Made by a program: the position numbers and the translations under genes
The notes under the pieces: generated by a model
Seen by the model: the letters and a program-made list of their open reading frames with translations, nothing else
What the model was told of the DNA's origin: nothing
Database searches by the model: none
Part shown: in pieces, positions 1-64,000 of the stretch
Layout: every line of letters begins with the position of its first letter
Position numbering within the stretch: the first letter of the stretch is position 1
Assembly: GCA_016177845.1 (NCBI GenBank)
Contig: JACOUO010000011.1
Coordinates: forward strand, 192,326 to 256,325
Length of the DNA stretch: 64,000 nucleotides
Reading direction: 5' to 3'
DNA from: Deltaproteobacteria bacterium
Lineage (GTDB): Bacteria; Desulfobacterota; GWC2-55-46

Positions 1-2
1 TC

Positions 3-386
3 TTTGCCCCTGTCTTCAGGCCTCTGGCATATGCGAACGAGCACACAGCATGCAACATTGCCACGCAGGACTGCAAGCACGGGGACGCCTGCCCAATGAA
101 GCACCATAGAAAAGCCAAAGAGTTCAAGGAAGTTAAAAAGGCCGTCTGCCACACCGGGCATCAGGTGCAGGAAGAGAAACCTGACGCCTGTGATTCATAT
201 ATCAAATGCAAGGCCGAGGAAAGCTCATCCGCTATGTCAGTCTCTGCGGCTGACGAGACATATTTCAACGCTCTGCCAATAGCCTTCGAGTTCATTGAAG
301 CCCATCAAAACTTCGTATCTTTAAACACCCCCATCTACAAAGACGCGCTTGCGCCTCTACCAGAAAAACCCCCTGCGAACATCTGA
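3..386 (+). CDS. Exported Cys/His-rich protein, 5'-truncated by the window edge
   Basis: The open frame runs in from the left edge, so the start is missing. An internal ATG at 96 would cut off the Cys-rich part and is not the real start. The first residues read as the end of a signal peptide (...PLAYA, then NEHTACN), so the mature protein is probably periplasmic. The mature N-terminal half is rich in Cys and His (CNIATQDCKHGDACPMKHH, later AVCHTGH, DACDSYIKC), which suggests metal or heme binding or disulfides. The tail carries ALPIAFEF and ends PLPEKPPANI. The gene at 1068 has the same architecture (exported Cys/His domain, IPVAF, ELPPKTAA tail), so I infer paralogy. No named family is recognised. 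It opens the TonB-linked locus. Confidence 0.7.
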   Translation, partial: FAPVFRPLAYANEHTACNIATQDCKHGDACPMKHHRKAKEFKEVKKAVCHTGHQVQEEKPDACDSYIKCKAEESSSAMSVSAADETYFNALPIAFEFIEAHQNFVSLNTPIYKDALAPLPEKPPANI

Positions 387-506
387 ACGATTCACAGAAA
401 AAGTTTTTTGCCCTGACAGGGACGGGTCTGCCTTGCCTTAAGAAAGGCTATTTACGTCAATAAGGGTTAGTCTGCTCTGAACAAATGCAGGTTACAGGGG
501 TGCTCC

Positions 507-1043
507 ATGCTCGCTTTAAAACGGCTGTTTGTCTTCAGGTTTGTCCTGTTATTTCTGTTTTCAACTGCGGCTTTTGCCAAAGACACATCTTCAGAGATGG
601 GCTTTGCGCCAAGCAGGCACGCCACTTCTGCGCCTGAATTTACATTGACCGGAGTTGACGGGAAAGAAAAGAGCCTTTCCGAATTCAAGGGCAAGGTAGT
701 CCTGCTTAACTTCTGGGCAACATGGTGCGACCCGTGCAGGGAGGAAATGCCTGCAATGGAGAAGCTATGGGCAGAGTTTAAGGCCAAGGGGCTTGTCATT
801 TTGGCGGTAGCCAATGACAAGGGGAGCATGCACAAGGTAGAGGAATTCTGCAGGATGCACGATGTCACATTCCCTGTGCTCCTTGACCCCTCAGGCGATG
901 TCAAGTCCGCTTACAGCGTAACAATGATGCCTACGAGCTATATCATAGGAAAAGACGGCAGCATCGCAGGCAAAATTATTGGAGCCCGTAAATGGGACTC
1001 AGAGGCCTCAAAGAAGCTCTTTAATAGCTTTCTCTCAAAATGA
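507..1043 (+). CDS. TlpA/ResA-like periplasmic thiol-disulfide oxidoreductase
   Basis: A 178-residue protein with a signal peptide (about 1-24, ending AAFA) and a thioredoxin-like fold of the AhpC-TSA/Redoxin class. The active site is W-C-D-P-C (Cys74, Cys77) in FWATWCDPCREEMP, and the cis-proline follows in MMPTSY (Pro142). TlpA/ResA proteins reduce disulfides in periplasmic proteins, classically during cytochrome c or copper-site maturation. It lies between two exported Cys/His-rich proteins, which makes those its likely clients; that is inference. The start at 507 has an AGGGG-type ribosome site. Which thiol donor it uses cannot be told from this window. Confidence 0.88.
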   Translation: MLALKRLFVFRFVLLFLFSTAAFAKDTSSEMGFAPSRHATSAPEFTLTGVDGKEKSLSEFKGKVVLLNFWATWCDPCREEMPAMEKLWAEFKAKGLVILAVANDKGSMHKVEEFCRMHDVTFPVLLDPSGDVKSAYSVTMMPTSYIIGKDGSIAGKIIGARKWDSEASKKLFNSFLSK

Positions 1044-1067
1044 TTTTTTTTGAGGTGAGGATAACGG

Positions 1068-1451
1068 ATGTTCTCGAAAATTAAAAAAATCATAAGCTCT
1101 CTCATAATCGTATTTGGGTTAATGGCATTCAATTCAAATGTCATCTGCGGGAATTCGTTTATCCATGAGAATGGGCTTAAATCCTTTGATGAGTTAGCTG
1201 TTTGCAAAATCGGCGGTGAAAAGTGCCCGCACCACAGGCACGCAGTCAGCGAACGCGGCAAAGGAGATTACCTTAAGTGCAATTGCAGGCATGATATGGA
1301 TACTGCGGATACGGTGATTCCTGTCGCATTCAATAGAAGCGCAGTTGCATTGATACACACTTCATCTGAAAAAGTAGCGGAAAAGGATACTGAATCTATT
1401 TGCAAGGCTTTAAAAAGCCCTCCTGAGCTTCCTCCGAAGACAGCAGCTTGA
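1068..1451 (+). CDS. Exported Cys/His-rich protein, paralogue of the gene at 3-386
   Basis: A 127-residue protein with an N-terminal hydrophobic signal segment (about 1-27). The Cys/His cluster includes Cys46, Cys53, Cys71 and Cys73 (KIGGEKCPHHRHAV and KCNCRHDMD). The C-terminal half carries VIPVAFNRS and ends PPELPPKTAA, the same plan as the partial gene at the left edge. No known family is recognised. The HHRH and CNCRH clusters suggest a soft-metal or heme ligand set, but nothing in the sequence fixes the ligand. It lies 24 nt after the thioredoxin gene and 44 nt before the next gene, so co-transcription with the TonB locus is likely. Confidence 0.72.
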   Translation: MFSKIKKIISSLIIVFGLMAFNSNVICGNSFIHENGLKSFDELAVCKIGGEKCPHHRHAVSERGKGDYLKCNCRHDMDTADTVIPVAFNRSAVALIHTSSEKVAEKDTESICKALKSPPELPPKTAA

Positions 1452-1495
1452 TACATAAGCAGTCTATCTAAAAACCAAATACCGGAGGAACTCTT

Positions 1496-1783
1496 ATGTT
1501 CTACAAGCTCATAGTCGAATGCAACTACGGGTGCGGCAATTCTTTCGAGGTCACAAGGTTTGTCGAGGAGAGCAACTTAAGTGAAGTGCTTGATAAGGTA
1601 AGGTTCATCCCAAAGGTGAAAAAGAGGAATACGCTTACCAGCATAAAGCTCCTTAAAGAGATTACCAAAGACGAGTATCTTAAAGGAATAAAGAAGCTTA
1701 AAAGGTTTTGCAACGGCGCTCCTGTAAAGGCTGTGCAGTGGAATCTGAAAAACGTAAATCGTACAGGAGGGGCATCAAGGTGA
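1496..1783 (+). CDS. Small cytoplasmic protein translationally coupled to the TonB receptor
   Basis: A 95-residue protein with a strong ribosome site (GGAGG) before ATG 1496. There is no signal peptide or membrane segment, so it is probably cytoplasmic. Visible features are an early CNYGC pair (Cys9, Cys13), a Lys-rich middle and a third Cys near residue 72. No family is recognised. Its stop codon overlaps the receptor start as GTGA (1780-1783), the usual sign of translational coupling. A locus-specific chaperone, metal sensor or regulator is possible, but the sequence does not decide. It has no close look-alike in the window. Confidence 0.7.
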   Translation: MFYKLIVECNYGCGNSFEVTRFVEESNLSEVLDKVRFIPKVKKRNTLTSIKLLKEITKDEYLKGIKKLKRFCNGAPVKAVQWNLKNVNRTGGASR

Positions 1784-3840
1784 GTTTTTATAGAACAGTC
1801 GTGCTGGGCCTTGCGTTGGGGCTTTCAGCGGTAAATATATCAATTGCGGATGAGGTGACTTCCCTTGGGGAAGTCACCGTAACAGGCACAAGGGAAGAAG
1901 AGCCGATAGCCGAAACACCGGCTGCAATCGGGACTGTAAGCGGCAAGGATGTCGCAAGGCTAAAGCCAGCGCATCCGTCTGAAATCGCCAGAAGAGTGCC
2001 CGGAGTCCATGTGAATTCTACAAGCGGCGAAGGACATCTTACTGCCATACGCCAGCCTTTGACAACGGGCCCGGTCTATCTTTTTCTTGAGGATGGCATA
2101 CCTTCCCGTTCTACAGGCTTTTTCAACCACAATGCGCTTTATGAGCTAAATGTCCCGCAGTCAGACGGCATCGAGATATCAAAAGGCCCTGGTACTGCGC
2201 TTTACGGCTCTGACGCAATAGGCGGAGTTATCAATGTGCTCACGCGCCCCGCTCCTTTGACCCCTGAGCTTGAGGCAACTGTTGAAGGCGGCTCATACGG
2301 CTGGTACAGGGCTTTAATATCAGGAGGGAACACATGGAATGATAACGGGTTAAGGACTGACCTGAATATCACGCACACGGACGGCTGGAGGGATTCAACT
2401 GAGTATGACCGCCAGAGCGCAACAGTCAGGGTTGACAGTGTCCTGAAGAATAACGCGTCTTTAAAGACCGTACTTTCAAGTTCCAATATCGACCAGCAGA
2501 CAGCAGGCTCTTCACAGCTCGATATAAATGATTACCTGAATAATCCCAGGGCAAATTATACCCCGATATCATTCAGAAAGGTGCAGGCCCTTCGTTTCTC
2601 GACAGCGTATGAAAAAGAGACAAGGGATACGCTTATAAGCCTTACACCCTATGCCCGTTATGATTCGATGGAGATTTTGCCTAACTGGTCTCTCTCTTAT
2701 GATCCTCAACTCTATACCACCGAGAATAAATCGATAGGCCTCCTTGCAAAGTACCGCAAGGACTTCGAGCCTATGAGGGCGCGCTTTATTGCGGGCATTG
2801 ATATTGACTACAGCCCCGGAAGCCTTTATGAACAGGCGTTGACCACTACAAAGACAGGCAAGGTATTTACCGCCTACAGAATAGCAGGGGAAAATTACGA
2901 TTACGATGTCCGCTTCTTAGGGATTTCTCCTTATGTGCATACTGAAATATCACCTGTAGAGAAGCTGAGGCTTCAGGCAGGGCTCCGATACGACCATGTC
3001 GGGTACGATTATGAAAATAACTTAAGCGTGGTTACAGCAGGCGCGCACAGAAGGCCTGCAAGCTCTACAGTCGATTTCGACCACTTAAGCCCCAAGATCG
3101 GACTTACATATGAGTTTACCCCCACAGTTAACGGGTTTGCTTCATACCGCCATGCCTTCCGCGTGCCTTCGGAAAGCCAGCTCTTCAGGCAGGGGCAGGC
3201 GGAGGATACAATAGGGCTTAAGCCTGTCAAGGCTAACAGCTATGAGGCAGGAGTCAGGGGCGAGGCCTTTAAAGGGGTAAGCTACGAAGTCTCAGCCTAT
3301 TACATGAATGTGAAAGACGATGTGCTGACATTTAAGAATACCCTTACAGGCACGCAGGAGACAGTAAACGCAGGAGAGACGCTTCATAGGGGAGTTGAAG
3401 TCGCTCTCGGTGCAGGCATAACCGATACTGTACGGCTTGATGTGAGCTATTCAATAGCCAAGCATACATTTGAACAGTGGTCTCCAAAGACAGGCGTTGA
3501 TTTAAGCGGAAATGAGATGTCGAGCGCGCCAAGGGAGATTGCGAGCACTCGTGTCAGCTACAGCCCCGCAGCGCTTAACGGGGGAAAGCTGGAGCTTGAG
3601 TGGGAGCGCCTTGGCGGCTATTGGATGGACGATGATAACACTCACAGGTACAGCGGACATAATCTCTTGAACGCCTGGGTCAATTACTTTAAAGGTGATT
3701 GGGAGCTATTTGCGCGCGCCCTTAACATTACTGATGTGAAGTATTCATCACGCGCAAGCTTTACTCAGGCAAGGGGCGAGGAGTTTGCTCCGGGCAGTCC
3801 GCTGACCATTTACGCGGGGCTTTCCTATAAGTTCTTTTAA
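1780..3840 (+). CDS. TonB-dependent outer-membrane receptor
   Basis: I place the start at GTG 1780, preceded by AGGAGGGG at 1765-1772. This puts a proper signal peptide first (VSFYRTVVLGLALGLSAVN) and gives about 686 residues. The mature N-terminus carries a TonB-box-like EVTVTGTR, then the plug domain (IARRVPGVHVN, GTALYGSDAIGGVINVLT), then a long beta-barrel of alternating strands ending in KFF, the aromatic C-terminus of porins. Family members import siderophores, cobalamin, metals or glycans. The substrate is not readable from sequence. The neighbouring Cys/His-rich proteins, thioredoxin and propeller suggest a metal or metal complex. exbB, exbD and tonB downstream supply its energy. Confidence 0.93.
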   Translation: MSFYRTVVLGLALGLSAVNISIADEVTSLGEVTVTGTREEEPIAETPAAIGTVSGKDVARLKPAHPSEIARRVPGVHVNSTSGEGHLTAIRQPLTTGPVYLFLEDGIPSRSTGFFNHNALYELNVPQSDGIEISKGPGTALYGSDAIGGVINVLTRPAPLTPELEATVEGGSYGWYRALISGGNTWNDNGLRTDLNITHTDGWRDSTEYDRQSATVRVDSVLKNNASLKTVLSSSNIDQQTAGSSQLDINDYLNNPRANYTPISFRKVQALRFSTAYEKETRDTLISLTPYARYDSMEILPNWSLSYDPQLYTTENKSIGLLAKYRKDFEPMRARFIAGIDIDYSPGSLYEQALTTTKTGKVFTAYRIAGENYDYDVRFLGISPYVHTEISPVEKLRLQAGLRYDHVGYDYENNLSVVTAGAHRRPASSTVDFDHLSPKIGLTYEFTPTVNGFASYRHAFRVPSESQLFRQGQAEDTIGLKPVKANSYEAGVRGEAFKGVSYEVSAYYMNVKDDVLTFKNTLTGTQETVNAGETLHRGVEVALGAGITDTVRLDVSYSIAKHTFEQWSPKTGVDLSGNEMSSAPREIASTRVSYSPAALNGGKLELEWERLGGYWMDDDNTHRYSGHNLLNAWVNYFKGDWELFARALNITDVKYSSRASFTQARGEEFAPGSPLTIYAGLSYKFF

Positions 3841-3850
3841 AGGGGTTTAA

Positions 3851-5044
3851 ATGAGAAAGACCTTTTTAAGTTTTGCGATAATTTTTCTCCTTTTGCTTTC
3901 AGTGCAAATGGCAGGGGCCGTTACATTCGGCCCTGCCTCAGGCATTGAGCACAGGTCAAAATCTGTTTCTCCGCCTGCCGCTCTCATTGATGATAGCGGC
4001 AGGATATACCTATCGTGGATAGAAGAGGAGAAAGATGTAAATTCAATCTACATAGCTTCATCAGATGATGGGGGAAAAACCTTCTCAGCGGAAATAAAAA
4101 TCAATGGGGCAGATGACGAGCCTGCATCCATCCACCAATCGCCTTCCATTGCGCTTGGTAAGAAAGGTGAGATATACCTTCTCTGGGCCGGAAAGGTACA
4201 GGGTGGCGGCTTTAACGCTGACCTTAGGTTCAGCCGTTCGGTTGACGGTGGCAGGTCATTTACTCCCTCAGTAAAAGTAAATGACAACAAGAACGGTTCA
4301 GTAGGGTTTGAGTCAATTTCTGTTGCGCCTGACGGCACAATATTCATTGCGTGGCTTGACGGAAGGGACAGGGTTACGGGAGGCGGGTCAGGCACTTACT
4401 TTACAGCTTCGAGGGACGGGGGAAAGAGCTTTGAGAAGAATCTAAGGATTGATCCGAACTCATGCCCATGCTGCAGGACCGCAGTCAATGTCGCCCCTGA
4501 CGGTACTGTCTATGTCTCATGGCGTAAAATATATGACAACAATATTCGCGAGATTGTCCTTTCCGGTTCAACTGATAATGGCAGGAGTTTTACACGCCCT
4601 GTAATTGTGGGAGAGGATAAATGGGAAATTCCCGGTTGCCCGCACAGGGGGCCTTTTGTCGGTGTAAAAGATAACTCCAATGTATTTGTCTTCTGGTATG
4701 CGGAAGCAGAAGGCGACCCTAAGATATTCCTGGCTGAATCAAAGGACAGGGGTGAGACATTTACAAAAGAGGCAGTTGCCCATAAAAAGGGATTCCCTGA
4801 CAACCCTGTGCTTTTTGTAGATGGGGATAAGATTTTCCTCTCATGGCAGGAGACCACGCCTGTTCTCAGCAACATCATCTTTGAATCAAGGAATAACGGT
4901 GAGGTCAAGAGAGAGCAGTTGAATCAGGATACGAGAAAGGCGGCAAATCCTGTGATCAGCGTAAATAAGAAAGGCGAGGTCATCATAGCCTGGCTTAAGA
5001 TGGAAATTAAAACAGCAAGGGCAGTTGTGAGGGTCGGAAGATAA
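3851..5044 (+). CDS. Exported Asp-box (BNR/sialidase-like) beta-propeller with CPCC motif
   Basis: A 397-residue protein with a signal peptide (about 1-23, ending AGA). At least five Asp-box repeats are visible (SDDGGKTF, SVDGGRSF, SRDGGKSF, STDNGRSF, SKDRGETF), typical of six-bladed sialidase-like propellers. I do not see a convincing set of sialidase catalytic residues, so sialidase activity should not be assumed. It carries NSCPCCRTAV (Cys205, 207, 208) and PGCPHRGP (Cys263, His265), which could meet as a metal or heme site. It lies 10 nt after the receptor and 25 nt before exbB. A substrate-capturing or periplasmic partner of the receptor is the simplest reading; that is inference. Confidence 0.85.
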   Translation: MRKTFLSFAIIFLLLLSVQMAGAVTFGPASGIEHRSKSVSPPAALIDDSGRIYLSWIEEEKDVNSIYIASSDDGGKTFSAEIKINGADDEPASIHQSPSIALGKKGEIYLLWAGKVQGGGFNADLRFSRSVDGGRSFTPSVKVNDNKNGSVGFESISVAPDGTIFIAWLDGRDRVTGGGSGTYFTASRDGGKSFEKNLRIDPNSCPCCRTAVNVAPDGTVYVSWRKIYDNNIREIVLSGSTDNGRSFTRPVIVGEDKWEIPGCPHRGPFVGVKDNSNVFVFWYAEAEGDPKIFLAESKDRGETFTKEAVAHKKGFPDNPVLFVDGDKIFLSWQETTPVLSNIIFESRNNGEVKREQLNQDTRKAANPVISVNKKGEVIIAWLKMEIKTARAVVRVGR

Positions 5045-5069
5045 TTTTTTTTTAATCAAGGGGAGGAAT

Positions 5070-5708
5070 ATGTTAGAGCTGCTTATTAAAGGCGGGGTAT
5101 TGATGATCCCCATTGTCATAGCTTCCATTGTTTCGGTTACGCTTATCATAGAGAGGTTCATATACTGGAGGAAGCAGAAGAACTCGATTTCTCCAATTGA
5201 GATGATCAGGCTGGTGGAGGCAGGTAAGTTTGATGAATTCCTCAAAAAGGGAGACGCAAACAATGGGCCTGTAATGAGGGTGCTTAAGGCAGGAATTATA
5301 TACAGGGTCCACCAGGCAACACTTGCAATGGAGGCTGAAGCAATTAAAGAGATGAAGGAGATGAACAAGCATCTGCCGGCTCTTGATACCATCATTACGC
5401 TTGCCCCGCTCCTTGGGCTTCTCGGCACCATTATCGGAATGATACAGTCATTTGGGGTCATGTCATCAACAGGCCTTGGCCATCCCCTTGCAGTTACAGG
5501 CGGTATTTCAGAGGCGTTAATCGCTACAGCCGCAGGGTTGATAGTTGCGATAACGACCCTTATACCTTACAACTATTTTCTATCAAAGGCAGAGAAGACC
5601 ACTGAAGATATTGAGAGGTATGCTACAAGGCTTGAGATGGTCCTTATCAAGGCAGAACTGGAGGAGCAGGCGGATTCCGAAGGATTCATAACTCCTGCCC
5701 TGAACTGA
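5070..5708 (+). CDS. exbB: ExbB-type proton channel subunit (MotA/TolQ/ExbB)
   Basis: A 212-residue inner-membrane protein with the MotA/TolQ/ExbB layout: an N-terminal membrane helix (GGVLMIPIVIASIVSVTLII), a cytoplasmic stretch, then two helices. The second helix starts LITLAPLLGLLGTIIGMI, the family hallmark, and the third contains GGISEALIATAAGLIVAI. With ExbD it forms the proton-driven motor that powers TonB. It has a GGGGAGG ribosome site and lies 25 nt after the propeller gene and 6 nt before exbD. The length is normal for the family. TolQ is the alternative name, but the tonB neighbour and missing tolB/pal favour ExbB. Confidence 0.92.
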   Translation: MLELLIKGGVLMIPIVIASIVSVTLIIERFIYWRKQKNSISPIEMIRLVEAGKFDEFLKKGDANNGPVMRVLKAGIIYRVHQATLAMEAEAIKEMKEMNKHLPALDTIITLAPLLGLLGTIIGMIQSFGVMSSTGLGHPLAVTGGISEALIATAAGLIVAITTLIPYNYFLSKAEKTTEDIERYATRLEMVLIKAELEEQADSEGFITPALN

Positions 5709-5714
5709 GGCAAT

Positions 5715-6122
5715 ATGCGGATAAAAAGGACAAGGCCGAGAAAAAAGGCAAGGATAGAGATAATCCCCATGATAGATACCATGTTCTTTCTGCTGGTATT
5801 TTTTATGGTCGCTACCATGTCGATGACGGTAACGAGGGGGCTGCCTGTAAATCTTCCTAAATCAGACACAGGAAAAAAAGAAGAGTTAAAGGATAGCCGC
5901 TCGATAACGATATCAAAAGCAGGTCTGATATATCTTGATAAGAGCGAGATAAAAAAAGAAGAGCTTTTTAAGTCTCTCAACAGGGATTTTTCTTTAAACC
6001 CTGAGATGCTTGTGATTATAAACGCTGATGAAGAGGTCAGCCACGGTAAGGTCGTAGAGGTCATGGATACTGTTAAGTTATCAGGCATCACTCGGCTTGC
6101 CATAGCAACGAAACCAAGGTAG
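5715..6122 (+). CDS. exbD: ExbD-type transport energiser (ExbD/TolR)
   Basis: A 135-residue protein with a short basic cytoplasmic N-terminus, one membrane helix and a periplasmic domain. The helix segment IEIIPMIDTMFFLLVFFM holds the conserved proton-pathway Asp of ExbD/TolR (PMID). The periplasmic part (about 45-135) carries the usual pattern including VIINADEEVSHGKVVEVMD. It follows exbB by 6 nt and precedes tonB by 5 nt, so the three form a tight cassette. Function by family: couples proton flow to TonB conformational work at the receptor at 1780. Confidence 0.92.
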   Translation: MRIKRTRPRKKARIEIIPMIDTMFFLLVFFMVATMSMTVTRGLPVNLPKSDTGKKEELKDSRSITISKAGLIYLDKSEIKKEELFKSLNRDFSLNPEMLVIINADEEVSHGKVVEVMDTVKLSGITRLAIATKPR

Positions 6123-6127
6123 AAGCC

Positions 6128-6823
6128 ATGTTCAACTTAAAAACACCATTTGCCGTATCTGTCGGTTTCCATATCCTGGCCCTTGGCGCGGCAGGCATAA
6201 TGCTATCAGCCAGCGGAGCGCATTTTACCGAGGTTACGCCTATTGAAATTATTGAAGCCTCAAGCGCGGATAAAGGGGTTGTTAAGGAAAGCGCTAAAGC
6301 TGAGCCTGTGCGCTCGGAAAAGGCTTTAAACCCTGTTGCAAAAACCGATGTCAAAGAAGAAGCCCGCCCAAAGGAAATTATAATACCTCAGGAAGTGAGG
6401 CCTGTGGTTGCCCAGGCCCCTTCCGCAATTGAAAGTAAACCTGCCCCACCATCTTTTGTCCCGCTTGAAAAAACAGGGCAGGGGAGGAAGGCTGAAGAAA
6501 ATGTTATTGCGGCACTCAGCCCAAACAGGGCAGGTGAAGAGGCCGCATATAATGCCGCAGTGCGGCAGAAGATAGAAAGGGCGAAGTTCTATCCTCAGTG
6601 GGCAAGGAAAAGAGGGTATGAGGGCATTGTAGGCGTAAAATTCAACATACTTCCTGACGGGAGCGTAAGCGAGGTGAAAGTGGTGAGGCCATGCCACTGC
6701 GAAGCGCTGAATAAGGCTGCCTGCGAAGCAATTGAAAATGCCGCTCCGTTCCCGCGCCCCAAATCACTGGAAAACAATAAACAGCTTGCAATGGACATCG
6801 ATATAGGTTTCAGGCTCAAGTAA
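6128..6823 (+). CDS. tonB: TonB energy-transducing protein
   Basis: A 231-residue protein with an N-terminal membrane helix (FAVSVGFHILALGAAGIML), a Pro/Lys/Glu-rich spanning region (about 40-150), and a TonB C-terminal domain (about 150-231) with YPQWARKRGYEGIVGVKF and LPDGSVSEVKVV. The C-terminal domain holds three cysteines in CHCEALNKAACEA, which is unusual for TonB and may form a disulfide. It contacts the receptor TonB box and transmits force from ExbBD. It is the last gene of the uptake locus; I see no strong terminator after it, only a new promoter before the gene at 6893. Confidence 0.9.
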   Translation: MFNLKTPFAVSVGFHILALGAAGIMLSASGAHFTEVTPIEIIEASSADKGVVKESAKAEPVRSEKALNPVAKTDVKEEARPKEIIIPQEVRPVVAQAPSAIESKPAPPSFVPLEKTGQGRKAEENVIAALSPNRAGEEAAYNAAVRQKIERAKFYPQWARKRGYEGIVGVKFNILPDGSVSEVKVVRPCHCEALNKAACEAIENAAPFPRPKSLENNKQLAMDIDIGFRLK

Positions 6824-6851
6824 TCCACTTTTCTCATCCTTTCAAAAACTC

Positions 6852-6860
6852 TGCTATAAT
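6852..6860 (+). promoter_or_regulatory. Extended -10 promoter for the RAM-domain gene
   Basis: TGCTATAAT is a perfect -10 with the TG extension, 32 nt before ATG 6893. The expected -35 place shows no good match, which fits an extended -10 promoter. The same nonamer precedes the DUF362 gene at 7160. Confidence 0.6.
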
Positions 6861-6892
6861 TAGATATTCCTGTTTTTAAAGGAGGTTATCTG

Positions 6893-7126
6893 ATGGCGGT
6901 TGAAGCTTATGTCTTCATCGAATGCGAGCACGCTAAATCCAAGGAAGTTCTTGATAAGCTCGTTAAAATTGGAGGAGTAAAGGACGCGAGGATTGTCACA
7001 GGCCCTTACGACCTCATAGCTCTTGTGGCAGCGTCAAACTTTAAGGTGCTTGGAGATGTGGTCATCAGCAAGATACAATCCATAAATTATGTTAAACGCA
7101 CTCTCACAAATGTGATAATCGAATGA
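6893..7126 (+). CDS. Stand-alone Lrp/AsnC ligand-binding (RAM) domain protein
   Basis: A 77-residue protein that is essentially one ferredoxin-like RAM domain (Lrp/AsnC effector domain): EAYVFIECEHAKSKEVLDKL, GGVKDARIVTGPYDLIALV, then a C-terminal strand ending NVIIE. It lacks the helix-turn-helix half of Lrp regulators, so it cannot bind DNA by itself in the usual way. Such small RAM proteins bind amino acids or other small ligands and may associate with larger regulators. GGAGG precedes ATG 6893. It has its own promoter and no operon partner, so its target is unknown. Confidence 0.85.
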   Translation: MAVEAYVFIECEHAKSKEVLDKLVKIGGVKDARIVTGPYDLIALVAASNFKVLGDVVISKIQSINYVKRTLTNVIIE

Positions 7127-7159
7127 GTTCTTCCTAAATCTGAAACCTCCCTTCCCGTC

Positions 7160-7168
7160 TGCTATAAT
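7160..7168 (+). promoter_or_regulatory. Extended -10 promoter for the DUF362 gene
   Basis: TGCTATAAT, identical to the element at 6852, lies 41 nt before ATG 7210 and is followed by a second TATAAT overlapping it by one base (7168-7173). No -35 box stands out. Confidence 0.55.
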
Positions 7169-7209
7169 TATAATCATGCCCGAAAGCCTGCCTATTAAAT
7201 GGAGGGTCA

Positions 7210-8079
7210 ATGAAGAGCAGGGTGTCCATATCTCATAATAACGATATTGCCGCTGCGATAAATGGCGCCCTTGACCATCTCGAAGGCCTCTCTGAGCTTT
7301 TTGTGGGTAGGCATGTGGCTATCAAGCCCAATGATACATGGGCTTCACCCCATGACCTGACTGCATGCACGCAGGCTGACTCCCTCAGGGCTGTTATCAG
7401 GTTTGTAAAAAATTATTATCCTAAAAAGATAACTGTTACCGGCGGCTCAGGCGCGGGGGAGACTGATAAGATTTTCAGCTATCTTGGCCTTGACAAGGTG
7501 ATAGAAGATGAAGAGGTCGAGTTTATAGACCATAACAGGCCCCCTTTTGAAGCAGTCCCCCTTGAGTACGGGCCTCAGGGTACAGTGATGGTAAATGAGA
7601 ATGTCCTTAAGTACGATACCCTCATCTCACTCGCCCAGCTTAAAGTGCATGAGGTCGCTACAGTCACCCTCACCATGAAAAATATCGCAATGTCCTATCC
7701 GGCGGCTGATTACTACGGGCACCCGAGGAACAGGAGGCTTCATCCTCATAATTTCTTCTCTGACATGCAGGGCTTAATTGCCGGTATGTGCAAGAGGTTC
7801 AGGATAGACCTTGGGATAATAACAGGGCACCCGGTAATGATTGAAAGAGGGCCTGTAGGAGGTAAGACTTTCGAGGCAGGCCTTGTAATAGCAAGCAAAG
7901 ACTGTGTGGCGGCTGATTATATCGGCGCAAAGCTCCTTGGTTTTGAAAGGGTAGGTCATATAATCGAAGCTGAAAAACTGGGCTTGGGCAAAGCTCACCT
8001 CAGCAATATAGAGACTATCGGAGTACAGCTTGATGAGGCTGAGAGAATCTTTAAGGAAAAAAGTAAAAATGCGCAGTAG
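7210..8079 (+). CDS. DUF362 family protein
   Basis: A 289-residue protein of the DUF362 family, recognised from VAIKPNDTWASPHDLTACTQ near the N-terminus, VTGGSGAGETDKIFSYLGL, and the central LAQLKVHEVATVTLTMKN followed by HPHNFF. The family is widespread in anaerobes, often fused to a ferredoxin domain, and its reaction is not established. This copy has no ferredoxin Cys clusters. The start is fixed by GGAGGG seven bases before the ATG. It ends directly against the convergent HDOD gene (8080). It could be involved in metal or redox-cofactor metabolism, but the sequence does not show it. Confidence 0.82.
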   Translation: MKSRVSISHNNDIAAAINGALDHLEGLSELFVGRHVAIKPNDTWASPHDLTACTQADSLRAVIRFVKNYYPKKITVTGGSGAGETDKIFSYLGLDKVIEDEEVEFIDHNRPPFEAVPLEYGPQGTVMVNENVLKYDTLISLAQLKVHEVATVTLTMKNIAMSYPAADYYGHPRNRRLHPHNFFSDMQGLIAGMCKRFRIDLGIITGHPVMIERGPVGGKTFEAGLVIASKDCVAADYIGAKLLGFERVGHIIEAEKLGLGKAHLSNIETIGVQLDEAERIFKEKSKNAQ

Positions 8080-8958
8080 CTAATTGTAGTATTTGTTCGA
8101 CTCTGCCCTAACCCCGCTTATCATCTCTTCGACCTCAGCCAGCATCTGCCCTGTGATATTTACGGACTTCAGTATCTCTGCGTGGGCCGAAGAAATGCCT
8201 CTGTGATTTTCAGAATGCTCCCTTCCATCTGCTACTATAAGGTCTGCAAGGTATATTATGGGTACAAGATACGCAAGGGGATCGCCGTTATCTCTTAGGC
8301 GGTAATTCCTCGGGTTATGATGGTATCGTATTGAGGTGATGCATGTATCTGGGAGCTTGCACTTTTCAGCAAACATTGCCCCTGCTTCAGGGTGTGTTGC
8401 GCCGAATGCCTCCTGCTCAAGTTCAAGAAGTGCTTCGATATTATCTCCTGATGTCTTCATATACTCATCAGAGAAAATCTGGAACAGTACAGGTCTTCCG
8501 ATGTCGTGCAACAGTCCGGCAAGAAAAGCCGAATCTTTGTTGACCAGGCCGCTTTTTTCAGCTATCAGGACTGCGGCAATTGCGACATTAAACGAGTGTT
8601 CCCAAAGTGAAGTCACATTAGCCTTGTTGGACTTGCTTATGCCTTTGAACACAGTGACCGAGATAGCCAACCCCTTTACCATCTCAAAGCCGAGCACTAT
8701 AATTGCCTGGGATATTGAGCTTATCCTCCTTGGAAATCCGTAGAAGATAGCGTTTGAAACCCCTACGATCCTCGAAGCGATTGCCTGGTCGTGCTCTATC
8801 ACTTTAACAAGGTCCTCAACAGTTGACTTGCTGTCCTCGGTGACACTCATTATTTTTTCCAGTACGGTCGGAATTGTGGAAAGTTTAATGATTTCATCTA
8901 TCTTTGATTTGAGAAGCGCTCTCTTTAAATTAGCCATTGTTGGTGCTGTATTTACCAT
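8080..8958 (-). CDS. HDOD domain signalling protein
   Basis: A 292-residue protein made almost wholly of an HDOD domain, an HD-related output domain without proven hydrolase activity. Visible marks are STIPTVLEKIMSV and VIEHDQAIASRIVGVSNA near the N-terminus, SSISQAIIVLGFEMVKGLA, then LLHDIGRPVLF with the HD pair and YHHNPRNY towards the C-terminus. HDOD proteins act in bacterial signalling and motility control, often near cyclic-di-GMP systems. The start has a GAAGGA ribosome site. It is divergent from the glycosyltransferase at 9091 and convergent with DUF362, so it is probably monocistronic. Confidence 0.87.
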   Translation of the reverse strand: MVNTAPTMANLKRALLKSKIDEIIKLSTIPTVLEKIMSVTEDSKSTVEDLVKVIEHDQAIASRIVGVSNAIFYGFPRRISSISQAIIVLGFEMVKGLAISVTVFKGISKSNKANVTSLWEHSFNVAIAAVLIAEKSGLVNKDSAFLAGLLHDIGRPVLFQIFSDEYMKTSGDNIEALLELEQEAFGATHPEAGAMFAEKCKLPDTCITSIRYHHNPRNYRLRDNGDPLAYLVPIIYLADLIVADGREHSENHRGISSAHAEILKSVNITGQMLAEVEEMISGVRAESNKYYN

Positions 8959-9054
8959 ATTCCTTCTATTAAATAATACCGGAGTAGTTTTCTATCGTTT
9001 TATATCGGATTCAAAATTAAAAACTTTAGTAAAACAGGAACAACTGTTAAAACA

Positions 9055-9083
9055 TTGAAATAATTTACGATATTTGATATTGT
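9055..9083 (+). promoter_or_regulatory. Sigma70-type promoter that would give a leaderless transcript
   Basis: TTGAAA (9055-9060), a 17-nt spacer, TATTGT (9078-9083). Transcription would begin at about 9090-9091, exactly at the ATG of the next gene, which has no ribosome site. Confidence 0.45.
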
Positions 9084-9090
9084 TAACGAC

Positions 9091-10203
9091 ATGAATATTT
9101 TAGTAATAGGCTCCCCCAAAAGAGATTTTCACATCGGCTTCGATAACTTTGTTTTAGGTTTGAGCAAGCGCGGTGTGGCATTTGACCATTATCCCAATAT
9201 CCTTACGCAAAGCTACGGGCAAACCGGCACCTATTCCATAAAGTTCAACAACACCAATATTTCGTACCCAGATTATCAGACAATCAAGCAAAACCTTAAG
9301 AAAAACCATTATGACCTGATCATAACAACGGTATGCCATGTGGACTACCGCGGCGGAAAGCATGGTTTTTTCTCAGAGATTTCAAGAAGATTAAAATATT
9401 CCTTTGAATCAAATATGTATAAGCTTGGCGGCACACTGGTTCTGGATTGGATCAAGCAGGGGATTAAGCTGCCTCCATTTATTGTCCTTGACGATACGGA
9501 TGATCCCTTTATATTCCCTGTGGATTATGAACTGCTCTCAAAGAGCTTGATATATTTTAAAAGAGAGCTTCCTCTTGACAGATTTTTTACTTTCAGGCTT
9601 TTTGAGGCAAAGCTTTCCAAGCAGCAGAAAGTGCCTCTTGTAGAGAAAATACTGCCTCTTTGGCTTTCGTATGACCTTGATTCAATAGCAGCATTTACAA
9701 ACCCTGACGAAATCAAGCCGTATAACTCACGAAGCGTAGATATTTCTTATCTTACAAACCTCTATATGAGTTATAACAGGTTGAAATTATTGCCTCATCT
9801 GGATAATTTAGAGGCAAAATACAAGGTTGTGACAACAAAACAGGGTAAATTCGATAAGAAAGAATTTTATGGAATTTCCAAGGATTCCAAGATAAGCATC
9901 AGTCTTGAGGGCAGGGGATGGGACTGCGCAAAACATTACGAATTAATGATTTGCGGAAGCCTTATGTTTATCACGCGCCCTACGATGGAGCTTGCATTTA
10001 ACCTGATAGACGGACAGAACTGCGTGTTTGTCGATAGTGAATTCAGGGACCTCGAAGAGCGCGTCAAATATTACCTTGATAACCCGCAAAAAAGCAGCGA
10101 GGTCGCAAAGAACGGATATGACCTTGCGAAAAACCAGCTGACAAATGACAAGCTTGTGGACTATGTTCTTGAAAAGACACTTAAGGCCATGAAGCAGCGC
10201 TAA
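9091..10203 (+). CDS. CgeB-like glycosyltransferase (GT1/GT4-type C-terminal domain)
   Basis: A 370-residue cytoplasmic protein. The C-terminal third has the glycosyltransferase pattern of spore-protein CgeB-type enzymes: ISISLEGRGWDCAKHYELMICGSLMFI, FNLIDGQNCVFVDSEFRDLEERVKYYLDNP, then the closing helices. The N-terminal half (MNILVIGSPKRDFHIGFDNF) is a Rossmann-like acceptor domain. Donor and acceptor are unknown. It stands alone, away from any polysaccharide cluster. No ribosome site precedes the ATG, and the promoter position suggests a leaderless mRNA. The region is AT-rich compared with its neighbours, so recent acquisition is possible. Confidence 0.72.
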   Translation: MNILVIGSPKRDFHIGFDNFVLGLSKRGVAFDHYPNILTQSYGQTGTYSIKFNNTNISYPDYQTIKQNLKKNHYDLIITTVCHVDYRGGKHGFFSEISRRLKYSFESNMYKLGGTLVLDWIKQGIKLPPFIVLDDTDDPFIFPVDYELLSKSLIYFKRELPLDRFFTFRLFEAKLSKQQKVPLVEKILPLWLSYDLDSIAAFTNPDEIKPYNSRSVDISYLTNLYMSYNRLKLLPHLDNLEAKYKVVTTKQGKFDKKEFYGISKDSKISISLEGRGWDCAKHYELMICGSLMFITRPTMELAFNLIDGQNCVFVDSEFRDLEERVKYYLDNPQKSSEVAKNGYDLAKNQLTNDKLVDYVLEKTLKAMKQR

Positions 10204-10241
10204 ACCAATCAGCCGTTATAAAAATATTTCTGCCAGAACGC

Positions 10242-10583
10242 TTAAGCTGCTTTTTTTGCCTTTGATATCTCTTCAGCGGCCTCTCGCGAGATAATCTTAT
10301 TAAATCGGCTCACTCTGCCTGAGGCGGTCTTCTCCTGATAAAGCAACGCGAGTTTCCGATTTTCAAACTGCTCAAAGAACACATCCCATGATATAGGCTC
10401 AAGAGATTGAGTTCCCCTATAACCCGGAAAGTCGATGCGTATGATGCCCGGTTCATCCTTGTCGCGAGTCTTTTTCACTGAAGCCGGGTGTCCGCCCCGT
10501 GACTCGACCCATTTCTTTACTTCTTCATGGTCTGTCGTAATCCTGGATACGATCTTTGCTGATTTCTTTGTGTCCGCTTTCAT
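10242..10583 (-). CDS. Conserved small hypothetical protein (RGGHPA...IDFPGY family)
   Basis: I choose the ATG at 10583 (113 residues, MKADTKKS), which has CGGAGGG just before it; an in-frame ATG at 10616 would add 11 residues. The body carries a pattern I recognise from a widespread small bacterial family: VESRGGHPASVKKT, GIIRIDFPGYRG, SLEPISWDVFFEQFENRKLALLYQ, SRFNKIISR. Some databases label members as branching enzyme by propagation; nothing here supports glucan branching. The fold and function are unknown. It is convergent with the glycosyltransferase at 9091 and divergent from rsgA. Confidence 0.75.
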   Translation of the reverse strand: MKADTKKSAKIVSRITTDHEEVKKWVESRGGHPASVKKTRDKDEPGIIRIDFPGYRGTQSLEPISWDVFFEQFENRKLALLYQEKTASGRVSRFNKIISREAAEEISKAKKAA

Positions 10584-10633
10584 GATGCCCTCCGCTTTTT
10601 GCCAGCCTGTCTTCATTTCCTTATTATTAATTT

Positions 10634-10739
10634 TCTACCCGATTCATTGTACAGTAAAGTAGCGGCTTCATATTAATCAATCATCCACAGGGCAAAAAAT
10701 ATGGTCCTCTGTTAGTTATTGTGAGCGAATCCGGGTAGA
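10634..10739. repeat. 106-bp segment bounded by imperfect terminal inverted repeats
   Basis: TCTACCCGATTC (10634-10645) is matched in inverse by GAATCCGGGTAGA (10727-10739), with a single inserted base. The interior is non-coding. This is the layout of a small miniature inverted-repeat element, but no target duplication is evident and no second copy was seen in the window. Confidence 0.35.
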
Positions 10740-10807
10740 AATGTGTCGTGTTAGCAACAATTTTTAGCGTTTTTGATTTGGAATTATAATAAAATAATAA
10801 AGAGCAG

Positions 10808-10816
10808 TGGTATAAT
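10808..10816 (+). promoter_or_regulatory. Extended -10 promoter for rsgA
   Basis: TGGTATAAT, a perfect -10 with TG extension, 50 nt before the chosen rsgA start. The -35 position is AT-rich without a consensus box. Confidence 0.55.
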
Positions 10817-10865
10817 CCTGGTTAGGTCCGTTAACGCCAAGTTGGACTTAGACAAAGGTGAAGAA

Positions 10866-11942
10866 ATGTCAAATCAACAATTGGGTCTTGAAAAGTTAGG
10901 GTGGGACAAGTGGTTTGAAGGGCTGTCGATACTTCAATGCAGGCCAATTGAAACTGTAGCACGTGTAGCAGCTGTAGACCGCGATCAACTGTTGCTCCTG
11001 AATGACGGGGGTGCATTTCGGGCAAAACTGTCCGGCAGCTACATATACCGTCACCGGTTATCGCAAGAGCGCCCTTGCGTAGGCGACTGGGTATGTGTGG
11101 AGAAACACCAAAACGATGACTTAGGTCTTATTCATGCACTTCTTGAACGCAAGACTAGTCTACGCCGAAAGGCGGCAGGTGGATCGATTGAGTTCCAGAT
11201 GATTGCGGCAAATGTTGATTACGTAATCATCGTGCAGTCCTGCCACTTTGATTTCAACCTAAAAAGGTTGGAGCGTTACTTAGTTATGGTGATGGACGGT
11301 GGTGCGGAACCATATGTCCTGCTTACCAAGACAGACTTGGTTGGGCCTGATATATTGGCCACCCAACTTTCCCAAATTCGTGCTGTTGGTGTCTCAGCGC
11401 CGGTGCTGACCTTGAGTAACGTCACAAGAGAGGGAATTGATGAACTAAAGCAAATATTATTGCCTGGAAAGACTTATTGCTTTGTTGGCTCATCGGGAGT
11501 TGGTAAGAGTACGATCATAAACGAACTGATCGGCCAAGACATGCTCGAAACAAAGGACGTTAGTGCTACAGGCGAGGGCAGGCATACTACAGTCCGCCGG
11601 GAATTAATCATTCTCCAGAACGGCGCCTTGGTTATAGATAACCCAGGGATGCGTGAGTTTGGAATCCTTTGTGCGGAAGACGGGATTGAAGGAGGCTTTT
11701 TCGACATTATTACCCTCGCATCCCATTGTCGTTACAGGGACTGTACCCATACCAGCGAGCCTGGCTGTGCCGTACTCAATGCTTTAAGCGCAGGCGAAAT
11801 CGATCAGAAGCACTACGAGAATTACATCAAGCTGAAGGAGGAATCTGAGTTTTACCGGATGTCCTACGCTGAGAAGAGAAAGAAAGATCGAGACTTTGGT
11901 AGGTACATTAAGTCCGCAAAGAAAGACATGAAGCGAGACTAA
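10866..11942 (+). CDS. rsgA: Ribosome small-subunit-dependent GTPase A
   Basis: I place the start at ATG 10866 (MSNQQLGLEKLGW, 358 residues) because AGGTGAAG lies just before it; the frame is open 31 codons further up. RsgA is a circularly permuted GTPase acting in late 30S maturation. Visible are the OB-fold domain (about 30-90), the permuted G4 motif LTKTD, then G1 in FVGSSGVGKST, G3 in DNPGM, and the C-terminal zinc site CRYRDCTHTSEPGCAV. All key residues are present. It has its own promoter and no operon partners. Codon choice looks less GC-rich than the surrounding housekeeping genes, so transfer is possible. Confidence 0.93.
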   Translation: MSNQQLGLEKLGWDKWFEGLSILQCRPIETVARVAAVDRDQLLLLNDGGAFRAKLSGSYIYRHRLSQERPCVGDWVCVEKHQNDDLGLIHALLERKTSLRRKAAGGSIEFQMIAANVDYVIIVQSCHFDFNLKRLERYLVMVMDGGAEPYVLLTKTDLVGPDILATQLSQIRAVGVSAPVLTLSNVTREGIDELKQILLPGKTYCFVGSSGVGKSTIINELIGQDMLETKDVSATGEGRHTTVRRELIILQNGALVIDNPGMREFGILCAEDGIEGGFFDIITLASHCRYRDCTHTSEPGCAVLNALSAGEIDQKHYENYIKLKEESEFYRMSYAEKRKKDRDFGRYIKSAKKDMKRD

Positions 11943-12048
11943 AGGCATCGAGGCGCATTATAGCCATTCGGTGCGGGACCAGAAAAGGGAACGGTTTTAT
12001 TTTGATGTGATGATCCAACCTGCGCACTTACAAGAAAAGAGGTAATCA

Positions 12049-12549
12049 ATGATTATCAGAAATGAGACCCCAGAGGACATTACTGCAATTTCAGAGGTGA
12101 CAATTGCCGCATTTTCAGACCATCCAATCAGCAATCATACTGAACAATTTATAATAAATGCACTACGCCGCGCTAACGTATTAACTATTTCTCTTGTTGC
12201 TGAAATTGACGGGAAAATAGTCGGCCATATTGCATTTTCACCAATCAAAATTTCTGATGGTTCCACAGATTGGTACGGCTTAGGGCCTGTTTCGGTATTA
12301 CCAGAGCTGCAAAAGCAAGGTATCGGTACGGCTCTGATTCTTAAAGGCATTTCCATGCTAAAAGAAATTGGTGGCCAAGGTTGCGCTCTCGTTGGAGACC
12401 CTAATTATTACAGGCGATTTGGCTTTAAAAACAATCCCGACTTAATCCACGAAGGAATTCCTCAAGAGGTTTTTCTTGTCCTTCCTTTCTATGAGAATAT
12501 CGCAAAGGGTAAAGTGGAGTTTCACGAGGGGTTTCTGGCAACAAGTTAA
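12049..12549 (+). CDS. GNAT family N-acetyltransferase (YhbS-like)
   Basis: A 166-residue single-domain GNAT protein. It opens MIIRNETPEDITAI, a common GNAT start, and the acetyl-CoA site is seen in LGPVSVLPELQKQGIGTALI (the Q-x-x-G-x-G/A loop). Later GCALVGDPNYYRRFGF matches the YhbS-type subfamily. The substrate is unknown. AGAGGT precedes the ATG. It follows rsgA by 106 nt in the same direction, with no visible terminator between them, so a loose two-gene unit is possible. It belongs to the accessory-looking stretch at 10.2-12.8 kb. Confidence 0.88.
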   Translation: MIIRNETPEDITAISEVTIAAFSDHPISNHTEQFIINALRRANVLTISLVAEIDGKIVGHIAFSPIKISDGSTDWYGLGPVSVLPELQKQGIGTALILKGISMLKEIGGQGCALVGDPNYYRRFGFKNNPDLIHEGIPQEVFLVLPFYENIAKGKVEFHEGFLATS

Positions 12550-12695
12550 AGTAACTGCTGGGTCTAACCGGCTCAATCAACTCGGACTGGCCTACTGTCT
12601 AAGAATCCTGCAAGAATCTCTTAAGTAATAGAAAAATAAAAATCTTTCAGAGAAGCTCTTCGGGCAAGACCTCCTTTAATACCATCTCGTTTTGT

Positions 12696-12741
12696 TGTAA
12701 ACACATTTACTTCCACAGTGTAAACCGATTTACTTCAACAG
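12696..12741. repeat. Tandem 23-bp repeat carrying two GTAAA-N4-TTTAC dyads
   Basis: Two adjacent 23-bp units (12696-12718 and 12719-12741) differ at three positions. Each contains a perfect dyad: GTAAACACATTTAC at 12697-12710 and GTAAACCGATTTAC at 12720-12733. Centres are 23 bp apart, close to two helical turns, as in paired operators. No gene start lies close by; the 281-bp gap between the GNAT gene and the end of xerD holds nothing else I can identify. Confidence 0.5.
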
Positions 12742-12830
12742 ACAAACACTTGTTTTGCCAGCAGGATTAAAGAGCAGATTTATGTCGCATAATGGATATT
12801 ATGTCAAATGAAGAAAAATAAAAAGAAAGG

Positions 12831-13724
12831 TCAGCCTCTCGGGTGTTTTTTGTGCAGTTTTTTGAGCCTTTCGTTTGTGATGTGGGTATATATCTGTGTT
12901 GAGGATATGTCTGCATGGCCGAGCATCGCCTGTACCATTCTCAGGTCAGCTCCCCTTTCCAGAAGGTGTGTGGCAAAGGAGTGGCGGATGATGTGCGGCT
13001 TTATCTTATCGCGGTCAATCTCGGCCTTCATTGCATTTTGCTTTATGATCACCCAGAAGTTCTGCCTTGTCATCCTGCTTCCAAGCACAGTCAGGAAAAG
13101 GAACTTATTCTCACGCGCTTTGATAAAAGACGGCCTTGATTCTTCCATATACCTTTTAAGCCAGTACATGGCAGATTCTCCTATTGGCACAAGCCTTTCT
13201 TTTGAGCCTTTGCCAAATGCTATTACAAACCCGCCCTGCAGATTAAGGCCGTTAAGCTTAAGAGTTATAAGCTCAGATACCCTCATGCCTGTCGCGTAAA
13301 GCGTCTCCAGCATGGCCTTATCCCTCAGCCCGAGCCTCTTATCAAGGTCAGGCGCTGAAAGGAGCTTGTCTACCTCTTCATAGTTCAGGAACTCTGGCAG
13401 CCTCCTTTGCATCTTTGGCAGGTCTATATTGGCGCAGGGAGATTCCTTTATTCTGCCTTTCTTGGCAAAGTACTTATAAAACCCCCTGAACGCTATAAGC
13501 GCTCGTGAATAGGACCTTACCGCAAGTCCTGAATCCCTTTGAGCTTTCAGATATCCTGTAATGTCTTCGGAAGTTGCATTGATGATTGAGGTGTTTTTAT
13601 TACGCAGGTAGGCAGAGAATTTACGGAGGTCTCTTTTATATGAATCGTTCGTATTCAGGGAGAGCCCTTTTTCAACCACTATGAAGTCAAGGAATGCCTG
13701 TATTAAGAACTCATCCTGTTCCAT
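12831..13724 (-). CDS. xerD: Tyrosine recombinase XerC/XerD
   Basis: I place the start at ATG 13724 (MEQDEFLIQAFLDF, 297 residues), preceded by AAAAGGG and lying one base after the glnD stop; an upstream ATG would reach into glnD. Length is the Xer norm. The N-terminal SAM-like DNA-binding domain covers about 1-95. The catalytic domain shows Arg in TGMRVSELITL, then HIIRHSFATHLLERG (His, Arg), GHADISSTQIYTH (His and nucleophile Tyr). Xer recombinases resolve chromosome dimers at dif. It is embedded in a housekeeping operon, so it is not an integrase of a mobile element. C or D cannot be separated by sight. Confidence 0.9.
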   Translation of the reverse strand: MEQDEFLIQAFLDFIVVEKGLSLNTNDSYKRDLRKFSAYLRNKNTSIINATSEDITGYLKAQRDSGLAVRSYSRALIAFRGFYKYFAKKGRIKESPCANIDLPKMQRRLPEFLNYEEVDKLLSAPDLDKRLGLRDKAMLETLYATGMRVSELITLKLNGLNLQGGFVIAFGKGSKERLVPIGESAMYWLKRYMEESRPSFIKARENKFLFLTVLGSRMTRQNFWVIIKQNAMKAEIDRDKIKPHIIRHSFATHLLERGADLRMVQAMLGHADISSTQIYTHITNERLKKLHKKHPRG

Positions 13725-13725
13725 A

Positions 13726-16377
13726 TTATCCCTTTTCAGCAGGCTGGGCCTTTTCGGTGAGGACATTAAAGAGCGTCTCGGTTATCTCTTTGAGCCGTTC
13801 CTTATAATAGACTTTCTGGCCGAATATGTCCTTTACATAGAAGATATCCGCCACATCTTCTCCTTTTGTGGATATCTTTGCGATAAAGATATAGAGCCCG
13901 AGCTTGGAAAGGGTGCTTGTAATGTCGTAAAGAAGCCCTATTCTGTTCTGGGTGTGTATGTCGATTACGGTATAGGTGTCAGAGACCTCGTTATCTATCT
14001 GCACATATGTGCGCACCTTGGGCTTTGGTTTTTTATCGAGGATTGATGGCTTGCGCTTGCGCACAAGTGTCTCTACCTTGACCTTGCCTGTTATTACATC
14101 CGAGAGGTCTGTCTCTATCTTCTTTATCTTGTACTCATCGGTTATGTATTCGCCTATTGCGCTGTTGACCTGCAAAAGGTCAAGGACAATGCCGTTCTTA
14201 AGCGTATTTATCTGCGCGCCAAGGATGTTTACGGCATTTGCCGCCATAACGCCGGTAATCATTGAGAAAAGGCCGTGCACATCATGGGTGCAGATTATAA
14301 ACTCGGTATATTCCCTGAAAGTGTCCTGCCGTACGGTAAGCGTGTGCGTTTTTCCGGCAAAATCCCTAAGTATTTTAATATGGTCGGAGATTGAGTCGGG
14401 GCTGTTCGCAAGGAAGTACCTTTGAGGAAGTAGCTGAAAGTAATCATCCACGATTATTGAACTAATGCCTTCCGGCTTAAGGATATCCTCAATCTTTTCC
14501 TTTATGCGAAGGAGCTTTGTCTTTGCCTCCTCAAGCTCGAAAGTGCCTCTTTCAAGAATAGTTAATGCCTTGAAATAAAGCTCCTGGAACAGGGCGCCTT
14601 TCCACTGGTTCCAGACATCAGGGCCCACTGCCCTGACATCTGCAAATGTAAGGAGATAGAGAAGGTTAAGCCTTTCCAAATCTCCGATTTTCTTGGCAAA
14701 TTCTATTATGAGCTTCTCATCGTGCAGGTCTCTGTACTGCGCAGTGTCCGCGAGTATCAGGTGGTTCTTTACCAGGAACTTGACGAGGTTTGTGTCGTCT
14801 TCAGAAAGGTTCAGCCTCTTGCATATCTGCGGCACTATTGCCGCGCCCTTCTCGGCATGTCCTTTGCCGTGCGCCTTTCCTATGTCATGGAAAAGGACTG
14901 CAAGAAGCAAAATGTCTTGATTTGGAAGTTCTTCGTAGACCGTAGCCAGCAAGGAGAATTCAGCCTTATAGCTCCCCCTCAGCCTTTCAAGCTCGCGTAT
15001 GGCAAAAAGAGTATGTGCGTCAACGGTATAGATGTGGTAGAGGTCGTGCTGCACCCTGCAGCTTATATCATTGAACTCAGGGATATATTTCTCAAGGAAC
15101 TTGAGCTTGTGCATTTCATTGAGAGTCTTGAAAACTGTCTTATGTTTCAATATCTTAAGGAAGGAATCTGAGACATCCCTTGAGGTATGGAATTCCTCCG
15201 TAGGTTCATAGTTGAGAATGAGGTCCTTTGTGGGCTGGTCTATTTCCACCTCAAAGGCCTGTGAATATTCAAATGCCTTTATTACGGCAACAGGCTCACT
15301 GGAGAATGCGTCTTTATCCTTTATCTTTAAGATGCCATCTACAATGGAGTAATGCTTGTCTATTCTGACTTTTTTCTTGGGCCAGAAGAAGAGCTTTTTT
15401 TCATCCTCGTGCAGGCACCTTGAAAGTATGAGGTTTGAGTAATGATTGATGTTAAGGGCGTGCCGGTAGTACTGCTGCATGAAGGATTCAACTGCAAGGG
15501 TATGCTCTGTATTCTGAAAGCTCAAAAGCCCGGCAATCCGTTCCTGATGGTCGAATGTAAGCTGGTCTGTCTTCCTGCCGGCTCCGAAGTGCAGCTCGTT
15601 TCTTACCCACAGGAGAAAGTTTAAAGAGGTCTCAAGGGATGTTTTGTCCTTCTCAGTCAAAAGTCCCATTGAGAACGGCTCGACGGGCTTGCCGTTTTTA
15701 GCCTTGATTATCCACATCGCGGTGTGGATATCCCTTAATCCCCCCTCGCCTTCCTTTACATTGGGCTCAAGCAGATATACGGAGCCTCCGAACTTGTCAT
15801 GCCTGTTCCTGTTCTCTTCGATCTTGTCGTTTATGAATTTTGCAGCTCTTGTCTTATTGAAGGTGTGCTTTTTAATGCTTGAGGTAAACTCAGAAAACAG
15901 TTCCTTATCCCCAAGCAGGAATCTCAGGTCGAGTATGGCCGTCATTGTCTTAAGGTCATCTTTGGCAAGGTCGATGCACTCGCTTATGGACCTGATGCTG
16001 AACCCAAGGTCAAGGCCTGTATCCCAGAGGATATATAATATCTGCTGCGTGAATTCTTCGATGGCCGGTGTGAGCTTTTTCCTGTAAAGAAGCATCAGGT
16101 CTATATCAGACCTGAGGTTGAGCTCGCCCCTGCCGTAGCCGCCTATGGCCACAAGCGAGGTGCTGTCGTTTAGCTTAAGCTCTTCTGATTTGAAGGTGAA
16201 AAGGGCTTTGAGGATATCATCAACAAGGGCGGTGTATTCTCTGCAGACCTCCATGCCGGTAGCGCCGTCCAGATGCTTTTCCCTGAGCGTTTTTTCACCA
16301 TTTGCGAGGTAATCCTTAATGACAGAGGCCGCATTGGCCCTGTTGCTGTTCATGGAATCTAATATGGTTCTATACAT
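13726..16377 (-). CDS. glnD: Bifunctional [protein-PII] uridylyltransferase/uridylyl-removing enzyme
   Basis: An 883-residue GlnD, near the family's usual length. Domains in order: nucleotidyltransferase (about 70-200) with GGYGRGELNLRSDIDLMLL, the linker/PII-UTase helical region, an HD hydrolase domain with LAVLFHDIGKAHGKGHAEKG, and two C-terminal ACT domains (about 690-770 and 795-875). It adds UMP to PII under nitrogen limitation and removes it when glutamine is high, so it is the cell's nitrogen sensor. It sits 9 nt after amiC and 1 nt before xerD. All catalytic motifs are intact. No PII gene is in the window. Confidence 0.93.
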   Translation of the reverse strand: MYRTILDSMNSNRANAASVIKDYLANGEKTLREKHLDGATGMEVCREYTALVDDILKALFTFKSEELKLNDSTSLVAIGGYGRGELNLRSDIDLMLLYRKKLTPAIEEFTQQILYILWDTGLDLGFSIRSISECIDLAKDDLKTMTAILDLRFLLGDKELFSEFTSSIKKHTFNKTRAAKFINDKIEENRNRHDKFGGSVYLLEPNVKEGEGGLRDIHTAMWIIKAKNGKPVEPFSMGLLTEKDKTSLETSLNFLLWVRNELHFGAGRKTDQLTFDHQERIAGLLSFQNTEHTLAVESFMQQYYRHALNINHYSNLILSRCLHEDEKKLFFWPKKKVRIDKHYSIVDGILKIKDKDAFSSEPVAVIKAFEYSQAFEVEIDQPTKDLILNYEPTEEFHTSRDVSDSFLKILKHKTVFKTLNEMHKLKFLEKYIPEFNDISCRVQHDLYHIYTVDAHTLFAIRELERLRGSYKAEFSLLATVYEELPNQDILLLAVLFHDIGKAHGKGHAEKGAAIVPQICKRLNLSEDDTNLVKFLVKNHLILADTAQYRDLHDEKLIIEFAKKIGDLERLNLLYLLTFADVRAVGPDVWNQWKGALFQELYFKALTILERGTFELEEAKTKLLRIKEKIEDILKPEGISSIIVDDYFQLLPQRYFLANSPDSISDHIKILRDFAGKTHTLTVRQDTFREYTEFIICTHDVHGLFSMITGVMAANAVNILGAQINTLKNGIVLDLLQVNSAIGEYITDEYKIKKIETDLSDVITGKVKVETLVRKRKPSILDKKPKPKVRTYVQIDNEVSDTYTVIDIHTQNRIGLLYDITSTLSKLGLYIFIAKISTKGEDVADIFYVKDIFGQKVYYKERLKEITETLFNVLTEKAQPAEKG

Positions 16378-16386
16378 TCATGGCCT

Positions 16387-17610
16387 TTATGTTGAGCTTG
16401 TGCCTGATATGTACTGCATAAGCCCGTTTGAGATGCCTTCAACTACCTCATTGAGGTATTCTTCATCCTGAAGCTTTTTCTCTTCCTCAGGGTTGCTGAT
16501 AAAGGAGACCTCTACAAGTATTGATGGCATCTTTGTGCCTACAAGCACATAGAAGGGCGCTCCCTTTACTCCGTTGCTCCTGATATCCCCGTACTTTGCT
16601 TTCAGGTTCTGGACAAGCCGCTCCTGCACGGATGTGGCAAGCCGTGATGAGTCATTGGTCTTTGCCGTCTTTATAAGGTCGTTCAGAATGAACTCAAGGT
16701 CGCTTACGGAGCGTTTGGAAGTTGCGTTCTCCCTTGCGGCTACCCTCTTGGCCTCTTCGTCATTTGATATGTTGAGTATGTATGTCTCAATGCCGGTTGC
16801 GGTCCTCTTCGGGCTTGCGTTGATGTGGATGGATACAAAAAGGTCGGCATCCTGGCTGTTGGCTATGGCAGTCCTCTCTTCAAGGGGGATAAATACATCG
16901 GTATCCCTTGTCATGATTATCTTGGAAGTGAGCTTTGAATGGAGATTGTCTCTGAGCATCTTGCCGAGCTTTAGGGTTACATCCTTCTCTTTAAGCCCGC
17001 CTTTGCCTACTGCGCCGGGGTCTTTTCCGCCGTGCCCCGGGTCGAGCACTATTTTATTTACCTTAAGCCCAAGCTGCTGGATAAGGGTCGGGTCAGGGTC
17101 CTTTTTATCTGGAATTTTTTGGATTACCGGTGTGACGCTGTGTTTTGTCGGCCTCGCGTCAGGTATTACTGGCGGCTTTACTCCGGTAACATCTATTACT
17201 ATCCTGAACGGGTCGCTTAAAGGAAATATCTTATAGTCCTCAAGGGATTCGATATCAAGGACAACCCTTACGGTGTTTTTATCGTATTGCCCGGCACGCG
17301 CCGCCTTTAGAAGGCCGTCATTGATAGGGATGGATTTCTTAAGTGTCGACGCAAGAGAGGCGTCTTCAATGTCGATATAGAGCCTTCTTGACTGGACATT
17401 GATTGTCGGGTCCTGTTTAAGAAGCCTGTGCGAGAAGCCTGCCTTTTTGTTGAGGCTTATGACAATCCTTGTGTAATTGGTATTTGACCAGTGCTTTATC
17501 TGGGTAACGCTTGCCCTGCCCTCTGCCACTACTTCAGAGGGGGCAATGAAATAAAGAAGAGGCAATATAAATGCCAGAAGGATTCTTTTTATCGCTTGAG
17601 TATGGCTCAA
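16387..17610 (-). CDS. amiC: N-acetylmuramoyl-L-alanine amidase with AMIN domain
   Basis: A 407-residue periplasmic cell-wall hydrolase. It has a signal peptide (about 1-29), an AMIN domain (about 35-145, VTQIKHWSNTNYTRIVISL), a linker, then Amidase_3 (about 185-400) with KIVLDPGHGGKDPGAVG, the second zinc ligand in GGLKEKDVTLKL, and FVSIHINASP plus ILVEVSFISNPEE. It cuts the amide bond between MurNAc and the stem peptide during septum splitting; AMIN directs localisation. The start overlaps the mutS stop by four bases (ATGA), so it is coupled to mutS. amiA/B/C cannot be separated with certainty. Confidence 0.9.
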   Translation of the reverse strand: MSHTQAIKRILLAFILPLLYFIAPSEVVAEGRASVTQIKHWSNTNYTRIVISLNKKAGFSHRLLKQDPTINVQSRRLYIDIEDASLASTLKKSIPINDGLLKAARAGQYDKNTVRVVLDIESLEDYKIFPLSDPFRIVIDVTGVKPPVIPDARPTKHSVTPVIQKIPDKKDPDPTLIQQLGLKVNKIVLDPGHGGKDPGAVGKGGLKEKDVTLKLGKMLRDNLHSKLTSKIIMTRDTDVFIPLEERTAIANSQDADLFVSIHINASPKRTATGIETYILNISNDEEAKRVAARENATSKRSVSDLEFILNDLIKTAKTNDSSRLATSVQERLVQNLKAKYGDIRSNGVKGAPFYVLVGTKMPSILVEVSFISNPEEEKKLQDEEYLNEVVEGISNGLMQYISGTSST

Positions 17611-20201
17611 TTTTCCAGCATCTCCTTTATCCTGTGAAGCTTCGTGAGCGCCTCAATGGGCGTCATGTTCTCTACATCCATGTGCTTTAGCACTTCCCTT
17701 AAGGGGTCGCGCTCGCCAAGCAGGCTGAGCTGTTGTCCTGATGCGGTATCTTCTTTTTTTATGGCAATGCGGGGCACGCCGGAGTCATTAAGTTCGCCTG
17801 TCTCAAGGTTCTTAAGTATCTCCCTTGCCCTTGTTATCACAGGAGTGGGCAGGCCCGCAAGCCTTGCCACCTGAATACCGTAGCTCCTGTTGCTGCCGCC
17901 CGGAAGGACCTTCCTTAAGAAGATTATCTTATCGCTCCATTCCTTTACCGCCATATTATAATTTTTGACCCTTTCCTTTGTCAAGGAAAGCTCTGTCAAT
18001 TCGTGGTAATGGGTAGCAAATATTGTTTTTGCCTTAAGCGACGGATTCTCGTGAATATATTCCACAACAGACCACGCGATGCTCAGGCCGTCAAAAGTGG
18101 AGGTGCCTCTCCCTATCTCATCGAGTATGATAAGGCTTTTGGGAGTGGCGTTATTGAGGATATTGGCAGTCTCATTCATCTCGACCATAAAGGTAGATTG
18201 GCCTCTTGAAAGGTCGTCTGACGCCCCTACCCTTGTGAAAATCCTGTCAACTACACCTATTACGGCGCGGGTAGCAGGCACAAATGAGCCTATCTGCGCC
18301 ATAAGGACTATAAGGGCGTTTTGCCTTAAGTATGTTGATTTTCCTGCCATGTTCGGCCCTGTGAGGATGATTATCTGGTTTGAGCCGTTATCAAGGAGCA
18401 CATCGTTTGAGACAAACCCTTCGGATGCCCTGGCCTCTATTACCGGGTGTCTGCCTCCCTCTATCTCTATTGCATCGTCAGTGTTGACCACAGGCTTTAT
18501 ATAGTTCATCTCCTGAGCGACTTGTGAAAGAGACGCTATGGCGTCAAGGACAGAGAGCAGGTCAGCGCTCTTCTGGATCCTGTCGCTGAAGCCTGATATC
18601 TCGCTTACAATATCGGAGAAAAGGGACGCCTCAAGCTCAGCCGCCTTTTCCTCTGCCGTAAGTATCTTTTCTTCCCATTCCTTAAGCGCGGGGGTAATGA
18701 AACGCTCCGCGTTCGCAAGCGTCTGCTTCCTGATATAATCGGCAGGCACATTGGTAAGATTTGATTTTGTAATTTCTATGTAATAGCCGAATACCCGGTT
18801 GTAGCCGACCTTAAGCGAACTTATCCCTGTCTTTACCTTTTCTTGCGCTTCGAGCCTTGCTATCCAGTCCTTGCCGCCTGAGCCGATACTCCGCAGTTCG
18901 TCAAGATATGCGTTATGACCTTCTTTTATTACTCCCCCGTCCTTTACTGAAATGGGAGGCGTATCCTTAACCGCCTGCTCGATTATAGTTACTGCTTCCT
19001 GCACCTCATCCATTGAGCGCGATATCGAGTACAGGAGCGGTGATTCAAAAAGGTGAAGCTGTCTCTTTATCTCAGGAATTCTGTTGAGAGAATTCTTAAG
19101 CGCGACAATATCCCTTGGGTTTGCAACTTTAAGGGTTACTTTTACGGAGAGCCTTTCAAGGTCATAGACCTCACTCAGAAGCTCCTGTATATATACCCGC
19201 AGTTCCCTTTTGTCGATAAGCTCTTCTATTGCGCTCTGGCGCGCCTTTATCTCGATGATATTTTTGAGCGGATGCAGGAGCCATGATTTGATTCTCCTGC
19301 CGCCCATGGCTGTTCTGGTCTTATCCAGCAGTTCAAGAAGAGTGCCTTCCTTCTCGCTTGACCTGATGTTCTGCATTATCTCAAGATTCCTTCTGGTGGA
19401 ATAATCCATCACAAGGTAATCTTCGGTCGAGTATGGAGTGACTTTCTTTATGTGGACGAGGTCTGCCCTTTGAGTGTCTTTGATGTAATTGTATAACGCG
19501 CCTGCCGCTGATATCGCTTCTTTTAAATCCCTGCATCCGAACCCGTCAAGAGAAGCCGTGCCGAAATGCGCGTTCAGCCGTTCGGAAGCGGAGTTGTAAT
19601 CAAAACTATATTTGCCCGCAGGCGTTATCTTCTTAACAGGGAATTCTGCCGTGTTATGGAAGGACTCAGCAAGTTCATCCTGCACAAGGAGTTCGAGCGG
19701 GCGTATCCTTTTGACCTCATCCTGCAATGCTGCCCTGTCGGAGAGCTCAGTTATCCTGAATTCTCCTGTTGATACATCCATGTAAGCGAAGCCGCATTTT
19801 CTTGAGCTTATGCAGGCTGAAGCAATAAAGTTATTTGTCTTGGGGTCGAGCATCTCATCGTCAAATACAATGCCCGGGGTAATGACCCTTGTCAGGGCCC
19901 TTTGTATAATGCCTTTGGCTTCATTAGGGCTTTCTACCTGTTCGCATACTGCGACCTTATAGCCCTCTTTTACCAGCCTTGCGATGTATGAGGCGGCTGC
20001 ATGGTAAGGAATGCCGCACATCGGGATGTCTTTGTTTTTATCCCTCGATGTAAGCGCAATCCCCAGAATGCGTGAAGCTGTCTTTGCGTCCTCAAAAAAC
20101 ATCTCATAAAAATCACCCATCCTGAAAAACAGTATGGAATCTTTGTTGTCTGCCTTTATCTCCAGATACTGGCGCATGGCAGGAGTTAAACCTGTCTTCA
20201 T
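17607..20201 (-). CDS. mutS: DNA mismatch repair protein MutS
   Basis: An 864-residue MutS1 of normal length. The N-terminal mismatch-binding domain has the conserved FYEMF (Phe-X-Glu wedge), followed by connector, lever and clamp domains. The ATPase domain carries Walker A in ILTGPNMAGKSTYLRQ, then FMVEMNETANIL and LDEIGRGTSTFDGLS, and FATHYHELTEL. The C-terminal helices end PIEALTKLHRIKEMLEN, as in family members. It recognises mispairs and recruits MutL; mutL is not in the window. The next genes downstream (amiC, glnD, xerD) are closely spaced, so one operon is likely. Confidence 0.96.
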   Translation of the reverse strand: MKTGLTPAMRQYLEIKADNKDSILFFRMGDFYEMFFEDAKTASRILGIALTSRDKNKDIPMCGIPYHAAASYIARLVKEGYKVAVCEQVESPNEAKGIIQRALTRVITPGIVFDDEMLDPKTNNFIASACISSRKCGFAYMDVSTGEFRITELSDRAALQDEVKRIRPLELLVQDELAESFHNTAEFPVKKITPAGKYSFDYNSASERLNAHFGTASLDGFGCRDLKEAISAAGALYNYIKDTQRADLVHIKKVTPYSTEDYLVMDYSTRRNLEIMQNIRSSEKEGTLLELLDKTRTAMGGRRIKSWLLHPLKNIIEIKARQSAIEELIDKRELRVYIQELLSEVYDLERLSVKVTLKVANPRDIVALKNSLNRIPEIKRQLHLFESPLLYSISRSMDEVQEAVTIIEQAVKDTPPISVKDGGVIKEGHNAYLDELRSIGSGGKDWIARLEAQEKVKTGISSLKVGYNRVFGYYIEITKSNLTNVPADYIRKQTLANAERFITPALKEWEEKILTAEEKAAELEASLFSDIVSEISGFSDRIQKSADLLSVLDAIASLSQVAQEMNYIKPVVNTDDAIEIEGGRHPVIEARASEGFVSNDVLLDNGSNQIIILTGPNMAGKSTYLRQNALIVLMAQIGSFVPATRAVIGVVDRIFTRVGASDDLSRGQSTFMVEMNETANILNNATPKSLIILDEIGRGTSTFDGLSIAWSVVEYIHENPSLKAKTIFATHYHELTELSLTKERVKNYNMAVKEWSDKIIFLRKVLPGGSNRSYGIQVARLAGLPTPVITRAREILKNLETGELNDSGVPRIAIKKEDTASGQQLSLLGERDPLREVLKHMDVENMTPIEALTKLHRIKEMLEN

Positions 20202-20247
20202 CTGTCAACAGCCTCAAATCGAAATTTTTAAATTAGAAAAAAGAAAA

Positions 20248-22467
20248 TCAGACTATCCAGTTCTGTTGTTCAAAGTCCTCTGACGGTGTCTGGAGGATTA
20301 AAAAGCCTTTTACAGGCCATCTTTCTATTCCACGCTCACCCGCGTCGATCGTGAAGAAAAGGCTAATGTCGTCGCCGGGATTTACCCCGATGGCGTTAAA
20401 CGGAATGGCAAGCTCCACGACCCCTTCTGAGCAGATCTCACTTATCCCGGACTCAGTCCATTTGTTATTGTCTTTCTTGAGCACAACGCATTTTGACTCT
20501 TTCCCCTTTATGGTCGCGTTCACTTTCACAGGGCTTGGGTGCAGGAAACTAATGGAAAAAGTCCATTCCTGCAGAAATGGTTTTATATCTTCGTGATAAT
20601 CGAATCTGAAAAAAACCTTTTCCTTTGAAAAGCCGTATGAAATCCCGCTTATAAGGCCGCTGCCCTTAAGTTCCTTATGCATTGCGGTGCCGAAGAACTC
20701 CCGTTCAATGCGGCCAGCGGAGAGCCATTCAAAATAATTTGTAACAGCTCCGTCAATGACGGGATTGAGATAGGCCTGAGGTTCGGAAGCAGGCCTGAAA
20801 CCTTTTACCCCTGTTGTGATAGGCATCTCAAGGTACTCGGGCGGCTCCATTTCAATAAGCTGATAAATCTTTTTTATGTGAAGCCTGAAAAGGGTATCAA
20901 ATGTCTCATCGCTCATGGATGAATGCTCTTCGCCATACCACCAGAACCAGTCGCTGCCTTCAGTCGCGTAAATCTCTTCCCATGCGGCTTTTATATTATC
21001 TTCATTCTTTTTGTATTCAGGAGTGCCTTTTACCGACTCTTCGTAACTGACCAGCGCGGCCCTTGCTTCTGTTATATAGTCCCATGCCGTATTATCCTCA
21101 TGGTGGCCGATCCATATCTTAAAATTATGGCTTATCCATGAACCCGGGTACAGCCAGTTCAGAGGCTCGCTTTCGTTATGTTCATTAAGGAATTCGTTTA
21201 CCGTTACACAGCGCAGTTTCGGATTATTTGAGAGCTTTGAATACAGGGCTACGAAAAAATCCCTGCCGTCATCCTTGAAGTTCTCCCATGCGTTCTCGCC
21301 GTCAAGTATAATGCTTACAATATGCTCCTGAGGCTTTTCAAGCATATTGTAGATATGCGTGAGCCTGCCTATAAAGTCATTTGCGGCATCATGCGCGTCC
21401 ATCTTTGCGTAGTCAAAACCTATGAGGTCAGAGAGCACATGGTCCCTGAATACAATGGATAATGACCTTCCGGCGGCCTCGATAGTGTAAGGCTTATAAA
21501 GGAATGTGTCATAGCAGTGTCCGTAATGGTCCCTGCGTATCGGTCTTTTTATTGTATTTGATAATATCTCTTCATCGGTTGCAAGCCACCTGAAGCCCTG
21601 CTCGGCGACAAGCGGCAGTATCTCCATGCTTACAGAACCTTCAGAGGGCCACAGTCCTTTAGGCTCATGCCCGAAGGTATCTTTATAAAGCTCCACTCCC
21701 TTTCTAAGCTGTGTCTGCGCGTCTTCCGGGTGAATGAACCTTTCCTTGGGCAATACTGCGTTTGGCATCGCCTCTTTTGCGGAGTAACTGTCGCAAAGAA
21801 GCGGCATGATAGGATGATAATAGGGAGTAGTTGAGACCTCTATTATTCCCCTCTCCTTAAGCTCGGCATACTTCGGCAGTATCATATTCATTATCTCTGT
21901 CTGCTTATCAAGGAGTTTTTGCTTTTCAGTCTCTGTATAGGAGCCGCCCTTCTGATACAATCCAGAAAGGAAGGGGTCTTTTTTCCTTATCTCAGGGTCT
22001 ATCCAGACGAGATTGAAGAGGACCTGCAGGTCAAGATAATCCTGCTCATGAAAATATCTGAGTACGGAAGGGATGTCTTCAGCGGCATTTGATACTCCCC
22101 GCTTTTTAAGCAGCTCCCAATACCTATGCACAGGTCTTATCATGTTATCCCAGTTCGCCTGGAAGAAAAACCTCAGCATGAAGACCTTATCATCCCTCGT
22201 AAGGTCTGCTGCGGCTTTTGCGCTTATCTTCCTGTATGCGTCAAGCGCCTTGCCTGAGCCGTACTCGTTTATCTGTTCGATAAGGCATGGCACCACATTG
22301 AATGTCTGGTGAACATCCGGAAATTCCTCAAGGATGGCTGCCATGTCATAGTAGTCTTTTGTGCCGTGAAAGAGCACCCATGGCATTGTGTACTCCCCTG
22401 TCATGGGGTCTTTATACAGGGGCTGGTGCATGTGCCATACAAAAGCTATATTTAATCTGTTATCCAT
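20248..22467 (-). CDS. Glycoside hydrolase family 57 (alpha-glucan-active)
   Basis: A 739-residue cytoplasmic enzyme with no signal peptide. The N-terminal GH57 barrel starts IAFVWHMHQPLY (region 1). FNVVPCLIEQ follows, GLWPSEGSVS (about 275) holds the nucleophile Glu of region 3, and IILDGENAWENF carries the acid/base Asp of region 4. The last 180 residues form a beta-rich domain of the type fused to bacterial alpha-amylase/amylopullulanase-like GH57. Substrate is probably glycogen or maltodextrin; whether it hydrolyses or transfers is unclear. No ribosome site precedes the ATG, which is unusual here. A hairpin separates it from the lipoprotein gene upstream. Confidence 0.88.
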   Translation of the reverse strand: MDNRLNIAFVWHMHQPLYKDPMTGEYTMPWVLFHGTKDYYDMAAILEEFPDVHQTFNVVPCLIEQINEYGSGKALDAYRKISAKAAADLTRDDKVFMLRFFFQANWDNMIRPVHRYWELLKKRGVSNAAEDIPSVLRYFHEQDYLDLQVLFNLVWIDPEIRKKDPFLSGLYQKGGSYTETEKQKLLDKQTEIMNMILPKYAELKERGIIEVSTTPYYHPIMPLLCDSYSAKEAMPNAVLPKERFIHPEDAQTQLRKGVELYKDTFGHEPKGLWPSEGSVSMEILPLVAEQGFRWLATDEEILSNTIKRPIRRDHYGHCYDTFLYKPYTIEAAGRSLSIVFRDHVLSDLIGFDYAKMDAHDAANDFIGRLTHIYNMLEKPQEHIVSIILDGENAWENFKDDGRDFFVALYSKLSNNPKLRCVTVNEFLNEHNESEPLNWLYPGSWISHNFKIWIGHHEDNTAWDYITEARAALVSYEESVKGTPEYKKNEDNIKAAWEEIYATEGSDWFWWYGEEHSSMSDETFDTLFRLHIKKIYQLIEMEPPEYLEMPITTGVKGFRPASEPQAYLNPVIDGAVTNYFEWLSAGRIEREFFGTAMHKELKGSGLISGISYGFSKEKVFFRFDYHEDIKPFLQEWTFSISFLHPSPVKVNATIKGKESKCVVLKKDNNKWTESGISEICSEGVVELAIPFNAIGVNPGDDISLFFTIDAGERGIERWPVKGFLILQTPSEDFEQQNWIV

Positions 22468-22487
22468 TTATTTTAATATTCTGAAAA

Positions 22488-22509
22488 CCCTGGGGTTTTA
22501 AGCCCAGGG
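22488..22509 (-). terminator. Hairpin between the PQQ-propeller and GH57 genes
   Basis: CCCTGGG and CCCAGGG pair over 7 bp around an 8-nt loop. On the minus strand the stem is followed by only four T, so it is a weak terminator or an attenuator between the two genes. Confidence 0.45.
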
Positions 22510-22514
22510 AGGGT

Positions 22515-23759
22515 TCATTGCTTTAAGTTAGCTTTAAAGACCTCAAGGATGCCTTTATCCGTAAGGATGGCTACCTTTGCCTCGGCGGCTGAGGCATTAG
22601 CCGTTGAAGGTGATTTGAGTTTTTCACTCCAGACCACTTCACCGTCCTTAAGCCTTAAGGCCTGTATGTAGCCCTTTGTCTTTGATAAGAATTCAATGCC
22701 CAGAGGCGTGTGCTTATAGTTTGAAAGCACGAACAACAGGTCGTCAGCCGCAAATATCGTTGAGACAGGGCTGTAGGGGATATCTTTTTTCCATAGTACA
22801 GCCCCTGTCAGCCTGTCTATTGCGGCCATCTGTTCAGAGCCTGCTATTACAATAGAGCTTTTATCAGGCACAATGAAGTCATATGCCTTGATAATGTTAT
22901 AGATGCCTTTTACCTCGCCTGTCTCTTGATTCAGGGCCTGTACCGCGTTATTCTCATCAATGATATAGACAGTGCCGTTATCGATGAGCGGCGTCCTTCT
23001 GAGAAGCCGGGTTGTATTGAAATCCTTTACAACCTTTTTTGCCCAGAGCTCTTTTCCGTTATCCGCTGACAGGCTTGTTAAAAAACCGTCCGAGAAGAAC
23101 ATATAGAGCCTGTTATCGGCAAATGCGGGCGAGCCGTATATCCTCGGTGATACCATTGAGAAGTTTGCCCTCGCGTAACTCCAGAGCTTCTCGCCCGTAG
23201 AAAGAGATAGCGCGTAGACCCTGTCATCGGACGATGAGAAAAAGAGCTTGTCGCCTTTTATAATCGGGGAGGAGAGTATCTCGGATTTTGCCTGGTACTC
23301 CCAAAGCTGTTTTCCTGTCTTATTATTAAAGCACCTCATGATGCCGTCAGCAGAGCCGAAGCAGACGAGATCTCCCGCAACCGTCGGGGGCGCTTCAAGA
23401 GGGTATTTGGCGTTGAACTTCCACAGCACCTTGCCTGATTTCAGGTCGAAAGAATAAAATCTTTCGTCTGTTGAGCCTGTATAAAGCGCTCCGTTTGAGA
23501 TGGCCGGAGAGCTTAACTCCTCTTTCGGAAATGGCGGGAGCAGCCTGAATGACGAGATGTCATCTGTCCATGAGACGGCAAGGGGCAGAATCAATTTGTC
23601 AGGCAAAATGTTTGTCCTTGCGTCATTGTAAGAAAATGAATTCCACGCCTTGTAATCAGCAGGCGCCGGGGCCTGCCCAGCGCATCCTGTTAATATTAAA
23701 GCGGCGGCGATAAAACATGATTTAGCGTTGAGATATCTTTTTGAGCAGTTCCTGCGCAT
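22515..23759 (-). CDS. PQQ-like (BamB-type) beta-propeller lipoprotein
   Basis: I favour the ATG at 23759 (414 residues) over one 33 nt upstream, because AGGAGA lies in range and the lipoprotein signal then has normal length. The lipobox is ALILTGCAG. The rest is a string of PQQ-like repeats (GSTDERFYSFDLKSGKVLWKF, GSADGIMRCFNNKTGKQLWEY, SSDDRVYALSLSTGEKLWSY and others), forming a seven- or eight-bladed propeller. BamB-like proteins scaffold outer-membrane assembly, but stand-alone paralogues like this have varied roles and no quinone activity is implied. The start overlaps the PHP gene by about 38 nt, so co-expression is expected. Confidence 0.85.
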   Translation of the reverse strand: MRRNCSKRYLNAKSCFIAAALILTGCAGQAPAPADYKAWNSFSYNDARTNILPDKLILPLAVSWTDDISSFRLLPPFPKEELSSPAISNGALYTGSTDERFYSFDLKSGKVLWKFNAKYPLEAPPTVAGDLVCFGSADGIMRCFNNKTGKQLWEYQAKSEILSSPIIKGDKLFFSSSDDRVYALSLSTGEKLWSYARANFSMVSPRIYGSPAFADNRLYMFFSDGFLTSLSADNGKELWAKKVVKDFNTTRLLRRTPLIDNGTVYIIDENNAVQALNQETGEVKGIYNIIKAYDFIVPDKSSIVIAGSEQMAAIDRLTGAVLWKKDIPYSPVSTIFAADDLLFVLSNYKHTPLGIEFLSKTKGYIQALRLKDGEVVWSEKLKSPSTANASAAEAKVAILTDKGILEVFKANLKQ

Positions 23760-24378
23760 TTTCCTGCATTCTCCTGAAATCAGTATTGTCAAGACCGGCG
23801 CCGAGCGCCACTTTCATTGCCCTTTCATCCGTGATAAGGTCTCCGGGCGAGTGGGAGTCCGTATTGACGACCATCTTCACTCCGTACGCCTTCGCAAGCT
23901 TGGCTACATGGCCGTTGGAGGTGTTGTGCCCTCCCCTGCTTGTTATTTCAAATATCACCTGGTTTTTGACCGCAAGCTTTGCCTCTTCATCAGTGACAAG
24001 GCCGGGGTGCGCGAGTATGTCGATACCTGACTTTATGTATGCCATGTTCGTGCCCGGCGCAACAGGCTCTGCAAGCGTCTCACCGTGGCCTATGATTACT
24101 CTGGCCCCAAGAGTTCGCGCCTTTTTGACCATCAAGGGTATCTGCGCGGGAGGGATGTGGGTCAGCTCCACCCCGGGTATTACCCTGATGCTGCCCTTGT
24201 TTTTATTAAGGAGCGTACTGACCTTTGTTATCTGCTTTATGACCTGTTCGATATTCGATTCGTCAACATGGTCTGTAATGGCTATTGCGGCGTATCCGAT
24301 AACCTGCGCCCTTCTCGCCAGCTCAGTAGGGATAAGGACCCCGTCGCTTAAGAAACTGTGCGTGTGAAAGTCAATCAT
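23722..24378 (-). CDS. PHP domain metal-dependent phosphoesterase
   Basis: A 218-residue PHP protein. Metal-binding motifs are visible in order: MIDFHTHSFLSDG (H-x-H), AITDHVDES, GVELTH, IIGHGE, DILAHPG, and VVNTDSHSPGD. This is the complete PHP metal set, so the enzyme should be active. Relatives are histidinol-phosphatase and nucleotide or phosphosugar phosphatases; no his genes lie nearby, so I leave the substrate open. CGGAGG precedes the ATG. It follows the PATAN-domain protein by 25 nt in the same direction. Confidence 0.87.
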   Translation of the reverse strand: MIDFHTHSFLSDGVLIPTELARRAQVIGYAAIAITDHVDESNIEQVIKQITKVSTLLNKNKGSIRVIPGVELTHIPPAQIPLMVKKARTLGARVIIGHGETLAEPVAPGTNMAYIKSGIDILAHPGLVTDEEAKLAVKNQVIFEITSRGGHNTSNGHVAKLAKAYGVKMVVNTDSHSPGDLITDERAMKVALGAGLDNTDFRRMQENAQELLKKISQR

Positions 24379-24403
24379 ATGGCCTCCGCTTTATCGTCCA
24401 TTT

Positions 24404-25939
24404 TTAAGCCCTCACATAATCATCTCTCAGGAGACTTCCGAAAAGTGAATAGAAGACCTCAAAAGCAACTGTCCTGTCCTGTTCGTTTATCCTGAATAAA
24501 GGCTCATCTGCCTTAAGCCCAAGGGCCTTTTTGCACGCTGATTCTTCTGCAGGCGACGGCTCTCCAAAATACCCGTGTACCACTGGCACGCGCCTCTTTA
24601 AGAGTATCTCCCTTTTTGCCTCTGCCATCTCCTGAAGGTCTGCTGTGCCTTCCTTGTCCCAAAGCAGTATCAGCCCCACAAGGTTGGTTGAGAACGCCTT
24701 CCATAGAGGGCCCATATTATTAACCGTCGGTATCGGAAAGAGCACAAGCTCCATGCCGCCGTATATTTTAAGCGAGGCAACCTCGCCCAACGGGTTCTCA
24801 AGTGCTATATTGGAAAGGGCAGTTTTGCCGTAAACTGAAAAACCCGGAATCTTCCTGCAAAGGCTTATAAATTTTGCTGCAAGAGAGCCCGAAGTAGAAA
24901 TGATGCATATCTTTCCGTGGCTGAAGTTAAACATATCGGCGTAGCGCGATATTATCTTCTCCCTTATGCTTATTGCCTGGTCAGGGGTCAGGAACTCATC
25001 AGGCATTGCCGTGTTATCGCCTTTCTTGTCCTCCTGAAGCACTCCCCTTCCTATGAGGCTTGTGATGGTCTTATACGCCTCATAATCAGGGTGCGTGCAG
25101 TGCTCGACAAGGTCCGAAACCTTCGGATAGGTCCTTACAAGCTGCATTATCTCATGTATTATTGGCTGAATCCCCTTTGGCAGCATGGAAGCTTCTATTT
25201 TAGCCGTGAGGATTGTTTTTTTATCAGGGAAATGCTCCTGCTGTTTTTTAAATTCATCTATCTGCCTCATGCCTTCCATGAGGAGGTTGCCGGTAGTAAG
25301 CTTTATCTTTTTTGTAATGGAAATGGTCTTGGGCACGAACTCGAACTTGCCTTCATTCCATTCAAGCAGCCTGAAAAGCGCCTTTTCCTTTTCTACCCCT
25401 TCTGTTACGGCATTGAACAGCTGGCCGTCTTTTATGTAGATGCTTCCTGTCCTGTTGCCTGATGTGACCTTAAGCTCGCCTTCCTTCTTATTGAGGTGCA
25501 GGAACTGTAGTATGTCCGCAAGGGACATATGAGAGAGCTTGCCCTCGATGTCCTTGCTCGTAAGGCTGCTGCCCTCTTTGAACGAAAGCGTCTGCCTTAT
25601 CCTTGCCTGAAGCTCTCCAAGGTTCAGCGGGCGAAGGAGGAATATATCTATCCCTGTCCTGAATCCTTTTATGTCAGCGATATTGTTCGCGATGAAAAGG
25701 AACGGTATCCTTGAAGTATGTGGATTATGCCTTATTATCTGGAACATCCTCTCGCCGCCGATTACGGGCAGGTCCAGTTCAGCCATTATCAGCGAAGGGA
25801 CTTCCGCAATGGCGATTTCAAGGGCGCGCGCCCCGTCCCTTGCTGAGACAGCATCATATCCGATGCCCTTAAGGTACTCTGAAAATTCTTTTATTTCCTC
25901 ATCATTTCTGAAGGCGAGGAGTATCCTGTTCTTATTCAT
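24404..25939 (-). CDS. Pseudo-receiver-PATAN (DUF4388)-degenerate GTPase-like signalling protein
   Basis: A 511-residue three-part protein. Residues 1-115 are receiver-like, but the phosphoacceptor place holds Glu54 (AELDLP) instead of Asp and the conserved Lys is Arg (LLRPL), so phosphorylation is unlikely. Residues about 125-240 form a PATAN/DUF4388 domain (LSHMSLADILQFLHLNKKEGELKV, GSIYIKDGQLFNAV). The C-terminal part (about 340-511) resembles MglA-like small GTPases fused in such proteins, but the P-loop is replaced by ISTSGSLAAKF. Its ATG directly follows the stop of the degenerate GGDEF gene, so the two are likely partners. It may act as a scaffold rather than an enzyme. Confidence 0.75.
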   Translation of the reverse strand: MNKNRILLAFRNDEEIKEFSEYLKGIGYDAVSARDGARALEIAIAEVPSLIMAELDLPVIGGERMFQIIRHNPHTSRIPFLFIANNIADIKGFRTGIDIFLLRPLNLGELQARIRQTLSFKEGSSLTSKDIEGKLSHMSLADILQFLHLNKKEGELKVTSGNRTGSIYIKDGQLFNAVTEGVEKEKALFRLLEWNEGKFEFVPKTISITKKIKLTTGNLLMEGMRQIDEFKKQQEHFPDKKTILTAKIEASMLPKGIQPIIHEIMQLVRTYPKVSDLVEHCTHPDYEAYKTITSLIGRGVLQEDKKGDNTAMPDEFLTPDQAISIREKIISRYADMFNFSHGKICIISTSGSLAAKFISLCRKIPGFSVYGKTALSNIALENPLGEVASLKIYGGMELVLFPIPTVNNMGPLWKAFSTNLVGLILLWDKEGTADLQEMAEAKREILLKRRVPVVHGYFGEPSPAEESACKKALGLKADEPLFRINEQDRTVAFEVFYSLFGSLLRDDYVRA

Positions 25940-26944
25940 TTAACCAAGCTGTTCCTGAAGAGTGTATTCACTCTGAAATTTTGCGATAAGGCCCTCGACA
26001 AGATATTTATCCGAGGAATGGAAACACGAATATGTGGCGCCCCAGCTTTCCTTGCATATGATGGCGTACCCGGAATCTTCATTGAGGAAGAATGTAAAAA
26101 ATGCCTCCCTCAGGCGAGGGTCGTCAAGGAATATGGGAGTAGCGTTCTTTATCTCAAGGACATCGCGCTCCGCTTCTCCGACAAGGAAGATTTTAGTCGC
26201 CATTGTCGGGGCAGATGCCAGGGACTTCAGGAAAGGCTGGGAAGCCGCGATGGTTTTTGAAGCGAAATAAAGGATGCCCCTTTTCTGCGGCGTCCTGACT
26301 ATTTCCTTTATGATAAGCTCATTGATCTGGTCTATGAAGAATTCCGAGATACCTTGTCCGGCCCCGGCCTCAAAACTTGCGTTCTCAAAACCCTTATAGT
26401 TTTTTCCTGAAAGCTCGCCTATTATTTCCCAGAAGAGTTTGTTTTTAAAACCATGCTTTTCCCAGAGTGAGCCCCGTTTTTCAACTGCTCTTTTAAGGGC
26501 TGTGCTTAAAAGCTCTCCGTACCCTCTGCCGTCCTTGGGAAATGTCGCCTGAGAAAAATACAGCCTTACAGGGGACTTCTCCTTCATGGCAAGGGTGTTT
26601 AGGGCCTTGGCGAGTTTACGCAAAGCGATGAGCGAGCCGAAATAATCAGTCTCAGGCAGTATTATCTGAACCTGCCTGTCATCGCTGAGCCCGGCTATGT
26701 CGCAGTTCCTTATGGACTCTACTACCGTGACGGCGGCTTTTTTCAGGAACTCAAGACCTTCCCTGTCCTCTACTAACTCCTGCTCCCCAAAGCCGTCTAT
26801 GGTTGCGACTATCAGGGAGAAGTTGGTGTTGTAGCGCGTGGCGCGAAGCGCCTCAAGCTTGCCGTACTCGGAAATGAAAAAGTTGTCGTAGAACCTGTTT
26901 GGAAATAATTTTTTAGTAAGAGTCGATCTTGTCTCAATATCCAA
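25940..26944 (-). CDS. Degenerate GGDEF-like signalling protein
   Basis: A 334-residue protein starting at TTG (26944) with GGAG eight bases before it. Residues about 20-150 follow the diguanylate cyclase fold (YGKLEALRATRYNTNFSLIVATIDGF, then GLEFLKKAAVTVVESIRNCD), but where GGDEF should stand the sequence reads LSDDRQVQIILPETD. The active site is lost. The C-terminal part (about 190-334) is not recognised. It probably binds rather than makes nucleotides, or only scaffolds. The stop codon abuts the ATG of the pseudo-receiver protein (TAAATG), indicating coupled expression. Confidence 0.68.
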   Translation of the reverse strand: MDIETRSTLTKKLFPNRFYDNFFISEYGKLEALRATRYNTNFSLIVATIDGFGEQELVEDREGLEFLKKAAVTVVESIRNCDIAGLSDDRQVQIILPETDYFGSLIALRKLAKALNTLAMKEKSPVRLYFSQATFPKDGRGYGELLSTALKRAVEKRGSLWEKHGFKNKLFWEIIGELSGKNYKGFENASFEAGAGQGISEFFIDQINELIIKEIVRTPQKRGILYFASKTIAASQPFLKSLASAPTMATKIFLVGEAERDVLEIKNATPIFLDDPRLREAFFTFFLNEDSGYAIICKESWGATYSCFHSSDKYLVEGLIAKFQSEYTLQEQLG

Positions 26945-27014
26945 CAGTCCAGCTCCAAATCGAAATAACGGCTTAAAAGAGGCAGGTGTGTCGCGGGAAT
27001 AGTAACTGGCCGGA

Positions 27015-27027
27015 GCATTCCGTTAAG
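27015..27027. repeat. 13-nt intergenic word repeated at 28943-28955
   Basis: GCATTCCGTTAAG occurs here and, identically, at 28943-28955 just after the candidate -10 box of miaB. Both copies are intergenic and in the same orientation. It may be an operator or a processing site; chance is not excluded. Confidence 0.35.
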
Positions 27028-27053
27028 GCAATCGGCTCGAATAATCAGAGAAC

Positions 27054-27545
27054 CTACATCTTGTATTTAGTGAAATCTTCAGGCGAGAGATCCTCAAGCT
27101 TTGCCGCGGCTGTTTTTGAGTCCTTCTCTTTTTTATCAGTGCGCATATCAATGTTTTTTGACTTATCAAGCACGCATGTGTCTACAAATATCGGCGCGCT
27201 CGCGCGCAGAGCCAGGGCGATGGCATCGCTGGGCCTTGCATCGAGTGAGAAATTGCCTGCCTTTGTGACCATGTATATAGTCGCGTAATAGACATTGTCC
27301 TTAAGGTCGTTTACTTCAACCTTTTCCACAGTGGCGTCAACCCGTTTTAAAATCTCTTTGACGAGGTCATGCGTCATCGGCCTTGAGAAGTGGACCTTCT
27401 CAAGCTCTGAAGCGATTGCGCTCGCTTCAAGCACTCCTATCCATACCGGAAGGGCGTTTTTCTCCTCCAGGTCTTTTAAAATTACTATGGGAGCGTTCGT
27501 AAGCGGATCTATTGTAAGCCCGTAGACCTTCATCTCTAAGAGCAT
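27054..27545 (-). CDS. Bifunctional nuclease family protein (DUF151)
   Basis: A 163-residue protein of the DUF151/BFN family: MKVYGLTIDPLTNAPIVILK, LPVWIGVLEASAIASELE, RPMTHDLVKEIL, then the signature LDARPSDAIALALRASAPIFV. A member of this family was shown to be a dual DNase/RNase, but roles vary. The acidic, Lys-rich tail (about 130-163) is variable in the family. The start overlaps the 3' end of miaB by 10 nt and has GGGGT upstream; a second ATG four codons in is possible. Pairing with miaB is common in this part of the bacterial tree. Confidence 0.9.
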   Translation of the reverse strand: MLLEMKVYGLTIDPLTNAPIVILKDLEEKNALPVWIGVLEASAIASELEKVHFSRPMTHDLVKEILKRVDATVEKVEVNDLKDNVYYATIYMVTKAGNFSLDARPSDAIALALRASAPIFVDTCVLDKSKNIDMRTDKKEKDSKTAAAKLEDLSPEDFTKYKM

Positions 27546-28903
27546 ATGTTACCCCTTTCATTATGTATGCCTTTCAGTGAATTCGGAGAGGCATTCGTTA
27601 TTACAACATCTACCAGAGAGCCTGAACCGCGCGCCTCAGTAGTAAAATTAACTATTCTGTTGCAGGTTGTCCTGCCTGTCATCTCATTCGGGTCGATCCT
27701 GCTTTGCCCTTCAACAAGGACTTCAAGAGTTTTTCCGACCAGCTCCAGATTCCTTGAAAAAGTAATCTCTTTTTGCAGCTCCTGCAGCAGGTGCAGCCGT
27801 TCCGACTTTATTTCAAGCGGCAGATGGTCCGTAAATTCAGAGGCCTTTGTGCCGGGCCTTACCGAGTACATGAACGAGAAGAGATTGTCGAAGCGTACAG
27901 CCTTAAGCAGGCTTATCGTATCCTCATAGTCCGCTTCTGTCTCACCCGGAAAACCGACTATGATATCGGAGGATATGGAAATCTCAGGGTAAAGCCTTTT
28001 AAGGAGCATTATCTTCGAAAGATATTCCTCCCTTGTGTAGCCCCTTCTCATGGCCTTAAGCACGCTGTTTGAACCTGACTGCACCGGCAGATGTATATGC
28101 CTGCACAGCTTCGGTTCGTCCTTGAAAAGGTATATCAGCTCTTCTGAAATATCTTTAGGGTGTGATGTTATGAACCTGATGCGCTCAATCCCATCCACCC
28201 TTGCAATCTTCCTCAGAAGCTCGGGGAATGAGACATCCCCGCCCCCGCTCGTGCCGTAAGAGTTTACATTCTGGCCGATGAGGGAGACTTCTTTAACGCC
28301 TGACGAAGCAAGCCTTTGTGCGTCTGATATTATGTCGGCGCTCTTGCGGCTTACTTCCCTGCCCCTTGTATATGGCACAATGCAGTAGGAGCAGAAATTG
28401 TTGCATCCGCGCATTATGCTTATGAATGCCTTTATGCCGTCAGCCGAAGGGCCGATGGCGTACTCGTCATCATCTATCTTTTCGTTGAACCCGGTAGCTA
28501 CAACCCTCTTTTTGTTGCCTGCCTCATTAAGAAGCTCTTTGATCTTATGGACATTGTGAGGGCCAAAGACTATATCAAGGTGCGGGGTCCTTTTAAGCAG
28601 TGTTGCTCCCTCCTGCTGCGCCACGCACCCGCCGACCCCGATAATAAGCCCCGGGTTTTCTTTTTTTAATTCCTTGAACCTGCCAAGGGTTGAATAGACC
28701 TTTTGTTCGGCCTTGTCCCTGATGGAGCAGGTGTTGATGATTATAAGGTCTGCCTTCTCAGGCTTGTCTGTCCGTATGTATTCGATATCCTTGAGGAAAC
28801 CAAGCAGCCTGTCAGAGTCGTTGTCGTTCATCTGGCAGCCGAATGTCTCAAGGAAAACCTTTTTGGGCTCGTGTTGATGGATGTTTTCCATTCCCTTGTC
28901 CAA
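27536..28903 (-). CDS. miaB: tRNA-2-methylthio-N6-dimethylallyladenosine synthase MiaB
   Basis: A 455-residue radical-SAM methylthiotransferase. The N-terminal UPF0004 domain holds three cluster-binding cysteines (FLETFGCQMND, INTCSIRD, VGGCVAQQ). The radical-SAM triad is CNNFCSYCIVPYTRGRE. A C-terminal TRAM domain spans about 380-440. It adds the methylthio group at A37 of tRNAs reading UNN codons. QNVNSYG and VGFPGETEADY support MiaB over RimO or MtaB. It starts a two-gene unit with the DUF151 gene, and a candidate promoter lies at 28958-28987. Confidence 0.95.
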   Translation of the reverse strand: MDKGMENIHQHEPKKVFLETFGCQMNDNDSDRLLGFLKDIEYIRTDKPEKADLIIINTCSIRDKAEQKVYSTLGRFKELKKENPGLIIGVGGCVAQQEGATLLKRTPHLDIVFGPHNVHKIKELLNEAGNKKRVVATGFNEKIDDDEYAIGPSADGIKAFISIMRGCNNFCSYCIVPYTRGREVSRKSADIISDAQRLASSGVKEVSLIGQNVNSYGTSGGGDVSFPELLRKIARVDGIERIRFITSHPKDISEELIYLFKDEPKLCRHIHLPVQSGSNSVLKAMRRGYTREEYLSKIMLLKRLYPEISISSDIIVGFPGETEADYEDTISLLKAVRFDNLFSFMYSVRPGTKASEFTDHLPLEIKSERLHLLQELQKEITFSRNLELVGKTLEVLVEGQSRIDPNEMTGRTTCNRIVNFTTEARGSGSLVDVVITNASPNSLKGIHNERGNICS

Positions 28904-28957
28904 AGCCTGCCCAATGGTATTTAATGCTATATTCAGGGCGCGGCATTCCGTTAAGAC

Positions 28958-28987
28958 ATTTTAAATTTTTTGGTCTGCCTTAGTCAA
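28958..28987 (-). promoter_or_regulatory. Candidate sigma70 promoter for miaB
   Basis: On the minus strand TTGACT (28987-28982), an 18-nt spacer, TAAAAT (28963-28958). Two bases after the -10 begins the 13-nt word shared with 27015-27027. Confidence 0.55.
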
Positions 28988-29036
28988 GTTCCTTTTATCC
29001 TGACTTGCTCTAACTTATTGTTTTTTAAAATAAAAA

Positions 29037-29870
29037 CTACCTTGCGTGGCTGGCTCCCTCGCTTTTCGTAGGCTTGACTATCCAAGGGGTGTCAACATTG
29101 AACTTTTTGCCTATTTTCTTGCCTGCCTTCTCTGCTTCTTCTCTGGTCTTGAAATATCCTACCCTGACCCTGTGCCATTTTACAGTTTCTTTGGTCACAT
29201 CGGTTATGTAAGTGTTATATCCCGCGGATTTCAGCGCGGCGGCAAGGCTCTGAGCTTCCCTGAGGCTTGGGAAAGAGGCTACATTTATGGCCCAGGGCTT
29301 TGCGGCTATTGTCTTTTCCTTCTCAAGCTGCTTCTGTGTCTTTGCGGCCAGTTTGGCCTTTATCTCTTCTTTTGCCTTTTCTATATCGGCTTTTTCTTCA
29401 TTCTTTTGAGGTGTTTCTTTCTTTACCGCTGCCTTGGTCTCCTTTGCAGGCTCCATTTTTGCCGGGGCTTGGGCCTTGACTGCCTTGAGAGGCTCTTCTT
29501 TCTTTTCAACTGCCTTTACAGGCTGAGGAGCAGGTGCAGCCGCAGGCTTTACTTCTACCTTTACAGGTGCGGGCAGTGCGGTTTTTTCAGCAGCCGCCTG
29601 AACGGGCGGCTGTGTCGGCGTTATTGCCACAGGCGCGCTCTGTGCATCCTGGGGAGTTTCAGGCGTTGCAGGGGCAGCGCCTTCAGGAAGCGCCTCCGCA
29701 GGCTTCATCTCATCCTGCAGGCTTATCTTTACCCTCTTTGATATTACCTCTTCTTCGCTTACCGTAGTCTTGTTGCCCGATGGGAAGAATATCGCTATCA
29801 GTACTATGACTGCCACAACCGCGATAGCGGCTATTACCAAGGTTTTTTTGTTTTTCAGGTTCAAGCTCAA
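29037..29870 (-). CDS. SPOR-domain membrane protein at the end of the pilus operon
   Basis: A 277-residue protein with one N-terminal membrane helix (TLVIAAIAVVAVIVLIAIFF), a long Ala/Pro/Lys-rich linker (about 40-190), and a C-terminal SPOR domain (about 195-270; WAINVASFPSLREAQSLAAAL, WHRVRVGYFKTREEAEKAGKKI). SPOR domains bind denuded peptidoglycan. Its start overlaps the secretin stop by four bases, which suggests it helps anchor or place the pilus machine in the wall; that is inference. Low-complexity repeats make the linker unreliable for homology. Confidence 0.85.
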   Translation of the reverse strand: MSLNLKNKKTLVIAAIAVVAVIVLIAIFFPSGNKTTVSEEEVISKRVKISLQDEMKPAEALPEGAAPATPETPQDAQSAPVAITPTQPPVQAAAEKTALPAPVKVEVKPAAAPAPQPVKAVEKKEEPLKAVKAQAPAKMEPAKETKAAVKKETPQKNEEKADIEKAKEEIKAKLAAKTQKQLEKEKTIAAKPWAINVASFPSLREAQSLAAALKSAGYNTYITDVTKETVKWHRVRVGYFKTREEAEKAGKKIGKKFNVDTPWIVKPTKSEGASHAR

Positions 29871-31192
29871 TGTGCAACCTCCATCCTGTTTTCGTAATTG
29901 ACAATCTTAGGCGTTATGAAAACCAGCAGTTCTTCATTCTGCAGGTCTTTTGATTTATTCTGGAAAAGGGCTCCTATTACGGGGATTCGCGACAGGAAAG
30001 GAACGGCATTGTTCTGCTCGGAGCTTATTGATTTATAAAGCCCTCCGATGACAACCGTATCCCCATCCCTTACAAGCACATAGGTAGAGGCGCTCTTCTC
30101 TGCTACTCCCGGTATGCCGTCAACAGTGCGGGAAAAATCAGGGTCGCTCTTATTGGTGCTGATATTAAGTAAAATGTAGCCGTCAGATGATATCTGAGGG
30201 GTTACTGTAAGGTCAATGCCTGTTTTTATCTCTTCAAGGCCGCCGAGGCTTGTTCCTGATGTTGTTGTTGTCGTTGCCGTTGTGCCGGTTACGATAGCCT
30301 GAGAAAGCTTTACCCTGAATGTGAGGCCGCTGTGGATGGTTGCGGGCCTGTTGTTCAAGGTAGATATTCTGGGCCTCGATATTATCTTCAGGTCGCCTTT
30401 AGTCTCAGCGGCTGAAAGCTCAAGGTCGAGGAAGAGCTTGCTTGAAAGATTACCCAGTATTATGCCAAGCCCTGCTGTAGGGCTTGCCGCCGGCAGATTC
30501 ACCGCAAAATTCCTGTCCGCGCTTGATGACGGAAGGAGCTGGCTGCCTGTGATGACATCCCTGCCTGAGGTGTATGTGCCCCCCCACTGGATGCCAAGCT
30601 GTCTGGCAAAGTTGCTGTTTGCCTCTACTATCCTTGCTTCTATTTCTACCTGTGAAGTCCGGGTATCAAGTTCTTTGATAAGCTTTTTGGCGTTCTCAAT
30701 ATTGCGCGGCTGGTCCCTTATGACTACGGAGTTCGTCCTCAAGTCAGCGAAAGCCGCGCCCTCCGTACTCAAAATGGGCTTAAGCTGGCCAATGGTCACA
30801 GAAGGGTCGGCGTTATTGAGGCGGACAATCTCGGTTGACATGGATTCAGTCATATCGACTGTTTTGCCCACCCAAAAGACATTGTTCTTGATTGTGAACA
30901 TGAGCCCTTTGGATTTTATAAGGATCTCGATAGCTTCCTTGCTCGGTATGTCTTTGAGGCTTAGGCTGATCTTGCCTTCCACGCCGTCGCCGATGATGAT
31001 ATTGTACCCGCTTTGCTGGGCAAGCGCGCGCAGCACATCGGTCATCTCGGCATCCCTCACCTCTATGGAAAAAAGCCTGTTCTGGTCAGCAGTGATTTTG
31101 GTTTCGGCAAAAAGGTCGGAAGAACAGGAGATGAAGGCTGAAACTATAAAAAAGAAACTGACAAGTCCTATTTTAAAACTTTTTAACTGCAT
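29867..31192 (-). CDS. pilQ: Type IV pilus / MSHA secretin (PilQ/MshL)
   Basis: A 441-residue outer-membrane secretin with signal peptide (about 1-29). It has an N-terminal STN-like domain (about 40-110, FSIEVRDAEMTDVLRALAQQ), an N1/KH-like domain (about 120-190) and the secretin pore domain (about 225-435) with RPRISTLNNRPATIHSG, VTPQISSDGYILLNIS, VIGGLYKS and LLVFITPKIV. It lacks the AMIN repeats of large PilQ proteins and is short, closer to MshL. It forms the outer-membrane gate for the pilus. The start overlaps the pilP stop by one base (TAATG). Confidence 0.92.
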   Translation of the reverse strand: MQLKSFKIGLVSFFFIVSAFISCSSDLFAETKITADQNRLFSIEVRDAEMTDVLRALAQQSGYNIIIGDGVEGKISLSLKDIPSKEAIEILIKSKGLMFTIKNNVFWVGKTVDMTESMSTEIVRLNNADPSVTIGQLKPILSTEGAAFADLRTNSVVIRDQPRNIENAKKLIKELDTRTSQVEIEARIVEANSNFARQLGIQWGGTYTSGRDVITGSQLLPSSSADRNFAVNLPAASPTAGLGIILGNLSSKLFLDLELSAAETKGDLKIISRPRISTLNNRPATIHSGLTFRVKLSQAIVTGTTATTTTTSGTSLGGLEEIKTGIDLTVTPQISSDGYILLNISTNKSDPDFSRTVDGIPGVAEKSASTYVLVRDGDTVVIGGLYKSISSEQNNAVPFLSRIPVIGALFQNKSKDLQNEELLVFITPKIVNYENRMEVAH

Positions 31193-31566
31193 TAAGGGAC
31201 TCCGGGATTATCGGCCAATTCAAGCCTTATAGAGCCTGTTTCACCCAGAAGTATAACATGTGTCCTGCCTATATCAATAACTTTTTGTCCTGCCACAAGG
31301 CTCCCTTTATATACTATTCTGTCATTGATAATAGCCGATGGATTGGCGGTATTATAAAAGACGGCGGTAAGCTTTGTGTCAGGTGAAGCAGAGCCTGTTT
31401 TAGATACCTCCGGCACGAAAGGATCCTTTCCCCATTTAAGCGGGACCGACTTTGTAGGCGGCAGTTTGCCGATAAATGAAAGGGATTCCTCATCAATTGC
31501 AAATGAGGAACCCGCAATCGAAAAAACGGTCAAACCTGTTATAAGGATTAAAATTATCTTTTTCAT
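31192..31566 (-). CDS. pilP: PilP/MshK-like pilus alignment protein
   Basis: I choose ATG 31566 (124 residues, MKKIILILITGLTV), one base after the pilO stop, rather than the ATG 21 nt upstream inside pilO. It has a signal peptide ending SSFA and a short beta-rich domain (TKLTAVFYNTANPSAIINDR, VAGQKVIDIGRTHVILL) like the HR domain of PilP/GspC and MshK. By family it links the inner-membrane PilNO complex to the secretin. It shares no strong lipobox. Position between pilO and pilQ supports the assignment more than sequence does. Confidence 0.78.
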   Translation of the reverse strand: MKKIILILITGLTVFSIAGSSFAIDEESLSFIGKLPPTKSVPLKWGKDPFVPEVSKTGSASPDTKLTAVFYNTANPSAIINDRIVYKGSLVAGQKVIDIGRTHVILLGETGSIRLELADNPGVP

Positions 31567-31567
31567 A

Positions 31568-32170
31568 TCAGTGCGCGTTGAGCACATAGGCGCTCAAATA
31601 AAGTTGAGAATTCAGGATTAGAGAAGTGTCATCCTTTTGTTCTATCATGAAGTTATCAACAACCATCAATCTCGGAAGGTTCTCTATCATCTCAAGGTAA
31701 TTTCCGAAGGATGTATAGCGGGTTTCAAGGCTTATCTGGAAAGGAAGCCTGGAAAGCTCCCCCTTGTCCTCCGCAGGCATGGGCTTTATTGAGGTTATCC
31801 TGACTCCCTTGCTGAACCCGTTTTCGGATATCTCGGATAATATCCTCGATACATGCTTGTCGGAAGGGAGCCTTTCATTGAGGTCTTTAAGCCTGCCCTC
31901 AAGGATATTGAGGTTTACCGTTGCGTCAGTGACGGCCTTCCCGAGCCTTTCCGCAGCCTGCATCTCTGAATTTATCCTGTCTATCTCTGCTCCGGCATTT
32001 GTCATCTCAGCTTCAAGGGAGCTTATCTGCCTTGTGTTGTAAGGGTAGATAAATCTGAAAAAGACAAATGAGAAGACCACAAGTATGATGGCGCCCAACG
32101 CCTCTTTTTTTAGAGTTTTGAGCATCATTAGGTCGATTGATGAGAATTTTTTCAGAAGTTCACCATTCAT
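31568..32170 (-). CDS. pilO: Pilus alignment complex protein PilO
   Basis: A 200-residue inner-membrane protein with a cytoplasmic start, one helix (ALGAIILVVFSFVFFRFI), a coiled-coil (about 55-100), and a periplasmic ferredoxin-like domain containing ISLETRYTSFGNYLEMIENLPRLMVV, a typical PilO stretch. It pairs with PilN in the periplasm to connect PilM with PilP and the secretin. The start overlaps the 3' end of pilN by 11 nt. Classical MSHA loci use MshJ here; this gene is nearer to PilO. Confidence 0.87.
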   Translation of the reverse strand: MNGELLKKFSSIDLMMLKTLKKEALGAIILVVFSFVFFRFIYPYNTRQISSLEAEMTNAGAEIDRINSEMQAAERLGKAVTDATVNLNILEGRLKDLNERLPSDKHVSRILSEISENGFSKGVRITSIKPMPAEDKGELSRLPFQISLETRYTSFGNYLEMIENLPRLMVVDNFMIEQKDDTSLILNSQLYLSAYVLNAH

Positions 32171-32765
32171 ACATTATCTCATCCGTTCTCTTAACGGTCA
32201 TATAGACCTCGAAGTCATAAACAAGGCTTTTATTGGCTATTTCTTTTTTTTGTGAATAAGAGAGGCTTACATCCTGAAAATAACCAGAGTTCTCAAGCGT
32301 GAATATAAAATCAGCTATCGCCCTGTTAGATGATGAATTCCCGAGTACCCGTATCTTTTTGCCTCCCGAGCCCTGTATGTCGGATGTTGAAAGGCTCTTA
32401 AGCCATACTCCGCTTGGTATGTCATTGCTCAGTTTTTTTAGTATCGCTGACCAGGATATCCTTTTATCCGAGAGGTCTGAGGTAAGAGAAAGCCTTCTTT
32501 TAAGTTCTGCCTCAGCCTGCTGTATCCCTCTAAGCTTGGTTGAAAGCTCCGAGTACTGAGAGCTTTTTGAGATAAGGGCATCCCTTTGAGTTAGAATACC
32601 TGCTGCCTCAGCCTTCTTTTCGCTGATTGCAAGCCTCTGGTTTATGAACACAAGGGACAGGATAACCAGATACACTACTGCAACGGCTGAGAGGCTTTTT
32701 CTGATGCCTTGTATCCGCCACTGCCTCTGTATGTCATCAGGTATGAGGTTTATTCCCTTTATCAT
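32160..32765 (-). CDS. pilN: Pilus alignment complex protein PilN
   Basis: I choose ATG 32765 (201 residues) because it starts with the PilN signature MIKGINLIPDDI and overlaps the pilM stop as ATGA. The cytoplasmic INLIP segment binds PilM; one membrane helix follows (SLSAVAVVYLVILSLVFI), then a coiled-coil (about 50-100) and a periplasmic ferredoxin-like domain including NDIPSGVWLKSLS. It forms the inner-membrane alignment complex with PilO. The start annotated by longest frame would add 13 unneeded residues. Confidence 0.9.
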   Translation of the reverse strand: MIKGINLIPDDIQRQWRIQGIRKSLSAVAVVYLVILSLVFINQRLAISEKKAEAAGILTQRDALISKSSQYSELSTKLRGIQQAEAELKRRLSLTSDLSDKRISWSAILKKLSNDIPSGVWLKSLSTSDIQGSGGKKIRVLGNSSSNRAIADFIFTLENSGYFQDVSLSYSQKKEIANKSLVYDFEVYMTVKRTDEIMYEW

Positions 32766-33793
32766 GGGTTCCTTGAGGCAAGGCCTGCCGCTATTGTCAG
32801 GCATGGGGCCATTGCCGATATAGTCTGCTTATCCATGTTTTGCGGAATTTTTACTCCCCTGAAAGGGTCGTCCGCAAAGCATGGGATACCGACAGCCTCA
32901 GTTATGAAACCTTCAATCCCCTTTAGCCGCGCAGTTCCTCCTGAAAGGAAAAGTTTCTGCACAGAGCCTTCCCTGAACTGGGCCTGATAGAAATTAAAAG
33001 ACCTGTGAAGCTCGGCGCAAAGCCCTTCTATGGCTGATGCAAGTATACCCTTTGCCGCAGTCTCTTTTTCAGGCATGTTAAGCCCGTAAGTGATCTTTAA
33101 TTCCTCTGCCTGGGCCTCATCGATGCGGAGCCCGTCTGCAAGCGCTGTTGTAAATCTTTGTCCTGCCGAGGGGATCTCCCTTGCGAAGGCGAGCTTTTTA
33201 TTTTTGAATATGGCAAGAGTGCTTTTTGAATCTCCGATATCAAGCACCCCGTAATTGATGCCGTCCTCCCAGCTGTTGTTAAGGTGAAAAGAGGCCAAAA
33301 GCGCGGTCGGTACTGCCTCAACCACACGCAGGTCTATATCAGCCTCCCTGAACATGGACATGATCTTTTCTATATCGCCCTTCCTTGCGGCAAAAGCGAT
33401 GAGAGAGAGCCTGTTCTCCTCTTTTGAGCCGTTTGAAAGCGTATAGTCCGCCACAATCTCCTCAGGCGGTATTGAAGTCTCTTTCCTTATTTCCCATCTG
33501 ACAGCTTCTTTCAGGTCTTTCTCAGGCATCTTCGGAAGATAGATGTGCCTGAAGACAAGGGAAGAGCCTGTGATGAGGGTTGCTGCCCTTGAGCCCTTGA
33601 GCTTTTGGGATTTTACTATCTCAGCCAAAAGGCCCGGAGTTGCCGGGACTGACTGCCCGCCCTCCCTCGGGAGCTTGAAACAGGCGGCGGCTTTCAGGCT
33701 GTATGAACCGGGCTTTCCGCTAAAGGAGACAACCTTTACGGAATACGAGCCGATATCAATGCCGATAAGATTTTTACTGGTAAAAGGGAACAT
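32762..33793 (-). CDS. pilM: Actin-like pilus assembly protein PilM (MshI-like)
   Basis: A 343-residue cytoplasmic actin/FtsA-fold protein: phosphate-1 motif in IGIDIGSYSVKVVSFSG, RHIYLPKMPEKDLKEAVRWE, GVLDIGDSKSTLAIF (phosphate-2) and LFLSGGTARLKGIEGFI (adenosine motif). PilM binds the N-terminus of PilN and couples the cytoplasmic ATPases to the inner-membrane complex. It follows the TPR gene by 17 nt. Nucleotide-binding residues appear intact. Confidence 0.93.
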   Translation of the reverse strand: MFPFTSKNLIGIDIGSYSVKVVSFSGKPGSYSLKAAACFKLPREGGQSVPATPGLLAEIVKSQKLKGSRAATLITGSSLVFRHIYLPKMPEKDLKEAVRWEIRKETSIPPEEIVADYTLSNGSKEENRLSLIAFAARKGDIEKIMSMFREADIDLRVVEAVPTALLASFHLNNSWEDGINYGVLDIGDSKSTLAIFKNKKLAFAREIPSAGQRFTTALADGLRIDEAQAEELKITYGLNMPEKETAAKGILASAIEGLCAELHRSFNFYQAQFREGSVQKLFLSGGTARLKGIEGFITEAVGIPCFADDPFRGVKIPQNMDKQTISAMAPCLTIAAGLASRNP

Positions 33794-33810
33794 AGTTCCT
33801 TCAAGAGAGT

Positions 33811-34569
33811 TTATTCAGAGGCTTGCTTAAGGATAAGGGCCGGCTTCAGTTTCAGGACTTTCTTTCTGACTTCTTCATTGAGGACATTATCAGCGCTGCT
33901 CTTGAGAAATTCCTCATACTGTTTTAAGGCCGAGTTGGCCCTGTTAAGTTTTTCAAGAGAGATTGCCATATTAAGGCGTGCCTCCGAATACTCCGGCCTT
34001 AACTTAAGCGCCCTTTGAAAATATTCGATTGCCTTGATGTACTCGCCCCTTTTATCAAGAAGGCCGCCGTAGTTATTCAAGGCTTCCGGATAGTTCGGGT
34101 TTAATTCCAATGCCTTTTTAAATGCCTCTTCCGCCTCGAAGTCATTGCCCAGAGCCATTGAGGCAAGTCCGAAGTTATTCTGTAATACAGCGTCTTGACT
34201 GTTTACGGCAAGGGCTGCCTTGAACTCTTCCCTTGCCTTTATAAAGTGGCCTGACCTGTAGAAGATTATCCCCTGCTCATTGCGCTCAAGCGCGCTCTCT
34301 TTTTTTAGCTCAGGCTTTTTATCCTGCACAGTGGCCGCAGGCAGTACAGCAGCAGGCGCCTGCATTGAGGTCTTCTCGCCCCGTGAGCTTATAAACTTAT
34401 AGGAAAAAGTCGCGGACACTGCCAGGACCAATAGAGTTAGTGCGGAGGCCGCAAGGTACCTATTTGCCGCAATGGTGCGGCTTGCAACCATAGTTGCCTG
34501 ATTGGCTGAGGGGCTGTGGCCCGGCTCATCGCCTTCGAGCTTTTTCAATGCTTGATGGATAAGGCTCAT
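33811..34569 (-). CDS. MshN/GspB-like TPR membrane protein
   Basis: I choose ATG 34569 (252 residues, MSLIHQALKKLEGDE), which has GAGAGGT before it and a start typical of MshN and GspB proteins. One membrane helix follows (about 35-57). After a linker come at least three TPR units (about 100-215; NEQGIIFYRSGHFIKAREEF, NFGLASMALGNDFEAEEAFKKAL, NYGGLLDKRGEYIKAIEYFQRAL). In MSHA systems MshN partners the MshM/GspA ATPase, whose gene is directly upstream here. It probably assists secretin insertion or pilus assembly. Confidence 0.83.
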   Translation of the reverse strand: MSLIHQALKKLEGDEPGHSPSANQATMVASRTIAANRYLAASALTLLVLAVSATFSYKFISSRGEKTSMQAPAAVLPAATVQDKKPELKKESALERNEQGIIFYRSGHFIKAREEFKAALAVNSQDAVLQNNFGLASMALGNDFEAEEAFKKALELNPNYPEALNNYGGLLDKRGEYIKAIEYFQRALKLRPEYSEARLNMAISLEKLNRANSALKQYEEFLKSSADNVLNEEVRKKVLKLKPALILKQASE

Positions 34570-34576
34570 AGACCTC

Positions 34577-35536
34577 TCAATTGGCACCTATTGTGCCTGC
34601 CGCAAGACTGAGGACTAACGGCCCAAGCAGAATACCTGCAAGCAGCGCAATCAAAAATGCGGAAAAAGCAATATGCGGGATATATCTGGCGTAAGCCGGG
34701 ATAGGGCTCATTTTCTGAGGGCGTATGTATCCGTCACCTTCAAGCTCATCAAGGGCCTTGCGCATTATCTTCAGGTCGATAACCCTTTTGCTATCGACAA
34801 AAGCTGCTGTAAGTGCCCTGTCGCAGATTATGTTTATCATGCGGGGAATGCCGCAGCTTCTTTTGTAGACCTCAATTATGGAATCAGACGGAAAGCTGAC
34901 CGTATCCGCGCCTCCTGCTATCTTCAGGCGGTTTTTTATGTACGCATCCGTCTCGCTGTAATCAAGCGGGTCGAGGTGATATCTTATGATTATCCTCTGA
35001 TTGAGCTGTCTTAGCTCAGGCAAGCCAAGCTTTTCCTTAAGTTCAGGCTGGCCCACAAGTATTATCTGGAGGAGCTTTTCTTTTTCCGTCTCAAGGTTGG
35101 AAAGAAGCCTTACCATCTCAAGCGTTTTGGGGCTTAAGTTCTGGGCCTCGTCAATTATCACTACTGCCCCGCCGCCCTCGGTTGCCTTTTTAAGCAGGAA
35201 TTCATTGAGCTTATCGAGATGCGCCTTTACGGTACTGCCCTCGACATTGAGGCCGAAATCCCCTGTTATGGTCTGCAGAAGCTCATGGTCTGATAAAACC
35301 GGATTTAAGATAAGCGCGCTTTCTATCTTTTTTGGAAGCTTTTCAAGGAGGGCCCTGCAAAGAGTGGTCTTGCCTGTGCCGACCTCACCGGTAAGCATGG
35401 TGAAGCCTTTTCTGCCGGTAATGCCGAAAGACATCAGGTCGATTGCTTCGCTGTGCTTTTTGCTCAGGTATAGAAATCTCGGGTCAGGTGTTACATGAAA
35501 AGGTTTCTCTGTAAGGAAAAAGAATTTCTCGTACAT
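34577..35536 (-). CDS. GspA/ExeA/MshM family AAA ATPase
   Basis: A 319-residue protein. It starts MYEKFFFLTEKPFHVTPDP, the usual ExeA/GspA opening, with Walker A in LTGEVGTGKTTLCRALL, Walker B in VVIIDEAQNLS, and an arginine-rich sensor II region. A C-terminal membrane helix (HIAFSAFLIALLAGILLG) ends the protein, so the ATPase faces the cytoplasm. ExeA inserts and multimerises secretins with its partner GspB; MshM does so in MSHA pili. Unlike ExeA it has no periplasmic peptidoglycan-binding domain. It heads the gspA-TPR-pilMNOPQ-SPOR transcription unit. Confidence 0.9.
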   Translation of the reverse strand: MYEKFFFLTEKPFHVTPDPRFLYLSKKHSEAIDLMSFGITGRKGFTMLTGEVGTGKTTLCRALLEKLPKKIESALILNPVLSDHELLQTITGDFGLNVEGSTVKAHLDKLNEFLLKKATEGGGAVVIIDEAQNLSPKTLEMVRLLSNLETEKEKLLQIILVGQPELKEKLGLPELRQLNQRIIIRYHLDPLDYSETDAYIKNRLKIAGGADTVSFPSDSIIEVYKRSCGIPRMINIICDRALTAAFVDSKRVIDLKIMRKALDELEGDGYIRPQKMSPIPAYARYIPHIAFSAFLIALLAGILLGPLVLSLAAGTIGAN

Positions 35537-35613
35537 CTAATAACCTTCTTTCAGAGGTTCGCTTTTGCGATCCTATCCCTTGAACAAAAAGCAGAATTGT
35601 TCTAAATACCCGT

Positions 35614-35642
35614 ATTATATTCTATTTTATCGTATTTTTAAA
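35614..35642 (-). promoter_or_regulatory. Candidate promoter of the gspA-TPR-pilMNOPQ unit
   Basis: On the minus strand TTTAAA (35642-35637), a 17-nt spacer, TATAAT (35619-35614), about 78 nt before ATG 35536. The -10 is perfect, the -35 weak. Confidence 0.5.
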
Positions 35643-35667
35643 TGTTTTTCTGGGCTGCGCCCCCTTT

Positions 35668-38157
35668 TTACCTCATCTCAAACCATTCGATGACATTGAT
35701 CTTCACGGTCCCGCAGTCGCCTCCCGCAGTGATGTTATCCGTTACGGTCCTGTACTGGTCGTTTGCGCCACCGTCACTGAGGAAAAGGCCGCTCTCAGGC
35801 GGAGGGCTTGAATTTACGATTGGAGAATAAACCCCTGCAATAAACGAAGACGGTATGCTTACGCCCCCGCCCCCTCCTGCATTTGTAGGAGAGCCGAAGG
35901 TAACTGTCTGGATAGCGCCGGGAAGTATGGATACCGGGGAGTTAAGGAAGGCCTTGTATATGGCATTACCTCCTGCAGATGAATCATTGAAGGCAAAATA
36001 ACTGCTTGTATTTAAGGCCATTGTCCCGGTTGCGCTGATGTTTTTTATCTGCATGGCAAATGAATAGGCAGTTCCGCAGCTTACGGCCATTGGGCTGAGA
36101 CTGCCCCAATACTGAAGATTGGGTTGTGTCCATGCCGTGAAATTCACGGTATCTGTATCAGAGGCCGTCAGATAGCTTGCGGTGACTGTGGCGTTGGTAT
36201 TCGTTGTGCTGTTTGGGGCAATAAGGTTGACGGTCGCCTGTCCGTTGGCGTCCGTAATTGCAGAAGATGAGTTTAATGTACCGTTTGTGGTTGAAAATGT
36301 AATGGTTTTGCCTGCAACAGGGTTGCCGCCTGATGTAAGGGTGGTTGTCATGGTGTAATACGAGCTTCCGTCAGCATAAAGAGGGCCTGTCGGAGTATGA
36401 GCAAAGGATAGACTGTTAGCGGTAAGTGTGACAGTGCTTCCAAGCGTGTTTGACTGACCGCTACAGCCTCTGGCAGTAATGGTCAAGGGGAAGGAGACGA
36501 CCTTATCCGATGTAACGGCCTCCGTTGTGCTGAAAGTAATCGTGAATGATTTTGTGGAGCCTGAGGCGATGTCATTGGCTGAGTTTCCTGACTGGAATTG
36601 AACCGTATTCGAACACGGACCGCTCCAGCCCGCAGGGGCAGTTACTGAGGAACATGACCAATTGCCCCCTGCTGCGGGCGTCTGAATGTCTACCTGGTTA
36701 ACCGAGCACCCGCCCCCGTTATAGACTGTCCATGTAAGAGGGAGGTTTACTGTAGCGCTTGAGGCTACTGACGGGGCAAGTGTCACAGAATAATTTGAGA
36801 CATAGCCTGTGTTTGAATTCGCAGTATTTGTTGTAATGGGGCCGTTTGCGCTTGCGTAGCCGCTAAGGCAGTAAGCATGCCCTACAGAGCCTGTTATCTG
36901 GTATGTCCAGTAGAACACGCCTGAGCTGCCGCTGGCAAGCGAAGAGATGTTCGAAGGTGTCGGGCCTGATACGAGCAGTTCCGTTGCCCCTCCGGGGCAT
37001 CCTGCAAGGATAGATGGGCTGATGTTTACAATGGCAGAGCTGCTGTTGTTTGTCGCAAGCATCTGTGCCGTTATTGTCTGCCCGGTGATGACGCTTGAAG
37101 GCGTAATGGAAAGAGAAGCAGTGAAGTTACCTATTATAACGGTATTTGAATTCAAGAGAGGTGAAGTTGCCGTACCTGTCTTGTTCGTAGCCCTCGCGCT
37201 AAAATAGACTGAGCCTGTATTATCCGCGCTGTACTGCCAGATTATGGTCCTGGTTTGACCTGAAGTTAGGGAAAATGCGTCAAGGCTGTATACGGCTGAA
37301 CCTGAGACATGGCTTTCGGCGGTTGTTGAATTGCAGCCCCTTGTGATTCCAATAAAGCTTGTAGCGGTCTTTGCCGTGTAGCAGATATCTTCGGAATCTA
37401 TCCTGATTGTGCCTGCCGCGGTAAACTCAGAGGTCGAGCTTACATTGATTACAGAGGCGTTAACATTATGATTGCCGTTTAATAGTGTAGAGCCGTAATA
37501 AGGGCCTGCGGTATTTGAAACTATGGCACTCGATATCGCAGGAGGGTTCGGGGTTGAACTGATTGAGGACTGGGCAGCCGTAGAGCGGTTCGTAACCTGC
37601 ATTGTAACGGTAATGGTATTGCCCACGCCGGTTGAGTCGGGCGCGGCAGAGAGCGAAGCCTCAAGAGACCTGCGTGTCCATGTGGGCAATACGCCTGAAC
37701 GGGTAAAGCCTCCCTGAGCGCCAATACTTACGCCTGTAAGAGTGTCTGTTGTCACATCCGAGGCCGCAGAGAGTGGCAGTACCGTGATATTAAATACTGT
37801 GCTTGTGCCTGGGGTTATCTCGTTTGCCGTAGAACCGCTGCTGCATGTTCCGCTTGGCTGCTGCTGTGAGAATACAACTGTTTGTATGTCGATTGTCTTA
37901 ACGCACCAGCCCGAAGGCGGCACTGTAGATGAGCTGATATTGTATTTAGTCGTATCGACTGTAAAAGTTATCTCTCTTATATTTTTCGTAGAGCCTGCAA
38001 TGTTTGTGACCGTAAACGGTACTACCGCGTCAGGGTCCTGCATGGTTACTTCTGTCCCTGCGGGCACTGTGACAGAGAAGGTATCCGCGCCGTAAGAAAG
38101 GACGGGCAGAAATATAAAAAACAGGAGCATCTTTATAAGTACGGCGATTTTTTTCAT
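35668..38157 (-). CDS. Large exported Ig-like repeat protein (MshQ-position adhesin candidate)
   Basis: An 829-residue exported protein with signal peptide (about 1-23, ending SYGA). It is Ser/Thr/Gly/Asn-rich and built of beta-sandwich repeats; a clear bacterial Ig (Big_1, invasin-like) unit lies near residues 585-680 (GPLYADGSSYYTMTTTLTSG, VAGKTITFSTTNGTLN, ITDANGQATVNL). Repeats of GNTITVTMQVTN type occur earlier. It ends the minor pilin operon, the place of mshQ in MSHA loci. A pilus-tip or surface adhesin is plausible but unproven. Composition is unlike the neighbouring enzymes. Confidence 0.75.
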   Translation of the reverse strand: MKKIAVLIKMLLFFIFLPVLSYGADTFSVTVPAGTEVTMQDPDAVVPFTVTNIAGSTKNIREITFTVDTTKYNISSSTVPPSGWCVKTIDIQTVVFSQQQPSGTCSSGSTANEITPGTSTVFNITVLPLSAASDVTTDTLTGVSIGAQGGFTRSGVLPTWTRRSLEASLSAAPDSTGVGNTITVTMQVTNRSTAAQSSISSTPNPPAISSAIVSNTAGPYYGSTLLNGNHNVNASVINVSSTSEFTAAGTIRIDSEDICYTAKTATSFIGITRGCNSTTAESHVSGSAVYSLDAFSLTSGQTRTIIWQYSADNTGSVYFSARATNKTGTATSPLLNSNTVIIGNFTASLSITPSSVITGQTITAQMLATNNSSSAIVNISPSILAGCPGGATELLVSGPTPSNISSLASGSSGVFYWTYQITGSVGHAYCLSGYASANGPITTNTANSNTGYVSNYSVTLAPSVASSATVNLPLTWTVYNGGGCSVNQVDIQTPAAGGNWSCSSVTAPAGWSGPCSNTVQFQSGNSANDIASGSTKSFTITFSTTEAVTSDKVVSFPLTITARGCSGQSNTLGSTVTLTANSLSFAHTPTGPLYADGSSYYTMTTTLTSGGNPVAGKTITFSTTNGTLNSSSAITDANGQATVNLIAPNSTTNTNATVTASYLTASDTDTVNFTAWTQPNLQYWGSLSPMAVSCGTAYSFAMQIKNISATGTMALNTSSYFAFNDSSAGGNAIYKAFLNSPVSILPGAIQTVTFGSPTNAGGGGGVSIPSSFIAGVYSPIVNSSPPPESGLFLSDGGANDQYRTVTDNITAGGDCGTVKINVIEWFEMR

Positions 38158-38166
38158 AGGATACTT

Positions 38167-38928
38167 TTAAGGATTCCTGCTAAACCCTGCGAATACCTCT
38201 CTCCTTGCGTTTGAATATTTTCCGAGCGAGATTATTGACCTCATGCATGCGTCAAACGGAGCGCCCTCAGGCTGGCCGCAGGTATTGCCTGAACCGAAAG
38301 ATGATTCATCGGGATGCGAAATCCTTAACTTGTAACTGTCCCCATTTGTGCCTGAGACCCTTACCGTGTAAGTAACTGTAGCAGGTGCCGCGTCGGTTAT
38401 CCTGTAGCGGATTATCTCGGGCATCTTGGTTGTCAGGGAGCTTGCGATAAGGGCGGCTGAAGCCGTAGGGTTGTTGCAATCAGCTATTGTATTATCATAA
38501 AGCTCTATCCCCATATTGCTTGCCGAGCCCCACGCAAGGGCGATATATACTGTACGGGACGGGTTTGCGCCCGTTGCTACGATTGTGCTTTCAAACGGTT
38601 CGCACTTATTTGAGGATGAAAGCGTTGAATCCCTGCTCTCGTATTCAAGCACCTCGGCATCGACAGTACCACTGCCGACAGGCTTACTTAAATACCCGTC
38701 TCTCCATGACCAGTTTGTGCTTACAGGTGTTTGTTTCAGATGCCCTATGGCTGACTCAAGGCCTGCCTCTGCCGCGTACAGGGCCCTTGTAGAGTTGACC
38801 TCGCCTGTTGATTCCTCAAGGCCTGTTGAGAAGAGCGAGACAAAGACAACGCCAAGAACGGTCAATATGGCGAGTATTATGATTATCGCTGTAACGGAGG
38901 CGCCTTTATCATTAATCAGCCTTTTCAT
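38167..38928 (-). CDS. PilX/MshP-like minor pilin
   Basis: A 253-residue protein that opens with a short basic leader (MKRLINDKGASVTAIIIILA) and a hydrophobic helix, then STRALYAAEAGLESAIGHLKQ, a pattern typical of PilX-type pilus assembly proteins. The leader lacks the classical GFTLIE, as is usual for this class. The rest is beta-rich and resembles other PilX-like C-terminal domains. It lies 1 nt after the pilW-like gene and is the MshP equivalent by position. Confidence 0.78.
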   Translation of the reverse strand: MKRLINDKGASVTAIIIILAILTVLGVVFVSLFSTGLEESTGEVNSTRALYAAEAGLESAIGHLKQTPVSTNWSWRDGYLSKPVGSGTVDAEVLEYESRDSTLSSSNKCEPFESTIVATGANPSRTVYIALAWGSASNMGIELYDNTIADCNNPTASAALIASSLTTKMPEIIRYRITDAAPATVTYTVRVSGTNGDSYKLRISHPDESSFGSGNTCGQPEGAPFDACMRSIISLGKYSNARREVFAGFSRNP

Positions 38929-38929
38929 T

Positions 38930-39466
38930 TTAACGGAAACTCCTCGGGTGGACCGATGCTTTTAGATCAATGCTGTCTTCACCTTTTGTAAGGGTCATGT
39001 TGACGGTTATGGTCCAGATATCAGTCACCGCAGCCGCAGTTGTGCCGTCCTGCTTCATGTACTCAAAGGTGAACGCGCTTACATTATTGGCAAGGATATC
39101 CTCCGGGTCAGTAGCCCCTGAGCCCTGCCTTAGCTTGACTGCTACCGCGTCAAGCCTGAAGCCCCTGCCCTGGTAATCAGTATTCACAAACCTTACCTCC
39201 GAGGCTGTCATGGCGGTAATATCGGTTGCCTGAGGCGTGCAGGTACTCCCTGACTCTGTGCATCTTATTGACCTTAGCTCCCTTGAAATCCTTTCAAGTG
39301 CAAGGGTCCCCTGCTCAGTCAGGTCCTTTCTCCTGTCAAGTGATGAGAACGCCCGTGTGCCTTGCAGAAGAAGTACCGTAACGACGGTTGAGACAATGCC
39401 GATGATGACAATGACCATCAGCACTTCAAGGAGCGTAAAGCCTTTTATGTATTTCCTGATTTTCAT
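38930..39466 (-). CDS. PilW/MshO-like prepilin
   Basis: A 178-residue prepilin with the class III leader YIKGFTLLEVLMVIVIIGIV: cleavage after Gly, Phe at +1 and Glu at +5. The body includes DLTEQGTLALERISRELRSIRC, typical of PilW/GspJ-type minor pilins. PilD would process it; no pilD is in the window. It directly abuts the pilV-like gene, with the stop and start codons adjacent. Minor pilins prime assembly and form the tip complex. Confidence 0.85.
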   Translation of the reverse strand: MKIRKYIKGFTLLEVLMVIVIIGIVSTVVTVLLLQGTRAFSSLDRRKDLTEQGTLALERISRELRSIRCTESGSTCTPQATDITAMTASEVRFVNTDYQGRGFRLDAVAVKLRQGSGATDPEDILANNVSAFTFEYMKQDGTTAAAVTDIWTITVNMTLTKGEDSIDLKASVHPRSFR

Positions 39467-39895
39467 TTAATGGTTCGTAATTACGGTTATGTAATCGATT
39501 GAATTGCCCTGCCATGACATAATGACACGCACTCTTTTAGCCCGTATATCGGAATCAGTGCAATTGGGCATTGTGCCGTTTGAGGTATTAAGGTCAGCTT
39601 CCTGAACGCAGAAGACCTCTACCTCCCTTGTGAACCTGTCGAAAGGCGCAGGAAGCGCCGCGGCAGCTTCTGATACAATGGAGTTGAACCCGTTTGCCTT
39701 TTTATCCGCGATGACCTTTTCCATCTTCTCCTGCGCGAGCGCGGTTGCCTGCGTCAGTATCACCTGGTTGGGGCTTGAGCCTATGCCGACAAAATACATG
39801 AGTATGCCTGTGCCGATGACGCCGAGGATGATTATCACCATCAGGGCCTCTATCAGGGTAAAGCCTCTCATGTATTTTTTATCCGTGGTACGCAT
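39467..39895 (-). CDS. PilV/MshD-like prepilin
   Basis: A 142-residue prepilin with leader YMRGFTLIEALMVIIILGVI (cleavage Gly/Phe, Glu at +5) and a following region TQATALAQEKMEKVIADKK common to PilV/MshD/GspI-like minor pilins. It holds two cysteines near the C-terminus (FCVQEAD, MPNCTDSD) that may form a disulfide loop. It lies 6 nt after the GspH-like gene. Annotated as part of the four-gene minor pilin set. Confidence 0.85.
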   Translation of the reverse strand: MRTTDKKYMRGFTLIEALMVIIILGVIGTGILMYFVGIGSSPNQVILTQATALAQEKMEKVIADKKANGFNSIVSEAAAALPAPFDRFTREVEVFCVQEADLNTSNGTMPNCTDSDIRAKRVRVIMSWQGNSIDYITVITNH

Positions 39896-39901
39896 TATGT
39901 C

Positions 39902-40495
39902 CTACTGTATGGCGGTAAGCCCTGTATTTGGGATCACAGTTATTGTCATTGATTCGCTGCCTTTTGAGACGGCAACGCTTTTTGCGGCTGTGAGCTTTGC
40001 CCTGTCGCTGTCATAAGGTATGCCGAAATTATCAAACTCAAGTATGCCTGCGACTGCGCCTCCAAAGTTTGCGCTTACCGTAAATCCTGCGTAAGTCCCG
40101 CTGTCAAGCTGCACGCAAAAATAGTCTTCACCGGTTGCAGGGTTCCTCGCGCTTTCTATTGTTCCTGAGGCGTTGGGGTTCTCACCCCATGTGCCGTTAT
40201 TATTTGCGTCATTGACGATTGTGTATTGGTTTGTGCCTGTGCAGTTTGCGTCAGCCACATTGAAGCGTATCCTGTAGGCAAAGGTGGGATTTGTAGCTGT
40301 TGGGGTGTCGAGCCTGCTCCTTAAAAGGGCAAGGCTTTGTGTGTAACGGATATCATCTCTGATTTTACCGGCAAACGCGGCTGTTGTAACGGATTCCGTT
40401 CCCCTGAATATCAAAGGGGAAGCGGCAACAGCCACAACGGCAACCAGAATGATTACCATCACAAGCTCTATAATGGTAAAGCCTTTTTTATCCAT
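39902..40495 (-). CDS. GspH/FimT/MshC-like prepilin
   Basis: A 197-residue prepilin with leader DKKGFTIIELVMVIILVAVV (cleavage Gly/Phe, Glu at +5). The C-terminal part matches the GspH/FimT type (AAFAGKIRDDIRYTQSLALL, FSGT-like strands and a late VSKGSESMTITVIPNTG). It is the first gene of the minor pilin operon, with a candidate promoter at 40511-40539. By position it equals mshC. Confidence 0.85.
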   Translation of the reverse strand: MDKKGFTIIELVMVIILVAVVAVAASPLIFRGTESVTTAAFAGKIRDDIRYTQSLALLRSRLDTPTATNPTFAYRIRFNVADANCTGTNQYTIVNDANNNGTWGENPNASGTIESARNPATGEDYFCVQLDSGTYAGFTVSANFGGAVAGILEFDNFGIPYDSDRAKLTAAKSVAVSKGSESMTITVIPNTGLTAIQ

Positions 40496-40510
40496 ACGCT
40501 TCTTTAATGC

Positions 40511-40539
40511 ATTATATTATGTAGCGGCAAAACCTTCAA
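40511..40539 (-). promoter_or_regulatory. Candidate sigma70 promoter of the minor pilin operon
   Basis: On the minus strand TTGAAG (40539-40534), a 17-nt spacer, TATAAT (40516-40511), about 16 nt before the ATG at 40495. It lies in the 46-nt gap after the glycosyltransferase stop, so the minor pilins can be transcribed separately from pilA. Confidence 0.6.
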
Positions 40540-40541
40540 GC

Positions 40542-42206
40542 TTAGAACCTGTATATGTAGATTGAATACCCGACATTGCCGTAAGGCTTTATCTGCCTGA
40601 AAGGAGCATAGAAATCCTTGTCAGTCAGATATACCCCGTCAAGCATTGTCGCGCTGATGGCAAACCAGCCTTTAAGGGGTATCTCGTCTTTTGCGTTCTG
40701 AGGCTCCGGTATCATAAAGCTCGGCAGATATTCGTAGTTGATGCCAAAGTATTTAGGGTCGCTGCAGCCGAAGTAGGCAAGTTTAATGCTCTCTATCTGA
40801 TGCTCGTCCATAAAGATTTTAAGGCTTTTGAGGTCCTGCCCCCAGTCGATGTTTGAGTCCGCAAGGTATTTATAACCGTTCTTTGGCCCGCCTATCAGTT
40901 CATTGAAATACGCAAGCTGATTCGGGTATATCAATGCGGCTGAATAGGCGTACCAGACAATACCGCCGTAAAAAACGGCCCTTGCCATTTTTATGCTCTG
41001 CGTTTTGATGCTCGGCACAAAGCCTATAAGTGTAAAAAGGAACGGATAAGCAGGCAGGATGTGCCTGAGGCCAATATTGACCTTCTGAAGCGAAAACACG
41101 GTAAAGATGATTGATGCGGGTATGATTAAAATGAGCGATTTTTTAAGAGTTTCCTTTTCTACAATGCTGTAAAGGACTGATGCTATAAAAAAGACGATAG
41201 TCGGTATCGGCGTCTTTATCAGAAAGGCTATAATGAAATAATACCACCAGCCTGCGTTTGAGTATTGCCCCATGAGGAACGCAGACTTTCCGTCCGCTAC
41301 TCCCATCAGCACTCCTGCGATGCTGTAGAGGTATGCCTCAGGCAGGATTTTAAGGGCTCTGAGCTTATCGAAAAACGGCATGAACGAAGATGAGGCAAAT
41401 TTATCCCACATAAGGGGCTGATAATACGGGCTTGCAGAATGATACCTGAACCCGTAGATGCCCCAGATAAAAATATATGTCAGAAGTATGATGGAAAGAT
41501 AATGCGGGACTGCCTTTATGCCATCTTTCTTTATACCTGCGATGAGCGCGAAGGCAAACAGGGGTAAAAGAAGCATTGCGGTATGCTTTGAAGTAAAGGC
41601 AAGCGCAAGCGCAACAGAAACCGCAAGGGCATTTGCGGGCCTTAAATTATTTGAGAGCTTATACAAATAATAGGCGGAGATGAAAAAGAAGGCTGTTGCT
41701 GGCATATCGGTCGTTGCAAGGCTTGTATGCGCAAGTATATTCGGGGAAAGGGTATAGAAAAATAACGAAAGGTATGCGCCTTTTATCCCCCAAAGCTCTT
41801 TGGACCAGATGAAGACATAGATGCCGAGTATCGCGCCAAGTATTATATTGGGAAGCCTCGCCAGGAATAGGACAGTATCGCCACTGGTCTTATTCTCATA
41901 AAGGAATTTAACAGAGTAAGGGAAGAAATCAGAACCTGTTGAGCCTTCAGGCTTGACAGCTTTATTAAAGTCAAGCTCAGTAAGTGCGGCAGGCAAAATG
42001 CCTGTCAAAAGCCTTCCGAAAACAGGATGATTAAGCGGAGAAAGGTAATCCATGCCTTCGGTAGCGTAAGCGTACCCTGACATAATATGGGCAGGCTCGT
42101 CCCATGTATTGGATTTTTTATCGGCAATGGAGCACGCCTGCGCTATGAAAATAAAAAGGAATGCGGCAACAAGGATAGCGTGCCTGTATTTTGAAAGAAG
42201 ATTCAT
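40542..42206 (-). CDS. GT-C glycosyltransferase, GT39/ArnT-like
   Basis: A 554-residue polytopic membrane protein with about eleven hydrophobic helices. The first loop has NTWDEPAHIMSGYAYATEG, with the acidic pair expected for GT-C enzymes of the PMT/ArnT type, which use polyprenyl-phosphate sugars. The C-terminal soluble region begins near DSNIDWGQDLKSLKIFMDEH. It overlaps the upstream YfhO-like gene by four bases, so the two are made together. Acceptor is unknown; the place between the major and minor pilins suggests pilin or cell-surface glycosylation. Confidence 0.78.
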   Translation of the reverse strand: MNLLSKYRHAILVAAFLFIFIAQACSIADKKSNTWDEPAHIMSGYAYATEGMDYLSPLNHPVFGRLLTGILPAALTELDFNKAVKPEGSTGSDFFPYSVKFLYENKTSGDTVLFLARLPNIILGAILGIYVFIWSKELWGIKGAYLSLFFYTLSPNILAHTSLATTDMPATAFFFISAYYLYKLSNNLRPANALAVSVALALAFTSKHTAMLLLPLFAFALIAGIKKDGIKAVPHYLSIILLTYIFIWGIYGFRYHSASPYYQPLMWDKFASSSFMPFFDKLRALKILPEAYLYSIAGVLMGVADGKSAFLMGQYSNAGWWYYFIIAFLIKTPIPTIVFFIASVLYSIVEKETLKKSLILIIPASIIFTVFSLQKVNIGLRHILPAYPFLFTLIGFVPSIKTQSIKMARAVFYGGIVWYAYSAALIYPNQLAYFNELIGGPKNGYKYLADSNIDWGQDLKSLKIFMDEHQIESIKLAYFGCSDPKYFGINYEYLPSFMIPEPQNAKDEIPLKGWFAISATMLDGVYLTDKDFYAPFRQIKPYGNVGYSIYIYRF

Positions 42207-44590
42207 ATTCTTTTCTTCCTTATTGAAAGGAAAACACCGGCTGCGACAAGTAAAAGCGCCGTTGCGGAACTGATGTACGCGCCTATTTTAAATGACAAAG
42301 GGCAATAGACGAACCTCACTTCATGCTGGCCTCTTGAAAGAAGAACTCCCCTCATCACATAATTTGCCTTGAGTATCTTTGTCTCAACTCCGTCCACCAA
42401 AACCTTCCAGCCCGGATAATAGCTTTCACCCGCAATGAGGAGCGCAGGCTCACTGCTCGCCGCTTTAAGTGTTATTGAATTGTTCCTGTAATCCAGAACC
42501 TCTATTTTGCCTTGAACACTGCCTGACTTATCGAGGCTTTTTAAAAACTCAGGCTCTTCTTCAAGCAGGGCGGCACTGGCAGGCGTGAAGTTCTTATCAG
42601 GTATCGTCTTTACATATTCTTCCGGCTTTTTTATGACCCTGTAGTCATCTACGAGGAAAAAGCGTGGAAGGTAATTCAGGTTCTCATATATCTTCAGCGT
42701 CTTGAGCTTCTCGAATTCATCCGTAACCTTATCTGTCCCTATTATCTTTCTAAGCGCAAATTCTTTTGAATTTATTTCAGGGATTGAAAGGACATATTTG
42801 ACATTGAGCATCTGAAGGATGTTCGTGGCGTCAGGCGTCTTTTGAGTAGCCATCAGTTCGTAGACAGCGGTGAAGTCCCCTCTCCTCATAACTTCAAGCC
42901 CGTATATGTCGAAGATGTGGTGTTCAATATTATAACCGTTGAGTTTTTCCTTATCGAGGCTCAGCCCCATCTTCCTTACCTTTTCAAAAGCCTTTGTCTG
43001 AGGTATCTCCACACTGGCGTTAAAAGTCTTTGGCGTGACAAATATCCTGTAGAGCCCCTTGTCTTTTGATAGGAACTCCATTGCCTCGCTCTTGCTGTGA
43101 TATTCATTTGACGGAGTTGAGATGTAGTATCCCTCATGAGCGAAGAAAAGGTCGATTGAAAGTATGGCAACGACAGCATAAGGCAACGCCTTCCTGAACC
43201 TTTCTTTTTTTAATCCGGCGTAGATGACAAGAGGAAAGACGGTCAGGAAAAAGAGAGCCCTTTTTGTATTGAATATATTTATGTCAGCGTAATTGAATTC
43301 GGGATAATCCAAGCCGCCCCTGATAAGCGCGGCCCTGATTTCCGTACCGTAGAAATCCATCAGGCCGAAAGATATCGCGGAGATGGTTGCTACAGCCAAC
43401 ATGGCAAGGATAATCCTTTTAATGAGGATATCTTTTTCTTTGATGCCTTTTATGAGATTGTCAAAACCAAAGCCTGCTGCAATCGAAGTAAACAGAAAGA
43501 AGACGAAGAGGAATTTTACCGGATACCTGAACTTGTTGAAGAAAGGAAAATAAGAATACAGATAATGGTAAAAGAGCGAGTTCTTTCCCATCGCAAGCAC
43601 AAGGAAGATAACAGCCGTAAATATAAATGGCAGGGCTTTTCGCTTCGATTTCACAAAAAAGAAGACCGAGAGCATGAAAGGTATGACACCGATATAGACT
43701 GTCTTAAGCCAGCTCTGGTTAAGCCAGTACTTCTCTTCCGAGATGCCTATGCCGTAAATGTCAGGTATGAAGAACTGGATGAAGTCCTTTATGTCAAACG
43801 ACCAGATGGTAGCCTCAAAAAAACTCAGCCCCTCTGCCCTTGTTGACTGGTTGGCAAGCTCAAGGAACGGCAGCAGTTGCACGGCTGAGATGGACAGGAA
43901 CACTGCTATCGAAACAACGAAAAGGCCTAACCTCTTGATGATAGGGGTTGAGCTTTTGTCTTCATTAAAAAAAATCTGCGGGCTCAATGATAACAGGAAG
44001 AGCAAGCCAAGAGAGCCGAAAAGCACCTCGATCCCTCCGCCTGTAAACATGACCGCAAGGACAAGACCTGTCATTACAGAATAAAAAACGGAAGCCCTGG
44101 TCAGTGCCCTTAAATAAAGAAGAATCAGGAGCGGCACCCATGCTACGGAAAAAAGGGTGCTCATTACATTATGGACTGAGAAGAGATAACCGCTGAGCAT
44201 GAATGCAACTGCCGAGATAAGGGAAGCCGCATAGCTTGCCTTCAGTTCCCTTAGCAGCAGAAAAGTGAATGCGCCGGCAAGAAAAAAATGTATTATGATC
44301 GACCAATTGAACGCGAGGTCAAAGGGCAATGCGAGAAAAATTATGTTTACAGGATAAAAGATCCCCGGCTGAAGTGTAGCAAGCAGAGGATGCCCGCCGA
44401 ATGAATAAGGGTTCCATAAAGGCAGTTCTCCTGCTTTTATGGCTTCAACCCAAAGGAGCCTTGGGGGAATGAAAAAACCTGCCAGATCCCTTTCTGAAAG
44501 TATGCGGGAACCGCTTAAAACAGAATGGAAAAGCCCTGAAGAGAGTATGAAGAGGTATAAGAAAGAGATAGCATATCTTGTTCGTGACAA
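42203..44590 (-). CDS. YfhO-like polytopic membrane glycosyltransferase
   Basis: A 795-residue membrane protein of the YfhO type, GT-C fold: many helices in the first 480 residues, then a soluble domain and a last helix (SSATALLLVAAGVFLSIR). The loop SERDLAGFFIPPRLLWVEAI followed by PLWNPYSFGGHPLLA is a family mark. The start codon is TTG at 44590 with no clear ribosome site; no ATG fits better. YfhO acts in teichoic acid glycosylation in Gram-positives, so here another acceptor must apply. It overlaps the GT39-like gene by ATGA. Confidence 0.75.
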   Translation of the reverse strand: MSRTRYAISFLYLFILSSGLFHSVLSGSRILSERDLAGFFIPPRLLWVEAIKAGELPLWNPYSFGGHPLLATLQPGIFYPVNIIFLALPFDLAFNWSIIIHFFLAGAFTFLLLRELKASYAASLISAVAFMLSGYLFSVHNVMSTLFSVAWVPLLILLYLRALTRASVFYSVMTGLVLAVMFTGGGIEVLFGSLGLLFLLSLSPQIFFNEDKSSTPIIKRLGLFVVSIAVFLSISAVQLLPFLELANQSTRAEGLSFFEATIWSFDIKDFIQFFIPDIYGIGISEEKYWLNQSWLKTVYIGVIPFMLSVFFFVKSKRKALPFIFTAVIFLVLAMGKNSLFYHYLYSYFPFFNKFRYPVKFLFVFFLFTSIAAGFGFDNLIKGIKEKDILIKRIILAMLAVATISAISFGLMDFYGTEIRAALIRGGLDYPEFNYADINIFNTKRALFFLTVFPLVIYAGLKKERFRKALPYAVVAILSIDLFFAHEGYYISTPSNEYHSKSEAMEFLSKDKGLYRIFVTPKTFNASVEIPQTKAFEKVRKMGLSLDKEKLNGYNIEHHIFDIYGLEVMRRGDFTAVYELMATQKTPDATNILQMLNVKYVLSIPEINSKEFALRKIIGTDKVTDEFEKLKTLKIYENLNYLPRFFLVDDYRVIKKPEEYVKTIPDKNFTPASAALLEEEPEFLKSLDKSGSVQGKIEVLDYRNNSITLKAASSEPALLIAGESYYPGWKVLVDGVETKILKANYVMRGVLLSRGQHEVRFVYCPLSFKIGAYISSATALLLVAAGVFLSIRKKRI

Positions 44591-44612
44591 ATTAGTTATG
44601 CCTGAAATGAAT

Positions 44613-44658
44613 GCAGCCTTAAGGAATCCCGGTAAAGAGAATTAGCTCTTAAGGCTGC
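44613..44658 (-). terminator. 11-bp hairpin between the major pilin and the glycosyltransferase genes
   Basis: GCAGCCTTAAG (44613-44623) and CTTAAGGCTGC (44648-44658) pair perfectly around a 24-nt loop. On the minus strand it follows the pilin stop but has no T-run behind it; the T-run is on the plus-strand side. It may stabilise the pilin mRNA 3' end or attenuate read-through. Confidence 0.5.
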
Positions 44659-44683
44659 GGTTTTTGTTTTTTTTAATGTTACC

Positions 44684-45094
44684 TTAGAAGCCGTATCCTA
44701 CCTGAGGGCCGTTGCCTGTAAGGGTAATTGTCATTGTGTAGTTTGTTGCGCCGCCAAGGTTGATGGCAATAGTGGATGTGCTATTGCTTCCGTTTGTAAG
44801 CACTGTATTGCCGGGTGTTACGGTTGCGCCTGAGATATTGGCGTTGAAAAGTATGCCTGTATCAGGCCCGCCCGTTGTGCCGAGTATGTAGCCTGTGTTC
44901 TTAAGGAGGAACTGAGAGTGGAGGATGTTTGCCGCCCCTGAGACCGCCCCTGCTACACCCTTTGCCGTGCTTACCCTTGCGTCATCCTGCAGATTGATAA
45001 ACCTCGGGACCGCTACAGCCGCGAGTATCGCAAGAATTACAATGACCATGACAAGCTCGATTAAGGTGAAGCCTTTCTCATTCCTGATTTTCAT
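44684..45094 (-). CDS. pilA: Major type IV pilin candidate (PilA/MshA-like)
   Basis: I choose ATG 45094 (136 residues) because AAGGAGG stands just before it and the leader is then the short normal MKIRNEKG. Cleavage after Gly8 gives FTLIELVMVIVILAILAAVAVPRF, the complete type IVa pilin helix with Glu at +5. The globular part is small and rich in Gly/Asn/Thr with no cysteine pair, so the usual disulfide loop is missing. Isolated 3' hairpin, strong ribosome site and own promoter region fit an abundant major pilin. GspG-type pseudopilin is the alternative. Confidence 0.87.
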   Translation of the reverse strand: MKIRNEKGFTLIELVMVIVILAILAAVAVPRFINLQDDARVSTAKGVAGAVSGAANILHSQFLLKNTGYILGTTGGPDTGILFNANISGATVTPGNTVLTNGSNSTSTIAINLGGATNYTMTITLTGNGPQVGYGF

Positions 45095-45125
45095 ATGTGC
45101 CTCCTTTGTTAATTCCTGTAATTTA

Positions 45126-45153
45126 GTCATAACATAACCATATATTAAGTCAA
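45126..45153 (-). promoter_or_regulatory. Candidate promoter before the major pilin
   Basis: On the minus strand TTGACT (45153-45148), a 16-nt spacer, TATGAC (45131-45126). The sigma54 signature often seen before pilA was looked for and not found. Confidence 0.4.
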
Positions 45154-45197
45154 GCTTTTTTAAAGCCGTAGGTTATTAATAATCTTACGCTTTTTGC

Positions 45198-45632
45198 CTA
45201 CCATGTCTCGTATCCGCCTGTCGTGGGAGTGACCTTTCCCGTCTCAGGGTCGTATTCATACCTGTTGCCGAAAGGGTCAAGCGGGTTGCCTTCAGTATCC
45301 AGCGTGGCTGCCTCCACATATTTTCCTACAATCTTTATTTGATAATCGGTGCCCTCGATATCAGACCCGGCTACAATAATATCTTTTGAAACAAGCTCAT
45401 TGAGAGATAAAGGCAGCCTGTCATTTATGAGCACGAAATGAGTGACGGCATCCCTTAAAGAAGAAAGCTCGATTCTTAATGCAGTCTCCTTCAATGGCTT
45501 GACAGAGGTCGAATACTTCTCAATCGCCATGAAAAGGAAGAAGGCTATAAGCAGAGTAACAAGTAGTGTCTCAAAAACCGTCCTGCCTTCGGCGCGCTTA
45601 AAAAAGGGCTTTCGCTCCGCGGAGCTGTTCAT
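45198..45632 (-). CDS. MshF-like divergent pseudopilin
   Basis: A 144-residue protein with a basic leader and one helix. Its leader reads RAEGRTVFETLLVTLLIAFFL: Gly followed by Arg rather than Phe, but with Glu at +5, so prepilin peptidase could still cut it. The C-terminal part (DRLPLSLNELVSKDI, LDPFGNRYEYDPETGKV) resembles the calcium-loop end of GspG-type pseudopilins. It directly abuts pilC and precedes the major pilin, the place of mshF in MSHA operons. The Phe+1 replacement is unusual and may change its place in the fibre. Confidence 0.65.
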   Translation of the reverse strand: MNSSAERKPFFKRAEGRTVFETLLVTLLIAFFLFMAIEKYSTSVKPLKETALRIELSSLRDAVTHFVLINDRLPLSLNELVSKDIIVAGSDIEGTDYQIKIVGKYVEAATLDTEGNPLDPFGNRYEYDPETGKVTPTTGGYETW

Positions 45633-46841
45633 TTATCTCCTTACTATCTTCATTATATCCCACATAGGAAGGAATATCGCGAGAGCAAGGAACAGTACCA
45701 TTGCGAATATGAAACTCAGGAGTATCGGTTCAAGAAGAGTTGTAAGATTCCTTATTGTGGCATCAACTTCCTGGTCGTAATATTGCGCCACTTTCTCAAG
45801 CATCTCATCGAGATTGCCTGTGTCTTCGCCTACCGTGACCATCTGCAGCATCATCGGCGGGAAATGCCTGCTTTTGCTCATTGGCTCGGTGAGGCTTTTG
45901 CCTGCCCTCACCTCTTCTTCTATCCGTTTGATATCAGCGGCAATGGCCTTGTTCTCAACTGCCCTTGATACTATATCAAGGGACTGGAGTATCGGAAGGC
46001 CGCTTTTATAAAGCGAGCCAAGGACCCTTGAGAACCTCGACAGTATTGATTTATGCGCGAGAGGCCCGAATACCGGAATTCTCAGGCTCAGGTTATCCCA
46101 GTTGAGCTTTCCCGATTCTGTCTTGAGATACGACCTGAAACCCAGATACAAAATGATAAAAAGAACGAGAGCTATGTACCAGTAATTTACAAATGCGTCT
46201 GACAGTACGATAAGTATCCTTGTGGGGAGCGGCAGTTCGATTTTAAAGCTCGCGTATAGCTTGGCGAACTTAGGTATAACGAAGTTCATGAGGACTACAA
46301 CTGCGGCAACGATAGCGCCTATTACTATCTTCGGATATAATGTCGCAGATTTTACCTTAGACCTGTTCTCAGAGGTCTTCTCAAGCATGAAGGCAAGCCT
46401 GTCCAGAACGCCTTCGAGTATTCCGCCCGCTTCTCCTGCCTCTATCATATTGGCGTACAATTCAGGGAATTCCTTATGTTTGGATATGGCTGCGGAAAGG
46501 GATGCGCCTCCTTCCACTTCTTCCCTTATTGCCTTGATTATCTGAACGAATCTGGGATTCGCGACCTGCCGTTCAAGTGCGTAAAGAGACCTTGTCAGCG
46601 GGACTCCTGCCCCGAAAAGGGTTGCAAGCTGGCGGCTGAAGAGTATCAGGTCCTGCGGAGATATTTTTTGAAATGAATCGAGCCCCGGCAGCTTTAATGA
46701 CCTGCCCTTTGCCATTACCTGAATGGGGATGAGCCCCATTCTGTCAAGAGCCGACTCAAGCTGGCTTTTATTCTCAGCCTCAAGGCTTCCGGTTACCAAA
46801 GAGCCTTGCTTATCTCTTGCCCTGTATTGAAAAGACGGCAT
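45633..46841 (-). CDS. pilC: Inner-membrane platform protein PilC/GspF/MshG
   Basis: A 402-residue GspF-family protein with two T2SSF cytoplasmic domains (about 68-190 and 270-395) and three membrane helices. Motifs include FSRQLATLFGAGVPLTRSLYAL, NMIEAGEAGGILEGVLDRLA, and in the second repeat MLQMVTVGEDTGNLDEML. It is the rotating platform turned by the assembly ATPase. The start is 11 nt after the ATPase stop. Length and domain order are normal. Confidence 0.93.
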   Translation of the reverse strand: MPSFQYRARDKQGSLVTGSLEAENKSQLESALDRMGLIPIQVMAKGRSLKLPGLDSFQKISPQDLILFSRQLATLFGAGVPLTRSLYALERQVANPRFVQIIKAIREEVEGGASLSAAISKHKEFPELYANMIEAGEAGGILEGVLDRLAFMLEKTSENRSKVKSATLYPKIVIGAIVAAVVVLMNFVIPKFAKLYASFKIELPLPTRILIVLSDAFVNYWYIALVLFIILYLGFRSYLKTESGKLNWDNLSLRIPVFGPLAHKSILSRFSRVLGSLYKSGLPILQSLDIVSRAVENKAIAADIKRIEEEVRAGKSLTEPMSKSRHFPPMMLQMVTVGEDTGNLDEMLEKVAQYYDQEVDATIRNLTTLLEPILLSFIFAMVLFLALAIFLPMWDIMKIVRR

Positions 46842-46852
46842 ATTCTATTTTC

Positions 46853-48556
46853 TCAGTCCACGACCTGTGTTGCCTGCAGGACTTCCTCTACAGTAGTGTG
46901 CCCGCCGACAACTGCCCTAATGCCCTGTATCCTTAATGATTTGAAGCCCTTTTTCCTTGCGGCTTCTATGACAGTGTTGTTATCTGATTTGGAAACTATC
47001 ATTGAGCGAAGTTCCTCATCAAGCACGAGTACCTCGTAAATGCCGATCCTGCCCTTGAGCCCTGTGTTTTTGCAGGCAGTGCAGCCTGAGCCCTTATAGA
47101 ACTGGGGAACTTTGCCGGGGAATTTCACCCCAAGCTCGGCGATAAGACGCTGGTCAGCGTCAAACGGCGCCTTGCAGTTGTCGCATATCTTTCTTACAAG
47201 CCTCTGCCCGACAATGCACGAGACTGCCGAGGATACGAGATATGGCTCTATCCCCATATCAAGAAGCCTTGAAATAGTGCCTATCGCGTCATTGGTATGT
47301 ATGGTCGATATTACGAGATGGCCTGTCAAGGCCGCGTGTATGGCGATATCCGCGGTTTCTTTGTCCCTTATCTCTCCTATCATCACGATATCAGGGTCCT
47401 GCCTGAGTATATGGCGCAGCGCACTGGCAAATGTAATTCCGACCTTGGTATTGACCTGTACCTGATTTATCCTTTTGATGTGGTATTCTACCGGGTCCTC
47501 GACAGTAACAAGGTTCTTATCCATGGTGTTGAGGAGGTTCAGTAATGTATAAGCGGTGGTTGTCTTACCGCTTCCGGTCGGGCCTGTAAGGAGTATCATC
47601 CCGAAGGGCCTTTTTATTATCTTTTTAAGTATTGCCAGGGTATCGGGGTTTGGCGTCAGGTGGTCGAAATCAAGGACAAGCTTGCTTTTATCCAAAAGCC
47701 TTAAGACCGCTTTTTCTCCAAAGATGGTAGGTAGCGTTGAGAGCCTTATGTCAATGTCATGGCTGCCGAGCTTCACTACAAAGCGCCCGTCCTGAGGAAG
47801 CCTCTTTTCCGCTATATCAAGCTCGCCTAATATCTTTATCCTTGATATTACCGCAGGGTGCCACCTGAGCGGAAGATTTGCCGTCTCCTGCAGCACTCCG
47901 TCTATGCGGAGCCTTATTCTTAATGTGTCCTCATCAGGCTCTATATGGATGTCTGAGGCGTACTCCATGACAGCCCTTGAGATGATGAGATTTACAAGCT
48001 GTATGATGGAAGTGTCAGCCGCTATCTTCTCAAGCTTTTCAGGAAGGTCTTCCTCGCCCTTAAGAAGCTCAAGGCCAGAGGCCTGAACCTTTTTAATCAT
48101 CTCCTCAAGAGAGGTCTCCATGCCGTAGTACTGATTAATGGCCTTGAGTATCTCGGTCTCTGTCGTTACAAAAGGCTCTACGGTGCGGTTTGTAATCCTT
48201 TTTATCTCATCGATGGCAAAGACATTCAAAGGGTCAAGCATCGCTACCTTGATGCTATCCTTCTCAGTCGATATCGGAAGGACCATGTAACGCCTTGCGA
48301 TTGCCTCAGGTATCAGTTTGCTTGTCTGCGGATCAAGGATGGTGTTGGAGAGCATTATGGAAGGCATCTGGTACTGGTCTGCCAGCGCCTTTGCGATGTC
48401 TTCTTCGGTGGCATAGCCAAGGTTGACAAGGACCTTGCCTATACGGGTATTGGTCCTTTTGCCTTCACGCAGGACCTCTTCGAGCTGGGCAGAAGTGATG
48501 ACACCCTTGGCTTTGAGTATCTCTCCCAACGGCTGGATTTTCTTGATTACCGTCAT
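46853..48556 (-). CDS. pilB: Pilus assembly ATPase PilB/MshE with MshEN domain
   Basis: I choose ATG 48556 (567 residues, MTVIKKIQPLGEIL) with GGAAGG before it. The N-terminal MshEN domain (about 5-150) has RIGKVLVNLGYATEEDIAKA, close to the cyclic-di-GMP-binding motif of MshE. The ATPase core shows Walker A in LTGPTGSGKTTTAYTLL, the Asp and His boxes (VEDPVEYHIKRINQ, GHLVISTIHTND), Walker B in IVMIGEIRD, and a four-Cys zinc site (CDNC ... CTAC). It powers pilus extension. No retraction ATPase (pilT) is found in the window. Confidence 0.93.
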   Translation of the reverse strand: MTVIKKIQPLGEILKAKGVITSAQLEEVLREGKRTNTRIGKVLVNLGYATEEDIAKALADQYQMPSIMLSNTILDPQTSKLIPEAIARRYMVLPISTEKDSIKVAMLDPLNVFAIDEIKRITNRTVEPFVTTETEILKAINQYYGMETSLEEMIKKVQASGLELLKGEEDLPEKLEKIAADTSIIQLVNLIISRAVMEYASDIHIEPDEDTLRIRLRIDGVLQETANLPLRWHPAVISRIKILGELDIAEKRLPQDGRFVVKLGSHDIDIRLSTLPTIFGEKAVLRLLDKSKLVLDFDHLTPNPDTLAILKKIIKRPFGMILLTGPTGSGKTTTAYTLLNLLNTMDKNLVTVEDPVEYHIKRINQVQVNTKVGITFASALRHILRQDPDIVMIGEIRDKETADIAIHAALTGHLVISTIHTNDAIGTISRLLDMGIEPYLVSSAVSCIVGQRLVRKICDNCKAPFDADQRLIAELGVKFPGKVPQFYKGSGCTACKNTGLKGRIGIYEVLVLDEELRSMIVSKSDNNTVIEAARKKGFKSLRIQGIRAVVGGHTTVEEVLQATQVVD

Positions 48557-48584
48557 CTTCTGCCTTCCGGTACTTTCTCTGTGA

Positions 48585-48613
48585 AGATTATCGTATTGGG
48601 AAAATCTTGTCAA
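48585..48613 (-). promoter_or_regulatory. Candidate promoter of the pilB-pilC operon
   Basis: On the minus strand a perfect TTGACA (48613-48608), then either TAATCT at 17 nt or GATAAT at 15 nt. The rest of the 302-nt gap up to 48858 holds the acl terminator and otherwise AT-rich sequence with nothing I can identify. Confidence 0.5.
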
Positions 48614-48805
48614 ATTTCAAGCGGATTTTGGATTTTCGGCTTAAAGCTCAAAAAGAAACAGGGAGCGGCAAAATAGGCGATGGACTCATAAAATGGAGCT
48701 GATAAATATGAGAGAGTATCTAAAATCCTGCTTTGATTACGGTTATTATATTCCAAGCAGAGGTAAAATAAAACAAATTTAAAATAGGGCTCGGGAAAAT
48801 AAAAA

Positions 48806-48833
48806 AACCCGGGAGGTAAAATCCCCCCGGGTT
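48806..48833 (-). terminator. Intrinsic terminator of the idh-aclBA unit
   Basis: On the minus strand AACCCGGGGGG and CCTCCCGGGTT pair over 11 bp (one G-U) around a 6-nt loop, followed by TTTTTATTTT. It lies 26 nt after the aclA stop. Confidence 0.9.
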
Positions 48834-48858
48834 GGCGTTTCGTTTTATGCAGTTCAGA

Positions 48859-51570
48859 TTAGCCTACGAAGCTGCACTTTGAAGCCGCTGTCCTTGTATC
48901 CATGTTGCGGCCTCTGTTGATATGGTCGTCTATCTCGGCTGCGCAGCCTATCATCCTTCCGAAGAGGAATGTGGTGAATGCCGCGGCTTCGACTTCCTTA
49001 TCCGACATCTTGCCTGTGTTGAAGGCTTCCCATACGACTTTAAGGAGGATGACGGCAATGACCGCATCGACATTGACGCAGTACACATTGGAGCTGACCT
49101 TTGCCTCATAAAGCGACCTTACAAGGTTCTGATAGAATTCGAGGAACACATTGTAGATGCCTTTTTCCTCAAACAGTGAGCTTACGAACCTTTCCCTCGG
49201 GTCAAAGTTTACTTCCTTGCCCTTGAATACCGGGTGGTTAACGCAAGGTATCTTCATGTACTCGATATTTCCGAATGCCTTCTGGTCAGCCTTGTACTTG
49301 GCGTATGACTTGGCATATTCATCGGCAATGGCCTTAAGGTTAAGCCCGTGCTTTTTGTCAGCCGGGTTGTTGAGCCCTTTGCCCTTGAACCTGTCGATGA
49401 GGAACGCGATGGCTTCAAAGCCGTTGCCGCCGTGCGCAAAGCCTGTGTGTGTAAGGAATCCGATAAAGGCCTTGTTTATCTGAACCCTGTGCGGGTCTTC
49501 GGGGCCGTCGGAGCTTACGCCGCCTTTGCAGCCCTGCGCTGAGATCGTGCCCGGGCCGTTTGAGATGATAAGGCCAAGAAGCATTGAGAACTCGAAACGC
49601 TCGGCCTCAGTCGGTTTCCTGCCGATAAGGGCAAGGAATGCCGCGTCAGTAAATGTCCAGTTCCCGATAAGGTCTTCGTTCTTCACACCGCAGAAGCTGT
49701 CGTCTGTCTGCTTTACAGCAGGCACGCTGCAGCCTACGAATGAAGAGAATACCCTTGAGTACCAGGGCAGAGCTGTGATTGTTACCTTTGATATATTCCT
49801 CTTGAAGAGCGGCTCCCATCCCAGTGTCATCCAGATCGCGGCAAGAATCGCGCTTGAAGAGGGGTTGCCTCCGGCGGCTTCTGTTACGAACTCAACGAAT
49901 ACGGACTTTTTGCCGAGCTTTGCGAGGCTCTGAAGCATCAGTCCCGACCTCTTGTCGTCTTTACAGGCAACGAGAGATTTTTTTGCGTCATCTGAAAGGC
50001 CCGCAAGAACGGCTGAGCAGTCAAATTTGTCAGCGGGGTTTGTAAGCCCTGAAGACTGGAAGCTCTCAAGTATAAGTTCTGATGTACCGATTGCCTTCTT
50101 TACCTTGCCCTTGCCAAGTATCGAGATAGCCGCTGAAAGAACGCTATTGGGTGAGCTTTCAGCTTCCCTCGCCGCGTCAGCCGCGATATTTGACGGGTTA
50201 TTGTGATGGTTCAGATAGGCATTGAAAGCGATATTGGCAAGAGACCTGCCAAAATCATCCGGGTAGCCCTTAAGGAGCGAGAACACAAGATTTTCCTCAA
50301 GTGAACGCTTTGAAGCGTCGAGGATCGACATGTTGTAGAGCTTTGTCACCTGCGTGTTCGGGTCCATCATGGAGGCGCCGCTTGCGTCCTTCATTGTCTG
50401 CCTCGGGTACTGCGCGCCGACCTGCTTGTTTATGTGATCGATCTGCTCGTCATACGGAGCTTCCGCGCGTACTGCCGGCACATCGAGTTCCTTTGGCAGC
50501 TGCAGTGAGGCATTGTTCGCAAACCAGCACTTAAGCGAAAGGTCACCCTTTGGCTCGAAGTCAGGCTTTATCCCGTTAAGCTCCATTACCTTTGTAAGGG
50601 CTTCGGGTATGTAGGCGATATTGGTTACAACCGCGCCCTTCTTTGAGAATATCGGGGTCTGAGGGGTGTAGATTCCGTCAACCCCGAAGTAATCCATATA
50701 CCACTTCTCTTTTGCCTTTGCGTCATCGCCTGAGCCCGCAAGGCTGCCTGCGTGTCCGCAAGCCTTTGTAAGCCTTGCCTTCCACCTTCCGACAACGCAT
50801 GCTACCGTAGGCTTTGTTATATTTAGCTCGTGCTCATAGTATCCGCCCGGCTCTGTGTAGATGACCGCAGCCTTTGACCTGTCGTCGTTGTCAAGGGCAT
50901 GGAAGAACTCTTTTGGGGCATAATGGATGTAAACATCCTTGCCGCTTGATACGGAGGTCGTTGTTCCCCAGCCCTTTGTGAGCAGGTAAACGGCTATTGT
51001 CGTTGTGAAGTTGCCTGAGTTTGAGAATAAGGCGACCGACCCCTTTACAAGTGATTCCTCAGGCTTGTTACCGCCGAGGGCTCCGCCAATCCTGACCTTG
51101 TTCCATGCGTCCGCAACACCAAGGCAGTTTCCGCCGAACACATCTATTCCGTTTGTCTGGCATATCGCCCTTATTATCCTTGCGTCATTGACCGATATCT
51201 TCTCTGTAAGGATAATGATCTTTTTAAGGTCAGGGTTATGCCTTACAGCTTCAGCGACACCGTCCTTAACGCCTGAAGGCGGCAGGTAGATGACTGCCGT
51301 GTTGAACTTATGCCCTGCTTTGATGCCTTCGAGTATCGAGTTGTAAACAGGGATGTTGCCTATCTTCGTCTCGAGGGACTGACCGGATCTTCCCGGGCTT
51401 GTTCCGAATACAATATTTCCGCCTGAATATATGTGGCTTACCGGCGTGACTGTCTTACTCTCATTTCCGGTGATATTAAGTACGACTACCCGGTCTTCTC
51501 TTGTCGCTATCTCAGACAGCGAGTTTATTCCTACATAGTAAGGAAAATTTTTAAGGCCTTGTTTGTGCAT
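48859..51570 (-). CDS. aclA: ATP-citrate lyase, large subunit (CoA-ligase plus citrate synthase-like)
   Basis: A 903-residue protein. The first 350 residues are the CoA-binding/ligase part, with the phospho-accepting His273 in KACGHAGSLAGSG. The C-terminal part is citrate synthase-like, with HTGFAHGGNGFEA (His713) and a late DDHINRGRN, the lyase active-site region. It cleaves citrate to acetyl-CoA and oxaloacetate with ATP, the key step of the reductive TCA cycle. Green sulfur AclA is about 600 residues; this is some 300 longer, as in the so-called type II enzymes. An extra citrate synthase-like segment lies around 400-620. It lies 31 nt after aclB. Confidence 0.93.
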   Translation of the reverse strand: MHKQGLKNFPYYVGINSLSEIATREDRVVVLNITGNESKTVTPVSHIYSGGNIVFGTSPGRSGQSLETKIGNIPVYNSILEGIKAGHKFNTAVIYLPPSGVKDGVAEAVRHNPDLKKIIILTEKISVNDARIIRAICQTNGIDVFGGNCLGVADAWNKVRIGGALGGNKPEESLVKGSVALFSNSGNFTTTIAVYLLTKGWGTTTSVSSGKDVYIHYAPKEFFHALDNDDRSKAAVIYTEPGGYYEHELNITKPTVACVVGRWKARLTKACGHAGSLAGSGDDAKAKEKWYMDYFGVDGIYTPQTPIFSKKGAVVTNIAYIPEALTKVMELNGIKPDFEPKGDLSLKCWFANNASLQLPKELDVPAVRAEAPYDEQIDHINKQVGAQYPRQTMKDASGASMMDPNTQVTKLYNMSILDASKRSLEENLVFSLLKGYPDDFGRSLANIAFNAYLNHHNNPSNIAADAAREAESSPNSVLSAAISILGKGKVKKAIGTSELILESFQSSGLTNPADKFDCSAVLAGLSDDAKKSLVACKDDKRSGLMLQSLAKLGKKSVFVEFVTEAAGGNPSSSAILAAIWMTLGWEPLFKRNISKVTITALPWYSRVFSSFVGCSVPAVKQTDDSFCGVKNEDLIGNWTFTDAAFLALIGRKPTEAERFEFSMLLGLIISNGPGTISAQGCKGGVSSDGPEDPHRVQINKAFIGFLTHTGFAHGGNGFEAIAFLIDRFKGKGLNNPADKKHGLNLKAIADEYAKSYAKYKADQKAFGNIEYMKIPCVNHPVFKGKEVNFDPRERFVSSLFEEKGIYNVFLEFYQNLVRSLYEAKVSSNVYCVNVDAVIAVILLKVVWEAFNTGKMSDKEVEAAAFTTFLFGRMIGCAAEIDDHINRGRNMDTRTAASKCSFVG

Positions 51571-51601
51571 GACTCCTCACCCTTAAGTTTAATTTTAGGT
51601 G

Positions 51602-52903
51602 CTATTTCCTGGCAGGCTCTGCAGCTACGGCATTGCCTGACCCAAGTTTCTGGTTGAACATAGCCCTGCCTTCCTTCTCCATCCACTTATCGATATTGAG
51701 CGCGTAGTTGACGACTTCGCTCATGGCGCTGTCGTGGCCGAATATCCTGTAAGGGAGCTTAAGGTTCTCAAGGGTATCCCTCATGTAAGCCATACCCCTG
51801 ATAAGGTTCGGGCCGCCCCTTCCGATTACGACAAAAAGAGGTGTGGGGCCGTTTTTGTAGAAGTAGTCCTTAAGGGCGTCTGCCATTGCCCTGAATGTCT
51901 CGTAGATGTCGGTGTTGTTTGCCTTGCCGCCGATTATAAAGAGGACATTGGACTGCTTGAGCCAATGCTTGAAGCATATTCTTGAGATCTGGTACATCTT
52001 CTCGTAAGGCGGGTTTCCGCCGAAGTCGGAAGATATTGTAGCCCTCTCACCGAGAAGCTCAGTAACAAGCGCGTTCGCGCCGCCGCCGAATGTGGGGGCT
52101 GTTATCGTGCCTTTCGGGTTGATGACGAAAACATCGCTCTGGCCCTGGTATGTCCTTAACTGGTTGATTTCCTGCTCGAACTCTGAATAATCGGATGCAA
52201 ACAGATGGGCAGGAAGATCAAGCCTTTTCCAGGCCGGGTTATCGATGTCAAATGAACCTTTGAAGTCGCAGGCAACGGGAATAAGCCTTCCCTTTGAATC
52301 AGCGCTCATCCTTATCGGGTTAAGCTCCAATGTGCTCATGCCGTAGTTGTTGTAGAGCGTCCAAAGCTTGGGCAGGTTCTGTACGAGCGGGCTTATTATC
52401 TCGCAAGGCGCGCCGAGCTGTGTAAGGGCGTTTGAGATATGGAAGCTCTTAAGCCCTGTAAGCGGGTCAAAGGGCACTTCCATTATCTTGTCCTTGGGAA
52501 GCTCTTCGATATCCATACCGCCGTGGTGCGTAATGGTCATTATAGGTGAACGGTATAATGTTGAATCGCTGATTGAAAAATAGACCTCATGTTCTGCCGG
52601 AACGCCGCCTTCGAAGGTGACTCCGTCAGCCTTGACTGATGTATTGCCGAAGGTGTGCTCGATGAAATAGAGCCTTTCCTTCTCTTTGAGGGCTGTTGTG
52701 ATATCCTTTGCCCTGCCGATAAGGCCTGCCTTGCCTTTTTTGCCGACACCGCCCTTGAAAATGGGCTTTATGAAGACCTGTCCGCATCTTTTGATGAGGT
52801 CTTTGATCTCATCAACACTTGCCTCAGGGCCAAGGACTTCGGCAGACGGGAACTCAACGCGCTTTAAAAGCTTGCTGCCCCACTGAAGGCCTGTAAGCTG
52901 CAT
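51602..52903 (-). CDS. aclB: ATP-citrate lyase, small subunit (ATP-grasp plus citrate-binding)
   Basis: A 433-residue protein. The N-terminal ATP-grasp part (about 1-235) includes VFIKPIFKGGVGKKGKAGL and STLELNPIRM; the C-terminal succinyl-CoA-synthetase-like half includes TFGGGANALVTELLGE and VIGRGGPNLIRGMAYM, which binds citrate and carries the power helices. With AclA it forms the citrate-cleaving complex. CGGAGG precedes the ATG. The order idh-aclB-aclA on one strand suggests a dedicated carbon-fixation operon, with a strong hairpin in the idh-aclB gap. Confidence 0.92.
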   Translation of the reverse strand: MQLTGLQWGSKLLKRVEFPSAEVLGPEASVDEIKDLIKRCGQVFIKPIFKGGVGKKGKAGLIGRAKDITTALKEKERLYFIEHTFGNTSVKADGVTFEGGVPAEHEVYFSISDSTLYRSPIMTITHHGGMDIEELPKDKIMEVPFDPLTGLKSFHISNALTQLGAPCEIISPLVQNLPKLWTLYNNYGMSTLELNPIRMSADSKGRLIPVACDFKGSFDIDNPAWKRLDLPAHLFASDYSEFEQEINQLRTYQGQSDVFVINPKGTITAPTFGGGANALVTELLGERATISSDFGGNPPYEKMYQISRICFKHWLKQSNVLFIIGGKANNTDIYETFRAMADALKDYFYKNGPTPLFVVIGRGGPNLIRGMAYMRDTLENLKLPYRIFGHDSAMSEVVNYALNIDKWMEKEGRAMFNQKLGSGNAVAAEPARK

Positions 52904-52950
52904 AACTACCTCCGTTATTCAATTTATCTTGTAAATCAGTGATTATTAAT

Positions 52951-52992
52951 GCTCTTCCCTGATCAGCCTTTTCAGGCGGCTCAGGGAAGAGC
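52951..52992 (-). promoter_or_regulatory. Strong intercistronic hairpin between idh and aclB
   Basis: GCTCTTCCCTGA (52951-52962) and TCAGGGAAGAGC (52981-52992) pair perfectly over 12 bp around an 18-nt loop that can itself pair (GCC/GGC). No T-run follows on the minus strand, so it looks like an mRNA-processing or stability element rather than a terminator. Confidence 0.65.
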
Positions 52993-53008
52993 CATGCATC
53001 GCTATTCT

Positions 53009-55237
<2,229 letters not shown>

Positions 55238-55351
55238 CTATATATTTTCCTTAACAAATTAATTATCAAGGATTCGGATCTAGGGTATATATATCAGCAA
55301 AAACACAGGCCTGTTTTTTTGCGCTTAACCGGCGTTTTTTTAGAGGCACTA

Positions 55352-55380
55352 ACTAAAACAATTTTTCCTTGTTTTGTCAA
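55352..55380 (-). promoter_or_regulatory. Possible second idh promoter downstream of the riboswitch
   Basis: On the minus strand a perfect TTGACA (55380-55375), a 17-nt spacer and TTTAGT (55357-55352). The -35 box sits inside a small dyad (CCTTG-N6-CAAGG, 55368-55383). If active it would bypass the riboswitch. The remaining stretch to the idh ATG is AT-rich with no reading frame. Confidence 0.4.
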
Positions 55381-55416
55381 GGATTTTCAGCTGTTAGGGG
55401 CTCGAAAAACACGCAT

Positions 55417-55479
55417 AAAAAAACCGCCTGAGCAATTGTAAAACAGGTCAAAAAAGACCAGTTTTAAATGCCCAGACGG
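55417..55479 (-). terminator. Riboswitch expression platform: intrinsic terminator
   Basis: On the minus strand CCGTCTGGGCA (55479-55469), which is also the 3' end of the aptamer, pairs over 11 bp (two G-U) with TGCTCAGGCGG (55434-55424), followed by seven T (55423-55417). An inner hairpin (GGTC-T6-GACC) fills the loop. Aptamer and terminator cannot form together. Confidence 0.85.
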
Positions 55480-55550
55480 TCGGCTTATCCGAATATATTA
55501 CTTTCCGCTCCCCGGTGGTGTCCACCTTGATTCCGTCAGTTACGGAAGTT
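55469..55550 (-). promoter_or_regulatory. ZTP (pfl-type) riboswitch aptamer
   Basis: Read on the minus strand. P1 is UUCCG (55547-55543) with CGGAA (55507-55503). The P1 internal loop holds UAACUGACGG, matching the UGACUGGCG of known ZTP aptamers. P2 with its flank reads GGUGGACACCACCGGGGAG, almost letter for letter the pfl consensus. After a linker, P3 (UCGG/CCGA) leads into the conserved CCGUCUGGGCA. The pseudoknot GACGG with CCGUC replaces the common GGCG/CGCC pair by covarying bases. ZTP riboswitches sense AICAR triphosphate, an alarm for 10-formyl-THF shortage. A 16-nt palindrome (55552-55567) precedes it. The downstream gene is idh. Confidence 0.85.
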
Positions 55551-55585
55551 CGGCTTGCATGCAAGCCTATGTTTGAAGCGGGATA

Positions 55586-55614
55586 AATGTAATACAAAAC
55601 TATTATTTTGTCAA
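55586..55614 (-). promoter_or_regulatory. Sigma70-type promoter feeding the ZTP riboswitch
   Basis: On the minus strand TTGACA (55614-55609), a 17-nt spacer, TACATT (55591-55586). Transcription would begin near 55579, about 30 nt before the aptamer, and just after the HIT gene stop. Confidence 0.7.
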
Positions 55615-55649
55615 GTCCATATTTTGATTTCAGAAGAGGCCGGATATTC

Positions 55650-56129
55650 CTATAAATCGGAGAAGCGGGGTCGCAGTTTTTCCAGAGTTTTGTGGAGGTG
55701 TTCAGGGATGACCTTCACATCAGAGAGCACAGGCATGAAGTTTAAATCCCCATTCCAGCGGGGTACTATGTGCATATGGAGGTGCTCGTCAATGCCTGCC
55801 CCAGCCGCCCTTCCGAGGTTCATGCCGATATTGAAGCCGTCAGGCCTGAATACCTCTTTAAGGACTTTCACAGCATGGGCCATAAGGCGGAACATGTCCG
55901 CTGATTCTTCCGGCGTAAGCTCTTCAAGGAGTGCGGTATGCCTGATGGGTGAGATGAGCAGATGACCGCTGTTATATGGGAACTTATTGAGAATCACGGA
56001 AGATATTTTGCCGCTGTAAAGCACAAGCCCCTCTAAAGGTTCTTTTAAAGGCGCTGTGCAGAAAACGCATTTGCCGTCTTTTTCAGCCTCAATGTACTCC
56101 GCGCGCCAGGGAGCCCAGATTTGTTTCAT
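55650..56129 (-). CDS. HIT family hydrolase
   Basis: A 159-residue histidine-triad protein. The triad is HLHMHIVPRW (H-x-H-x-H) near residue 115. The N-terminal CVFCTAPL is a CxxC zinc half-site; MKQIWAPWRAEYIE and NKFPYNSGHLLISPIRH are typical of the HIT/galT-like or Ap4A-phosphorylase-like branch. It hydrolyses or phosphorolyses nucleotide adducts such as Ap4A; the exact substrate is open. It follows the HU/IHF gene by 5 nt. The riboswitch promoter lies directly after its stop. Confidence 0.9.
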   Translation of the reverse strand: MKQIWAPWRAEYIEAEKDGKCVFCTAPLKEPLEGLVLYSGKISSVILNKFPYNSGHLLISPIRHTALLEELTPEESADMFRLMAHAVKVLKEVFRPDGFNIGMNLGRAAGAGIDEHLHMHIVPRWNGDLNFMPVLSDVKVIPEHLHKTLEKLRPRFSDL

Positions 56130-56134
56130 AAAAT

Positions 56135-56416
56135 CTAAGCCTTGTTGATCCTTTCCCTGATTTCCTTGCCTGCCTTGAAGAACGGGACTTTCTTTGACTC
56201 AATAAATATGTTCTCGCCTGACTTGGGGTTGCGGCCCTGCCTGCCGTCGCGGTCCTTTATCTTGAAGCTGCCGAAGCCGCGTATCTCGACCTTGTCACCC
56301 TGTGAAAGGCTGGAGGACATGCTTTCAAAAAGCGTATCCACGATTATTTCGATGTCCTTCCTTGAGAAGTTGTTTACCTTTGAAGAAACTATTTCGATAA
56401 GCTCACTCTTGGTCAT
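56135..56416 (-). CDS. HU/IHF family DNA-binding protein
   Basis: I choose ATG 56416 (93 residues, MTKSELIEIVSSKV) because GGAGGAG stands before it; longer in-frame starts run into sppA. The two N-terminal helices and the DNA-binding arm with GRNPKSGENIFIESKKVPFFKAG are those of IHF-like proteins. It bends DNA and shapes the nucleoid. Lying after sppA and rpsA, it resembles the ihfB place next to rpsA in proteobacteria, so an IHF-beta-like role is possible. Confidence 0.92.
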   Translation of the reverse strand: MTKSELIEIVSSKVNNFSRKDIEIIVDTLFESMSSSLSQGDKVEIRGFGSFKIKDRDGRQGRNPKSGENIFIESKKVPFFKAGKEIRERINKA

Positions 56417-56442
56417 TACTGCTCTCCTCCTTGTCATCCGTA

Positions 56443-57329
56443 CTAATCTGGTTTTGATGTTAGGTACATAACGCGAAATCCTGAAAAAAGCTCGGTAAAG
56501 TCTTTTGAGATTGATTCTCCGAATACCGTCTTCCAAAAGCTCAACGCTTTTTTCTCAGGATATATTACTTCAGGTTTCCCTTCAATGCCAGCCATTCTGG
56601 CGCTTAGTTCTATTGCTTCCTGCAGTCCGCCGAGCTCATCAACAAGGCCTTTTTCCTTTGCCTGTGAGCCTGTAAGTATCCTGCCGTCGGCTATTGCCTT
56701 TACATCTTCGAATTTAAGGTTCCTGCCTTCAGCCACAGCCTTAATGAACTGGTTGTTGACCTCGTCTATTACGGCCTGTATCAGCTTTTTCTCCTCATCT
56801 TCCATCTTGCGAAGAGGTGAGCCTACATCCTTATACTTTCCGCTTTTTACTACATATCCTTTCCTTTAAGCCCGATCTTACCCAAGAGTTCTTCGGCGTT
56901 CATAAACTCGACTATTACGCCGATGCTCCCGGTAATGGTACCGGGGTTTGCTACAATCTTTTCAGCCGCAACCGCTGAGTACAGACCGCCGGAAGCGGCT
57001 ATTGTTCCCATTGAAGCGACTACTGTTTTGACTTCTTTAAGCCTTAAGATGCGGCTGTGTATCTCCTGTGAGGGAGCGACCGCCCCTCCGGGAGAATCGA
57101 TCCTTACCACAACCGCTTTTATATCATCCCTCTCCTCAATGGCCTCAAGCTCCTGCCCAAACTCAGTAGGGTCGGTAATGACCCCTGTGAGCTCGACAAC
57201 CGCAACTTTATCTGCGCCGGATATGCCTTTACGGCCTATAAACACCGCAATTATAACCGAAAGAGCGATAATTATAAAGAACACGGCTCCGAAAGCTGCC
57301 AGAAAATTTCTTATCCTCTCTCCCCTCAT
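56443..57329 (-). pseudogene. sppA: sppA signal peptide peptidase, interrupted by a frameshift
   Basis: The first frame (57329-56850, 159 residues) has an N-terminal membrane helix, the fold strands DSPGGAVAPSQEI and the nucleophile Ser in IAASGGLYSAVAAEKI, then stops at KIGLKGKDM. The next frame continues without overlap as VVKSGKYKDVGSPLRK, which contains the catalytic Lys of SppA, and runs to 56443. The shift falls near 56850, at GGAAAGGATATGTAG. Both halves match one SppA of about 290 residues. A one-base loss (or two-base gain), a sequencing error or a recoding event could explain it. An ATG at 56805 starts after the Lys and could not restore activity. Its start overlaps the rpsA stop. 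Confidence 0.78.
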
Positions 57330-58960
57330 CAGGAAGCAGCGCCCTTATCTTCCGGCGCCTCGGCAGGTTTCGTAACGGTCCTTATGGAGAGCCCTATTTT
57401 ATTATCTTCAGGGTCGACATTGAGCACTTCAACCTCGACCATGTCGCCTACATTTATGTCTGCGCCTTTTTTCTTGCCCCTGCTGAGCTCTGAGACATGG
57501 ACAAGGCCTTCAAGCCCGTCCTCAAGCTCAACGAAAGCACCGAAGTCAGCAACACTTGTAACCCTGCCTTCGACTATCATCCCCGGAGTGTATCTCTGCT
57601 CAACACCTTCCCACGGATTTCTTTCAAGGGCTTTTGTCGAGAGCGAGAACCTTTTGTTGACGCTGTCGATATTAAGGACAACGGCCTCGACTTCCTGCCC
57701 CTTTTTAAATATCTCTGACGGATGCTTCACTTTTTTCCATGAAAGGTCTGATACATGGACAAGCCCGTCAATGCCCTCTTCTATGCCAATGAATACGCCA
57801 AAATCAGTTATGTTCTTAACTACACCCTTAACGCGGCTTCCCTTGGGATAACGCCTCTCGGCATCTTCCCACGGATTGGGCTCAACCTGCTTAAGCCCCA
57901 GAGAGATCCTCTTGCTTGCAGGGTCTATGTCGAGCACAAGCGCCTCGACCTTATCTCCCACCTTAAGCTTCTGTGACGGGTGTTTAAGTTTTGTCCATGA
58001 CATCTCGGAGATGTGGATAAGGCCCTCAAGCCCCTCTTCTATCTCGATGAACGCGCCATAGTCGGTGATATTGACGACCGTGCCTGTAACCTTTGCTCCT
58101 ACAGGATAACTCTGCATGACAGTCTGCCACGGGTCTTCCTTGGTCTGCTTAAGCCCAAGGGATATCTTTCCGTCTTCTTTATTGTACTTAAGTACCTTTA
58201 CGGTTACCTTATCGCCTATCTTAAGTATCTGGGACGGGTGAGTGACCTTGCCCCATGACAGGTCTGTAAGATGTATCAGGCCGTCTATGCCGCCGAGGTC
58301 GACAAACGCGCCGTAATCAGTGATGTTCTTTACAAGGCCCTCGATAACGCTGCCTTCGCTTATTGTCTCAAGGGTTGTCTTTTTAAGGACTTCCCTCTCC
58401 TCCTCAAGAATGCTCCTTCTTGAAACGATCACATTGTTCTTGCGCCTGTTGTATTTCAGTACCCTGAAGGCATATGTCTGGCCGATGAGCTTATCCGGGT
58501 TCCTTACAGGTTTCAGGTCTACCTGAGAGCCGGGAAGAAACGCGGTAACCCCATCTATGCTGACATAAAAGCCGCCCTTGATCCTCTGTGAAATTGTGCC
58601 GTCAAGGGTCTTGCCCTTTTCATATGACTCTATTATCTCATCCCATATCTTAAGCTGGTCTGCCTTGGCTTTTGAAAGCACAATAAAGCCGTTGTCATCT
58701 TCCTTCTTTTCGAGCAGTACTGTTATTTCATCGCCGATCTTTACGGTCGGCTTACCATCGCTATCCAGAAATTCTTTAAGAGGAACCTGGCCTTCGGACT
58801 TGTATCCGATATCGACCATTACTGAATCCTGAGTTATCTCAACGACAATTCCCTTGATGATGTCTCCTTCCTGAATTTCTTTTAATTCAGATTCAAAAAG
58901 CTCCTCGAAATCCGACTTGGGCCCATCACCTGCGTGAGATTTTTCCCCTCTCCCTATCAT
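57329..58960 (-). CDS. rpsA: 30S ribosomal protein S1
   Basis: A 543-residue protein with six S1 (OB-fold) repeats, E. coli S1 being about 557. Repeats are visible from GDIIKGIVVEITQDSVMVDIGYKSEGQVPL to GMIVEGRVTSVADFGAFVELEDGLEGLVHVSE, each ending in a VLNVDPEDNKIGLSIR-like tail. S1 binds mRNA and helps initiation. GGGGAGG lies before the ATG. An extended -10 promoter candidate lies in the gap to ispH. The fused or adjacent ispH-rpsA pair is known in several lineages; here they are separate genes. Confidence 0.95.
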   Translation of the reverse strand: MIGRGEKSHAGDGPKSDFEELFESELKEIQEGDIIKGIVVEITQDSVMVDIGYKSEGQVPLKEFLDSDGKPTVKIGDEITVLLEKKEDDNGFIVLSKAKADQLKIWDEIIESYEKGKTLDGTISQRIKGGFYVSIDGVTAFLPGSQVDLKPVRNPDKLIGQTYAFRVLKYNRRKNNVIVSRRSILEEEREVLKKTTLETISEGSVIEGLVKNITDYGAFVDLGGIDGLIHLTDLSWGKVTHPSQILKIGDKVTVKVLKYNKEDGKISLGLKQTKEDPWQTVMQSYPVGAKVTGTVVNITDYGAFIEIEEGLEGLIHISEMSWTKLKHPSQKLKVGDKVEALVLDIDPASKRISLGLKQVEPNPWEDAERRYPKGSRVKGVVKNITDFGVFIGIEEGIDGLVHVSDLSWKKVKHPSEIFKKGQEVEAVVLNIDSVNKRFSLSTKALERNPWEGVEQRYTPGMIVEGRVTSVADFGAFVELEDGLEGLVHVSELSRGKKKGADINVGDMVEVEVLNVDPEDNKIGLSIRTVTKPAEAPEDKGAAS

Positions 58961-59005
58961 TAATTACCTGACCTCCCCTGTTTTTCTTTTAAATATCAAA
59001 AAGAT

Positions 59006-59014
59006 ATCATAGCA
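59006..59014 (-). promoter_or_regulatory. Extended -10 promoter candidate for rpsA
   Basis: On the minus strand TGCTATGAT (59014-59006), one base off the nonamer found before the genes at 6893 and 7210, 46 nt before the rpsA ATG. Confidence 0.5.
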
Positions 59015-59030
59015 TGTTTCAAAGTGCAAA

Positions 59031-59873
59031 TCATTTTAGACAAATCTCATTTATTCGCGCCACCACCTCTTCAATCACCCAGTCCGGGGTAGAAGCCCCT
59101 GAGGTGATGCCGACCGAATTGACGCCCTCAAACCATGCCGCGTCCAATTCCTGAGCAACCTCAATATGATAGGTCTTCGGCCTGATGGAAGTGCATATCT
59201 CGGCAAGCCTTCTGGTGTTTGCGCTGTTCCTTCCGCCTGCAACTATCATAAGATCAACCTTTTCAGCAAGTTCCGCGCTTTCTTTCTGTCTTATTGAAGT
59301 TGCGTTGCAAATTGTATTAAAAACTTTAATTTCCGAAGCCTTATTTAAACAAAAGCTGACAACAGCCTCCAGTTTTTCTTTAGGAAGTGTGGTCTGCGCT
59401 ATGATGCCGATCTTCTTTTTCCTCGGCATATCAATAAGTTCTTCAGGAGAATCAACCACTTTAACCTCAATCGACCCGTAGCTTACCAACCCCTTTACTT
59501 CAGGGTGGTCCTTCTCCCCTACGACGATTACAGCATAGCCTTCATGGCTTAGTTCAGAGACAAGGTCCTGCGCCTTTTTAACGAACGGGCAGGTGGCATC
59601 TACGATGTTAAGCCCTTTTTCCTTTGCCTTGTTCAGTTCCTCAAGCCTTACGCCATGCGACCTTATGATAATTGTGCCGCTTGAGATATCGTCTACATTT
59701 TTCTTTGCAAATATGTGTTCTGCCTCAAGTTTTTGAACGACCTGAGGATTATGTATTATCGGTCCGAGGGTATAGATAGCCCCGGATGTTTCAGAGGCGC
59801 ATTTATTGGCTATGTTAATCGCCCTCTTTACTCCAAAGCAGAAACCTGACGACTTAGCTACGAATATCTCCAA
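59031..59873 (-). CDS. ispH: 4-hydroxy-3-methylbut-2-enyl diphosphate reductase
   Basis: A 280-residue IspH, the last enzyme of the MEP isoprenoid pathway, making IPP and DMAPP. The three cluster cysteines are in GFCFGVKRA (Cys12), DATCPFVKK and NTICNATSIRQ. Conserved histidines appear in LGPIIHNPQ, IRSHGV and EKDHPEVKG, and the catalytic Glu region follows as in the family. The start overlaps the 3' end of cmk by 20 nt. Length and motifs are normal, so the MEP route is probably used. Confidence 0.95.
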   Translation of the reverse strand: MEIFVAKSSGFCFGVKRAINIANKCASETSGAIYTLGPIIHNPQVVQKLEAEHIFAKKNVDDISSGTIIIRSHGVRLEELNKAKEKGLNIVDATCPFVKKAQDLVSELSHEGYAVIVVGEKDHPEVKGLVSYGSIEVKVVDSPEELIDMPRKKKIGIIAQTTLPKEKLEAVVSFCLNKASEIKVFNTICNATSIRQKESAELAEKVDLMIVAGGRNSANTRRLAEICTSIRPKTYHIEVAQELDAAWFEGVNSVGITSGASTPDWVIEEVVARINEICLK

Positions 59874-60549
59874 CTTTCAGATTCAACCTTTCTTCGACAT
59901 TTAAAAGCATCTTACTGACTACTTCTTCAATCCCTATATCGCTTGTGTCTATCAATATCGCGTCATCAGCCATTTTCAAAGGTGAGTTCCTGCGCTCTGT
60001 GTCGCGCTTGTCCCTCTCCTTTATCTCACGGCTGACTTCTTCCGTTGTTGCCTTTGCCTTCTCTGCTATCTCAAGATGCCTTCTCTTTGCCCTTACTTCG
60101 TGTGAAGCGTCAAGGAAGAACTTTATATCAGCATCAGGGAATACTGCAGTGCCGATGTCCCTGCCTTCCATTACGACTGAGCCTGCTTCCCCAATCCTTC
60201 TCTGGAATGCTACCAAAAAATCCCTTACAGGCTTTTTGGCGGAAGTAATCGAGGCAAGTTCACCTGCCTCCTGCGTGCGTACCCTGTCTTTATAGTCTTT
60301 GCCGTTAAGGAAGGTGGAGCCTGTTGCTTTATCAAAGCTGATATCAGCCTTTGAGCAGAAGTCCTCTAAAGCCTTTTCGCTGTTTATATCAACTCCGCTG
60401 TCGTGCGCCGCAAGGGCCAGGATGCGGTACATTGCGCCTGTGTTTACATATGCAAGATGAAGCTTTTCGGCTATAAGCCTGCTTACAGTGGTTTTCCCTA
60501 CGCCGCTTGGGCCGTCTATGGCTATTATCGGGCCTCTTTTATCCCTCAT
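59854..60549 (-). CDS. cmk: Cytidylate kinase
   Basis: A 231-residue CMP/dCMP kinase. The P-loop is IAIDGPSGVGKTTVSRLIAE, followed by AYVNTGAMYRILAL, the CMP-binding insert, VVMEGRDIGTAVFPDADIKFFLDA, and the lid RDKRDTERRNSPLKMADDAILIDTS. It phosphorylates CMP and dCMP. It overlaps the aroA stop by four bases. The aroA-cmk-rpsA order is common in bacteria. Confidence 0.95.
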   Translation of the reverse strand: MRDKRGPIIAIDGPSGVGKTTVSRLIAEKLHLAYVNTGAMYRILALAAHDSGVDINSEKALEDFCSKADISFDKATGSTFLNGKDYKDRVRTQEAGELASITSAKKPVRDFLVAFQRRIGEAGSVVMEGRDIGTAVFPDADIKFFLDASHEVRAKRRHLEIAEKAKATTEEVSREIKERDKRDTERRNSPLKMADDAILIDTSDIGIEEVVSKMLLNVEERLNLKVGDIRS

Positions 60550-61865
60550 GAGACCCTTACCTTGTCAAGGTGGCCGTAAAAGCCCGGGAACGATACATCA
60601 ACGCAGGCCGCGCCCTGCACGCCTATGCCGTTTTTAGACCTCAAGGCAGCCATTGCCATGGCCATGGCAATCCTGTGGTCTCCGTGGCTTTTTATCTCTC
60701 CGCCTTTTATCTCCCCTAAGGCGCCTTCGATAATAATGCCGTCTTCCTTCTCAACGGCTGTAATGCCAACGGCTCTGAGCGAGTCGGCCATGACAGCTAT
60801 CCTGTCGCTCTCCTTGACCCTGAGTTCTTTTGCGCCGCTGACGGTGGTCTTGCCTTGCGCGAATGCGGCTGCTACACAAATTATCGGGAATTCGTCTATC
60901 GCGGGCAGGAGTTCCTCGCCGCTAATATCAATGCCTTTGAGACTGGAGCTTTTTACGAGGATATCTGAAACAGGCTCTCCAGAGACTTCTCTTGTATTGA
61001 GTACCTCAAACGAGCCGCCCATCTTTTTTAAAATATCTATTATCCCAGTCCTTGTAGGGTTGACCCCCACATCTTTAATAAGCAGTTCGGACTCAGGAGT
61101 TATGCTTGCGCCGACCATAAAAAAAGCAGCCGAGGAGATGTCCCCGGGTATTTTTATTTTACACCCGTTTAGGCGATTTGTCGACTTAACTATAACAGAA
61201 TTTTCAATTACTTTTATATCCGCGCCAAAAAGCCTGAACATCCTCTCGGTATGGTCCCTGCTCTTCTCAGGCTCCTCTATAATCGTCTCGCCCCGGGCGT
61301 AAAGGCCTGCAAGCAGAAGCGCTGATTTAAGCTGCGCGCTCGCTATGGGGGTCTTATAATTGATGCCGTTCAATTGGCGGCCTGAGATGGCAATCGGAAG
61401 CAGGCTGTTGTTCTTCCTTCCCGTAATTGATGCGCCCATTTTTGATAGCGGGTCTACTACCCTCTTCATGGGGCGACGCCTCAAGGTGGCATCTCCGGTA
61501 ATAACGGAGAAGAAAGGCTGCGCGGACAAAAGCCCTGTCAGAAGCCTTGTGGTAGTGCCGGAGTTACCGGCATCGATTATGTCTTCGGCCTCAGTCAGCC
61601 CGTTCATGCCTTTGCCGTGAATCCTCAGCTTGTACTCGGCAAAGTGCTCTATCTCTATCCCCATGGCCCTGAAGGCGTTCATGGTGCTGTAGTTGTCCTC
61701 GCCCTCAAGAAAACCGTCAACCTCTGTAATGCCTTCGGCTATTGAGCCGAGTATCACAGACCTGTGGGAGATGGATTTATCCCCGGGTACGCTTATCTCG
61801 CCTTTTAAACCCTTGGAAGGCCCAAGCGTCAATGTGCCTGAAAATATATCTTTCTTCTCAGCCAA
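60546..61865 (-). CDS. aroA: 3-phosphoshikimate 1-carboxyvinyltransferase (EPSP synthase)
   Basis: A 439-residue EPSP synthase. Motifs include VPGDKSISHRSVILGSIAEG (PEP and shikimate-3-phosphate binding), DAGNSGTTTRLLTGLLS, RRPMKRVVDPLSKMGA, and KESDRIAVMADSLRAVGI towards the C-terminus with SHGDHRIAMAMAMAAL. It forms EPSP from shikimate-3-phosphate and PEP in chorismate synthesis. It follows tyrA by 12 nt and overlaps cmk by four. All active-site segments are present. Confidence 0.96.
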   Translation of the reverse strand: MAEKKDIFSGTLTLGPSKGLKGEISVPGDKSISHRSVILGSIAEGITEVDGFLEGEDNYSTMNAFRAMGIEIEHFAEYKLRIHGKGMNGLTEAEDIIDAGNSGTTTRLLTGLLSAQPFFSVITGDATLRRRPMKRVVDPLSKMGASITGRKNNSLLPIAISGRQLNGINYKTPIASAQLKSALLLAGLYARGETIIEEPEKSRDHTERMFRLFGADIKVIENSVIVKSTNRLNGCKIKIPGDISSAAFFMVGASITPESELLIKDVGVNPTRTGIIDILKKMGGSFEVLNTREVSGEPVSDILVKSSSLKGIDISGEELLPAIDEFPIICVAAAFAQGKTTVSGAKELRVKESDRIAVMADSLRAVGITAVEKEDGIIIEGALGEIKGGEIKSHGDHRIAMAMAMAALRSKNGIGVQGAACVDVSFPGFYGHLDKVRVS

Positions 61866-61877
61866 AATAAAAAACCT

Positions 61878-62765
61878 CTATTTGTTATTCTGCCTTTGCA
61901 GGAGTGAGTCCCTGATATTTTTTGCGCGCTCAAAATCCTCTTTGATGCATTTTAGGTCAGACGCTTTTATCTGATTTTTAAGCTTCTCAAGCCTTGCCTG
62001 AAAATCCTCGATAACACTTACGATGGAGTTCTTATTCAAGGCGCAGATATCGCTCCACATCTCAGGAGAGCTTGATGCAATTCTTGTAAAATCCTTAAAC
62101 CCTCCAGCGGAGTAGCTAAGCGCGTCAGTGCCTTTGGCCTCGATGTCTCCAATGGCATTTACAAGCGAATAGGCTATCATGTGAGGCAGATGGCTTACCG
62201 CTGCTAAAATACTGTCATGGGTGGCCGCATCCATTACAACTACCTGGGAGCCTGCGGCTTCCCATACTGCTTTTACAATGTTGAGAGCTTCGGGGCCGGT
62301 CTTCTCAGTAGGCGTTAAAATGCATTTCCTGTTTATGAAAAGCTCAGGGAACGCGGCCTCAGCCCCTGAATGCTCTGTACCTGCTATGGGGTGGCCCGGC
62401 ACAAAATGGACGCTTGCAGGGAGCATCGGCTCTATCTGATTGATAAGCGCCTCTTTTACGCTCCCGACATCCGTTATTATACAGCCCTCTTTAAGGGAGG
62501 GCAGAGCCTTTTTAATTGTTTCAGCTATTTTAAGTACAGGGGTGGCTACCACTACGAGGTCAGCATCCTTTACGCCTTCGCTGACATCCTGCGTAAAGGA
62601 ATCGACAACGCCGAGCCTTTTGGCAGTCTGAAGGTTCTCAAGCCCTCTGCCGATGCCGGCAACACTCTCCACCATGCCCTTTTGCTTGAGCACAAGGGAG
62701 AGGGACCCGCCTATGAGACCAACTCCGATAATCGCTATTTTTTTAAAATGAACGGTTTTCGCCAT
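61878..62765 (-). CDS. tyrA: Prephenate dehydrogenase
   Basis: I choose ATG 62765 (295 residues, MAKTVHFKKIAIIGVGL); an in-frame TTG at 62801 would add a low-complexity run (T8-A7). The NAD-binding GVGLIGGSLSLVLKQ opens the Rossmann domain, and the helical domain follows with VPGHPIAGTEHSGAEAAF, SHLPHMIAYSLVNAI and SAGGFKDFTRIASSSPEMW. It converts prephenate to 4-hydroxyphenylpyruvate for tyrosine. No ACT or chorismate mutase domain is fused. It lies between aroF and aroA in an aromatic operon. Confidence 0.93.
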   Translation of the reverse strand: MAKTVHFKKIAIIGVGLIGGSLSLVLKQKGMVESVAGIGRGLENLQTAKRLGVVDSFTQDVSEGVKDADLVVVATPVLKIAETIKKALPSLKEGCIITDVGSVKEALINQIEPMLPASVHFVPGHPIAGTEHSGAEAAFPELFINRKCILTPTEKTGPEALNIVKAVWEAAGSQVVVMDAATHDSILAAVSHLPHMIAYSLVNAIGDIEAKGTDALSYSAGGFKDFTRIASSSPEMWSDICALNKNSIVSVIEDFQARLEKLKNQIKASDLKCIKEDFERAKNIRDSLLQRQNNK

Positions 62766-62831
62766 AAAGGGTTTTTTTAAAAAAAAGACAAGACACCTCA
62801 AAGAATTTACCGAAAGAAGAAAAGAAATTCC

Positions 62832-62860
62832 TTCGGGCTGCCTGCATAAAGCAGCCCGAA
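62832..62860 (-). terminator. 10-bp hairpin between aroF and tyrA
   Basis: TTCGGGCTGC and GCAGCCCGAA pair perfectly around a 9-nt loop, 18 nt after the aroF stop. The following minus-strand sequence is T-rich but broken (GGAATTTCTTTTCTTC), so partial termination or attenuation is likely. Confidence 0.6.
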
Positions 62861-62877
62861 TAAGAGGGCAGGATAAA

Positions 62878-63891
62878 TTAGAATTCCCTGCCTACAGCTA
62901 ACGCCACTTTCTTCACTTCTTCCATGAGGCGGGCGAATTTGCTGGGCTTTAATGACTGAGCCCCGTCGCAGAGCGCGTTCTCAGGGTCTGGATGGACCTC
63001 TATCATAAGTCCGTCCGCGCCTACGGCTACGGCTGCCTTTGCAAGGGGCGCAACAAGGTTCCACCTTCCGACAGCGTGGCTGGGGTCAACAAAAATAGGC
63101 AGATGTGTTTCTTCCTTAAGAACAGGTACCGCGCTTAAGTCAAGCGTGTTGCGTGTTGCGGTCTCGTATGTCCTGATGCCGCGTTCGCAAAGTATTATGT
63201 TGGAGTTTCCCTGCGCTGCGATGTATTCTGCTGACATGAGGAACTCTTTAAGGGTAGCCGCGAGGCCCCTTTTAAGGAGTACAGGTTTTCTTATCTTGCC
63301 GACTTCGGTAAGTAGCCTGAAGTTTTGCATATTGCGGGCGCCAATCTGCACTATGTCGACATACTCGCAGAAGACCTCTGTGTCCCTCGGGTCCATAAGC
63401 TCGCTTATGATGGGCAGCCCTGTTGCCTTCTTTGCCTCGGCCAAAAGCTTAAGCCCTTCTACGCCAAGCCCCTGAAAGTCATAGGGTGAAGTACGAGGCT
63501 TGAATGCACCGCCCCTTAATATATTGGCCCCTGATGACTTTACGCTCATGGCGCAACCGATAAGTGAGTCCTTGTTCTCAACACTGCATGGGCCTGCGAT
63601 GACCTGCAGCGTAGTATCGCCTATCTTTACGCCTTCGACATCTATGATTGTGCCTTCTTTCCTGAACTCCTTGCTTACAAGCTTATAGGGTTTCAGTATC
63701 GGCATCACGCTTTCAACACCGGGCAGGGCCTCCATTGGGATTGCGGAGAGAAGAGCTTCATCGCCTATCGCGCCGATTATCGTCCTCTCCTTGCCCTTGG
63801 AGATGTGAACAGCGAGCCCCGTGCCTTTTATCTTGTCCACTACATGGTCTATTACTTCCTGAGTGGCATCTTTTTTCAGAACTATTATCAT
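62878..63891 (-). CDS. aroF: 3-deoxy-7-phosphoheptulonate (DAHP) synthase, type I-beta with regulatory domain
   Basis: I choose ATG 63891 (337 residues, MIIVLKKDATQEVI) with GGGGGT before it. The first 70 residues are the ferredoxin-like regulatory domain seen in the Thermotoga-type enzyme, where Tyr and Phe bind. The barrel carries QVIAGPCSVENKDSL, ILRGGAFKPRTSPYDFQGLG, PVLLKRGLAATLKEFL and PIFVDPSHAVGRW with metal and PEP ligands. It makes DAHP from PEP and erythrose-4-phosphate, the first shikimate step. The regulatory domain implies feedback control. Confidence 0.94.
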   Translation of the reverse strand: MIIVLKKDATQEVIDHVVDKIKGTGLAVHISKGKERTIIGAIGDEALLSAIPMEALPGVESVMPILKPYKLVSKEFRKEGTIIDVEGVKIGDTTLQVIAGPCSVENKDSLIGCAMSVKSSGANILRGGAFKPRTSPYDFQGLGVEGLKLLAEAKKATGLPIISELMDPRDTEVFCEYVDIVQIGARNMQNFRLLTEVGKIRKPVLLKRGLAATLKEFLMSAEYIAAQGNSNIILCERGIRTYETATRNTLDLSAVPVLKEETHLPIFVDPSHAVGRWNLVAPLAKAAVAVGADGLMIEVHPDPENALCDGAQSLKPSKFARLMEEVKKVALAVGREF

Positions 63892-63971
63892 AAAACCCCC
63901 TTCAGATAGGTTGTGTTTTCCTTGAGACGGCTTGACAGGACAGTACATCGGAACACCCAAAAAAGAATTTT

Positions 63972-64000
63972 TTACGCCTTGACCACTTCCGCGAATGCCT
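63972..64000 (-). CDS. Last codons of an upstream gene, cut by the window edge
   Basis: On the minus strand the frame reads AFAEVVKA and stops at 63974-63972, 80 nt before the aroF start. Eight codons do not allow a name. In related operons an aminotransferase or prephenate dehydratase gene stands here, which is only a hint. Confidence 0.4.

Follow-up and report, generated by a model that had tools for sequence, protein, structure and literature searches.

Introduction

ZTP is read as an alarm for a shortage of 10-formyl-THF and adjusts purine and folate genes. The published targets of ZTP riboswitches are genes of purine or THF metabolism, among them purH, fhs, pfl, glyA and folD (PMC2864571), and further targets are serine synthesis genes and moeA (PMC9481103). 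In the ZTP switches that have been studied, the terminator strand displaces P3 and the pseudoknot; in those of Clostridium beijerinckii and Fusobacterium ulcerans, the ligand secures both elements against this invading strand (PMC10085676; PMC11419147). Nucleotides G63, C69 and G71 of the ZTP switch contact the ligand (PMC11419147).

Here, we analysed the leader of an idh-aclB-aclA operon in a 64-kb stretch of DNA (hereafter, the window) from the class GWC2-55-46 of the Desulfobacterota. The class is uncultured, and its gene control is otherwise unstudied in the literature searched. These central-carbon genes lie outside the described ZTP regulon of purine, folate and one-carbon genes. Literature searches, which did not extend to the target list of Kim 2015, found no report of a ZTP riboswitch with isocitrate dehydrogenase (IDH) or rnf, and nothing relevant on a riboswitch with ATP citrate lyase (ACL). 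The riboswitch class is known; the target set is the news, as far as the searched literature shows.

Results

A ZMP/ZTP Riboswitch Aptamer Upstream of idh-aclB-aclA

A scan of the 64-kb window with 4227 Rfam families returned the RF01750 aptamer on the minus strand (Table 1) and nothing besides. The match covers the full length of the model (1-86 of 86) and scores 58.1 bits vs a gathering score of 39 (E = 7.7e-7 for 64 kb and 4227 families). The preliminary description had proposed a ZTP/pfl-type aptamer within 55614-55417, an interval that corresponds to promoter through terminator, and the covariance model, helix covariation and motif conservation all bear this out. Specifically, helix P1 has compensatory changes at 4 pairs in 22 aligned IDH/ACL-linked aptamers, and the entire aptamer structure in these copies has 26 two-sided cells vs a shuffled mean of 7.2. 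In the aligned orthologous leaders, 94.9% of cells in P1 and 93.2% in P2 are paired, two-sided changes occur at 5 pairs, and the covariation score is 0.202 vs 0.112 for shuffled alignments. The pseudoknot GACGG/CCGUC, which had been described as covarying, is identical in 22/22 aligned IDH-linked aptamers; where the Rfam consensus has GGCGG/CCGCC, both strands have changed in such a way that they still pair, and the altered form is invariant within the class.

Among the 102 aptamers that we collected from the class, ACUGACGG is present in 100 and G(C/U)CG(A/G)CCGUCUGGG in 98. The ligand-contacting nucleotides G63, C69 and G71 (PMC11419147) map, by our own assignment, onto the shared GACCGUCUGGG. 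A chance match or a remnant aptamer was ruled out by the score, the covariation and the conservation throughout the class. Its sequence places the element securely in the known riboswitch class RF01750, with ZMP/ZTP as the predicted ligand. Note that three aptamers elsewhere in the class (L205, L207 and L209) have unusually long insertions (144-156 nt), which leave their scores around or under the Rfam cut-off, so that more may be missed.

Table 1. Features of the idh-aclB-aclA locus (positions within the window)
Feature	Position	Strand	Remarks
Promoter-like pair P1, TTGACA-17-TACATT	55586..55614	(-)	upstream of aptamer
ZMP/ZTP (pfl) riboswitch aptamer	55463..55553	(-)	P1-P2, pseudoknot GACGG/CCGUC, 3' domain GCCGACCGUCUGGGC
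Intrinsic terminator and U-run	55416..55481	(-)	5' arm is the aptamer 3' strand; GACCGUCUGGGC pairs with GCUCAGGCGGUU
Second promoter-like pair P2, TTGACA-17-TTTAGT	55352..55380	(-)	between terminator and idh
idh, monomeric NADP-dependent isocitrate dehydrogenase, 739 aa	53009..55228	(-)	TIGR00178 1360 bits (cut-off 950), PF03971
aclB-like, ATP-grasp and citrate-binding domain, 433 aa	51602..52903	(-)	PF16114, PF08442
aclA-like, succinyl-CoA-ligase alpha and citrate-synthase/citryl-CoA-lyase domain, 903 aa	48859..51570	(-)	PF02629, PF13607, weak PF00285
Operon-end terminator	48806..48833	(-)	11-pair stem and T-run; strongest terminator-like site in 48500-56500

A Terminator That Overlaps the Aptamer and a Second Promoter

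An intrinsic terminator follows the aptamer, as had been claimed: the hairpin at 55481-55422 of the minus strand folds with -32.4 kcal/mol (z -9.8), and the U-run comes next. The equilibrium fold of the entire leader is the terminator form. With the 5' arm of the hairpin formed by the 3' strand of the aptamer, the terminator and the P3/pseudoknot are mutually exclusive, both at the locus and in 22/23 IDH leaders. In the first set of genomes, the terminator overlaps the aptamer in 22/23 IDH, 15/15 serine and 22/23 Rnf leaders, and the sequences of the terminator loops differ among leaders despite the kept overlap. The aptamer fold, the pseudoknot, the conserved 3' domain and the overlapping intrinsic terminator are those of the Clostridium beijerinckii pfl and Fusobacterium ulcerans switches (PMC10085676; PMC11419147), and from this shared geometry we infer that ZTP should turn expression of idh-aclB-aclA on. 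The transcript from promoter P1 would fold the aptamer; in the absence of ZTP/ZMP, the later invader strand GCUCAGGCGGUU would displace P3 and the pseudoknot and complete the terminator, and in its presence the aptamer would retain its 3' strand, so that polymerase would continue into idh-aclB-aclA.

The promoter expected before the aptamer is present as a promoter-like pair (P1 in Table 1), and a comparable pair occurs in the 100 nt before the aptamer in 25/35 IDH/ACL-, 29/30 Rnf- and 19/20 serine-linked leaders. A second promoter, P2, was barely hinted at in the preliminary description and is conserved in relatives. Its context, TTGACAaaa..gga.AaT.TG.TTtAgT.a.tgcctCaAaA, is shared among most IDH leaders, and its distance to both sides varies. 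A loose search, which includes some chance pairs, placed promoter-like pairs at the P2 position in 29/35 IDH/ACL, 10/20 serine and 16/30 Rnf leaders; those in the serine and Rnf leaders are mostly other sequences than those in the IDH/ACL leaders. Because P2 is conserved in the IDH leaders, idh could be produced without the switch, and P2 would supply a basal idh-acl level that bypasses it. ZTP control of idh-acl is probably additive, not exclusive, with a basal promoter and a ZTP-inducible one. The earlier statement that the riboswitch controls idh-aclB-aclA was right in that a ZTP switch precedes the operon, but too strong in that the conserved P2 can transcribe idh without it. We also record the conserved P2 between the ZTP terminator and idh as a dual-promoter arrangement on a riboswitch operon.

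The idh-aclB-aclA Operon

The order on the minus strand is promoter P1, aptamer, terminator, P2, a good ribosome-binding site, idh, two ACL-type genes and a strong terminator, and the anticipated series of idh, aclB, aclA and a single strong terminator was recovered through TIGR00178, the ACL-type domains and the operon-end site (Table 1). A missed local gene between the switch and idh was rejected as the real target, as no separate gene recurs there and idh is the next conserved frame. The nearest solved structures of the aclB-like product are the large subunit of citryl-CoA synthetase (6hxq_B) and then ATP-citrate lyase; that of the aclA-like product is the small subunit of citryl-CoA synthetase (6hxq_A), and citryl-CoA lyase models cover its residues 619-896. 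An ATP-grasp and citrate-binding subunit, together with a CoA-binding/ligase subunit that has a lyase-like C-terminus, resembles the citryl-CoA synthetase or ATP-citrate lyase of reverse-TCA autotrophs. Unlike in the citryl-CoA synthetase 6hxq, a single protein of 903 aa here combines the small-subunit domain with a citrate-synthase/lyase-like one. The domains and the closest structures fit a citrate-cleaving module with the predicted activity of ACL, or of CCS plus CCL.

Conservation of the Arrangement and Its Exceptions

The search began with 40 relatives and was extended to the 63 available genomes of the class, and RF01750 matched in 47/63. In the sampled genomes of the phylum it matched in 15/247, and 8 of these 15 belong to the window's class. 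By coordinate matching, the aptamer lies 130-512 nt upstream of IDH in 34/47 class genomes in which the IDH start is present, and in 22/22 of the window's own family, so that the element is indeed conserved upstream of idh in relatives. The arrangement occurs in 6/13 families of the class, because of which an assembly accident or a recent transfer was ruled out. The remaining 13/47 IDH genes have no ZTP match; in one of them, G061, the aptamer is degenerate, and in three others (G036, G037 and G048) the upstream sequence is shorter than 250 nt. Among 80 IDH loci of named genomes across bacteria, ZTP with a monomeric IDH was absent except in one, L033 (JACRCM010000079.1; IDH identity 84%, aptamer present), a member of the window's class.

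Several genomes depart from this order in informative ways. In G059, the switch precedes a dimeric NADP-IDH (PRK08299, 635 bits) followed by aclB and aclA, so that an unrelated dimeric enzyme replaces the monomeric IDH. In G035, the switch lies directly before aclB, and idh is elsewhere. G054 and G055 retain the ZTP-IDH arrangement, and their acl genes are on another contig without ZTP. These cases suggest that IDH and ACL are each targeted in their own right, IDH being the more constant. Furthermore, a deletion upstream of idh in G057 (L251, G057:C7) joined the aptamer stub CAACTGACGGAATCAAGGTG to the remaining leader; the terminator and P2 are both gone and idh-acl stay, which makes this genome a natural loss-of-switch case.

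ZTP Aptamers on Other Genes of the Class

The targets of the 102 class aptamers are IDH and/or ACL (36), Rnf (30), AGAT-serA-hisZ-purA (20), a CPA2-type cation antiporter (5), PntA-AB-B (5, partly with ppa), sucC-sucD (4) and Kup (1); the tally includes one aptamer at a contig end without an assigned target. Target families were named from NCBIfam, and the AGAT gene scores below the cut-off of its nearest family, so that only "aminotransferase" is certain. The Rnf-linked targets include rnfC/D/E. The aptamer directly upstream of rnf at L144 (G000:C18:435956-436044) and at 29 other loci makes rnf the second commonest class target. Aptamers upstream of the NAD(P) transhydrogenase PntA-AB-B were seen at L232, L241, L206, L208 and L209, some with pyrophosphatase. 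At L229, L233, L236 and L242, aptamers lie upstream of sucC-sucD, and korA comes next if the contig extends far enough; a terminator overlapping the aptamer was found in none of these 4 leaders, and their expression platform may differ. Aptamers also lie upstream of K+-type transporters (CPA2 antiporter and Kup; L178, L184, L189, L215, L217 and L234).

Three ZTP aptamers lie in the window's own genome, one each on idh-acl, AGAT-serA-hisZ-purA and the rnf operon. This genome also encodes sucD-korAB, fhs and a further 2-oxoacid:ferredoxin oxidoreductase that resembles PorA models, and RF01750 gave no match near any of these. In a terminator-pattern search of this genome for more ZTP switches, the window's site alone matched; the pattern missed the two other known sites and is therefore too strict to exclude more switches. 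Outside the class, within the same phylum, aptamers lie on the expected targets fhs (G121 and G155) and AGAT-serA-purA (G253).

Discussion

With a probability of about 0.7, we consider the ZTP riboswitch to be a transcriptional ON switch for idh-aclB-aclA that acts on top of a basal level from P2, belongs to a class regulon and has a CO2-to-one-carbon purpose. The aptamer, the overlapping terminator, the gene order, the conservation and the replacement of the IDH type were established by computation; from them we infer the ligand, the ON direction, the activity of P2, the reductive direction of flux and the purpose. When 10-formyl-THF is short, ZTP would raise the reverse-TCA steps (OGOR, IDH and ACL), and it would also raise serine synthesis and the supply of the reductants required, ferredoxin through Rnf and NADPH through Pnt. 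Overall, ZTP would control the path that leads from CO2, by way of 2-oxoglutarate, citrate and acetyl-CoA, to serine and one-carbon units.

Compared with the published targets (PMC2864571), the class differs by IDH, ACL, OGOR/sucCD, Rnf and Pnt. AGAT-serA-hisZ-purA follows the same logic as the ZTP/glycine tandem on Bacillus serine genes (PMC9481103), because serine is a one-carbon source; unlike in that tandem, the aptamers here are single and the target set extends to central carbon and redox genes. The preliminary description had suggested a tie to CO2 fixation or NADPH supply, which is strengthened by the class targets Rnf, PntAB, sucCD-korA and serA. Judging by these targets, ZTP probably contributes to the induction of carbon fixation in the class. 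SucCD, OGOR, IDH, ACL, Rnf and the transhydrogenase are each a ZTP target somewhere in the class, and ZTP might even be a general carbon-fixation alarmone there, turning on all of these, which cover the greater part of the expensive reverse-TCA reactions and the systems that pay for them, as well as serine/purine synthesis, so that one-carbon shortage would directly govern autotrophic CO2 fixation; we put this wider proposal forward tentatively, at slightly less than even odds. A conserved set of ZTP switches on reverse-TCA, Rnf and transhydrogenase genes would let a purine intermediate govern how fast CO2 is fixed and low-potential electrons are supplied, and it gives the reverse-TCA cycle a testable regulatory input. 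The K+ transporters among the targets are unexplained by a carbon-fixation logic.

The idh-acl genes might instead be expressed essentially from P2, with the riboswitch arm as a small or rare contribution. P2-like pairs are found in 29/35 IDH/ACL leaders vs 25/35 for P1, and G057 has lost the switch. However, P2 was lost in G057 through the very deletion that removed most of the aptamer, a P1-like promoter is still in place there, and nearly all leaders of the window's family retain the aptamer, the terminator and their overlap. That the aptamer and the overlapping terminator have persisted speaks against transcription of idh from P2 only, and their retention, also with the replaced IDH of G059, would require selection on the P1 arm. 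We therefore regard an operon driven mostly by P2 as improbable.

The ON switch could also serve NADPH supply, with NADP-IDH, alongside Pnt, as an oxidative source that aids folate reduction and purine synthesis; ACL would be carried along and the link to CO2 fixation would be incidental. This would fit G054 and G055, where IDH alone keeps the switch, as well as the targeting of PntAB and the NADP dependence of both the monomeric and the dimeric IDH types. It would leave unexplained the switch on aclB without idh in G035, and the genomes carry ACL-type genes and OGOR, fitting a reductive flux. None of Rnf, korA, acl and sucCD supplies NADPH, and we therefore consider a purpose confined to NADPH rather unlikely. 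A drift of the class aptamer towards a different ligand, such as one that signals energy or osmotic state, would account for Rnf, Pnt and the K+ transporters in a target set that is unusual for ZTP. Such a drift is highly improbable given that the mapped contact positions lie in the shared GACCGUCUGGG, that the changed pseudoknot keeps its pairing, and that serA-purA, an expected ZTP target, has the same aptamer in the same genome.

Apart from the switch, the window's own genome encodes UbiU and UbiV (L274 and L275) above curated cut-offs, which belong to the oxygen-independent ubiquinone pathway. A 2026 survey located this pathway, beyond Pseudomonadota, only in the class GWC2-55-46 of the Desulfobacterota (PMC13386864).
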